From positions 1 to 35,544 of IMG/VR virus record IMGVR_UViG_3300021437_000060: DNA of 35,544 nucleotides. One strand, given 5' to 3'. Shown piece by piece: positions 1 to 35,544 of the stretch. The DNA is from a virus. The position numbers and the translations under genes are program-made. Under the pieces are notes generated by a model that was not told the DNA's origin, did no database searches, and was given only the letters and a program-made list of their open reading frames with translations. Positions within the stretch are counted from its first letter, which is position 1, and every line of letters starts with the position of its first letter.

Positions 1-1320
1 GAAGCTGGCCTGATCAATTATGTTCCCCCAACACCCGAAGCAGCAGGCGGTAGCCCGGGCAGCCCGGCGCAAATTCCTACGTTTCAGCAGCCCCCGGAAG
101 AACAGAACCCTGACGGCACGACCAATCCGGACGCACAAGGCGCTCGGATAAACGCAGACCTCTCCAAAGCGGCGAACAGTCCATCCATTGCAGCGGTAGC
201 TAGCAAATTTGTCCCCGGCCTGTCTGGTATCTTGTCGCTCGGAAAAAGCGCATACGACGTGTACCAAGGTGCTACCGGCGGAGACTTTTCGGCGGACGGC
301 GGAAAGCGCAGCCTAGCGGGCGGTTTGGGTTCCCTGACGGGGCCGAATGCAGGTGCCATGGGCGCCGGGGACTACACGCTTGGACATATCAGCAACAATA
401 TGCTGGGTAAGCAAGACCCCACCCAAGTGCAAGTGGAAGATCGACCACTTGGAGATATTACGCAGGCTGCGAATTTGAGCCCTGCAATTGCTGCGGGGCA
501 ACCGGACGACATCAATCTGGCTAACGCAGCAACGCGAAATTCTAGTAGCTCCTGGCGCCAAGCTTCAGGCCTTGGTGGAGCTGGAGAAAACTCCGGCACA
601 GGCTACAACGGTGCAGCAGACAGCAGCGGTCTTACTCGCTCTGTAGGAGACTCCGGTTCCGCCTCAGCAGCTGACGGCGGCATGGCAAGCCCTGGCGGTT
701 TTCAACGTGCTGGTCAGCCTGGAGCCCTTCCTGGTGCGCAACCCCCCGGACCTCCCGGTTTGCAGATGCCCGACCAGCAAGGCCCTGCAGCACCCAGCGG
801 CCCGATGCACCCGGCCTTGGCTAATTTGCACGTCCAGAACAAACTGGCCAACCCACAAGTGATGCAAGCCATCAAGGCTCACATCGACCAAGCCATTCAG
901 TCCGGGCAACTCAACCCCCAGCAGCTCCAGATGATGGGTCAGCTCGCACAGTCCGCCATGCAGCACCCTGAACTGTGGCCTAAGCTGCGCCAGTTTGCCA
1001 TTCAAGCTAACCTGCCTGACGCCCAGAAACTGCCGATGCAGTTTGACCAGGGTGTGTGCATGTCGCTGATAGCTGCTTCGCAAGCATCCCAGCATGGCGA
1101 CCGTCCCGGCGCGTACGCAGACGGCGGCAAGATCAACGGCCCCGGCACTGGCACCAGCGACTCTATACCTGCCGTAAACCACAGCACTGGTCAACCGCTG
1201 CGCGTTGCCAACGGCGAGTACATTATTCCCGCCGACGTGGTAGCCACCAAGGGTAAAGAGTTCTTCGACAACATCGTTCGCAAATACCACACGCCGGCTG
1301 CCATGCAGCACGGACGCTAA
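1..1320 (+). CDS. Phage virion-associated protein, 5'-truncated
   Basis: The frame is open from the first base of the window to a TAA at 1318-1320, so the gene starts outside the window and 439 codons are visible. Composition is rich in Gly, Ala, Pro and Gln, as in phage internal or tail-associated proteins. The C-terminal 70 residues carry a recognisable module: a DGGK-x-GPGTGTSDSIPA stretch followed by NGEYIIPADVV and a KEFFDNIVRKYH end, seen near the C-terminus of many podovirus structural proteins. It is followed 11 bases later by another probable virion gene, with the next gene's SD overlapping its stop (TAAGGAG). An internal TTG at 232 is not a needed start. The virion role is inferred from position and the C-terminal module; the exact function is unknown. 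Confidence 0.75.
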   Translation, partial: EAGLINYVPPTPEAAGGSPGSPAQIPTFQQPPEEQNPDGTTNPDAQGARINADLSKAANSPSIAAVASKFVPGLSGILSLGKSAYDVYQGATGGDFSADGGKRSLAGGLGSLTGPNAGAMGAGDYTLGHISNNMLGKQDPTQVQVEDRPLGDITQAANLSPAIAAGQPDDINLANAATRNSSSSWRQASGLGGAGENSGTGYNGAADSSGLTRSVGDSGSASAADGGMASPGGFQRAGQPGALPGAQPPGPPGLQMPDQQGPAAPSGPMHPALANLHVQNKLANPQVMQAIKAHIDQAIQSGQLNPQQLQMMGQLAQSAMQHPELWPKLRQFAIQANLPDAQKLPMQFDQGVCMSLIAASQASQHGDRPGAYADGGKINGPGTGTSDSIPAVNHSTGQPLRVANGEYIIPADVVATKGKEFFDNIVRKYHTPAAMQHGR

Positions 1321-1331
1321 GGAGCCAAGAG

Positions 1332-2207
1332 ATGAGTAGTAACTGGTGGGACCCCATAAGTGACGTTGCTGACTGGGTTGGAAGCAAGCTCAGCGATGTC
1401 GGCAGCGCAGTCTCCGACTACGGCGGTCAAGCGCTTGGCGCCCTTCAGGACTTGGCCGGCTCTGCTCCTACGCAAGCAGCTGGCCTTGCGGATACATCGT
1501 CGAACGCGCTGTCTGGCGGTTACGCCCTGCCCGTTAACACCACGAGCCTTGCGGGGATAGATGCTGCCAGTTCTGGCGCAGGTGCCGATTACTCTGGATT
1601 GACTGGTGGAGCAGGCATTGCAGCCTCGGGCGGTGCCGATCTGATGGGTAAAGCTACTGACTGGGCGAAAAAGAATCCCTCGCTGATAGACCAAGGTATC
1701 CAGGCCGGCTTGACTCTTGGTCGCAAAACTTCCCCCTCTGCGGCTACGACTGCTGGGTACAACGCCGCATCTACTGGAAACGCTGCTCGGTCTGCCGTGG
1801 GAACCAGCTTGATTAATCAGGCCCCGTTCTTGGCTAATAACGCTGAAGCAGCTGCCAAGGGGGCAAGCGCCAGTGCGGAGTCTGCGAAAGCTCAACAGCT
1901 CCAGCAGCAAGGGTATAAACCCGGCGATGCGATATATGACTCTGCTATGCAGCAGCAAAAAATGGATAACCGCAAAGCGGAGACCACCGCTTACGCCGCT
2001 GGCCAAGGTCAACGCGCAACCCAAGAAGCTACGGGAGCCGGGCTGATGACTCCTAACTTGACGGGCTATGGTGCCATGGCCGGCGAGCAAAATGCACAAC
2101 AAGGCGCAGAAAACAAGCAAGCCTCTGACTTGGCTGGCCTGGGCAAAACTGCATTTGACATCTGGTCGAACCCTGATAAAAAGACCGATTCGACGATATA
2201 TAACTAA
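1332..2207 (+). CDS. Probable virion (internal) protein, 291 aa
   Basis: The ATG is preceded by AAGGAG, which overlaps the stop of the previous gene. The protein is low in complexity, rich in Ala, Gly and Ser. Its N-terminus is Trp-rich (SSNWWDP, ADWVG) and a Gln/Ala-rich, probably helical central region spans about residues 170-240. No catalytic motif is visible. Size and position, just ahead of a transglycosylase protein and a giant protein, match the small internal virion protein of podovirus ejection modules (gp14-like position in T7), but there is no sequence evidence for that homology. The call as a virion protein rests on context. Confidence 0.6.
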   Translation: MSSNWWDPISDVADWVGSKLSDVGSAVSDYGGQALGALQDLAGSAPTQAAGLADTSSNALSGGYALPVNTTSLAGIDAASSGAGADYSGLTGGAGIAASGGADLMGKATDWAKKNPSLIDQGIQAGLTLGRKTSPSAATTAGYNAASTGNAARSAVGTSLINQAPFLANNAEAAAKGASASAESAKAQQLQQQGYKPGDAIYDSAMQQQKMDNRKAETTAYAAGQGQRATQEATGAGLMTPNLTGYGAMAGEQNAQQGAENKQASDLAGLGKTAFDIWSNPDKKTDSTIYN

Positions 2208-2215
2208 GGGCTAAC

Positions 2216-4036
2216 ATGGACCTCTCTCAAGCAGGCGGCTCTGCAGTAACCGACTACGGCAATACCATGGCAAACCTGCGTGCGCAGGACCAAGCCAGCA
2301 GAGACTTCATTGCTGCGCGCCAACAACGGTACGAAGCCAGCGGCCAACAAGAGCAGGTGCCCGGGCAGCAAGTTGCTGCTGAAGGTACTTCTACCTCTAT
2401 GAGCCTGCCCGATTCTGGTAGCGTCCCCGCAGCTGGCATCGGCGCTGGTAGCCCGCAAATGACCGGACGCCAAACGCTGGCAGGCCCAGCATCCCCTGTC
2501 AGTGGAGTACCAGCTCAGCCAGCAACGCCTACGGCCGGTGGCCGCAGCGGCGGAGCCCAGGGAGACCAACAGGTTATGGCGCCTAACCCCGCCGGCGCTT
2601 GGGCCGGACGTACGGCGCAGCCAAGTACACTGGATCAGCTGCGGGAAGAGCAGCAGCGCAACGCCGCGTACCGCGCATACGCCGCGCATCAGGGCACGTT
2701 TGACACTCTGCCCGCTGGGCAAGAGCCTATCCCGAACATCGACCAGCTCATAAAAGACTCCGATGCCAAATTGGCTGCCATGAAAAACACTGCTGCCGCA
2801 GCGTCTCGTGGACAGCAATCACTTACTTCGGCGGCAAATCCTGCCAATGTTGGCCCTACTGGTGCCAGTTTTGTTGATCGCATACGTCAAGCGGAAAGTG
2901 GCGGCAACATGCAAGCGGTAAGCCCCAAGGGCGCCACCAGCGACATGCAAGTTATGCCAAGGACGGCAGCCGACCCTGGATTTGGGGTGCAGCCCGCTAA
3001 AGATGCGTCGTTGGGCGAGCGTTCGCGCGTGGGTTCTGATTACGCCAACGCTTTGCTGCAAAAATACGGCAATGAGCCTGAAGCTGCTGCTGCGTACAAC
3101 TGGGGTCCAGGCAACTTCGATGCTTGGAAAGCTGCGGGCTCCGACCCGAGCAAAATGCCAGCAGAGACCCGGGCGTATGTTGCCAAGGTAACAGGTCAAG
3201 GGTCGGGTCCGTCTTCTGTGTCGCGTGTTCTGACAGCTATGGCTCCCGGCCAGAACGCCCAAGCTGCGGAAGCTCCCCCACAAGCCCCTGCGCAAGGTCC
3301 TGTGTTTACAGCAGCCAACGGATCGACTTTCACGATTCCGCAGCAGTACGACGACGGCCAAATCGCTAGCATGCGCCAGCAATCGGTGATGGCTAAAAAT
3401 GCTGCTCACATGGCGTGGATGCAATACCAGCAAAACCCAAATCCGCAGACAACTCAGGCGTATCAGCAAGCAGTTGGGCAGGCACAGCAGATCAGCCAAG
3501 GTTTGTACGACGCTGACATCTACGCCAAGACCCAGCAGGCTCAAGCCGGCAACCCGCAGGCGTTCAGCGCGCTGCTCAACGAGTATTCCAACAAGGTGGG
3601 GCAACCCATTCAGGTGGTGCCAGAGGGCAATGGTTCCTATTCGTTGCGCGCCAAAGGCGGTCAAGTCATCGCTCACGGCGACCCCTCAGCTCTGGCTGGC
3701 ACCCTGGGTGGCGTGTTGAATTCCGCTGCCCGCGCCAACGCCATCAAGCTGGCTCAAATCCACGCGGAAGAGTCTGCCAAAGCCACCGCCGTCGAAGGCG
3801 CTAAGCAACCGGTCGAAATGGCCAAACTGCAAACCGAGCTGGCTAAACAGCTGGGTATCAACGCCAGCCAAGAAGTTCAGAAGCGCATCGAATCCGGGGC
3901 TACCAAGGTTACTCAGGGTATCGATGGCTCGTGGCTCATCACCGACCCGCTGGTTGGCAAGTTCCAAGTGGTCAACCCGACGAAACCGAATTTGGTGGGT
4001 GGCCCCACTGTATCCGGTGGGCAGATGCCAAGGTAG
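2216..4036 (+). CDS. Virion-associated lytic transglycosylase (SLT domain), 606 aa
   Basis: The start is an ATG with AAGGG five bases upstream. The first ~215 residues are Gln/Gly/Pro-rich and probably disordered. A soluble lytic transglycosylase (SLT, goose-lysozyme-like) domain follows at about residues 218-330: the catalytic glutamate lies in QAESGG (E227), then GATSDMQVMPRTA and AAYNWGPGNFD. These correspond to the family motifs ES, GxxGLMQ and AYNxG. The C-terminal half is helical and Gln/Ala-rich. The enzyme would cleave the MurNAc-GlcNAc bond of peptidoglycan locally during DNA entry. Placement between an internal protein and a giant protein fits an ejection protein. The variant SD in place of GL in the second motif is unusual. 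Confidence 0.85.
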   Translation: MDLSQAGGSAVTDYGNTMANLRAQDQASRDFIAARQQRYEASGQQEQVPGQQVAAEGTSTSMSLPDSGSVPAAGIGAGSPQMTGRQTLAGPASPVSGVPAQPATPTAGGRSGGAQGDQQVMAPNPAGAWAGRTAQPSTLDQLREEQQRNAAYRAYAAHQGTFDTLPAGQEPIPNIDQLIKDSDAKLAAMKNTAAAASRGQQSLTSAANPANVGPTGASFVDRIRQAESGGNMQAVSPKGATSDMQVMPRTAADPGFGVQPAKDASLGERSRVGSDYANALLQKYGNEPEAAAAYNWGPGNFDAWKAAGSDPSKMPAETRAYVAKVTGQGSGPSSVSRVLTAMAPGQNAQAAEAPPQAPAQGPVFTAANGSTFTIPQQYDDGQIASMRQQSVMAKNAAHMAWMQYQQNPNPQTTQAYQQAVGQAQQISQGLYDADIYAKTQQAQAGNPQAFSALLNEYSNKVGQPIQVVPEGNGSYSLRAKGGQVIAHGDPSALAGTLGGVLNSAARANAIKLAQIHAEESAKATAVEGAKQPVEMAKLQTELAKQLGINASQEVQKRIESGATKVTQGIDGSWLITDPLVGKFQVVNPTKPNLVGGPTVSGGQMPR

Positions 4037-4063
4037 AATATGGCCAGTTAACAAGGAGCCCTC

Positions 4064-7000
4064 ATGGCTGTGAACCCCGCTGCAAAAGACCCGAATTCGT
4101 ACGCCAGTTCAACCCTCAGCGGCGGCAACAGTGCCACAGGGGCTATCCTTGGGGTTCCACAAGACCCGAACACCCCTCGGGGTCCGCAGCCGACGGCACT
4201 CCCACAAGGAATGCCGGGCGGTGTGCCTAATTTCTTCGCGTCTGCCTCTGGTGGCCAGACTGCGCAACCCCAGGGGCTGTCAGTGCCCGGCATGGATGCG
4301 TACAGCCAAGTCACGCAGCAAAACCAGCAAGTCATCGCTCAGATGTTTCAGCCCAAGGCTGACGCAACTCCACAATACGGCCTGGGCCCCAACGGTGAAC
4401 TGCAGGTAGGCGACACAGTTGTTCCGATGAAGGACAACCCCACCATGGCAGCCCAGCTGCTGCAAACGCCAGCGGCCAAGGGTCCGACCAACTTGCGCCC
4501 AGGGTTTCAGCCGGTGGATGCGTCTGAGGTGCAGAACTACCTGCAAAACCTGAACCGTAGCACTTGGGATGCAACCAAAGAAGTCGGCAAACAGTTTGCT
4601 GGTGGTGTGGTCGGTGGTGGACTCGATGTGGCGGGTCGTGCGGCACAGTGGGCCGGCGCTCCTAACGTGGGTGCGGGTCTTATCGGCGCTGGCCAAGCGG
4701 CTGACCGTTTTCTCGGAACAGACCAACCTGCCGACACACTGAACCGTGGCACGCTCGCCAAGGGGTTCATCGGAAATGCGCGCGCAGCTGGTATGGCTAT
4801 CCCCGTGGCTGCTGCCAACTTGGGCCTTACTGCGGCCGGCATGCCTGGAGCTGCTGCAGTGCTAGATATTGGCGTCGTGGCCCCGCTGTTCGGTGCAGCC
4901 GATGCACAGCAAACGCACGATCAAATCCTTCAGGCAGGCGGTTCGCCCGAGCAAGCCCAGAGCGCTGGCTGGAAACAGTTTTTCATCAGTGGCGGAACCC
5001 AGGCAGCTTTGGGCGCTATCGGCGGTCGGGTTATGGCGGGTGGCGGGTACACCGCTGTTACCAAGCTCAAGCAGGCTGTCTCTGGCGGCGCGATGACTGC
5101 GGACCAAGCCGCGCAAATCGTTACGAACCCTGCGATGCTCAAGCGTTTCGCGGCCAACGAGGGCATTAACCTAGGTGTGCAATCTGCCGGTATGGCTGGC
5201 CAAGGTGCTGCATCAGCTGCCCTGTACAACGCAAGCACTCCAGAGGGCACCCCGCAGCGCGACGTAGGCGAAGCCGGCTTGGAAGGCGCCGGCGCTGGTC
5301 TGTATATGGGCGCCATGATGGCTCCTATGGGTGCGTACCACCAGTGGGGTGACTCGGCCCGACGTGCCGACCTCGGCCGTGCACTGAACACTCCGACCAC
5401 CCAGGTGGACCTGCTCAATGCGGTGAAGATGGACCAAGCGGCCAAAGCTATTCAGCCTGAAATGGGCGGCCTCATTGGCAAGCCCGGCGCAGAGCAGTAC
5501 ACCAAAGACACCATGGCGCGTTCTACAGACGCTTATTCTGACAACCTGATTGCTGCAGAGAAAGCCGCCCGCAACGAAACTCCCGGGTTTGGCGGTCAAG
5601 CTCCTGCTGGCATTGCACCTGCTCCCGATGCGGGGCGTCAAGCTGATCTGACTGCCGCGTTCCCACCTCTGACTGCGGAGCAGCAAGCCGCCCAGGGTGA
5701 GCAGGCTAAATCTACCAAGGCCGCTGCCAAGGCCCAGCGCGAACAGCATGAGCTCAATGCTACCGATGCCCTGATCGGCATGGGCGTAGCTCAGCCGGGA
5801 GCCAAGGACGTGCGTATCGTGGCTGATGCCCTGGCGGCCGGTATTGACATGGCAGACCCTGCTGCCGCGCCGTTCCGTGAAGCCGTCATGGCTAAAAAAT
5901 ACTCCCTAGCCAAAAAAGCTTTGGCTGATCTGAAAGGCAAAAATGACAGCGTATTTGGACAGGCTGGAGCCGGAGATGCAGGACTGGGTGGAGATGGGAG
6001 TGGTAAGCCTGCGGGAAGCGTGGGCGCTGGAGTACCTGACTCTGGAGACGCCGGAGGGGGTGTACGTCCCAGCACCGGAGAACCTGTGGCCGGCGTGCAG
6101 CCGCCTGTGGCTGGCGGAGATGCCGGTGTTCACACGCACACAGTAGAGGAAATCCCTGATTTCAGTCTGGAGCATACCCCGGGCGAACCCAACGCAGCTT
6201 GGCGTGCCGCTCACCCCCACGAGTCGGACACTGCACCGGTAGCCACCAACAACCTGAGTCTGCGGCACCTCAAGGAAACGGGGCAAGAGCCCCTGTTCAC
6301 CCCTGAAGTAACCCGCAAAAAACTGCTGAAGCCTACCAAGTCTGAAGGCGACACCGCAGCGTACGTAGCTCCCGAGCAGAAGCCCAGCATCACTGCTGAG
6401 CAGGCCTACAACCGCCTCAAGCGCAGCGGCCACCCTGAATACTCGCAGCTGACTCCCGAAGAACAGCGCGTGGTGGAAGCTGCGCACGCTGAAGGCCGCG
6501 TGACCCAGGCTGAGTGGGACAAGGCTATGAAGCAGGCCATTCGCCAGCAGCGCGAAGAGCGCTTGGCAGCTGCCAAGCAGAACCGCAAGCGTATTGAAAC
6601 CGACCGAGCCCAGGAAGCGGCCATGACCGATGAGGAACGGGCAGCCCGCAAAAAGAAAGAGCGCGCTGAGGATACGTCTGTTTCTCCCGAAGAACATTTT
6701 GTCGAGGCCTTTGGAGCCTCGGGCCCTGCTGCGTATGCAGCCGCCCACGGAGATACTTGGGAAGCTATTGCTAAGCAAGAAGGTATTTCGGCGGACGCCG
6801 CCCGCAAGCGCGTAGCCCGCATCGACCCTGCTGACATTGACGCAGCGGATTTGACCCCCAAGGAAAAAGATAAATTGCGCGAGTCTCTGGAGTACGCCCA
6901 AGGGGATGTCGTCGAAAAGCGCGACCGCGCAGCTAATGCTTCTGGAAGCGCTGATACCGAGATCGGCGGCACGTCGCCAGAGTCTCAGAGTATGGAACGT

Positions 7001-10000
7001 GAACTGCTGGTAACCCCTGGCATGAACGTCCAGAATCAAGGGCGCACGGGCATCCTGACTCGCCCCGAAAACGAAAAAGGTCGCGGCGAAGAACTGTCCA
7101 CAAAAGAAGCCACTTTGGCGGAACAATCTAAGGCTCTCGAAGCAGAACTTCAGGATGCCCTGAAAGCTAAGGACTACAAGAAAGCCGCTGAAATCCGCGA
7201 ACGTCAAAAATCACTGGCTGCCGAGTTTGCCAAAGGGAAGGAAGACCCCCTGAAGGCGCCGGAAAAAAGTGAGCGTCAGTCTACTGAAGCCCGGATCAAC
7301 GAAATCAACGACTTGATCAACGATGCAGAAGAAGCCGGCGAACACAAGAAAGTAAAAGCGTTGGAGAAAGAGCGTCAGGATTTGTACGATTTGCGGGATG
7401 CTGAGGCCGAAAAAGCTGAGCGCGCTCAAGAAGACGACATCGATGAAGACGCTGCTGGCAACTCTGACGACTACCAGTACGGCAAGAACTCTGACGGTAC
7501 GGCCGAGAACGGGTATGAATCGGCTGAAGAACTGACCAAAGAGCTGACGGGTTGGATGGGTGTAGACAAACTCCCTCGCCATATCAAGGTGGTCCACGAC
7601 GCTTCTGAGCTGGCTGATCTTGGTGATCTGGCTACTGCTGCAAAAAACCAAAGCGCTTTTGGTTGGACCAAAGATGGCCGCGTGGTACTGATTGCCAACC
7701 GTTTGACCAAGGGCACTGGAAAGGGCGCGTTCCTGCATGAAGTGGGAGTCCACCTGGGCCTGGATAACATCCTGGGTTCCAAGAACATTGACCGACTACA
7801 TGAGGCCATCAAGGAATGGGCTGCCCGAGACGACGGCTCCAAAGAATCCGAGATCGCCAAGGCCGCCCTGGCTCGCGTGGAAGCTGCCGGTACTGAGAGC
7901 CACCAAGCGGCTTCTGAAGCCGTGGCGTATTTTGTGCAGGAAGCTGCGGATCGCGGAGTGTCACCCACGGCAGTCGATGGGTACAGCGGCAAGTTTGCCC
8001 ACTTTGTGCGCATGATCTATGCTGCGTTTAAGGGGGCTATCCGTCGCGTGTTGCGCGGAGGTGACCTGACCAAGTTGTCCGCCGAAGATATGGTCAACAT
8101 GGCCTACGGTGCTGCGCGTTTGGAGATGGCTGGTACGTGGCACGGTACGGCTGCGGAGTTCCGCAAATTCCGCCACGAGTACATGGGGTCTGGCGAAGGC
8201 GCCCAAGCCTACGGCTGGGGTACATACTTGGCTGAGCGCGTGGGTATTGCCAAGGGATACCATGAGGCTGATGTGCGACGTAAAGCTACGGATAATGTCG
8301 AGTCACTGCGAGCCGAAGCTATAGCAAAACGGTCTAAGGCGACGGCGTTATACCAAAAAGCCATGAAGTACGAGCTGGCGGGCGAAGGCAAGAAAGTTAT
8401 CGACGGCATGCGGGATCGGGCGCGTACCCTAGAAGCGCAAGCACGTGATGCAGATGCAGCCGCTAAAACCGGCGCCCGGCCAGAAGGCACGTTGTTCCGC
8501 GTGGACCACACCGTGGCCCCCCGCGAGATGCTGGATTGGGACAAAGCTGAGCAGACCCCCCACGTTCAAGAAGCCCTGGCCAAACTGTGGGACGATGTGG
8601 AAACTGACATCCGCGAAGAAATCGAGGACAACCTCAACGCTGACGTGACCGAGCTGTCTGGCAAAGAGTGGGTGCGCAAGGTGCTGCCTAAGCTAAGGGA
8701 CATGGACTCGCGAGTGTTTGACAGAGTTGACCCAGTGGGCGGCATGCCTACACATGAGGCCGTCTCCAAGCTGCTGGATAGTTTTGGCATCAAAGGTAGC
8801 AAACACCTGGATGCGCGCAGTCGCGACAGTACCAAAGAGATTGTGGTGGGCGGCAAAGCGTACAGCCGCGACGACTTGCTTGCCATGACTGCCAAAGGGC
8901 GCAACGGGGGCCCACAGCATGAACTCTACGACCAAGTGCCTATACTGCGGGAAATCCTCCGTCATGGTGTCGAGGCAACACGGGCAGAGTACACAGAAAA
9001 AGTGAACCAGCACAAGCTGGATGGCGAACGGATCGCTCGGGAGTCTGCGGCGCGGTATGACGTACCTATTACGGACGCAGAGGCACGGCAGCATGGAGAA
9101 GAGTACGCTCGGGGTACGTATCATGCTACGAACCTAAAGTGGCTAAACGAGAACGCCTCCAAGATCAAGGTGCAAAGCCAACCGGTCACGCACAACCACG
9201 TCATATTCAACGACAAGAACCTTGTCCGTGCGGCGTCCATGCGCGGCGGCGACCGCAGCCAAATTAAATTTGGAAAAACTACTGAGCGCAACATTGCCAA
9301 GCTGCCGGAGAAATACCAAGAGCCTGCTCGTACCATCACCGACACGCTGTCTCGCTGGGCCAACTCAGGTCTGGACAAAGTGGTGTTCACCAAAGACTTG
9401 GTGGATCGTGGTGTGGCGCGTGGGCTGACTGCCTTGTCGCGCTACCAGGAGCTGGTCGAGGGGCGCAATACCCGGGCCGGCCATTTCGAGAAGATGGCCT
9501 ACAACGCCATCGAGGACGTGCGCACGTTCAGTTTGGCTGAGAAGCGGGCCCTGAATAAGTTCATCCAGCACAGCAATCTGTCGGGCGAGTGGGGATACGG
9601 CGACAAGGCACGCGGCCAAGCCAAAAAAATGTTTGAAGACCTGAGCCCGCGCACCCAGAAGGTGGCCAAGGCGATTTTCGAGCATGGCGACACTATCCTG
9701 AAGCAGAAGAAAGAGTCCGTCCAGCAAGTGGCCAGCGACTTGTACGACAGCATGCTCGAAGGGGCTACAGGCAAAGCTCGCGACGACATCTTGGCAGAGA
9801 AAGACGGCTTCCTCAAAAAGTACAACACCCTGATGGCTATCGACGCAGGTAACCCCTACTCGTCATTGCAGCGCCATGGTGACTTCGTGACGGTGGGTAA
9901 ATCCGATGCGTACCTGAAAGCTGAAGCGGCGGCCAAGGCCGAGGGTAGCTCCAAAGCCCAACGCCAAGCGCTGATGGATATGCAAGCCGACCCCCAGCAC

Positions 10001-12049
10001 TATTTGGTGTCTGCAGCCCACGACGAAGCTGAAGCCAAGGTGCTGCGCCAGAACATGCGCGATGCAGGGTTCCCCGTTTCGGACGAGCACACCTACTACA
10101 AGCCCAAGGACACCTGGATCAAAGACTTGACCGGCGGCACTGGGGTGATTGCTGGCATGTCGCGCTTGCGGCACCAGCTGGACATGATGAGCTCGGAGTC
10201 GTCTTCTCCTGCCGACAAACTGAAGTACGCCTCCATGTCCCGGCTGCTGTCCAACATGTGGCTGGACGCCCTGAGCCAGAACTCTGCCCGCAAATCCGAA
10301 ATGCGCCGCCTTGGTGTGCACGGTGAGATGGATACCATCGAGGCGTTTCGCAGCGCTGCGAAGTCGGATGCTCACTTTATCGCCGGCATCGAGTTTAACG
10401 ACAAGATGCTCCAGACGCTGAAGCAAGCGGCTAAGCAGGTCGAGGGCGGTAGCGGCGAAGAGCGCACGACCAAAGACAACATCATGAAGGAGTTTATGGC
10501 ACGCCACGAGCAAGGCGTAGTCAGTCCTCCGACTCCCTGGGCCAACAAGATAACCAAGGCGACCGCCTTGTGGCAAATTGCGACCAGCCCTGCCCACTAC
10601 GTTGGCAACCTGATGCAGCCATGGACCATGACTCTGCCTACCCTGGCAGCTAAGCACGGCTACGGCGAAGCCACAGGTGAGTTCTTCAAGGCGTACAAAG
10701 AGATTGGCGCCATCCTGGCCAACACGGGGCTGCTCAAATCCCTGAAGGTCGAGGACATGCCTGCTGACGTTCGCCAGCCCATGAAGCGTTTGCTGGAGCT
10801 GGGCCGTTTGGATATTGGCATGAACACCGAGTACGGTTCCATGTCCATGCGCGAGCGTGGTGCGGGCACCCGGGCGCTGAACGCAGCCACAGACCGGATT
10901 ACTTCGGCTTCGCTGAAGATGGAATCCCTGAACCGCTTGGCCACTGCAGCTTCGGCGTATCGGCTGGAACTCAAGCGTACCGGCGACCCGGAAAAGGCCC
11001 TGCACTACGCTGGCGACATCGTGGCTGAAACCCACGGCGACCACAGCCGGGCCAACGCCCCGCGTGCATTCAACAACGGTTTTGGCAAAGTGGCGCTGCA
11101 GTTCCGCAAGTTCCAGCTGGTGCAGCTGACTCAGATGGCCAAGATGATCGGCAATTTGAAAAACGCTGATCCCGCTGAGCGCGCTCTGGCGCTGCGCACT
11201 TTGGCATTTACTCTGGCCCACGTAGCGGCTTTGGGCGGTGCAGTGGGTATGCCGGGGTTCAATACGTTCAGCTGGGCTGCCAGCCAGATGCAGCATGCCC
11301 TGACCGGTGTGACCGGTGAAGACTGGGAGACGCAGATTGCCAAGGCGTCTGGTGACACGCATACGGCTAACTTACTGCTACGTGGTTTGCCCGGGCTGCT
11401 TGGTGTGGACCTGACCAGTAAAGTGGGCTATGGCGACATGCTGGGTATTGCACCTTACGTGGACGCAGACCTTGCCGATCGTAAGAGCGTGCAGGATGCC
11501 GTGGGTCAGATTGCAGCCGGCCCGTTTGGTGGCTTGGTGGGCCGCGCAGCGCAGTCGCTGCACCATCTGCTGGTCGGCAATACTTACAAAGCGTGGGAAG
11601 GGCTGATGCCTCAAGGTGTTGCCAACGTGATGAAGGGCGCCCGGGAACTCAATGAGGGCGTGACCAACACCAAGGGCGACAAACTGACCAACATCAATGC
11701 GGGTGAAGCCATGCTGGAAGCGCTCGGATTTGCTCCGTCTTCCAAGGCTTTGATGCAAGCCGAAACGGGTGCCATGATCAAATCGAGCGAAGACTTTAAG
11801 GACCGTTTGGCCATGTTGAAGGAGCGCTACACCAACACGGTGCGCGACGGTGGGGATGTGTCTGGCGATGTCAAGGCTATGAACAGCCTGCGCCAGCAGA
11901 TGATGGACCGTGGGTTCAAGCCGACGCCTCTGGGCGATTTGCTCAAGGCGCCGACCCAGCAGCTTATCCGCCAAATCTTTACGACTCCTGGCGGCCTGCA
12001 GTACAAGCCTGGAAAAGATCAGCGTGCTGCGGAGCAGTTCCCGCAATAA
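4064..12049 (+). CDS. Giant polyvalent virion protein with HEXXH peptidase-like and ADP-ribosyltransferase-like domains, 2661 aa
   Basis: ATG with AAGGAG five bases upstream. Visible order: disordered N-terminus; Ala/Gly-rich helical region (about 180-450); a helix-turn-helix-like stretch (897-920); charged coiled coil with a UVR-like segment (about 1015-1125); a zinc-peptidase-like motif HEVGVH (H1225, E1226, H1229) with a candidate third ligand E1285 in SEAVAYF; then an ADP-ribosyltransferase-like module starting at WHGT (H1360), with GAQAYGWGTYLAE (Y1383-E1391), LDWD, GIKGSKHLD and a closing HNHVIFND (F1715). This order matches the ART domain of phage polyvalent proteins. The C-terminal ~500 residues are helical, with WQIATSPAHYVGNL near 2160 and QFRKFQLVQL near 2345, resembling large polyvalent protein-associated domains. 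It is probably packaged and ejected with the DNA. Domain calls are by eye; enzymatic activity is inferred. Confidence 0.8.
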   Translation: MAVNPAAKDPNSYASSTLSGGNSATGAILGVPQDPNTPRGPQPTALPQGMPGGVPNFFASASGGQTAQPQGLSVPGMDAYSQVTQQNQQVIAQMFQPKADATPQYGLGPNGELQVGDTVVPMKDNPTMAAQLLQTPAAKGPTNLRPGFQPVDASEVQNYLQNLNRSTWDATKEVGKQFAGGVVGGGLDVAGRAAQWAGAPNVGAGLIGAGQAADRFLGTDQPADTLNRGTLAKGFIGNARAAGMAIPVAAANLGLTAAGMPGAAAVLDIGVVAPLFGAADAQQTHDQILQAGGSPEQAQSAGWKQFFISGGTQAALGAIGGRVMAGGGYTAVTKLKQAVSGGAMTADQAAQIVTNPAMLKRFAANEGINLGVQSAGMAGQGAASAALYNASTPEGTPQRDVGEAGLEGAGAGLYMGAMMAPMGAYHQWGDSARRADLGRALNTPTTQVDLLNAVKMDQAAKAIQPEMGGLIGKPGAEQYTKDTMARSTDAYSDNLIAAEKAARNETPGFGGQAPAGIAPAPDAGRQADLTAAFPPLTAEQQAAQGEQAKSTKAAAKAQREQHELNATDALIGMGVAQPGAKDVRIVADALAAGIDMADPAAAPFREAVMAKKYSLAKKALADLKGKNDSVFGQAGAGDAGLGGDGSGKPAGSVGAGVPDSGDAGGGVRPSTGEPVAGVQPPVAGGDAGVHTHTVEEIPDFSLEHTPGEPNAAWRAAHPHESDTAPVATNNLSLRHLKETGQEPLFTPEVTRKKLLKPTKSEGDTAAYVAPEQKPSITAEQAYNRLKRSGHPEYSQLTPEEQRVVEAAHAEGRVTQAEWDKAMKQAIRQQREERLAAAKQNRKRIETDRAQEAAMTDEERAARKKKERAEDTSVSPEEHFVEAFGASGPAAYAAAHGDTWEAIAKQEGISADAARKRVARIDPADIDAADLTPKEKDKLRESLEYAQGDVVEKRDRAANASGSADTEIGGTSPESQSMERELLVTPGMNVQNQGRTGILTRPENEKGRGEELSTKEATLAEQSKALEAELQDALKAKDYKKAAEIRERQKSLAAEFAKGKEDPLKAPEKSERQSTEARINEINDLINDAEEAGEHKKVKALEKERQDLYDLRDAEAEKAERAQEDDIDEDAAGNSDDYQYGKNSDGTAENGYESAEELTKELTGWMGVDKLPRHIKVVHDASELADLGDLATAAKNQSAFGWTKDGRVVLIANRLTKGTGKGAFLHEVGVHLGLDNILGSKNIDRLHEAIKEWAARDDGSKESEIAKAALARVEAAGTESHQAASEAVAYFVQEAADRGVSPTAVDGYSGKFAHFVRMIYAAFKGAIRRVLRGGDLTKLSAEDMVNMAYGAARLEMAGTWHGTAAEFRKFRHEYMGSGEGAQAYGWGTYLAERVGIAKGYHEADVRRKATDNVESLRAEAIAKRSKATALYQKAMKYELAGEGKKVIDGMRDRARTLEAQARDADAAAKTGARPEGTLFRVDHTVAPREMLDWDKAEQTPHVQEALAKLWDDVETDIREEIEDNLNADVTELSGKEWVRKVLPKLRDMDSRVFDRVDPVGGMPTHEAVSKLLDSFGIKGSKHLDARSRDSTKEIVVGGKAYSRDDLLAMTAKGRNGGPQHELYDQVPILREILRHGVEATRAEYTEKVNQHKLDGERIARESAARYDVPITDAEARQHGEEYARGTYHATNLKWLNENASKIKVQSQPVTHNHVIFNDKNLVRAASMRGGDRSQIKFGKTTERNIAKLPEKYQEPARTITDTLSRWANSGLDKVVFTKDLVDRGVARGLTALSRYQELVEGRNTRAGHFEKMAYNAIEDVRTFSLAEKRALNKFIQHSNLSGEWGYGDKARGQAKKMFEDLSPRTQKVAKAIFEHGDTILKQKKESVQQVASDLYDSMLEGATGKARDDILAEKDGFLKKYNTLMAIDAGNPYSSLQRHGDFVTVGKSDAYLKAEAAAKAEGSSKAQRQALMDMQADPQHYLVSAAHDEAEAKVLRQNMRDAGFPVSDEHTYYKPKDTWIKDLTGGTGVIAGMSRLRHQLDMMSSESSSPADKLKYASMSRLLSNMWLDALSQNSARKSEMRRLGVHGEMDTIEAFRSAAKSDAHFIAGIEFNDKMLQTLKQAAKQVEGGSGEERTTKDNIMKEFMARHEQGVVSPPTPWANKITKATALWQIATSPAHYVGNLMQPWTMTLPTLAAKHGYGEATGEFFKAYKEIGAILANTGLLKSLKVEDMPADVRQPMKRLLELGRLDIGMNTEYGSMSMRERGAGTRALNAATDRITSASLKMESLNRLATAASAYRLELKRTGDPEKALHYAGDIVAETHGDHSRANAPRAFNNGFGKVALQFRKFQLVQLTQMAKMIGNLKNADPAERALALRTLAFTLAHVAALGGAVGMPGFNTFSWAASQMQHALTGVTGEDWETQIAKASGDTHTANLLLRGLPGLLGVDLTSKVGYGDMLGIAPYVDADLADRKSVQDAVGQIAAGPFGGLVGRAAQSLHHLLVGNTYKAWEGLMPQGVANVMKGARELNEGVTNTKGDKLTNINAGEAMLEALGFAPSSKALMQAETGAMIKSSEDFKDRLAMLKERYTNTVRDGGDVSGDVKAMNSLRQQMMDRGFKPTPLGDLLKAPTQQLIRQIFTTPGGLQYKPGKDQRAAEQFPQ

Positions 12050-12080
12050 AAAATGCCCCCGGTGATCTAAGCCGGGGGCA
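12047..12080 (-). terminator. Rho-independent terminator for the leftward replication transcript
   Basis: A perfect 9-bp stem pairs 12054-12062 with 12072-12080 around a 9-base loop. Read on the - strand the stem is followed by TTTTTTA, so it terminates transcription leaving the primase-helicase gene, whose stop lies at 12125. Read on the + strand there is no T-tract after the stem, so termination of the giant gene's transcript here would be weaker. The genes on both sides converge on it. Confidence 0.8.
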
Positions 12081-12124
12081 GAAAGCACTTCACTCAAGGA
12101 GACAGGGTGACCTGTCGGGGTGAA

Positions 12125-15097
12125 CTATACCCCAGATTGGGCGGCTGGAGGCTGCGTGTTGTTAATAACCAAGACCGGGCCGCTGGCTTCCAGCTTGGTC
12201 AAATCCACGATCACGCAACGCTGCTGCACGCGCGGCAAGTCTGTTCCTCGGGTCAACGTGACACGCTCGTCTTCGGTTACCAGGGCGCCGGCAAAACGCA
12301 GGTGGTCCAGCACGTTCTGGAAGTCGGTGCGGTTCTTCATGCACCACTCGCGCATGGACTTCTGGCACAGGAAAAGCCGTCCGGCAAACGCTGCTTCGTG
12401 TTTGGTTCCCAGCACGTAACGTCCAACGATGGGGCCTTTGAGCGTGTTGCGTGGGGTTTCCACACCCAGCAGACTGCGGGAGTCGCGGTACTCGCTGGTC
12501 ACCACGATACCAGGGGTCATGGCAGCTACCATGCGGCTGAAAGCGTCTTCGCTGGTCACGGTGTTGTTGACCGTGATTTCTTTGGCCAGTTTCTGCATCA
12601 GGGTGATGGAGAACTCGGTCAGCTTGGCGGTGTCGAACTCGCAAATCCCCAGCTCCACGGCAATCTCGGCAGCTACCAGGGTGCATGCAGCATGGCTGCG
12701 ATAGAAGCGGTACTTGGTGCCGGGAATGTGCTCCACCAGAATGCTGACCTTAGCCCTGATGCGCTCGAACAGCTGCTCGGTGTGGGTCACTGCGTACTGG
12801 ATCAGCGCAGCTCCTGCAGTGCCCCGGTTGGCCTTCATCTGGGCCAAGGCCGTCTGCACCTCGGTTTCCTCCAGCTTGGGGATGGGGTAGCTGTCCACGT
12901 GGATTTGAACCATGCGCACGGCCTCGGCTTGGGAGTTGGCCTGGGTAGCAGCCAGTACACCGTGCAGGTCCTTGTTGGCAGTGCCGAAGGGGCTCATGCG
13001 CCACGACGACTGATTCGCAAACTTGACTCCGCTGCCTGTGGACTGCAGGCGCGCACGTTCTTCACCCAGCGAGAGGGTGTACGTGAAATTAGAGAACCAG
13101 TCCGCCTCCACTCCCGTAAGCTCGTCAAATATGAGAGGAAGATTGTTGAACGCGCCGACAGTGGCCCAGAGCGCGTTACGCGTACCAGCGTCATCCGACT
13201 TGAGAGCCATGGCATTTGAATCACCGAAGGCGTAGACGGAAGCATACGCAACCGTGGATTTGCCCTTGCCCGAATCTCCGCCCGTGATCGCCAGAAGTAA
13301 TCCACAGTAGAGCTCTTCACAGAAGGGGTTGAGGATCGAGCCCCAGCCTGAGCAAATAGCGTACTGTAGGCTTTCCATGCCGTCGCGGGCATAGACGTAA
13401 TTGAGCGGCTTCGCGTATCCATCCAAGGTGCCCTGTGGAGCGGTAAGAGCAGCTTGCTTCTGTGCCGCGTAACCTCCCAGTAGAACTCGTTTGACTGAGC
13501 CATCAGCTGAGTAATAGCGGTCACCGATGAGGAAGCCGCGCATCTCGTCTTTCCAGCCGAAAGCCGTGAGCGTATTTGTTTCTTCAACGCGGCGCTTAAG
13601 CTGTTCCAGCGAGTCTCGAAGGTACGCAGTAAGGTGGACGCCTGCGTTGGGGTGATTCGTTTGCATGAGTTCATACTTTGCCAATGATTTGAGAATATCC
13701 GTGGATGACGCCATGGCCTCAAAAGGCATCTGGAAATCCCGGATTCGGTTGTTGTGCAGGTGCATGCGCAGCCCGATCTTGTAGGCCCCGTCCTCACCCC
13801 GGATGCGCATGGTGGGGTAGAACTGATGGGGCGTGAAGCTGTGCACCTGCGTGATGCCGTCTTTGTCGGGAAGCAGTCGCGAGAGCAAACCGTTCGCCCA
13901 CTGGTAGCCTTGCGGGTAAGCCGGAACTGTGACGATCTCGACTTCCTCCGTGGCTGTGGCTACCTCGACTTCGTGCTCCACGGTTATCGGGATAACCCGG
14001 CCAAGTACCAGAGGTGTGTTGACCTTGCCCTTGAACTCGCAGCCCACGCAACCCTCGGGGTTGCACTTGGAGAAAAACTCGCAGGTCGATGGGCCGGCAT
14101 CCCAGGTGTCGTACCGCATAGCCCAGTCGGTGGAGTCGTGACCAGTGCTCGCGCGCTCGCTAGACCAGTCCTCTGCCTTCGCCCGACCGTTTTCGCTGTG
14201 GGTCAACAAGCCGATTACGCCGCGCCAGTGATCGTAGCCAACGTCACCTGCGGTATTGCGCATGGTGCCTACCTGCTTGCACCTGTCTGCCATCTGGTCT
14301 GCATCTACCGGAGCATTGCTGTACGGCAGGTGTGCAGTCAAATCACTGTTGAGCGCTTCACCCTGGAGGTGCGCAGGCAGTGCGCCGAGGTCTGGAGCCG
14401 TGGCCACGTTGTGTGTCGTGGCGTACTCCTTGATGGCCTCATACAAACTCTTGGCGTTCTGGGCAGCGCATTCACGCAGCACAGCTACCTTCTTGGGGCT
14501 CTCAGGATTCTTCCGATTGGACGTGCCAGCCGGGCGCAAGATGGATGCAAAGTCTGCGGTACGTGTCGGGTCAGCGATAAGCCCCCACAGGGCAGCTGAA
14601 GCTTTCAGCAGGTCAGCGCATTTCACCCAGCTGGTATGGTTTACCGCGTTGGTCAGAGGCCAGTACGCATGTAAGCCGTTGCCGCTGGATACCAGCATGG
14701 GGTTGGGCCACCCGATGGCGTGAGCAAACTTGGAGACCGCCGTAGCAGCTTCTTTCTTGGATTCATACCCCTTTGGGGGGACCATGGTGGAGTAGCCTCC
14801 GCCGCAGTCCAAGTCCAGCCAAAACGCTTTGGCAGACTTCCAGTTGACGGCTTTGCGCGTTACGCGGCGGGGCTTGCCTTTGATCTCCACGTCCTGGAAT
14901 TTGGCCAAGTAGCTGGAGCAGGCGTGGTAGACAGCGGTGTACTGTGGGTCGCGGTTAAAGCTGGCAATGGCCGTGGCCATGTCTTCCAGCGATTCGTACG
15001 CGCGGTGTTTGGGGTAGGGGCGGTCCTTCTCGAACAGCACCACGTACTTGAAGCCCGTCTCGGGCAAAATTGTCTGGAGAAACGTCAGGGTATCCAA
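12125..15097 (-). CDS. Bifunctional primase (AEP-type) and superfamily 3-like / DUF927-like helicase, 990 aa
   Basis: The start is TTG at 15097: AAGGGG lies six bases upstream and no in-frame ATG gives a better start. The N-terminal ~200 residues look like an archaeo-eukaryotic-type primase: FWLDLDC with D95 and D97 as metal ligands, SSGNGLHAYWPL (S138-H143) as the SxH motif, and ILRPAGTSNRK. A four-cysteine cluster (CEFFSKCNPEGCVGC) follows at about residue 345. The C-terminal half is a hexameric-helicase-type ATPase with Walker A GGDSGKGKST near 605 and Walker B LPLIFDELTG near 657. It would unwind the fork and prime lagging-strand synthesis for the phage polymerase. It is the last gene of the leftward block, just before a terminator. 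Whether the helicase is SF3 or DUF927 type needs a profile search. Confidence 0.85.
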   Translation of the reverse strand: MDTLTFLQTILPETGFKYVVLFEKDRPYPKHRAYESLEDMATAIASFNRDPQYTAVYHACSSYLAKFQDVEIKGKPRRVTRKAVNWKSAKAFWLDLDCGGGYSTMVPPKGYESKKEAATAVSKFAHAIGWPNPMLVSSGNGLHAYWPLTNAVNHTSWVKCADLLKASAALWGLIADPTRTADFASILRPAGTSNRKNPESPKKVAVLRECAAQNAKSLYEAIKEYATTHNVATAPDLGALPAHLQGEALNSDLTAHLPYSNAPVDADQMADRCKQVGTMRNTAGDVGYDHWRGVIGLLTHSENGRAKAEDWSSERASTGHDSTDWAMRYDTWDAGPSTCEFFSKCNPEGCVGCEFKGKVNTPLVLGRVIPITVEHEVEVATATEEVEIVTVPAYPQGYQWANGLLSRLLPDKDGITQVHSFTPHQFYPTMRIRGEDGAYKIGLRMHLHNNRIRDFQMPFEAMASSTDILKSLAKYELMQTNHPNAGVHLTAYLRDSLEQLKRRVEETNTLTAFGWKDEMRGFLIGDRYYSADGSVKRVLLGGYAAQKQAALTAPQGTLDGYAKPLNYVYARDGMESLQYAICSGWGSILNPFCEELYCGLLLAITGGDSGKGKSTVAYASVYAFGDSNAMALKSDDAGTRNALWATVGAFNNLPLIFDELTGVEADWFSNFTYTLSLGEERARLQSTGSGVKFANQSSWRMSPFGTANKDLHGVLAATQANSQAEAVRMVQIHVDSYPIPKLEETEVQTALAQMKANRGTAGAALIQYAVTHTEQLFERIRAKVSILVEHIPGTKYRFYRSHAACTLVAAEIAVELGICEFDTAKLTEFSITLMQKLAKEITVNNTVTSEDAFSRMVAAMTPGIVVTSEYRDSRSLLGVETPRNTLKGPIVGRYVLGTKHEAAFAGRLFLCQKSMREWCMKNRTDFQNVLDHLRFAGALVTEDERVTLTRGTDLPRVQQRCVIVDLTKLEASGPVLVINNTQPPAAQSGV

Positions 15098-15142
15098 TTG
15101 ATACCCCTTGGAGAAAATGTCATACCGCCCCCGGTAAGGTTA

Positions 15143-15187
15143 AAGAAAATGTGTGGGTTACGGTGTCCCACATCCGGCCCAGCCGGA
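15143..15187 (-). terminator. Tandem hairpins between ssDNA-binding protein and primase genes (possible terminator/attenuator)
   Basis: Reading leftward after the stop at 15203 there is a 6-bp stem TCCGGC/GCCGGA with a 3-base loop (15173-15187). Directly after it comes a 6-bp stem TGTGGG/CCCACA with a 9-base loop (15152-15172), followed by ATTTTCTTT. This is the only long gap (105 bases) in an otherwise tightly packed leftward block. It may partly terminate transcription and so lower primase expression relative to the upstream binding protein. Strength is uncertain because the T-tract is interrupted. Confidence 0.5.
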
Positions 15188-15202
15188 CGATTTCCGGGGG
15201 GT

Positions 15203-16135
15203 TTAGTCGTCGAAGTCGATGCCGTCGATGTCCAGGTCAGGGTCTTCGTCCACAACGGGGACAGCCTTCACAGGCTCAGGCTTGGGTTCAGCTTTGGGCT
15301 TTGCGGCGGCCTTTGGCTTTTCGGCCTTGACAGGCTCGGGGGCAGGAGCTTCGACCTTGGGAGCCGGTGCCGGTGTTTCTTCAGCGGGAGCTTCAGCGCC
15401 GTCAAACAGGCCGGCCGCACCCACGATGTCTTCCACGATCTTGGAGTCCATGGTCTCCTTGACCTGCTCATAGTCCTCGGCCGACAGGAAGCCTACGGGC
15501 TTGAACGTCAGCTTGGGAGACTCAGCGTCCTGATCGAAGCCGATCTTGGTCACCACCATGTTGTACGCCACACCACGCTTGGCCAGCATTTGACCATACT
15601 CACCCAGTGCCTTGATGGATGCGGGAGGCACGCGTACCAGCATGGGGTCGTTCAGGGTACCACCGGGCGCCACAGCGATGCGCACGGAGTCCTGGCAGGC
15701 TTTGCCCTTGGTAGCAATGCCCTTTTCGTTGGTGGCGCTGCCCCAAGCGTTGTGGGGGCACACTGCGCAGCTGGTAGCTTGCTTGTGCTCGGAGTCCGGG
15801 GCCGGCTTGGTGCCATCCGTGGAATAGCAGTCAGGCTTCTTGGCCTTGTCGCTGGAGTTAGGATCGTACTTCTCCATGTAGAAGACCTTGGATTTGTCCT
15901 TGTTGGCCTTGATCAGCACCACGTCGATGCTGGTGGCGGGGGACTCAGGGTCCTTGGGGTTAGGCAACACCATCCGGTCGCCGTCGCGCACCACGGCAAA
16001 GACCTTGCCCTTGATGGAGATGACAGGGAAGCCCGCGCCAGCGTGGGCGGTAAGGTCGGCGTTGAACGCCTTGATGTCGATACCAGCCAAGTGAGCTGGC
16101 AGTTTGGCAGATTCAAAAGGGATCAGAGAAGACAT
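15203..16135 (-). CDS. Probable single-stranded DNA-binding protein, 310 aa
   Basis: ATG with AAAGGA seven bases upstream. Residues 1-220 form a folded domain with four cysteines at C103, C123, C126 (CAVC) and C147, a likely zinc site. A Pro/Ala/Lys-rich flexible linker follows (about 235-290, repeats of PAP and PKAE). The last ~15 residues are strongly acidic (DEDPDLDIDGIDFDD). A folded core, disordered linker and acidic hydrophobic-tipped tail is the architecture of ssDNA-binding proteins (SSB, T7 gp2.5, T4 gp32), where the tail recruits partner enzymes. Location between helicase and primase genes supports this. I recognise no exact family signature, so the role is an inference from architecture and context. 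Confidence 0.6.
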   Translation of the reverse strand: MSSLIPFESAKLPAHLAGIDIKAFNADLTAHAGAGFPVISIKGKVFAVVRDGDRMVLPNPKDPESPATSIDVVLIKANKDKSKVFYMEKYDPNSSDKAKKPDCYSTDGTKPAPDSEHKQATSCAVCPHNAWGSATNEKGIATKGKACQDSVRIAVAPGGTLNDPMLVRVPPASIKALGEYGQMLAKRGVAYNMVVTKIGFDQDAESPKLTFKPVGFLSAEDYEQVKETMDSKIVEDIVGAAGLFDGAEAPAEETPAPAPKVEAPAPEPVKAEKPKAAAKPKAEPKPEPVKAVPVVDEDPDLDIDGIDFDD

Positions 16136-16169
16136 GCTTATATCCTTTGGTTATTAAGCGGAAGGGGAA

Positions 16170-16553
16170 TTAGGTGGGGCGGCGGATCGAAACTGTGCGT
16201 TCAGTGCGGTAATTCACACCTGGGGGCACATCCCCATGTTCTTGAGCGTAGACATCCACGGCGGTCTTGTTGACCCGTACGTCCATAAGGTCAAACGCTT
16301 GGTTGGCCCTGACGTGCGCCATGAATGCATCCTTGTCAGCAACCGTTGCGCTGGTGCGAGAGCTGATGTACGCAGTGCCGGCAGCGGTGCGCATGCCTTC
16401 ACCGCCAAGCTTGTCGAGGGCTACCATGAGTTGGCCTTCGAGCTTGTCCATCTTGGCCTGGATAACGGCTTCTTCTTCCTTGCGAGCTTTGGAGATTTCT
16501 GCTTTTTTGTCGCGAAGTCCGATGTAGACCTCGACTGCTTCTGAGAGTTTCAT
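16170..16553 (-). CDS. Conserved-type small phage protein, coiled-coil N-terminus, 127 aa
   Basis: The ATG at 16553 (MKLSEAVEVY) has AAGGA five bases upstream and is preferred over the upstream in-frame ATG at 16685, which lies inside the helicase gene. Residues 1-50 are a charged helical or coiled-coil segment. The C-terminal half holds a TAYISSRTSATVADKDAF strand-like region and ends in PPGVNYRTERTVSIRRP, a PPGV...RR ending found in several small phage proteins of unknown role. It lies between the helicase and the putative ssDNA-binding protein, so a replication or recombination accessory role is likely but unproven. Confidence 0.7.
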   Translation of the reverse strand: MKLSEAVEVYIGLRDKKAEISKARKEEEAVIQAKMDKLEGQLMVALDKLGGEGMRTAAGTAYISSRTSATVADKDAFMAHVRANQAFDLMDVRVNKTAVDVYAQEHGDVPPGVNYRTERTVSIRRPT

Positions 16554-16566
16554 GTTTTTCCTTGAG

Positions 16567-18936
16567 TTACTGTTCGACACCATTGTTCTCTTTGACCATA
16601 TCAAGGAGAACGCCTTGCATGGACTGCTTGGCTGCCAGTCGCTTATAAATTGTCCGTTCCATCGGTGTTCCTGCAATGTGCACAATCACCGTTTTCTTTG
16701 TCTGCCCCGGCCTGCGAACCCGGGCACAGGCCTGCTCGTACACTTCATTGCTATGCACCGGCGCATACCACACAATCGTTGTGGCTGCTGTGAGGGTTAA
16801 CCCGTGGCTCATGGTCTGTGCATTGGCCAGTAGCACCCTAGGTTCTGCCTGCTTTTGGAACTCACCGAAAATGCGGTCGCGTTCTGCTTTGCTGGTCTCG
16901 CCGTTCACAACCTCCACAGTGACATCCTTTTCCAATTCGGCCTTGATGGCGTTTAGCGCACCGGTCAAGGGGACAAATACTATCACCTTTCCTTCCGACT
17001 CTTCGATAATTTCCTTGACTAAATCGACTCGCGGCTTAGATGGAATTATTATGTTTTCGCCATTCGTTCCATACGCAACGCCACAATTGTGAACGATGGA
17101 CAATTCGCCGTTTGCTCCGCGCACAACAAACCGATTTCTTGGGCCACAGTCAACTAGATCATAGACATCCACGTACTGCGTGACCTTCGATTTTTTGCTT
17201 GCTCCGAAGCCGTCGCCCACCGGCAATTCTCCGGGCTGTATGGTCCGTCGTTGTCCCTGCGGTCTAAGGTCAACCCCGGTTTGTGAGTCTCCAGCATATC
17301 CTCTAAAAATAGGTAGAAGTCGGCCCACCGCGCGCACACTGTAATTCCACGCCCTCCATAATTTTCCCAGTCTTTGTGTAGTGGGTTTTCGCACCGTTGC
17401 CTCATCCCCGTCCATGTGTAGTACAGTGGGTGGTGTGTCAACCCATGGGTCTGGTTCCAAAGCCCGTGGCGGCATCCACAGTGCTTCCCGTTGGGGCGAT
17501 TGGTTTTCCGTAGGTTGTTCCCAATCCGCACAACTACGTTGCCGCAGTCGCATTGACACACCCACGTCGCTTGCTTTGTCGCTCCGCCCGTCACCCCACT
17601 CCGGGTAAGGACTGTTAGGAAGCCGAACTTTTGCCCTTGCAAGTCCTTTGCCCGTGTCACCATTTCGTATCTCCTTTGCTGGCACCCAGTGCCCCCCAGC
17701 GGAAAGCACCAAATGGTCTTCAGTTAGTCGAAGGCCGTTGCGTTGAATAGTATGTTGCGCACCCTTGCGGATTGCGCCTTTTGTATCTACCCACTCTAAA
17801 CCATCCCACACACGGTCAGTCGCGTTTACCTCTGCGATTTGCTTCCAACCCATGTCGGTAAGTACGTCGGTATTATACGCTAAACACGCGATCTGAATTA
17901 GCTTGTTGGCCTTGACAGCTTCGTTGACTGCGAGTATTTGGCCGCCTGCTGCTTCCGTGGACAGCTTGGACAGCATGTCTTTGTAAGCTTTGTCTTGCTC
18001 AGGAGTCAGTTGACACTCGCGGGTCAGCACAACTTGCTCGGGTAAGTCCACACAGTCATCCAGCGCGTACCGTATGGCAGGCTGCATGCAGCCAAACACT
18101 GTGTCATTTGCCGTGGGTCTGGCGATCCACTTGAAGGGTGTTAGCTGCCGCATCACGGAATCCTTGAACCGGCCGAAGTATTTGGGTACGTCGGGGTTGT
18201 CCGGGGTAATAAGGCGGCACTGTGCCCACGCGTCGGTAGGGGAGTTCGGCGTAGGTGAGCCAGTCATCCCCCACACTCTTCGGGGAGTTTGTCTGTTGCA
18301 GATTTCGTTTAGTAGCTTCCATCGTTCTGTTTGCGCGTTGCGCGCCATGGCCAACTCGTCGATAACGACGACGTTGATGTCTGGTCGTTTAGCTAGTTCC
18401 TTTGCGATGATGGAGATTCCATCGATGTTGATGATGTAAATGTCAGCGTCCTGCTTGAGCAGTTTGAGCCGTCGTTCACGAGACCCGTACAGTACCGTCG
18501 CATCCAGGTGAGGGAATGTCATGAACACCCCATCAGCCCAAGTGCGTTCCATGGTAGATAGCGGGCAGACAACCAGCATGCGCTTGGCCTGCTTCACGGA
18601 GCGGAGGTAGTCATACGCCCACAGCGCGGAATTCGTCTTGCCGGTGCCCATATCGTTAAGGCAGTAAGCCCGGTTGTTCATCGACAAGAAGGTCGCTGTG
18701 GTCTGCTGTACCTCGAACGGGTTGAACCGTCCGTTAGCCAGCGGGTAGGTGTAGTGCAACGGCATGGGGTCCGGCACAGCAAATCCCAAGTTGCGAAGCA
18801 CCCGTGTCTCGTCAGGCCGGTGGGGAAGCGCCACTACGTGGTCGCCCACCATGCGCGCCGTCGGTATCACCGTTGTAACCCTTGAGGGGTGCCGCAGCTT
18901 CATGACTACGGCTTTTTTCTTCTTGTGGATGTACAT
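16567..18936 (-). CDS. Snf2-type DNA helicase precursor interrupted by an intein, 789 aa
   Basis: The ATG at 18936 overlaps the stop of the upstream gene (TAATG), indicating coupled translation; a weaker in-frame ATG lies at 18903. N-extein residues 1-350 hold Walker A (MGTGKT, 96-101), motif II as DELA (193-196) rather than DEAH, and motif III TGSPTPN (225-231). An intein occupies residues 351-617. The C-extein (172 aa) starts at Cys618 and holds the second RecA lobe, with [14 protein letters not shown] (motif V) and [11 protein letters not shown] (motif VI, arginine finger). Splicing would rejoin LIQIA with CGVAYG and give a 522-aa helicase. The protein is a dsDNA translocase or helicase of phage replication, repair or recombination. 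Function before splicing is probably lost, because the intein separates the two ATPase lobes. Confidence 0.92.
17154..17663 (-). CDS. HNH homing-endonuclease-like protein, overprinted in the +1 frame of the intein, 169 aa
   Basis: The ATG at 17663 is preceded by a near-perfect SD (AAAGGAG, 7-base spacing). The protein is a typical free-standing phage HNH nuclease. It has an N-terminal FGFLTVL strand, a zinc-binding segment WVCQCDCGN...HCGC, the linker [19 protein letters not shown], then [22 protein letters not shown] and the core [19 protein letters not shown] with NRR near the end. This domain order recurs in phage HNH homing endonucleases. The gene lies entirely within intein codons 75-244 on the same strand but in the +1 frame. 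Its stop (TAG at 17154-17156) falls inside intein block F. It probably makes the double-strand break or nick that drives homing of the intein; its cut site is unknown. Confidence 0.9.
17671..17677 (-). promoter_or_regulatory. Shine-Dalgarno sequence of the overprinted HNH gene
   Basis: On the - strand AAAGGAG lies seven bases before the ATG at 17663. The same bases encode Ala-Lys-Glu of intein block B ([10 protein letters not shown]), so this ribosome binding site is also coding sequence for a conserved splicing-domain motif. It shows that the HNH frame can be translated on its own without frameshifting. Confidence 0.8.
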
Positions 18937-19229
18937 TATGGGAACAGCTTGTCAGCTATTTCATCGTAGTGTTGAAGGAAATACAAAGCCTTGCGGTGCA
19001 TGCATAAGTCCCGCACCAACAAAGATATTTGTTCTCTGGAATTGGCAGAATATTTAGCTTCCAGTGTACGCCGCAGCCCGGGTAATCGTTTCAGATGCCG
19101 CAGTTCTAGCACGCGAATGCGATTTTCTTGAACCCCAAACTCCACAGCTAAGTCTTTGCGCGTCTGCCCCATAGCAATCGCGTTGCATATGTACGCATCG
19201 CGCTCGTTCCCCCATATGTAAGAAGTCAT
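18936..19229 (-). CDS. Small protein with helix-turn-helix-like segment, 97 aa
   Basis: The start at 19229 overlaps the upstream stop by ATGA, and the stop overlaps the helicase start by TAATG, so it is translationally coupled on both sides. Residues about 20-50 (GQTRKDLAVEFGVQENRIRVLELRHLKRL) look like a DNA-binding helix-turn-helix. The rest is helical and charged. It could be a replication accessory or a regulator; I recognise no family. Confidence 0.7.
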   Translation of the reverse strand: MTSYIWGNERDAYICNAIAMGQTRKDLAVEFGVQENRIRVLELRHLKRLPGLRRTLEAKYSANSREQISLLVRDLCMHRKALYFLQHYDEIADKLFP

Positions 19230-19504
19230 TTCTTCTTGTCCACTGGCACCTTGTAGCCAGCCTCACCCTTGCGCCAGTCGCGGTTTGCCTTTGCGGGTTC
19301 CAGCTTGAGGTTGCTGGGCACTGTCTTGCCGCCGGCGCTGGCTGCCTTGATGTGGGCTATGTCAATGCCATCACCGATGGCCACCTTGCCGGCAGCGATT
19401 TCGTGGCGGCGTTCGCGCCGGCGTTCCACGCCCAGGGCTTTCTGCTCGGGGGTGGCGTTGTATGCTTTTTGAAACGCCAGTTTGGCGGGGGATGATTTAG
19501 GCAT
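19226..19504 (-). CDS. Small HNH-nuclease-like protein, 92 aa
   Basis: The start codon lies inside the 3' end of the VRR-NUC gene (8-base overlap) and the stop overlaps the next start by ATGA. The C-terminal half has the spacing of a compact HNH/beta-beta-alpha-metal core: DGIDIAHIKAASAGGKTVPSNLKL followed by KANRDWRKG, with His in AHI, Asn in SNL and Asn in ANR. The N-terminal half is a basic Arg-rich helix. Small HNH proteins are common in phages, where they nick DNA for packaging, recombination or homing. Here the neighbours are recombination and repair enzymes. Activity is inferred from the motif only. Confidence 0.6.
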   Translation of the reverse strand: MPKSSPAKLAFQKAYNATPEQKALGVERRRERRHEIAAGKVAIGDGIDIAHIKAASAGGKTVPSNLKLEPAKANRDWRKGEAGYKVPVDKKK

Positions 19505-19790
19505 TTGCTTTCTCTTTCAAAAAATCAATGAGTTGCTGAGCGTCATCGACAACGATGGCCCAAGCTCCGGCCGCAGCCATTTCACCAAGTACGCGATCTT
19601 GGTTTGCTGTGGTGTTGTTTCGCTTTCCTTTCGCCTTCACTTCTACACCGAGAAGCTGGCCGTTCTTGCAAGCCATTATATCGGGGATACCGTGCGTTGA
19701 AAAGGGTCCGGCTACAGCAATGTAGAACCACCAGCCTTCGGCCTTGAGTATCTTTTTGACCTTTTCCTTGATGGCTCCTTCGGGCGTCAT
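19497..19790 (-). CDS. VRR-NUC domain nuclease, 97 aa
   Basis: ATG at 19790, overlapping the upstream stop at 19787. The VRR-NUC (PD-(D/E)XK superfamily) core is visible: GIPDIMACKNGQLLGVEVKAKGK supplies the Asp and the E-x-K catalytic residues, followed by NTTANQDRVLGEMAAAGAWAIVV. Stand-alone viral VRR-NUC proteins are structure-selective nucleases, possibly Holliday-junction or flap cutting. It sits between a small HNH-like gene and the Cas4-like nuclease, next to the helicase, which fits a replication or recombination role. Confidence 0.8.
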   Translation of the reverse strand: MTPEGAIKEKVKKILKAEGWWFYIAVAGPFSTHGIPDIMACKNGQLLGVEVKAKGKRNNTTANQDRVLGEMAAAGAWAIVVDDAQQLIDFLKEKANA

Positions 19791-19999
19791 AGTTCCTCCA
19801 AGACCCGTAGGTCGTAGTACCGGCTACCGAGTAGCACTTGGGTCAGTCCACAGTGTAGCCATAAATTATTTGCTGCCAACACTTGCTCGGGTGGGATGCC
19901 TTGTTTCATCAAGGCTGTAACGTAGTCAAGCTGGCTGACGGAAGGCTGCGGCGGGCGTTTGGTGTATTTGCTTGATGATGGCTTTGGCGCGTCGTTCAT
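19787..19999 (-). CDS. Small protein of unknown function, 70 aa
   Basis: The ATG at 19999 has AAGGA close upstream and is preferred over the upstream in-frame start at 20125, which would overlap its neighbour further. It begins with a Lys/Pro/Ser-rich tail and continues with a helical region (QLDYVTALMKQGIPPEQVLAANNLW). It overlaps the 3' end of the preceding gene by 74 bases in another frame. Unrecognised. Confidence 0.55.
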   Translation of the reverse strand: MNDAPKPSSSKYTKRPPQPSVSQLDYVTALMKQGIPPEQVLAANNLWLHCGLTQVLLGSRYYDLRVLEEL

Positions 20000-20141
20000 G
20001 CAGTCCTTCTTTGAATGTGTACTTGGTAGTGCCCAGGGTGACCTGGAATGGGTTGGCTTTCGCCTCTTCAAACGTCTGGCGCATGCCGGCTTTAATGGCA
20101 GCGACCAGTGCTGGTTTGTTGTCAACGATCATTTCGTCCAT
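19926..20141 (-). CDS. Small protein of unknown function, 71 aa
   Basis: The ATG at 20141 overlaps the upstream stop (TAATG) and also has AAGGAG eight bases upstream, so this start is preferred to the one at 20195. The sequence is helical and basic near the C-terminus (HERRAKAIIKQIHQT). Its last 24 codons overlap the next gene. No family recognised; context is replication and nuclease genes. Confidence 0.6.
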   Translation of the reverse strand: MDEMIVDNKPALVAAIKAGMRQTFEEAKANPFQVTLGTTKYTFKEGLHERRAKAIIKQIHQTPAAAFRQPA

Positions 20142-20803
20142 TACGATTTCTCCTTGTAGTATTGACAAGTCTTCACGGGGCACCAGCCCTTGCAAAGTCC
20201 CGAAGGTTTAGCCGGCCACGTATCCTGCTCGTAGGCCCGTTCCATACGGCGCACACGAGGTACAAACCCTTGCCAGATGATAGGCACTGCAGTCTCGGCG
20301 TCCAGTGTTTTCTTGGTCATCTGTTTCGGAGCAAGCCACACGAACGCTGTCTGTATGCTTTTGGTCTCTGGCCACTTCGCCATGATGTACCCAGCGTACA
20401 AGTCCAGCTGCTCGGTCGGCTTTTTCTTGCCTGTCTTCCAGTCTGCTACCAACACACGGTCCTTGTGACGCACGATCAAGTCGGCAATACCTCGACTCCA
20501 GGCGTTGTCCCAGTCAGTCGGTTGAAAGTTTTTGTCTACCGCAAACTTGTATTCCACCAGCTTCTCTCCAGGCAGTCGGGCAAACTTATCTGCGATGGAC
20601 TGCCACTGGGTCATACCTTCAGGCAAGGGCTCGTTTTTCTCAATGGCGTTCTCGAAAGCGGTGTGGACTTTCTTACCCCACAGGGTTGCTACTGTGTCGC
20701 CCTCGACTACATCCTTGAGTACCTTGGTGTGGTAGAACTGTTTGGCGCATGTCTCAAACGCAGACAGCCGTGAGTAGGTCCAAGACCCCATAGGTTTATT
20801 CAT
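20141..20803 (-). CDS. PD-(D/E)XK exonuclease of the Cas4/RecB type with four-cysteine (Fe-S-like) site, 220 aa
   Basis: The chosen start is MNKPMG at 20803, which lies inside the 3' end of a 33-codon upstream gene (coupled start); a TTG at 20839 is less likely. Cys19 sits in YSRLSAFETC, then H47, E84, D108 (GIADLIV), D121-x-K123 (ADWKTGK) and the QLDLYAGY motif, giving the RecB-family catalytic set. C204, C208 and C213 near the end complete, with C19, the four-cysteine pattern of Cas4/AddB-type iron-sulfur nucleases. Phage members act as 5'-3' or 3'-5' ssDNA exonucleases in recombination. No CRISPR genes are near. The stop overlaps the next start by TAATG. Confidence 0.85.
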   Translation of the reverse strand: MNKPMGSWTYSRLSAFETCAKQFYHTKVLKDVVEGDTVATLWGKKVHTAFENAIEKNEPLPEGMTQWQSIADKFARLPGEKLVEYKFAVDKNFQPTDWDNAWSRGIADLIVRHKDRVLVADWKTGKKKPTEQLDLYAGYIMAKWPETKSIQTAFVWLAPKQMTKKTLDAETAVPIIWQGFVPRVRRMERAYEQDTWPAKPSGLCKGWCPVKTCQYYKEKS

Positions 20804-20897
20804 CGTTTTGCCCAAAAATTGCGTAAAGGAAAGGTGCAAGTATCATAAAAAACATTACGATGCTTCCCACGTTTAGCCAGTCTATGTAGTCCATCAT
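20796..20897 (-). CDS. Tiny single-span membrane protein, 33 aa
   Basis: The ATG at 20897 overlaps the upstream stop by ATGA and a second ATG follows immediately. The TAA at 20796-20798 overlaps the start of the Cas4-like gene. The protein is acidic and short at the N-terminus, followed by one hydrophobic span (GSIVMFFMILAPFLYAIFG) and a polar end. Coupling on both sides supports it as a real gene. Function unknown. Confidence 0.6.
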   Translation of the reverse strand: MMDYIDWLNVGSIVMFFMILAPFLYAIFGQNDE

Positions 20898-21127
20898 TGC
20901 TCCAGTGCGTACGTAGCTGCTAGGTGCCGCGCAACTTCGTAGCTACAGGTAAAGGGTTGCCCCCACAAATCTCCGGTCATGATCATTCCGGGCTCCATTC
21001 TTTTCCACTGTTCCCAAGCCATCTTTTCAATGTACTTGCGCATGTACAACACCTGAGATGGGAGTTCTTCCAACTGCGCCACTGTATTGATGCAGTATGC
21101 ACCGAGGTTCTCAGTGAGTTTGGCCAT
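20894..21127 (-). CDS. Small protein of unknown function, 77 aa
   Basis: The ATG at 21127 (MAKLTENLGAYC) has GGAGA upstream and overlaps the polymerase 3' end by 17 bases; longer in-frame starts run back into the polymerase gene. The protein is Met- and Trp-rich and helical, ending in ALEQ. No family recognised. Tight coupling to the DNA polymerase suggests a replication-related role. Confidence 0.65.
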   Translation of the reverse strand: MAKLTENLGAYCINTVAQLEELPSQVLYMRKYIEKMAWEQWKRMEPGMIMTGDLWGQPFTCSYEVARHLAATYALEQ

Positions 21128-23072
21128 AAGTTTCTCCGGTACCACTCTCGCTCCATTTAACAAGTTCAGGCCACCACGCGGTCGGGGCACGCATGGCTTC
21201 GTCGAGCTGAGCCACAACTTCATCAGCCTGCTCGGTGCGCACGATACAAACGTACTCGTCATGAACAAGCAAACATGGCCGCACCTTATGCTTTGTCCAC
21301 ATGGTCCTAACAACGTCAGCAAGCACGTCCCGCGCTAAAGCCTGCACAATGTTCTCGTCGATCTTCCCTGCGTAGATGCGTGCTCGGTTGCGCCCTGTCC
21401 CGTACCACCACTCAGACTTGCCACCGACGTTCTCTTGGTGGAGCCCGGGGTACCAGATTTTACGCCCGCTTGGTAGTGCAATGTGATCTTTTCCGGTTTT
21501 GCACAGTCCCCAGGGATCGATAGCTTGCTCGTTGCCGCTGTGTATGGCTTTGAGGGCGTTATGGCAGGTGCGCCAGCCTTGGTAGATTTCGTCGTATTCC
21601 TCACGCCACTTGTTGGTAACGTCCGTCGCTTCATCCAAGTCCATGTCCACGCCACCCATCATCTTGGCGATGCGCTGAAATGTCGCGGCGCCTGCACCGA
21701 AGCCTAGCCCCAGGTGAGCAATCTTGCCGATCTGCCGCTGGTTCTTGGTTACGTCAGCGAGAGCTATCTGGTACAGGCTTGCGGCAAACTGTCGGTACAA
21801 GTCCGCCTTAGCTGGGTCGGCTCTGAACAATGCCATGCTGGACTGTACTTGCCACAGGAAATGGTTGACCCGCAGCTCAATGCCGCTGGAGTCCGATGTC
21901 ACTACCGTGAACCCCTTGGGTGCTCGCAAGCTGTTGCGCAAAGCGTCTGACAGCTTCGGTTTCGTGGGGTCGATGCGAGGCAGGTTCTGCGGGTTAAAAA
22001 TCTCGCCGCTCCATCGACCAGTGGTGGCCGCGCCCGCATACCGCAAGGGCATAGGGATGAACCCCCAGCAGTCTTTGGCTGCGCTGAGGAACTTGGCGAT
22101 GCGGGTCTCCAGCAGCGTGCTCTTGGCCTCCAGGCGTGCCGTCACTGCCATGGCTACCACGGGGTCTTCGTGTTCTTCCAGAGCCAGGAACGCTTCATCC
22201 GTCTTAGACAGCGCAGGGATCATCTTGCCTGGGTTGCTGGGGCTGGCCTTCATCGGAATCTCTACGCCGCGCTTGGTCAGGATTTCACCGAACTTGGCCG
22301 CCGACATAAGTTGAGTCTTGGTGAACTCAGCCAGCTGTGAGCCTGTCTCCAGTACGTGCACAACCTGTTCTTCTTTGCTCATAAGTAGATCAGTCAGCTC
22401 TTTGAGAGAACGCAGCTTCTCTTCTTGTACGGATGCCAGTGTGGTTCTAAGCAGCCCCTGGTCTACCTCGAACTGGGGGTCTACCAGCATGCGCGTGGTC
22501 AGGTCGATCTGCAGCAGCTCCTTGGCAGGAAAGTCGCGCGCCAGGATTTTGAACAGGCCGGCGCATTGCTCGGTGTCGTCCTTGTTGTAGATCGCCATGG
22601 CCTTGATCTCTTCCTTGGTGAAGTCCTTGAGGTGCTTGCCCTTGGTGTTCACCAGGGCGCTCATGTCCTTCACACCGCTGATGCCCATGGCCTCCAGCTC
22701 TTCCTTGAAGTGTGCCACCAGCTTGGCCAGCGAGCCACCCACGTCGGCGTTGTACCGGGAGCGTGCCATAGCTAGGGTGCAACCCCACATCTTAGGGCTG
22801 ATGTCAAAGCGCCACTTGAGGATGAGCGCATCGAAGCCCGACATGTTGTGCCCGATAACCATGGAGCGCGACCAGTCCACCATGGACAAAGCCTTCTTGA
22901 TCTCATCCTCGCCAAAGTACACCATGGCCGCGCCCTGGTTGCCGACCTTCATGCACATGGAGATGATCTCCGTTTCAGGGTGCATGACGTACTCGATGTT
23001 GGTCATCTTGGAAAGCGTGTGTGTCACGCTCCAGAACGACTCCATGTCAATGTAGACAGGGGTAAGTTTCAT
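21111..23072 (-). CDS. Family A DNA polymerase with 3'-5' exonuclease domain, 653 aa
   Basis: ATG with AAAGGA upstream, overlapping the preceding stop by ATGA. Exonuclease motifs: Exo I YIDMES (D9, E11), Exo II GHNMSGFD (D81), Exo III Y162-x3-D166. Polymerase motifs: A as SDSSGIELR (D394, E399, R401), B as R446-x3-K450 followed by HLGLGFG, and C as VHDE (H604-E606). All catalytic aspartates are present, so it should be an active proofreading replicative polymerase. The residue aligned with E. coli Pol I Phe762 is Leu454, and Tyr766 is Phe458. There is no 5'-nuclease domain, as expected for phage enzymes. Length is normal for phage Pol A. Confidence 0.95.
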   Translation of the reverse strand: MKLTPVYIDMESFWSVTHTLSKMTNIEYVMHPETEIISMCMKVGNQGAAMVYFGEDEIKKALSMVDWSRSMVIGHNMSGFDALILKWRFDISPKMWGCTLAMARSRYNADVGGSLAKLVAHFKEELEAMGISGVKDMSALVNTKGKHLKDFTKEEIKAMAIYNKDDTEQCAGLFKILARDFPAKELLQIDLTTRMLVDPQFEVDQGLLRTTLASVQEEKLRSLKELTDLLMSKEEQVVHVLETGSQLAEFTKTQLMSAAKFGEILTKRGVEIPMKASPSNPGKMIPALSKTDEAFLALEEHEDPVVAMAVTARLEAKSTLLETRIAKFLSAAKDCWGFIPMPLRYAGAATTGRWSGEIFNPQNLPRIDPTKPKLSDALRNSLRAPKGFTVVTSDSSGIELRVNHFLWQVQSSMALFRADPAKADLYRQFAASLYQIALADVTKNQRQIGKIAHLGLGFGAGAATFQRIAKMMGGVDMDLDEATDVTNKWREEYDEIYQGWRTCHNALKAIHSGNEQAIDPWGLCKTGKDHIALPSGRKIWYPGLHQENVGGKSEWWYGTGRNRARIYAGKIDENIVQALARDVLADVVRTMWTKHKVRPCLLVHDEYVCIVRTEQADEVVAQLDEAMRAPTAWWPELVKWSESGTGETYGQTH

Positions 23073-23299
23073 GTTTCAAGTCCTTTGGCCACAAGGGCCG
23101 TAACAATGTGGCGGACGCATTCGTCCACCGTGGAGCCTGCGTAAACTTCTCCGTTAACGGCAATGCAGTACCCGCTGCTAACAGATAGAACATCCATGCG
23201 CAACGCGGCTTTGGTGCGCAGCTCTACAGAGCCTGAATGGGTTCTATCGTTGTCCCAGTGGCGTGGGTCAGAAATACCCGGAATGTATGGGGAGCTCAT
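23069..23299 (-). CDS. Small protein of unknown function, 76 aa
   Basis: It overlaps both neighbours by ATGA (23296-23299 and 23069-23072). The C-terminal half (VNGEVYAGSTVDECVRHIVTALVAKGLE) resembles the C-terminus of the preceding gene (a short strand, then a helix ending VTAIVSAGL), so the two may be diverged paralogues. Function unknown. Confidence 0.65.
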   Translation of the reverse strand: MSSPYIPGISDPRHWDNDRTHSGSVELRTKAALRMDVLSVSSGYCIAVNGEVYAGSTVDECVRHIVTALVAKGLET

Positions 23300-23589
23300 T
23301 TCAACCCTGCCGAGACGATGGCCGTGGTCACGGTGTCCATCAGGTTGTCGCCTTCGTGAACCAAGTAAACCTCCAGGTCATTGCGGTCCGGGCCAGTGGG
23401 GTTCATGCGATGGCGGTTGTACACCACGATCTTGCCATTGATGGCGTCGATGATCTCGAAGTAGTTGCGCTGGCGCATGCCGTTAAACAGCTGTTCACCG
23501 TGGCCAGATACAAGCCCTGAGGCAGTGGCATAGCCGTCCCGTGGTTGCTTGGGGCCCAGGCCCAGCCAGTTAAGAATCCAGCGTTTCAT
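23296..23589 (-). CDS. Small protein of unknown function, 97 aa
   Basis: ATG at 23589 with GGGAG upstream, overlapping the upstream stop by ATGA. The N-terminus is MKRWILNWLGLG, a short basic-hydrophobic helix that may touch the membrane. The remainder is mixed alpha/beta and ends in VTTAIVSAGLK, similar to its downstream neighbour. Unrecognised. Confidence 0.65.
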   Translation of the reverse strand: MKRWILNWLGLGPKQPRDGYATASGLVSGHGEQLFNGMRQRNYFEIIDAINGKIVVYNRHRMNPTGPDRNDLEVYLVHEGDNLMDTVTTAIVSAGLK

Positions 23590-23864
23590 CGCACGACTCC
23601 CTTCAGGCGGTCAGCTACAAGCTGGGCGTAGCCTGCGATGTCCACCCAGCTATCGTCATAGTCAGGATCACCGTTTACGATGCGGCCGATCTTGTGCATG
23701 ATCATGTCCATGGCTTCGTACTGGTCTGCTGCCATCGTTTTGCCTCGTACCGCGAGCTGGTCGCGATAGTACGCTTTGAGGTGTTGCGTAACCTCTGCGT
23801 GGCCTACAAATGGGCCGTAGCGGTTGCCGCGTTCTGTCAGGGTTTGTGTGAGTGTGTCTGCCAT
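23586..23864 (-). CDS. DUF6378-like protein (MazG-like helical fold possible), 92 aa
   Basis: ATG with GGAGA upstream; the stop overlaps the next start by ATGA. The pattern TLTERGNRYGPF, a helix with DQYEAMDMIMHKIGRIVNGDP, then DSWVDIAGYAQLV matches the DUF6378 layout common in phages. The E-x3-D-like acidic helix and DSW-DIAGY end suggest an all-alpha NTP pyrophosphohydrolase (MazG-like) fold, which would help adjust nucleotide pools. Family match is from memory and function is inferred. Confidence 0.65.
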   Translation of the reverse strand: MADTLTQTLTERGNRYGPFVGHAEVTQHLKAYYRDQLAVRGKTMAADQYEAMDMIMHKIGRIVNGDPDYDDSWVDIAGYAQLVADRLKGVVR

Positions 23865-23865
23865 G

Positions 23866-24126
23866 TTACTTCTCCAGTTGAGCTTCGACCAAGGCGTGGC
23901 CGATTACGTCGAGTAAAGGTGTGCCTTGCGGTACAAGGTACGTTTTATGCCCCAGCAAAAGCAGCCGTCCGTTTTCCACTTCGCGCACTGTGAAAACTGT
24001 ATCTCGGGGGCGCTCGTACGCAGGGGCTTTCTGGGTGCCAAGCATAGATTTGCTGATGCCCAATGATTTGCTGATGTCTGTTTCGGCCAGTGCGTTCAGC
24101 ACGTCCATCGCGGTTTTATTGTCCAT
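23866..24126 (-). CDS. Small protein of unknown function, 86 aa
   Basis: ATG with AAGGA upstream. The N-terminal helix (MDNKTAMDVLNALAE) is followed by a segment ending LGISKSMLGTQK and a C-terminal domain of short strands and a helix, ending in EAQLEK. The C-terminal Leu-Glu comes from codons that also form the SD of the following gene. Unrecognised. Confidence 0.65.
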   Translation of the reverse strand: MDNKTAMDVLNALAETDISKSLGISKSMLGTQKAPAYERPRDTVFTVREVENGRLLLLGHKTYLVPQGTPLLDVIGHALVEAQLEK

Positions 24127-24340
24127 GTCGTTTTCCTTTTGGTTGAGCGCGTTTAGGTCCCATTATCTTGGGAGGGAGGAACAGGCTGCTGTTAGGCATA
24201 CTGATCGTGTTAGGTACGGCGGACTCTGAAGCCAGCTCGCTGCGACGGCTGTTTGTGCCGTTGAAATCCGCAGCAGTTTTGCCTGTTGAGAATATGGAAG
24301 GCTGACCTTGCCAGTTGAATGCGTTGTTAACTTTTTGCAT
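24116..24340 (-). CDS. Small basic protein of unknown function, 74 aa
   Basis: It overlaps both neighbours by 11-14 bases. The composition is Asn/Ser/Pro-rich with a basic end (GPKRAQPKGKRHGQ), probably disordered and able to bind nucleic acid. The SD is weak, so expression may rely on coupling. Unrecognised. Confidence 0.5.
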   Translation of the reverse strand: MQKVNNAFNWQGQPSIFSTGKTAADFNGTNSRRSELASESAVPNTISMPNSSLFLPPKIMGPKRAQPKGKRHGQ

Positions 24341-24554
24341 GAGTGTTCTTGTTGCGTTGGGCTATGAGAGCTTCTTTGGTTTTGTCGCGTTTAGGGAGTG
24401 GTGCCCATCCTTCACAGAAATCTGGGTCCCACTGACCAGTGGTAGCTATGCCTCCTTTTGTTAGCAGGATTACTTTGGCGCTGCTGCGTGGGCAGCTATC
24501 GCCGGCTTCGGGGTACAGGTACGTCGCGCCCCCCGCTTGGTAGTCGCTCGTCAT
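24327..24554 (-). CDS. Small protein of unknown function, 75 aa
   Basis: The ATG at 24554 has AAAGG seven bases upstream and is preferred over the in-frame start at 24608. The 5' end overlaps the ribbon-helix-helix-like gene by 59 bases in another frame. It has short strands (YLYPEAG, KVILLTKGGIATTGQW) and two cysteines. Unrecognised. Confidence 0.5.
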   Translation of the reverse strand: MTSDYQAGGATYLYPEAGDSCPRSSAKVILLTKGGIATTGQWDPDFCEGWAPLPKRDKTKEALIAQRNKNTHAKS

Positions 24555-24669
24555 ACGCAGCCTTTGCTGCTTCGACAGCCAGCCGTACACCGTCTGACAG
24601 GTTGCCACCCCCGAGCCTGCGCGCCGCTATTGCGTGAGCCGCAGTTAGCCTGACGGGGTAAACGTCCAT
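24496..24669 (-). CDS. Ribbon-helix-helix-like small DNA-binding protein, 57 aa
   Basis: The ATG at 24669 has AGGA upstream; an alternative ATG at 24699 would add ten residues. The sequence VYPVRLTAAHAIAARRLG followed by GNLSDGVRLAVEAA has the beta strand, helix, GN turn and helix of a ribbon-helix-helix fold, as in Arc/CopG-like proteins. It is the first gene of the leftward replication block, beside an intergenic region with direct repeats, so it may regulate one or both flanking transcripts. The fold is judged by eye. Confidence 0.55.
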   Translation of the reverse strand: MDVYPVRLTAAHAIAARRLGGGNLSDGVRLAVEAAKAAYDERLPSGGRDVPVPRSRR

Positions 24670-24699
24670 CGGGTTGTCCTGCTTGAGCTTGGAGCGCAT

Positions 24700-24802
24700 G
24701 TCGTAATACTGCGCCCGTTCGTACTACGTTGCAAGCGTTCGTAATACTCGTTCCGGGTAACACTGTGTTCGTGCCTTTAAGCACAACGGAAAGGAAATTC
24801 AT
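24700..24802. promoter_or_regulatory. Divergent intergenic region with three direct repeats (candidate operator/promoter)
   Basis: Three related copies of TCGTA(A/C)TAC lie at about 24701, 24720 and 24740, spaced 19-20 bases, roughly two helical turns. A palindromic TTGCAA at 24729-24734 could serve as a -35-like element; on the - strand CAGTAT follows at 17 bases. No strong consensus sigma-70 promoter is visible in either direction. It is the only divergent junction in the window and the natural place for control of the leftward block and the rightward gene at 24803. The gene at 24803 has GGAAAGGAA as SD at the end of this region. Confidence 0.5.
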
Positions 24803-25726
24803 ATGGATGATCCTCTAATAGAAATCCAAAACTTGCGCAACGCCTTTGCTATGCACGTTAAGCAAAACGCTGAAAAGTTTGCGGGATATGACTCTTTGAT
24901 TGCTCATTTAACCTCTACTCCTGAAGGAACTATCATGGCCGACACACCTACCACTACTGACAACGTACGTATTCACAACCATGCCCCTGCGGGCACCGAC
25001 CCCACTATGGCCGCGATGATGGCCATGGCATCCAAAAGTGGCGCAGATGGCGGTCTGCTGGGCGGCTCTGGTGGAGGCTTGCTGGGTGGTCTCTTACTGG
25101 GCACTCTCCTGCGCAACGGTGGTTTGCTCGGCGGTACGGGCGTTGGTGACGCTAACTCCGTGATGCAGCCCACGGCCAACATGTCGATCATGGCTACGCT
25201 GGGTGACATCAAGCAAGCAGTTGCGGTCAACGCTGCTGCGGCCGAGACTTCCAACGCTAACCAAAGCATTGCCTTGATGCAGGCCGTTAACGCCAGCACG
25301 GGTGCAACGCAGACGGCCATTGGCTCTTTGAAGGATGCCACGAACTCCAACACCGTGGCCCTGATGCAGATGATCAATGGCGTGACGCAGGCCATCAGCA
25401 ACGATGGAGATAAGACCCGTGCGCTGGTTACCAGCCAGTACGAGACCAACCTGCAACGCCAGCTGGCTGACGCCAATGCTGCTATCGTTGAACTGCGCAG
25501 TGATGCACGGTTCGCTGCACAAGGCCGTGCCACTGACTTGAACATCACGCAGACCGTGAACCAAGCACAGGCTCAGACCCAGCAGCAGCAGCAGTTCCAA
25601 GTGTTCAACGACCGCCTCGGCGCTATTCTGGCCAGCCACCAGAACTTGCAACAGGGCATCGTGAACCTCGGAACCATGAGCGGTGCAGCCGGTCAACAGA
25701 CCGCTGCTAACACTCGCGTTAACTAA
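24803..25726 (+). CDS. Isolated rightward gene: Gly/Leu-rich, coiled-coil protein, 307 aa
   Basis: ATG at 24803 with AAAGGAA upstream. A second in-frame ATG at 24935 also has an ideal SD (AAGGA, six bases away) and would give a 263-aa product. Residues 1-44 form a helical segment. Residues ~78-112 contain three GGLLGG repeats and a hydrophobic Gly/Leu stretch able to pack in a membrane or protein assembly. The rest is a long Ala/Gln/Asn-rich helix, probably coiled coil, with a QQQQQ run. It lies alone on the + strand between two leftward blocks, with its own terminator. It could be a virion or membrane-associated protein expressed on its own schedule; no family recognised. Confidence 0.7.
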   Translation: MDDPLIEIQNLRNAFAMHVKQNAEKFAGYDSLIAHLTSTPEGTIMADTPTTTDNVRIHNHAPAGTDPTMAAMMAMASKSGADGGLLGGSGGGLLGGLLLGTLLRNGGLLGGTGVGDANSVMQPTANMSIMATLGDIKQAVAVNAAAAETSNANQSIALMQAVNASTGATQTAIGSLKDATNSNTVALMQMINGVTQAISNDGDKTRALVTSQYETNLQRQLADANAAIVELRSDARFAAQGRATDLNITQTVNQAQAQTQQQQQFQVFNDRLGAILASHQNLQQGIVNLGTMSGAAGQQTAANTRVN

Positions 25727-25734
25727 GGTGCTAG

Positions 25735-25761
25735 CCCCCGGTGCAATGCCGGGGGTTTTTT
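25735..25761 (+). terminator. Rho-independent terminator of the isolated rightward gene
   Basis: A 7-bp stem CCCCCGG/CCGGGGG (25735-25741 with 25749-25755) encloses a 7-base loop and is followed directly by six T residues (25756-25761). It ends nine bases after the stop codon of the gene. On the opposite strand the stem is not followed by a T-tract. Confidence 0.88.
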
Positions 25762-25764
25762 GGT

Positions 25765-26097
25765 TCATGGCTCGGCCTTTGGCTGCGCATGGGCGAACAG
25801 GGCAACACAGTGATGCACATTCGGGTATTGATCCGCAACAGCCATATCAGCATCAAGCCGCTTTGACGGCCCACGATGCAGCACAGACGCGCCACCATTG
25901 TTCCAGTAATGCCATCCATACGGCTCCCCCGCTTCCATCTCCGCAATCACAGAGCGCAAGTCGGTAATGGATTTTTCCGCAGTTCGCTTTGCATCTACCC
26001 AAAATTCATTGCCATCCATGTTTTCTATTACGTCATCCTCCTTCACGTACCACTCTAAAGCATCCAGCGCGGCTTTCAGTTTGGTGATGGTGGTCAT
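25765..26097 (-). CDS. Small accessory protein, paralogue of the gene at 26647-27351, 110 aa
   Basis: The start overlaps the upstream stop by ATGA. It begins MTTITKLKAALDALEWYVKE, then carries DLRSVIAEMEAGEP and ends VALFAHAQPKAEP. The first two segments are nearly identical to the larger paralogue, and DNA identity is high in both places (see the duplication entry). The VALF-HAQP ending is an accessory module common in small proteins of Burkholderiales phages. Function unknown. Confidence 0.7.
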   Translation of the reverse strand: MTTITKLKAALDALEWYVKEDDVIENMDGNEFWVDAKRTAEKSITDLRSVIAEMEAGEPYGWHYWNNGGASVLHRGPSKRLDADMAVADQYPNVHHCVALFAHAQPKAEP

Positions 26098-26294
26098 TTT
26101 CTGTTTCTACCTTCCATAGCTAAAGAATCAATACTCCGCATTTGTGGCAGGTTTCGCACTTGTGCAATTCCGCATTTGTCGCAAACACGCATCTGTAAAA
26201 CACGGAAGTAACCGATGTCTGTTCCGCTTTGCGTAGCTATCCCATTAACTGGATCAGACCACTTATTCCATTTGTGGAAACAAGGAAAGTTCAT
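26094..26294 (-). CDS. Small protein with a possible zinc-binding CxxC, 66 aa
   Basis: ATG with GGAGA upstream; both ends overlap neighbours by ATGA. The sequence starts MNFPCFHKWNKW and has CDKCG in the middle, so Cys5, His7 and the CxxC pair could bind one zinc. It occupies the position between the two duplicated cassette genes and has no counterpart in the other cassette copy. Unrecognised. Confidence 0.6.
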   Translation of the reverse strand: MNFPCFHKWNKWSDPVNGIATQSGTDIGYFRVLQMRVCDKCGIAQVRNLPQMRSIDSLAMEGRNRK

Positions 26295-26650
26295 GTCTTG
26301 CTCTCCAGTGCTGCGGTGAGGGCGGTGAGGGCGGTGATGGCTGCTGCGACAGTAGCAACATCCTTGTCAACAGCTATGTGCCTGTGTGGTTTGTATCCCT
26401 TGTACTTCTCATGCGTTTCAGCGGCGTAATCACGCACTGTGTCTTCTACATCATTCAAAGCATCCAGCGCCTGCTGTGCGGCAGTGCGGAGGGTGGTGAT
26501 TTCATGCACCGAATCTTTTGCAATGCTCAGGTATTCGGTGATCAATGCTTCCCGCTCTGCCAGCGCTGCTTCCAGTTCACTGCAATACTTCTCAAGCTCT
26601 CTGGCGTAGCTGACAAAGCTGTTGTACTCGTGCTCTATTGGGCGTTTCAT
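26291..26650 (-). CDS. Accessory coiled-coil protein, paralogue of the gene at 27348-27719, 119 aa
   Basis: The start overlaps the upstream stop by ATGA. A charged helix with YARELEKYCSELEAALAEREAL predicts a coiled coil. Then comes ITTLRTAAQQALDALNDVED and an Ala-rich end LTALTAALESKT. The TTLRTAAQQAL and AALESK segments are shared with the paralogue upstream. The Ea22-like early genes of many phages have this helical layout. Function unknown. Confidence 0.7.
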   Translation of the reverse strand: MKRPIEHEYNSFVSYARELEKYCSELEAALAEREALITEYLSIAKDSVHEITTLRTAAQQALDALNDVEDTVRDYAAETHEKYKGYKPHRHIAVDKDVATVAAAITALTALTAALESKT

Positions 26651-27351
26651 GGCTTGATACCGTGGGCGGCTTCTATGGCGCGGGCAATAGCATGTGGGTA
26701 TTCACCTTTGTAAGAGGTAATTTCGTCCACAATGCGATCTATCTCCTCATCCGTCAGTGGCTTTGCTTGGGGTGCGGCGGCGAGGTGGCAGTTATCTTCC
26801 GCTGCAACCAGTGCGACCCAGCGACCACCAAGCTCCGGCGGGAATCCGATGTATGACGCGGCGCAGCCAGCGCTGCCAGTTAGCTTGAACCGCATGCCAT
26901 TTGCCAGAAACTTCACCGGCTCCTGCACTGGCATTGCTTGGGGCGCGGCGGCTTCGGCTGCTCTAGCACGGTCAGCCCACTCCTGGACTACATCAAGCCA
27001 ACCTTGATGGCGCTCGCATGTAGCAACACGGTTGTCGTCAGCATCCCACCGGCAAGCACAACCCTTATGCGGCTCCTGCACTGGCTTGACCTTCGGCTGC
27101 GGGTGGGTGTAGTAGGCAGTCGGCAACTCGTTATTAGGCCCTCCGGGAGCCCCAGGTGTGTAGCAGATACCTACACGGCACTCGTCTTTAAGCATGAAAC
27201 CGTAGAAGGCGGGCTCCCCCGCCTCCATCTCCGCAATCACAGAGCGCAGGTCTTCCATCGCTTCAAAGTGGTAGTCAAAATCAACGGGCAGATGCTCTCC
27301 GTTTTTTTGCAGAGCCGCCAGCGCGGACTTCAGTTTGGTGATGGTGGTCAT
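26647..27351 (-). CDS. Mosaic accessory protein, 234 aa
   Basis: ATG with GGAGA upstream, overlapping both neighbours by ATGA. It opens with MTTITKLKSALAALQ and DLRSVIAEMEAGEP as in its smaller paralogue. Next are a YYTHPQP module, a Cys/His cluster (GCACRWDADDNRVATCERHQ) and a C-terminal PLTDEEIDRIVDEI...ARAIEAAHGI module. Each piece recurs in small proteins of Burkholderiales phages and prophages, so this looks like a shuffled-module protein. The function of these modules is not known to me. Confidence 0.7.
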   Translation of the reverse strand: MTTITKLKSALAALQKNGEHLPVDFDYHFEAMEDLRSVIAEMEAGEPAFYGFMLKDECRVGICYTPGAPGGPNNELPTAYYTHPQPKVKPVQEPHKGCACRWDADDNRVATCERHQGWLDVVQEWADRARAAEAAAPQAMPVQEPVKFLANGMRFKLTGSAGCAASYIGFPPELGGRWVALVAAEDNCHLAAAPQAKPLTDEEIDRIVDEITSYKGEYPHAIARAIEAAHGIKP

Positions 27352-27719
27352 TTGCTCTCCAGTGCTGCGGTTAGAATTTCAAAGGCAGCGCGTGGCTTGC
27401 CCGGCCATCCTTTCAGCGCCTCCAGCGCCTGCTGTGCGGCGGTACGGAGGGTGGTGAGTTCGGCTTCAAGAACTTCGTTACGAACGCGACGTATGCGTGC
27501 TGTCGCTTCGATCTGTTCAATCTCCGCATCCTTCTCCGCACACACCTTTGCTGCGTGGGCGTGCATTTGGTCGGCGGTGTATAGTTTGCATGGCCTAAGT
27601 GTCGGGTCACACAAAACAAAGTCATATTTGTAAGTGTCCGGCGCACCTTTGCGACCCCGGATAACTTTCTGAACAACTAGTGCGACCGGCTCCGGCAGCG
27701 GTACGGTGTTTTGTGTCAT
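27348..27719 (-). CDS. Accessory coiled-coil protein, 123 aa
   Basis: The ATG at 27719 (MTQNTVPLPEP) has AAGGA seven bases upstream and follows the upstream stop by one base; the ATG at 27734 is less well placed. The C-terminal half is a coiled coil (EKDAEIEQIEATARI, EVLEAELTTLRTAAQQALEAL) ending in AALESK. That end matches the paralogue at 26291-26650. A LYTADQMHAHA module lies in the middle. Function unknown. Confidence 0.7.
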   Translation of the reverse strand: MTQNTVPLPEPVALVVQKVIRGRKGAPDTYKYDFVLCDPTLRPCKLYTADQMHAHAAKVCAEKDAEIEQIEATARIRRVRNEVLEAELTTLRTAAQQALEALKGWPGKPRAAFEILTAALESK

Positions 27720-27720
27720 T

Positions 27721-28068
27721 TCAAAGTCCTTCATCGGCCAGTGCTTCGGCCAAGATTAAAAGAAACAGGGAGCGGTGGAGTTCAATCGTGTCGTACCGCA
27801 TGCTGTGCTTGTCGTCTCTTGCCCAATCAGTTATGGCTCCTGACACGGTGTACAGACTTTCAGTTGGTTTTTGGTTATTTATAGCCATCCCCCGCAACGC
27901 CGTGCTGATCGGCCCGTATTGCAAGTGCTCGTCATCGGGGCGGATGCGCAGTTCCTCATCTAGCCCCCACTGGATAGCAACGGTTTCCCACCAGATAGTC
28001 CCTGACAAAGATTCTTGTTGGCGTTGAACCCGCGCACCACGGGCGGCTGCGAAAAGTAGGCGGCTCAT
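27721..28068 (-). CDS. Small protein of unknown function, 115 aa
   Basis: ATG with AAGGA upstream, overlapping the upstream 50-codon gene by ATGA. The sequence is mixed, with GTIWWETVAIQWGLDEELRI and a C-terminal helix (HRSLFLLILAEALADEGL). No motif recognised. Confidence 0.65.
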   Translation of the reverse strand: MSRLLFAAARGARVQRQQESLSGTIWWETVAIQWGLDEELRIRPDDEHLQYGPISTALRGMAINNQKPTESLYTVSGAITDWARDDKHSMRYDTIELHRSLFLLILAEALADEGL

Positions 28069-28217
28069 AGTGTTAGGTCCTTGTAGCGTGTGCGTATAGC
28101 GGTTCCCAACACGCTGTAATAGCTGTCGGTCAGATACTCAGGGTTAGTCATCACGTACTCCAGCAATTGCAGAACGGTGAAGGTCTGGATGCGCTTGGCT
28201 TCTTGTAGGTCGCTCAT
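28065..28217 (-). CDS. Tiny protein of unknown function, 50 aa
   Basis: The ATG at 28217 overlaps the preceding stop by ATGA and its own TGA overlaps the next ATG the same way, filling exactly what would otherwise be a 145-base gap. It starts MSDLQEAKRIQTFTVLQLLE and ends TRYKDLTL, a single helix-rich unit. Unrecognised. Confidence 0.65.
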   Translation of the reverse strand: MSDLQEAKRIQTFTVLQLLEYVMTNPEYLTDSYYSVLGTAIRTRYKDLTL

Positions 28218-28360
28218 CGGGCTTCCTCCCAAAGGTCATACATGTAAACGCTGATGGCGTACACCAGCGACAACGGCATCCAGATCGGTGCCAGAACGGC
28301 CAATGTCAGCAGCTGCACAACCATCAGCACGAAACGTCCGAGGTGTTTAAGTGAGTTCAT
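28214..28360 (-). CDS. Small membrane protein, 48 aa
   Basis: The ATG at 28360 (MNSLKHLGRF) has GGAGA six bases upstream and is preferred over the one at 28417. A basic N-terminus is followed by a long hydrophobic stretch (FVLMVVQLLTLAVLAPIWM, then PLSLVYAISVYMY) that may form one long or two short membrane spans, with an acidic end. A holin-like role is possible but no lysis genes are recognisable nearby. Confidence 0.6.
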   Translation of the reverse strand: MNSLKHLGRFVLMVVQLLTLAVLAPIWMPLSLVYAISVYMYDLWEEAR

Positions 28361-28529
28361 TTGTTTTCTCCAGTAGCTGAGCGCGATAGCGCAGAGCACG
28401 TTCTTTCCATTCGTCACGCTGTACTGTCATTGCCATCAGTTTGCGTTGCATGCCGCTGAGCCGGCGGGTTTCGTTGCCGAGCACTGCTTTACGCACGGCG
28501 GCTAACATGGCTTCATCTGCAGGCTTCAT
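28347..28529 (-). CDS. Small helical protein, 60 aa
   Basis: The start overlaps the lipoprotein gene's stop by ATGA, and the 3' end overlaps the membrane-protein gene by 14 bases. It is a charged helix, probably coiled coil (RKLMAMTVQRDEWKERALRY, QLLEKTNELT). Its position between a lipoprotein and a membrane-protein gene recalls spanin-type clusters, but it has no membrane anchor. Confidence 0.6.
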   Translation of the reverse strand: MKPADEAMLAAVRKAVLGNETRRLSGMQRKLMAMTVQRDEWKERALRYRAQLLEKTNELT

Positions 28530-28648
28530 GGAATTCTGTGCAACAAAAGGTTGATGCCAAGGCCCAAGAGCAGTACATCATCAGCGGGTGGGGGTGAAGC
28601 GCACGCACTAAGTGTGACCAGTGCTAACGTAGCTAGGATCAGTCTCAT
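28526..28648 (-). CDS. Small lipoprotein, 40 aa
   Basis: The ATG at 28648 has AAGGA six bases upstream and overlaps the upstream stop by ATGA; the long ORF starting at 28747 is not the gene. It has a classic lipoprotein signal with hydrophobic LILATLALVT and lipobox LSAC (C16), followed by a short Pro-rich tail. It should be lipid-anchored at the cell envelope. It may be a lysis (Rz1-like), superinfection-exclusion or envelope protein; nothing decides between these. Confidence 0.7.
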   Translation of the reverse strand: MRLILATLALVTLSACASPPPADDVLLLGLGINLLLHRIP

Positions 28649-29394
28649 GATGCGTCCTTGAGTGAAGGGTTGTAGTTCTCGACATTGCCGAGCGGGAACA
28701 CTGCGTTCACGACCTGGGCGATTCCGGTTGCTTGAATGTAAGCGCAAAGGTCGGTCGGATCAAACAACTCTTTAGTTATATAGAACCGGTTCAAATCCTG
28801 CACCATCATCCATGTCGGAACTAGCTTCCCGTGCCCCGTTACGATCTTGCTCATGGCCTCGTAGGGGCGAAGCCACTTTCTGAAAGCTTTGCGTTCTTCC
28901 TTGCGCTCGGCTGATGTGGTGTTTGCCATCTTTGCGGGGGAGTCTCGGCTGCGGTCCACCCACACTTTGCCATCGACCAAGTGCAAGCGCACAGGGAATA
29001 CTCCGTGGGCTTCGGGGTTCATGCCGACAATTACTTTAGTTCCTGTCGTTGTTTCCCGTACGTGGTTGAGCTTGTCAAACCCGAGGACGTTCCGCTGAAA
29101 CGTCGAACTGCTCTGACTTCCGTGCACGTTGTACCATACCTCGCGGTGATCATGCCCGTCGATGATCTCAGGTTTGTAGTAGCGTGCCATGGCTGTGCGG
29201 AACAGCATCACGTCAAAGAAGGTGTCGTCGGGTCCGCGCTCTACTCTCATGTGGGTTTTGCGCACGCCGTCGAGCGGGCGCTTATCTGCGCCCCAGCCCA
29301 TACGTCGCAGGTATGCTGGTGCCTTGAATAGCTCTACGCAGTCCTCGTAAGACCTTACGCGCTTGGCGTTGTAAGCGTTGATTCCGAATCCCAT
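28645..29394 (-). CDS. Protein of unknown function, 249 aa
   Basis: ATG with GGAGG upstream. It is a mid-sized, mixed alpha/beta protein rich in aromatic and basic residues (MGWGADKRPLDGVRKTHMRV, EVWYNVHGSQSS, FRKWLRPYEAMSKIV). There is no signal peptide or membrane span, and no catalytic motif that I recognise. It is one of the larger genes in the accessory block, so it probably has a specific role. Function unknown. Confidence 0.7.
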   Translation of the reverse strand: MGFGINAYNAKRVRSYEDCVELFKAPAYLRRMGWGADKRPLDGVRKTHMRVERGPDDTFFDVMLFRTAMARYYKPEIIDGHDHREVWYNVHGSQSSSTFQRNVLGFDKLNHVRETTTGTKVIVGMNPEAHGVFPVRLHLVDGKVWVDRSRDSPAKMANTTSAERKEERKAFRKWLRPYEAMSKIVTGHGKLVPTWMMVQDLNRFYITKELFDPTDLCAYIQATGIAQVVNAVFPLGNVENYNPSLKDAS

Positions 29395-29396
29395 AA

Positions 29397-29648
29397 CTAT
29401 TCCTCCAGTTTGTGCAAGACCATGACATGTTTCATGGCGTCTCTGAGTCGGCGAAAGAACCCAACGGGCTCCAAGCGCCGCGTTGGAAAGAACGTTGAAA
29501 GGGGTACTGTCGGTGCACCCAGGTAGTACGCCTTCCAGCCCGTGGCACCGCGATCTGTCTCGCGGTCCTGGCGTATTGCGCCAACTGTTTTGCCGTTATC
29601 GCCTTTGAGTATGAAGATCGAACCGGCCTGAACCCAGTGGGTGATCAT
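29397..29648 (-). CDS. Small protein of the IG...W paralogue group, 83 aa
   Basis: Start chosen at 29648 (MITHWVQAG): AGGAG is seven bases upstream and the ATG overlaps the stop of the 35-codon gene by ATGA. The core FILKGDNGKTVGAIRQ...GATGWKAYYLG is a beta-hairpin-like pattern shared with genes at 31573 and 31794. A basic Arg-rich region follows. Function unknown. Confidence 0.65.
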   Translation of the reverse strand: MITHWVQAGSIFILKGDNGKTVGAIRQDRETDRGATGWKAYYLGAPTVPLSTFFPTRRLEPVGFFRRLRDAMKHVMVLHKLEE

Positions 29649-29752
29649 GCGCATGCTCCTGAGTAACACATGTAGGGCTCGTAGTGAGGTGGTTCAGGCA
29701 TTGCTGGTGCAAGCCACAGGGCGACTACGAACAGGATGAGGGGTGTTAGCAT
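29645..29752 (-). CDS. Tiny secreted or membrane-anchored protein, 35 aa
   Basis: ATG at 29752 with GGAGA six bases upstream; its TGA overlaps the next ATG (ATGA). The N-terminus MLTPLILFVVALWLAPAMP is hydrophobic, like a signal peptide or single membrane span, followed by a Pro/Tyr/Cys-rich tail. It fills the gap between the VWA gene and the gene at 29397. Function unknown. Confidence 0.6.
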   Translation of the reverse strand: MLTPLILFVVALWLAPAMPEPPHYEPYMCYSGACA

Positions 29753-29753
29753 G

Positions 29754-30944
29754 TTAAGTCTCCATCTCGAAGTGAATCGTCTCCCCGTAGGGGGCTACAA
29801 TGTCGGTGCTTGCACACCATATGACGGGGTACCCGGGGTCTTCGCCAAATGGGGTGTACATGTCCGTAAGCGTGATAAACACCTCGGGCACAATTCCCTG
29901 CTCGTCACACCATGCCATCCCACTTCGCATATCCGTGCCACCGCCTGAGTAGAACTGCAACGTAACTTCTTCGTCCTGGTCGAACTCGATGTGGTTGACA
30001 ACTCTGGTGTCAGTGTAGATGACGTGGACTTTCTCGGGGCTGCAGTCAGCGATGATGCGCGACAGGTGGCCGTTGTAGTAGTCCAGCTCAGTCTTGGAAA
30101 TACTGCCTGACACGTCAATCTGTACAACGACGGTGCCCATGCTTTGCTTGCGACCAGTGCTCGGCAGGTACGCTCCGCTGCCGATGAATCGACGGTTAGG
30201 CCGGGCCCACGAGTAGTCGCCGGAAATGTACGAAACCATGTGCTTTTCTAACACCGAGTACCACGGCGTTTTCACCGCGAGGATCGACGCCACCAGTTCC
30301 TCCAGTACGCCGGGGAGTTTGCCTGCCATCTTGGCAGCCTGCGCAGCCTGAGCCAGTTCTACGCGCAGCGTTGCGCTGTGTGTGTCGATCTCTTCCGAGG
30401 TCATGGGGGAGCCAGAGTCGTCGATGTCGTTGCCGATACCGCCGGGTTCTTTGTCGCTGTCAGGCATTTCGTTGTAGACCTGATCGGTGGTCTTGTCCTT
30501 GGAGCCGGGCATGTCCACGCCGCCCTCGATGAACTCACCCACCTTGCATTCCTTGAGCAAGTCATTGATGACTGCATCGCCTGCTCTGTTCCACTTGCCG
30601 GGGTTGCGAGCGCCGCGTCGGTTGATATGGTCGAACACTTCGTGGCCCACCTCATGGCACAGCAGGAACTGCAGCTGCGCAACAGAGAAATCCTTGGCCC
30701 AGCGTGGGTTGATAGTGATCTGGCTGCGACGGTTAATGCACGCTGTGGGCACGTTGTACCCGAGGATGAGCTGACGGCGCAGCAGGATAACTGCCCAGAA
30801 GGGGTGCTGCAAGACGATCTGCGTCTTGGCTTTGCTGATCTTGAACTCGAAGTCCTTGAGCTCACTTGCGGTAAGCTGCTTGGTTGTAGATGTAGGACTT
30901 GCCGCTGCGGGCGCTGCTTGCCCATTTGTAAGCAAAACTGTCAT
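29754..30944 (-). CDS. Metallopeptidase-like plus VWA-domain protein (DUF2201-like), 396 aa
   Basis: ATG with AAGGG upstream. The N-terminal half contains CHEVGHEVFDH (H97, E98, H101, with H106), the zinc-binding motif of the DUF2201-type putative metallopeptidase domain. The C-terminal half is a VWA-like domain with a complete metal-ion-dependent adhesion site: D277-x-S279-x-S281, T338 in GGGTD and D361 in LTD. Such proteins pair with MoxR-type AAA+ ATPases, one of which is encoded at 33256-34266. The pair probably acts as a chaperone or remodelling machine on an unknown client. Its 5' end overlaps the upstream gene by 83 bases. Confidence 0.85.
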   Translation of the reverse strand: MTVLLTNGQAAPAAASPTSTTKQLTASELKDFEFKISKAKTQIVLQHPFWAVILLRRQLILGYNVPTACINRRSQITINPRWAKDFSVAQLQFLLCHEVGHEVFDHINRRGARNPGKWNRAGDAVINDLLKECKVGEFIEGGVDMPGSKDKTTDQVYNEMPDSDKEPGGIGNDIDDSGSPMTSEEIDTHSATLRVELAQAAQAAKMAGKLPGVLEELVASILAVKTPWYSVLEKHMVSYISGDYSWARPNRRFIGSGAYLPSTGRKQSMGTVVVQIDVSGSISKTELDYYNGHLSRIIADCSPEKVHVIYTDTRVVNHIEFDQDEEVTLQFYSGGGTDMRSGMAWCDEQGIVPEVFITLTDMYTPFGEDPGYPVIWCASTDIVAPYGETIHFEMET

Positions 30945-31149
30945 GGTGTGCCCTTGGGTTGGTGTAGTAAGTGTTGCCTGCTTCCAGGTTGGATGTCATC
31001 TGCGCAAACTGGCCGCGCCAGTTCATGTGGAACGGAACGATCCAGTCCTTGTGTCCGCCGGCCAGCAGGAAGGCAGCCCTTGCTGCGCCCCACTCAAGCC
31101 TGCGCTGTTCGCGGGACTCGCGCTTGCGCATCTTGTTGCTTGGTTTCAT
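30862..31149 (-). CDS. Small basic protein of unknown function, 95 aa
   Basis: ATG at 31149, overlapping the upstream stop by ATGA. The N-terminus is strongly basic and helical (MRKRESREQRRLEWGAARAAF), and the rest is polar and aromatic. The last 27 codons overlap the VWA gene's start in another frame, a long overlap for this genome. Unrecognised. Confidence 0.6.
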   Translation of the reverse strand: MKPSNKMRKRESREQRRLEWGAARAAFLLAGGHKDWIVPFHMNWRGQFAQMTSNLEAGNTYYTNPRAHHDSFAYKWASSARSGKSYIYNQAAYRK

Positions 31150-31355
31150 TTGAGCTTTTCTTCTGCGATCATGCCTGCCACGTAGTCTTTGGTAAGCATG
31201 TTGACGTGGACCTTGCGGTCGGGGTTCAGCGAGTACACATACCCCGGCCCGCTCTCGTATTTGGAATTCAGGGGGACCAGCTCGCCCAGCGCTTCGGCTA
31301 GCCGCAAAGGCAGCATGAAGTCGCCGCCAAACTGCACGTAGGTTTCTGCTTTCAT
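31146..31355 (-). CDS. Small protein of unknown function, 69 aa
   Basis: The ATG at 31355 (MKAETYVQFGG) overlaps the upstream stop by ATGA; the longer in-frame ORF back to 31640 is an overlap artefact. The sequence is short strands and a C-terminal helix (VNMLTKDYVAGMIAEEKLK). Unrecognised. Confidence 0.65.
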   Translation of the reverse strand: MKAETYVQFGGDFMLPLRLAEALGELVPLNSKYESGPGYVYSLNPDRKVHVNMLTKDYVAGMIAEEKLK

Positions 31356-31576
31356 GCTGGGTTCCTCATGGGATAGTAACCTGTGAGCCAGTGATTGCCG
31401 ATCACGTAGCCTGTGTGCTTGGGGGGTCCTACCTTCATGTCGCAGTACATTTTGCTGACACGGCAGCCGCCCATACCGATTTGAGCGCGCAGCTCCTTGA
31501 CTGTGCGGGCCCAGTAGCGGCTGCCATACTGGTCTATCCAAAGGCGTGTTGGTTGTTTCGTGCTTCGTGTACTCAT
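31352..31576 (-). CDS. Small basic protein of unknown function, 74 aa
   Basis: Overlaps both neighbours by ATGA. The sequence RLWIDQYGSRYWARTVKELRAQIG, followed by a basic segment and GYVIGNHWLTGYYP, is beta-rich. It loosely resembles the neighbouring IG...W paralogues. Unrecognised. Confidence 0.6.
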   Translation of the reverse strand: MSTRSTKQPTRLWIDQYGSRYWARTVKELRAQIGMGGCRVSKMYCDMKVGPPKHTGYVIGNHWLTGYYPMRNPA

Positions 31577-31797
31577 TCCATTCTCCTTGCGATGTAATCT
31601 GCGACACAGGCATTGACCGCTTCCATCTTGGTGCGTTCATATTCAGGGTAACCCCAGCTGTCGGGCTTGGCGTGAGCTACACACGACTGGTATGCCCAGC
31701 CTACGGCAGTAGGCCGCACCGAGCCGATGATCAAGCCCTTGTCGTCCTTGATGTAATGGTCGGTGTACTTGGTTTCGTCTTCGACGGTGAAAATCAT
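31573..31797 (-). CDS. Small protein of the IG...W paralogue group, 74 aa
   Basis: Overlaps both neighbours by ATGA. The pattern DHYIKDDKGLIIGSVRPTAVGWAYQS, with a C-terminal helix AVNACVADYIARRME, parallels the next gene upstream. The shared layout is a hairpin with Asp/Gly then IG, a Trp strand and a terminal helix. Function unknown. Confidence 0.65.
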   Translation of the reverse strand: MIFTVEDETKYTDHYIKDDKGLIIGSVRPTAVGWAYQSCVAHAKPDSWGYPEYERTKMEAVNACVADYIARRME

Positions 31798-32003
31798 GTG
31801 TTCTCCAGTGCGTGCGCTACTACGCGGGCCGCCAACGTCGCCTTGGCGTCTATGAAGTAGTCGTGGTAGGTAACATCTAAGGTGTACCCATAGGCATCAG
31901 CGCGGCCGGCGTACCACGTTCCGCGATCTTTCCACAGCGTGCCAATAACTTCATCTTTAGAGTTCATCAATTGGTAGCCGTTGTAACAACGACGCCATCT
32001 CAC
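31794..32003 (-). CDS. Small protein of the IG...W paralogue group, 69 aa
   Basis: The start is GTG at 32003, overlapping the upstream TGA as GTGA; an in-frame ATG at 31967 lacks an SD and would shorten it by 12 residues. The core LMNSKDEVIGTLWKDRGTWYAG with the end AKATLAARVVAHALENT parallels the gene at 31573-31797. Function unknown. Confidence 0.6.
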   Translation of the reverse strand: MRWRRCYNGYQLMNSKDEVIGTLWKDRGTWYAGRADAYGYTLDVTYHDYFIDAKATLAARVVAHALENT

Positions 32004-32911
32004 GCAAAGTAGTCGGCCAACTTCTTCGTTGCCGCTTCCAGGTTGGCCTTGGCTGCAGCCCGTGTGGCGTCGTCAGCCTTGATACTGTCCACGTTGAACG
32101 TGTAGCCTTGCACCATACGCTCGATCTCAGCGATTTCGTTGACCAGTGCAGGCGATGCATTGATAGCCAGCTTACGTGCCAGCTTGCAGCCATCCAAGAC
32201 GTTCTCCAGCACGCTGCTGTGGAAGCGTTCACCCTTGGCGCCGGTGTAAGTGCCCAGACGTTGTGTCAGGTACTCCAGGGGCTTGAGCATGCGCTCAATC
32301 GTTGCGTTGTTGGTGTCAGCAAGCATCTCACTGAACTGGGCACGCACAGCTTCCTTGTCTTCCTCAGCCATGTCAAAGAGTGGATGCTCTTCGTTAGGCA
32401 GTGGGATGATGCGCAGGTCGAACGCGATGCGATCAGTAAACTGCTGTGCGCTGGGGTAGTCTGCCAACGATGCAGTGCCATTGGCCTTGCCAAAGTTGCG
32501 ATACGCGATGTCGTCGAGTACGTGCTGGTCATACGCGGGCATGTGGGTGGCCTTCATGCTGTCCACCACAGCGATCAGGTGGCGCAGGCCGTCGGTGTAC
32601 TCAAAGATGTTGTCGCCGCGCACCAGGCGCTTGTCGCCGCACCGCTCGGTGTTGTCGCAGTGGTAGTTGTACACTTCCTGTACGGCAGTCATTATCTTAG
32701 CGATAGGTCCGTCTTTCTTGCGGAACAGCTTGGTGAATGCCACGGCCGACTCGTCTGACTGGCGCAGCTGGTTTGTCATGGCCGTGTCGCGCTTGACCAG
32801 TGTTGTGCGGCGGATGACCAGCTTGGCCTCCACTGCTTTGTCAGACAGCCTGGCCACCTTGAGTGGTGCGAGTTCGACGGATGTGTCGATAGTTGTCCAT
32901 CCCATGTTCAT
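32000..32911 (-). CDS. Protein of unknown function between MoxR and VWA genes, 303 aa
   Basis: The ATG at 32911 (MNMGWTTIDTS) has GGAG six bases upstream and overlaps the 40-codon gene by ATGA; the ORF back to 33139 is not supported. The protein is mostly helical and charged, with no signal peptide and no catalytic motif. The region DIAYRNFGKANGTASLADYP and a long C-terminal helix (DDATRAAAKANLEAATKKLADYFA) stand out. Phage MoxR-VWA loci often encode a third helical protein (DUF3150 is one such family), so this may be an adaptor of that machine. That link is by context only. Confidence 0.7.
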   Translation of the reverse strand: MNMGWTTIDTSVELAPLKVARLSDKAVEAKLVIRRTTLVKRDTAMTNQLRQSDESAVAFTKLFRKKDGPIAKIMTAVQEVYNYHCDNTERCGDKRLVRGDNIFEYTDGLRHLIAVVDSMKATHMPAYDQHVLDDIAYRNFGKANGTASLADYPSAQQFTDRIAFDLRIIPLPNEEHPLFDMAEEDKEAVRAQFSEMLADTNNATIERMLKPLEYLTQRLGTYTGAKGERFHSSVLENVLDGCKLARKLAINASPALVNEIAEIERMVQGYTFNVDSIKADDATRAAAKANLEAATKKLADYFA

Positions 32912-33030
32912 GGTAATCTCCGTTGAATGGTGTCGGCAATGTAGTGCTTGAGCCCAGTGCGGGCTTGGGTGAACTTGCGGGCGATCATTGCAAGCCGCCG
33001 CGCATAGTTTCTGTTGGGTACTTTGTGCAT
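32908..33030 (-). CDS. Tiny basic protein, 40 aa
   Basis: The ATG at 33030 shares a base with the upstream TGA (TGATG), has GGAGA upstream, and its TGA overlaps the next ATG (ATGA). It is strongly basic and helical (NRNYARRLAMIARKFTQAR, ending IQRRLP). It could bind nucleic acid. Unrecognised. Confidence 0.6.
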   Translation of the reverse strand: MHKVPNRNYARRLAMIARKFTQARTGLKHYIADTIQRRLP

Positions 33031-33275
33031 CAGTTCTCCAGTTTGAGTGCGATGTACTTGGCCATGCCAGCCGGGGTATCAGGTATCCATATGTCGTCGT
33101 CGCAGTAGGCGTCTCCCAACGCGGCTTTGACAGCGGCACAGCCTTGGGTACGACGGCTTTCTGAGTTGTTTCGGAACTTACAGCCCAAGCACACTGACGT
33201 GGGGGTGGCCGATTCGTCGGGGATTATGTTAGGCATACGCTTGTATGCCTTGCCCTTATATGAGAACGTCTGCAT
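33030..33275 (-). CDS. Small four-cysteine (zinc-binding-like) protein, 81 aa
   Basis: ATG at 33275 (MQTFSYKGKAYKRM), overlapping the MoxR gene's 3' end by 20 bases; the SD is weak, so coupling is likely. CLGCKF, a later Cys in GCAAV and Cys in AYCDDDIWIPD give the C-x2-C...C...C pattern with a hydrophobic strand at the end. The same pattern occurs in three more genes at 34287-35025. It probably binds zinc; function unknown. Confidence 0.65.
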   Translation of the reverse strand: MQTFSYKGKAYKRMPNIIPDESATPTSVCLGCKFRNNSESRRTQGCAAVKAALGDAYCDDDIWIPDTPAGMAKYIALKLEN

Positions 33276-34266
33276 TAGCCGAGGCCCAGCTCTGAAAACT
33301 TCTCGTACGCTTGATGGCCGGTGCCAGCTTGATGGCATCCTTGATGCACATGACCCGGAACTCAGGCGCGAAGCGGTCGGTGTACACGCACACGTTCTCG
33401 AAGTTGTCAGCGCTGGCCTTGCGTGCAACAGCGCCCATCACAGCGTAGCGTGCAGCCAAGTTCTCAGGCACGATGGCCTTGGCCGGGTTCATCAGGATTT
33501 CCGTGATGTCAGGCAGCTCGTTGTAAATCTGCTTGAAGCCCACGTACTCAGCCGCACGGCCGGCGCCCACTGAGCCCGCGATGTTGTCCAGCTCCAGCTC
33601 TGCAGACATGTGGGGGTTCATGCGTGCCACGTCTTCCCATGTACGTGGTGTGGCATTGGCGAAGCGGTTGGCATCCCAGTCCACCAGGGCGTCGGGCTTG
33701 AAGCGCAGGTACTGGATCAGCTCGGTGGGCCAGCCAGCGTCCAAGGCGTACTGCACGATCTCTTCGAGGTTCTCATCGAAGTCCAGGCGACGGGTGCGAC
33801 CAGCCAGCTTAGATGTCACACGGTTGGCACCAGACTTGTCCTCAGTGCGATTGCCTGTGGCGATGATGACTAGCTCATCGGAGAGCTGCAACTGGCCCGC
33901 GCGGCGGTCGTAGATCACGCCACACAGTGCATTCTGCATGGGCACCTGGGCATCGGGCAGCTCTTCGAGCAGCAGGGCGCAGCGACCTTGGCCAGCGCGC
34001 AGCTTGTAGAACTCTTCGGGCGGCACCCACTTGGTGAAGTCGCCGGCGTTGCTTGGTGTACCCAGCACGTCAACCGGGTCACGCAGGGATGCTACGAACT
34101 CCACGGTGTTGGCATCGGTGAAGCCAAGGGTCTTGAGTGCGTCACGGGCGCAGGCTGACTTGCCGCCACCAGGGCGACCCATGATCATGAACACAGTCTT
34201 GTTAGCGTCAGCGCGATCTTGGCTGAACTGAGACACGATGGATTGCTTGATTTGAGAGTAGCGCAT
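33256..34266 (-). CDS. MoxR-like AAA+ ATPase, 336 aa
   Basis: ATG with AAGG upstream. Walker A GRPGGGKS (30-37), Walker B LLLEELPDA (98-106, with EE rather than DE), sensor 1 ATGNR (N139) and the TSKLAGRTRRLDF segment with candidate arginine fingers R157 and R159 are visible. This is the MoxR/RavA-type AAA+ layout. Such ATPases form hexamers and work with VWA-domain partners as metal-insertion or protein-remodelling chaperones. The likely partner is the metallopeptidase-VWA protein at 29754-30944, about 2.3 kb downstream in the same block. Its target in the infected cell is unknown. Confidence 0.88.
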   Translation of the reverse strand: MRYSQIKQSIVSQFSQDRADANKTVFMIMGRPGGGKSACARDALKTLGFTDANTVEFVASLRDPVDVLGTPSNAGDFTKWVPPEEFYKLRAGQGRCALLLEELPDAQVPMQNALCGVIYDRRAGQLQLSDELVIIATGNRTEDKSGANRVTSKLAGRTRRLDFDENLEEIVQYALDAGWPTELIQYLRFKPDALVDWDANRFANATPRTWEDVARMNPHMSAELELDNIAGSVGAGRAAEYVGFKQIYNELPDITEILMNPAKAIVPENLAARYAVMGAVARKASADNFENVCVYTDRFAPEFRVMCIKDAIKLAPAIKRTRSFQSWASANADVLI

Positions 34267-34286
34267 GATTTATACCTTGAGGTTGA

Positions 34287-34529
34287 TTACTTAATTAGCT
34301 GAAGTTCTACATAAGAGGTTTCGTTCAGCCAAACGAAACCCGCTCCGCAACTACTGTGGCAGCCGTCGAGTTCACTGCTGTAATTTGGTAGGTTGGGGCA
34401 CCAGCTGCAAAGGTCGTTTGCCAAGCTGCTACGAAAACCCAGTAAACGCTCTGGGTTTTCTATTGGTATGCTTACTCGCACGCACGGTACGTTGTTGACC
34501 AGTGCTCGATCTCCTTCTTTGTTGTTCAT
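34287..34529 (-). CDS. Small four-cysteine protein, 80 aa
   Basis: The start overlaps the upstream stop by ATGA. The N-terminal half has PCVRVSIPIENPERLLGF. The C-terminal half has CSWCPNL, then CHSSC and GFVWLNE, a C-x2-C...C-x3-C zinc-site pattern related to its neighbours. It ends 20 bases before the MoxR gene. Function unknown. Confidence 0.65.
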   Translation of the reverse strand: MNNKEGDRALVNNVPCVRVSIPIENPERLLGFRSSLANDLCSWCPNLPNYSSELDGCHSSCGAGFVWLNETSYVELQLIK

Positions 34530-34810
34530 GATTCGAGCAGCGCTGCGACGAACGCAGGCCGCCGGGCATCGGTGAGCGGCATCAGAATTTCACCGACCGG
34601 GCAGCCAAGCTGTGAGCCGTCGGCCAAGCGGCTACACCTGTATCTGTATTCTTCGTCGCCTGTGGGGTCAGCATCGAATTTCTGATATGCTGGGCACACG
34701 CGGCATATATCCACGTAAGGGTTGCCGTAGTACCGGCGCAGCGCGTTACGGTCCACCTCGATGCACTCGATCTCTTCGCCGTGCTCGTTTTCGATCATGT
34801 ATGTTTTCAT
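34526..34810 (-). CDS. Small four-cysteine protein, 94 aa
   Basis: The ATG at 34810 (MKTYMIENEHG) overlaps the upstream stop by ATGA; the ORF back to 34927 is an overlap artefact. CRVCPAYQKF, a Cys in RYRCSRL and LGCPVGEILMPL give the C-x2-C...C...C pattern shared by the group. It ends in ALLES. Probably binds zinc; function unknown. Confidence 0.65.
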   Translation of the reverse strand: MKTYMIENEHGEEIECIEVDRNALRRYYGNPYVDICRVCPAYQKFDADPTGDEEYRYRCSRLADGSQLGCPVGEILMPLTDARRPAFVAALLES

Positions 34811-35025
34811 GATTCCAACCTCAGTATGGCGGCCTCGGCCTCGGGAACCCATACACCCCCGTCGCATGGGTGGTAGCCGCACAGGTTCTTGTCGTGCCTG
34901 CTCGTGCCGAACGCGCACATATCGCACCTGTTGTACGCTTTAGTAAACACAAGCTCAGGCGCTATGGGGCTACGCATCCACTCGACGGCCGGGCCGGGTA
35001 CGTGCGTTATAACTTCTGGTTCCAC
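34807..35025 (-). CDS. Small four-cysteine protein, 72 aa
   Basis: The start is GTG at 35025 inside the upstream gene's 3' end (19-base overlap). CDMCAFG, then LCGYHPC and GGVWVPEAEAAILRLES give the C-x2-C...C-x4-C pattern with a following hydrophobic strand. Related in layout to three neighbours. Function unknown. Confidence 0.65.
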   Translation of the reverse strand: MEPEVITHVPGPAVEWMRSPIAPELVFTKAYNRCDMCAFGTSRHDKNLCGYHPCDGGVWVPEAEAAILRLES

Positions 35026-35255
35026 GGCAATTCCATTTGAAACGGGTTGAACGGTTTGGCTGGGTAGAGCTTGCGCAATTCCATGCGGGCTTGCACCCAG
35101 GTGTTGTACGTGACGAAGTATTTCAGCCTTCCCTCGTCCAGCTGTTCAGCCGTTGCATCCGGGTGGCGCATGAGTTCAAGCAGCGCTTTGCCCATCTTGT
35201 CCACAGTCTCGTGGATGTCGTGGTACTTGGCGACCAGTTCGCGTTCGGATTTCAT
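35007..35255 (-). CDS. Small helical protein of unknown function, 82 aa
   Basis: The ATG at 35255 (MKSERELVAKY) shares a base with the upstream TGA (TGATG); the in-frame ATG at 35267 and the longer ORF to 35522 are less supported. It is a two-helix protein (ELVAKYHDIHETVDKMGKAL, EGRLKYFVTYNTWVQARMEL) with a Pro/aromatic tail. Unrecognised. Confidence 0.65.
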   Translation of the reverse strand: MKSERELVAKYHDIHETVDKMGKALLELMRHPDATAEQLDEGRLKYFVTYNTWVQARMELRKLYPAKPFNPFQMELPWNQKL

Positions 35256-35404
35256 CACGGCCGCCATACGATACAGTCCATCAGCACGATGACCAGTGCT
35301 ATTACGTACAGCGCAGCCCAGTAACCAACGACTCGAAGGCCGTCCATGTACTGCTTGCGGTTGAGTTTGCCTGGGTGCACGGTGGGTAGCTTGGTGGGTT
35401 TCAT
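35255..35404 (-). CDS. Small membrane protein, 49 aa
   Basis: The ATG at 35404 has GGAG five bases upstream and overlaps the preceding stop by ATGA. A basic N-terminus (KPTKLPTVHPGKLNRKQY) is followed by one transmembrane span (VVGYWAALYVIALVIVLMD) and a short tail, so an N-in orientation is likely. Function unknown. Confidence 0.65.
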   Translation of the reverse strand: MKPTKLPTVHPGKLNRKQYMDGLRVVGYWAALYVIALVIVLMDCIVWRP

Positions 35405-35544
35405 CAGGACTCCAGCTCAGGGCAAGTGACTGCCATGGCAGTGATGAACGCATCGGCATCAAGCTCGTGCATCCACTGGGGTATCTGCGTGGGTATGTCT
35501 GCTTCCAAGTCTTCGGTTGCAAAGATACGCTGGATGTCTGCTTC
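35401..35544 (-). CDS. 3' end of a gene running in from outside the window, 47 codons visible
   Basis: The frame is open from the last base of the window to a TGA at 35401-35403, which overlaps the next start by ATGA. The visible part is acidic (EADIQRIFATEDLEAD, HELDADAFITAM) and ends in CPELES. The start and function cannot be seen. Confidence 0.6.

Follow-up and report, generated by a model that had tools for sequence, protein, structure and literature searches.

Analysis of a 35,544-nucleotide stretch of viral DNA (the window) and of its relatives revealed inteins that hold a nuclease gene in another reading frame, and the relatives show that this out-of-frame arrangement is widespread and conserved in phage replication genes and mostly missed by annotation. 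In the window, the host gene encodes a helicase and the nested gene an HNH nuclease (Table 1). Taken as a whole, the locus is, with high probability, best explained by a nested-frame homing intein.

Table 1. Features of the helicase locus, in positions of the window.
Feature	Position	Strand	Basis
SNF2-type phage helicase gene with in-frame intein	16567..18936	(-)	ORF; 789 aa, 522 aa after splicing (predicted)
Intein, 267 aa, 801 nt, Cys1 ... His-Asn, then extein Cys+1	17086..17886	(-)	Motifs, alignment of 28 relatives, PDB profile and fold matches, empty sites
N-terminal splicing half (blocks A, B), intein residues 1-72	17671..17886	(-)	pLDDT ≥90 in residues 1-70; blocks conserved
C-terminal splicing half (blocks F, G), intein residues 234-267	17086..17187	(-)	pLDDT ~93-96; VYDL...HN conserved
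Nested HNH nuclease gene, 169 aa	17154..17663	(-)	ORF; phrog_374; purifying selection in relatives; AlphaFold pLDDT 83.6
Shine-Dalgarno AAGGAG	17671..17676	(-)	Sequence; 7 nt before HNH ATG (17661-17663), inside intein codons

The helicase intein and its nested HNH gene

The helicase was identified by matches to the Pfam SNF2 and Helicase_C families and to phrog_62, and the intein corresponds to residues 351-617 of its product. The positions of the intein and of the HNH ORF called in the original prediction proved correct to the base, and the intein is supported by motifs and by profile and fold matches. In an alignment of 28 such inteins, C1, N267 and the T55 and H58 of block B (TxxH) are invariant and H266 is nearly so, and Cys+1 is found in the window intein as well as in the nested members listed. 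Profile searches of the PDB matched the intein to NEQ068 (5oxw, E = 2.8e-6) and Mtu RecA (2in9, E = 9.6e-6). Alignments from which the phage-collection rows had been left out served as input for structure modelling; in the intein model, residues 1-70 and about 233-267 form a confident Hint domain, the blocks between the splicing halves have mean pLDDT values of 36-67, below 60 over most of the HNH overlap, and the top structural matches are inteins only. By its sequence and model the element is a real intein, with a predicted Hint fold. Neither the intein nor its HNH was recognised by Pfam or NCBIfam, and the intein protein alone, used as a query against viral contigs, gave nothing that was confirmed, the HNH being the workable bait.

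Intein-free helicases, which the original prediction had proposed as a comparison, were found: in all 12 close helicase relatives aligned (71-87% identity) the exact site is uninterrupted and the residue at +1 is naturally a cysteine. No clear co-conversion signal was seen around the insertion site. A search of Rfam gave no intron family match up to E = 1, including the group I ribozyme core, and the sole sub-threshold match, to tmRNA, scored 16 bits where the gathering score is 84. In the family-A DNA polymerase of the same phage (21111-23072, minus strand), the polymerase insertion site (AGKIDEN / IVQALAR) is uninterrupted, and the gene is thus a possible target for the polymerase version of the intein. 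By eye only, an HNH-like stretch was also noticed in a small ORF at 19226-19504 (minus strand), which adjoins a VRR-NUC-like ORF (19497-19790).

The codons of the nested gene begin at the second base of the intein codons, the gene starting in intein codon 75 and ending in codon 244, and 510 of the 801 nt of the intein (64%) are read in both frames. Both the 169-aa HNH in a second frame and a dual-read share of more than 60 percent had been predicted. The nuclease matches the phrog_374 HNH endonuclease profile with an E value of 2.7e-59; its PDB profile match, to I-HmuI (1u3e), is weak (E = 0.079) and a Foldseek search with its structure model found nothing significant in the PDB, so that the HNH assignment rests on PHROGs. 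Over the HNH stretch the third frame of the same strand contains 10 stops and the intein frame none. The probability that the intein frame would be open by chance, estimated from 20,000 synonymous recodings of the HNH with local codon usage (mean 5.0 stops), was 0.003, in agreement with the original view that chance was an unlikely explanation.

Frame relation and probable separate translation among relatives

Viral contigs, bacterial genomes and phage records were searched for loci with a similar HNH. Of the 81 loci in an initial set, 26 were stop-free in the intein-offset frame and 55 contained 1-27 stops there. A set of 263 distinct HNH loci was classed by profiles of the intein N- and C-blocks, not by openness; as nested cases had supplied these profiles, highly divergent inteins could be missed. 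Among the matches listed, 50 of the 263 loci are flanked by intein blocks, and all 50 have zero intein-frame stops. Relatives with an in-frame nuclease, named in the original prediction as a case against it, were looked for among these and amount to 0 of 50; the offset is that of the window in 49 and the other one in a single locus (L019). Stops occur in the intein-offset frame in 212 of the 213 listed loci without intein blocks. Such counts describe the matches listed, with at least 50 intein-flanked HNH loci, and are not a measure of prevalence. Across the relatives, chance openness of the intein frame is excluded.

The inteins occupy several sites (insertion point marked by a slash), LQIS/CG and K/CLQ in helicases and LVEN/C, GGKL/CEN and GGK/CVEN in family-A polymerases. 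Members are found in the isolates APSE-1, APSE-2, Caulobacter RW and Shewanella SFCi1, and in bacterial genome contigs of Bacillota, Burkholderiales, Spirochaetes and Verrucomicrobia, which are probably prophages. Two contigs have nested-frame inteins in both polymerase and helicase (L007, 246-1145 and 3799-4707; L109, 685-1596 and 3769-4686). Among 102 HNHs placed in a tree, the 46 nested in the same offset fall into a single group that includes one free-standing member (SH-aLRT 90, not starred) and splits into a helicase group that includes the window (98, starred) and a polymerase group. The free-standing HNH of L099 (4004-4624), which has no intein blocks, is placed inside the nested clade with weak support, possibly as an escape from an intein or by tree error. 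The splicing blocks and the HNH co-diverge, with a Mantel r of 0.54 overall and 0.93 in helicases. In L012 and L019 (233-745), a polymerase intein has an HNH nested in the other offset, apparently of independent origin.

A second nuclease family is found in the same arrangement. The helicase of L004 (252-3602) contains two inteins, each of which hides a different and unrelated nuclease out of frame, an HNH and a DUF559 nuclease; the latter (ORF 985-1698, E = 1.4e-6) is nested in an intein of the DEAD/DEAH motif (DE/C) and has relatives in 40 phage records. In L004 and in all seven cultured-phage loci fetched (Pseudomonas MR14, Vibrio 159E43-1b, CP-T1, 1.194.O, 104E43.1 and K391, and Corynebacterium phi673), the DUF559 gene is out of frame, at the same offset, in a DE/C intein with an open host frame. 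Phage phi674 has been reported without the helicase intein of phi673 (PMC6132909). No reads accompany the window, which is a metagenomic virus record, but an assembly error or two compensating frameshifts, both looked for and not found, are hardly conceivable when the offset is shared with nearly all of the relatives, sequenced isolates included, and with a second nuclease family; an RNA intron mistaken for an intein is equally hard to credit given the intein motifs and fold and the empty Rfam search.

A Shine-Dalgarno match of at least 4 nt at proper spacing precedes 89% of nested HNH starts, compared with 15% of the start codons that occur in this offset in other parts of the host genes (p = 6e-27), and no clear match was seen at 6 of 47 nested starts. 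Based on these sites, separate translation of the nested HNH is likely. The original claim of a nuclease made separately that travels with the intein is upheld. In polymerase members (e.g. L053, L241 and L272), the Shine-Dalgarno sequence of the nested gene is often GAGGT, within the intein block B codons for the ...H/D-E-V-L motif. Programmed frameshifting, which would join the intein N-half to the HNH and make the nuclease as a fusion, could account for one fixed offset in nearly all members, but it is very improbable in view of the Shine-Dalgarno sites at nested starts and of the HNH frame, which stops within or just before the C-terminal splicing block, so that a fusion could not splice.

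Selection in the overlap and choice of offset

In close pairs, dN/dS was 0.09-0.19 for the HNH, 0.08-0.16 for the non-overlapped N-block of the intein, where measurable, and 0.84-2.6 for the intein frame over the overlap. The similarity of the intein frame over the overlap was reproduced, in 12 close pairs that are not all independent, by a simulation in which the observed HNH amino-acid changes were kept, silent changes were redistributed and stops were removed. The dN/dS values and the simulation thus indicate that the overlap is nuclease coding in one frame and a passive open linker in the other. Selection on both frames, as originally suggested with a dN/dS comparison as the check, was borne out for the nuclease frame, which is under purifying selection, and not for the intein frame, which over the overlap is a passive shadow of the HNH with only its freedom from stops kept. 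Full dual coding, in which the overlap residues of the intein frame would function in the intein and be selected as protein, as is the HNH, would fit two frames open over 170 codons and the overlap of both HNH ends with real splicing residues, but is highly unlikely because the intein-frame identity equals that simulated without protein constraint, the dN/dS is that given above and the overlap is disordered in the intein model. The same dN/dS values and simulated similarity led to the rejection of selection at the protein level on the overlap as read in the intein frame.

The freedom from stops can be followed at stop-making codons, the nuclease codons ending in T or C before AA, AG or GA, where a T creates a stop in the intein frame. 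In nested HNHs, none of the 853 such codons has T, against 43% of the remaining NNY codons; the corresponding figures are 0 of 65 and 57% in nested DUF559 genes, whereas free-standing HNHs have T at 43% of stop-making codons and 48% of the others; the zeros are partly by construction, because the nested set was picked by openness, and independent evidence for openness comes from the profile-based classification and the gap in stop counts.

In the prevailing offset, all stops of the intein frame take the form of NNT followed by AA, AG or GA. NNT and NNC are synonymous for every amino acid, and the change from NNT to NNC is therefore always silent, so that every intein-frame stop can be removed with no protein cost to the nuclease. 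In the other offset a stop is unavoidable wherever Met precedes Ile, Thr, Asn, Lys or Met. Such a pair is present in 44 of the 46 nested HNHs, and is missing from the single HNH nested in the other offset and likewise from the HNH of ShiLan, described below. This inferred genetic-code account fits the prevailing offset but does not by itself explain the absence of in-frame cases.

Of 46 HNHs compared, that of the window is the shortest (169 aa, against 179-251 for the others) and is without a C-terminal region of about 45-50 aa found in nested relatives, and this copy may consequently be altered or inactive. These features would suit a decaying passenger, an ORF that no longer gives an active nuclease in this phage while the intein persists by splicing alone. 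We regard this as unlikely, though worth weighing, since the catalytic region is intact in sequence, the Shine-Dalgarno sequence is of the strongest form observed, purifying selection acts on nested HNHs as a class, and the absence of the intein from close helicase relatives suggests a recent arrival.

Comparison with known systems and proposed mechanism

The original statement that no example had been described was too strong, as an out-of-frame HNH in a phage insert that is not an intein has been published, in mycobacteriophage methylases (Arsenault, Gosselin, Gogarten 2025, PMC11855218), and APSE-1 has overlapping polymerase and HNH annotations. The hidden HNH of the ShiLan type, outside any intein, is the closest published precedent, and it shares with the window an out-of-frame HNH, an insert open in the host-gene frame, sporadic presence and omission from annotation. 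However, no splicing domain was found in the ShiLan insert, which is thought to stay in the protein, whereas the host in the window is an intein; the ShiLan HNH has host-codon offset 2 and that of the window offset 1; and leaderless initiation was proposed for ShiLan, where no Shine-Dalgarno sequence was found (PMC11855218), whereas the window has one. The APSE-1 polymerase P45 and its overlapping HNH P46 (NC_000935), already annotated as two overlapping genes, are a member of the class, with the same offset and HNH family, although the host is a polymerase rather than a helicase and the P46 annotation is shorter than the full HNH; no paper explaining this arrangement was found in our literature search. 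A search for the arrangement in general found only ShiLan-type inserts and genome notes. PMC11855218 cites, for overlapping reading frames in actinophages, a preprint on actinobacteriophage inteins and 'non-canonical architecture' (Gosselin, Arsenault, Gogarten 2025, 10.1101/2025.01.02.630785) which may describe inteins of this kind and so bear on priority.

Large inteins with an in-frame LAGLIDADG or HNH endonuclease, such as those of mycobacteriophages (PMC5050341), likewise have splicing blocks around a nuclease-coding middle and insert in conserved motifs of replication proteins, but their nuclease is a domain of the intein protein and not a separate out-of-frame gene. The window and all 50 intein-flanked HNH relatives therefore fall outside the canonical large inteins, in which the endonuclease is in frame with the splicing blocks, and the 267-aa window intein with its nested nuclease gene falls outside the mini-inteins, which have no endonuclease between their halves. 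Group I introns with HNH ORFs are also splicing elements that carry their own nuclease gene, whereas splicing in the window is predicted at the protein level and no ribozyme was matched.

Under the nested-frame homing intein that we favour, a single helicase-frame polypeptide would comprise the helicase N-part, the intein and the helicase C-part. The two splicing halves would fold as a Hint domain around ~160 residues that are the out-of-frame reading of the nuclease gene and appear to have no detectable function beyond containing no stop, and the intein would excise itself to give the 522-aa helicase; motifs and fold argue for such protein splicing. The HNH is likely translated separately, with a Shine-Dalgarno sequence and start codon of its own that lie within the intein. 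Its targets would be helicase alleles that lack the intein, cut at the insertion site or close to it, and their repair would copy the whole intein with its nested gene. Sporadic presence, exact empty sites, co-divergence and what is known of the family point to homing of this kind. The probable origin of the arrangement is the entry into an intein of a free-standing HNH gene that had a start and a stop of its own.

On balance, and with moderate confidence in the whole, we propose that nested-frame homing inteins form an ancient and general class, for the most part unannotated, with no fewer than three origins (two for the HNH, one in each offset, and one for DUF559), that the prevailing offset follows from the genetic code, which in this offset allows the host-frame stops of any nuclease gene to be removed while its protein stays unchanged, and that nuclease dose and timing are uncoupled from splicing of the host protein. 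The endonuclease of an intein need not be a domain of the same protein, and one stretch of DNA can give a splicing element and a separate nuclease, an arrangement conserved in the polymerase and helicase genes of phages that infect many different hosts. Constraint on both proteins is not needed for a long overlap of genes to be stable, with one frame coding and the other only open, and the genetic code offers a reason for the frame used. We predict that a nuclease lies hidden in many of the large inteins for which none is recognised, and the cultured phages APSE, CP-T1, phi673, Caulobacter RW and Shewanella SFCi1 make the arrangement testable now.
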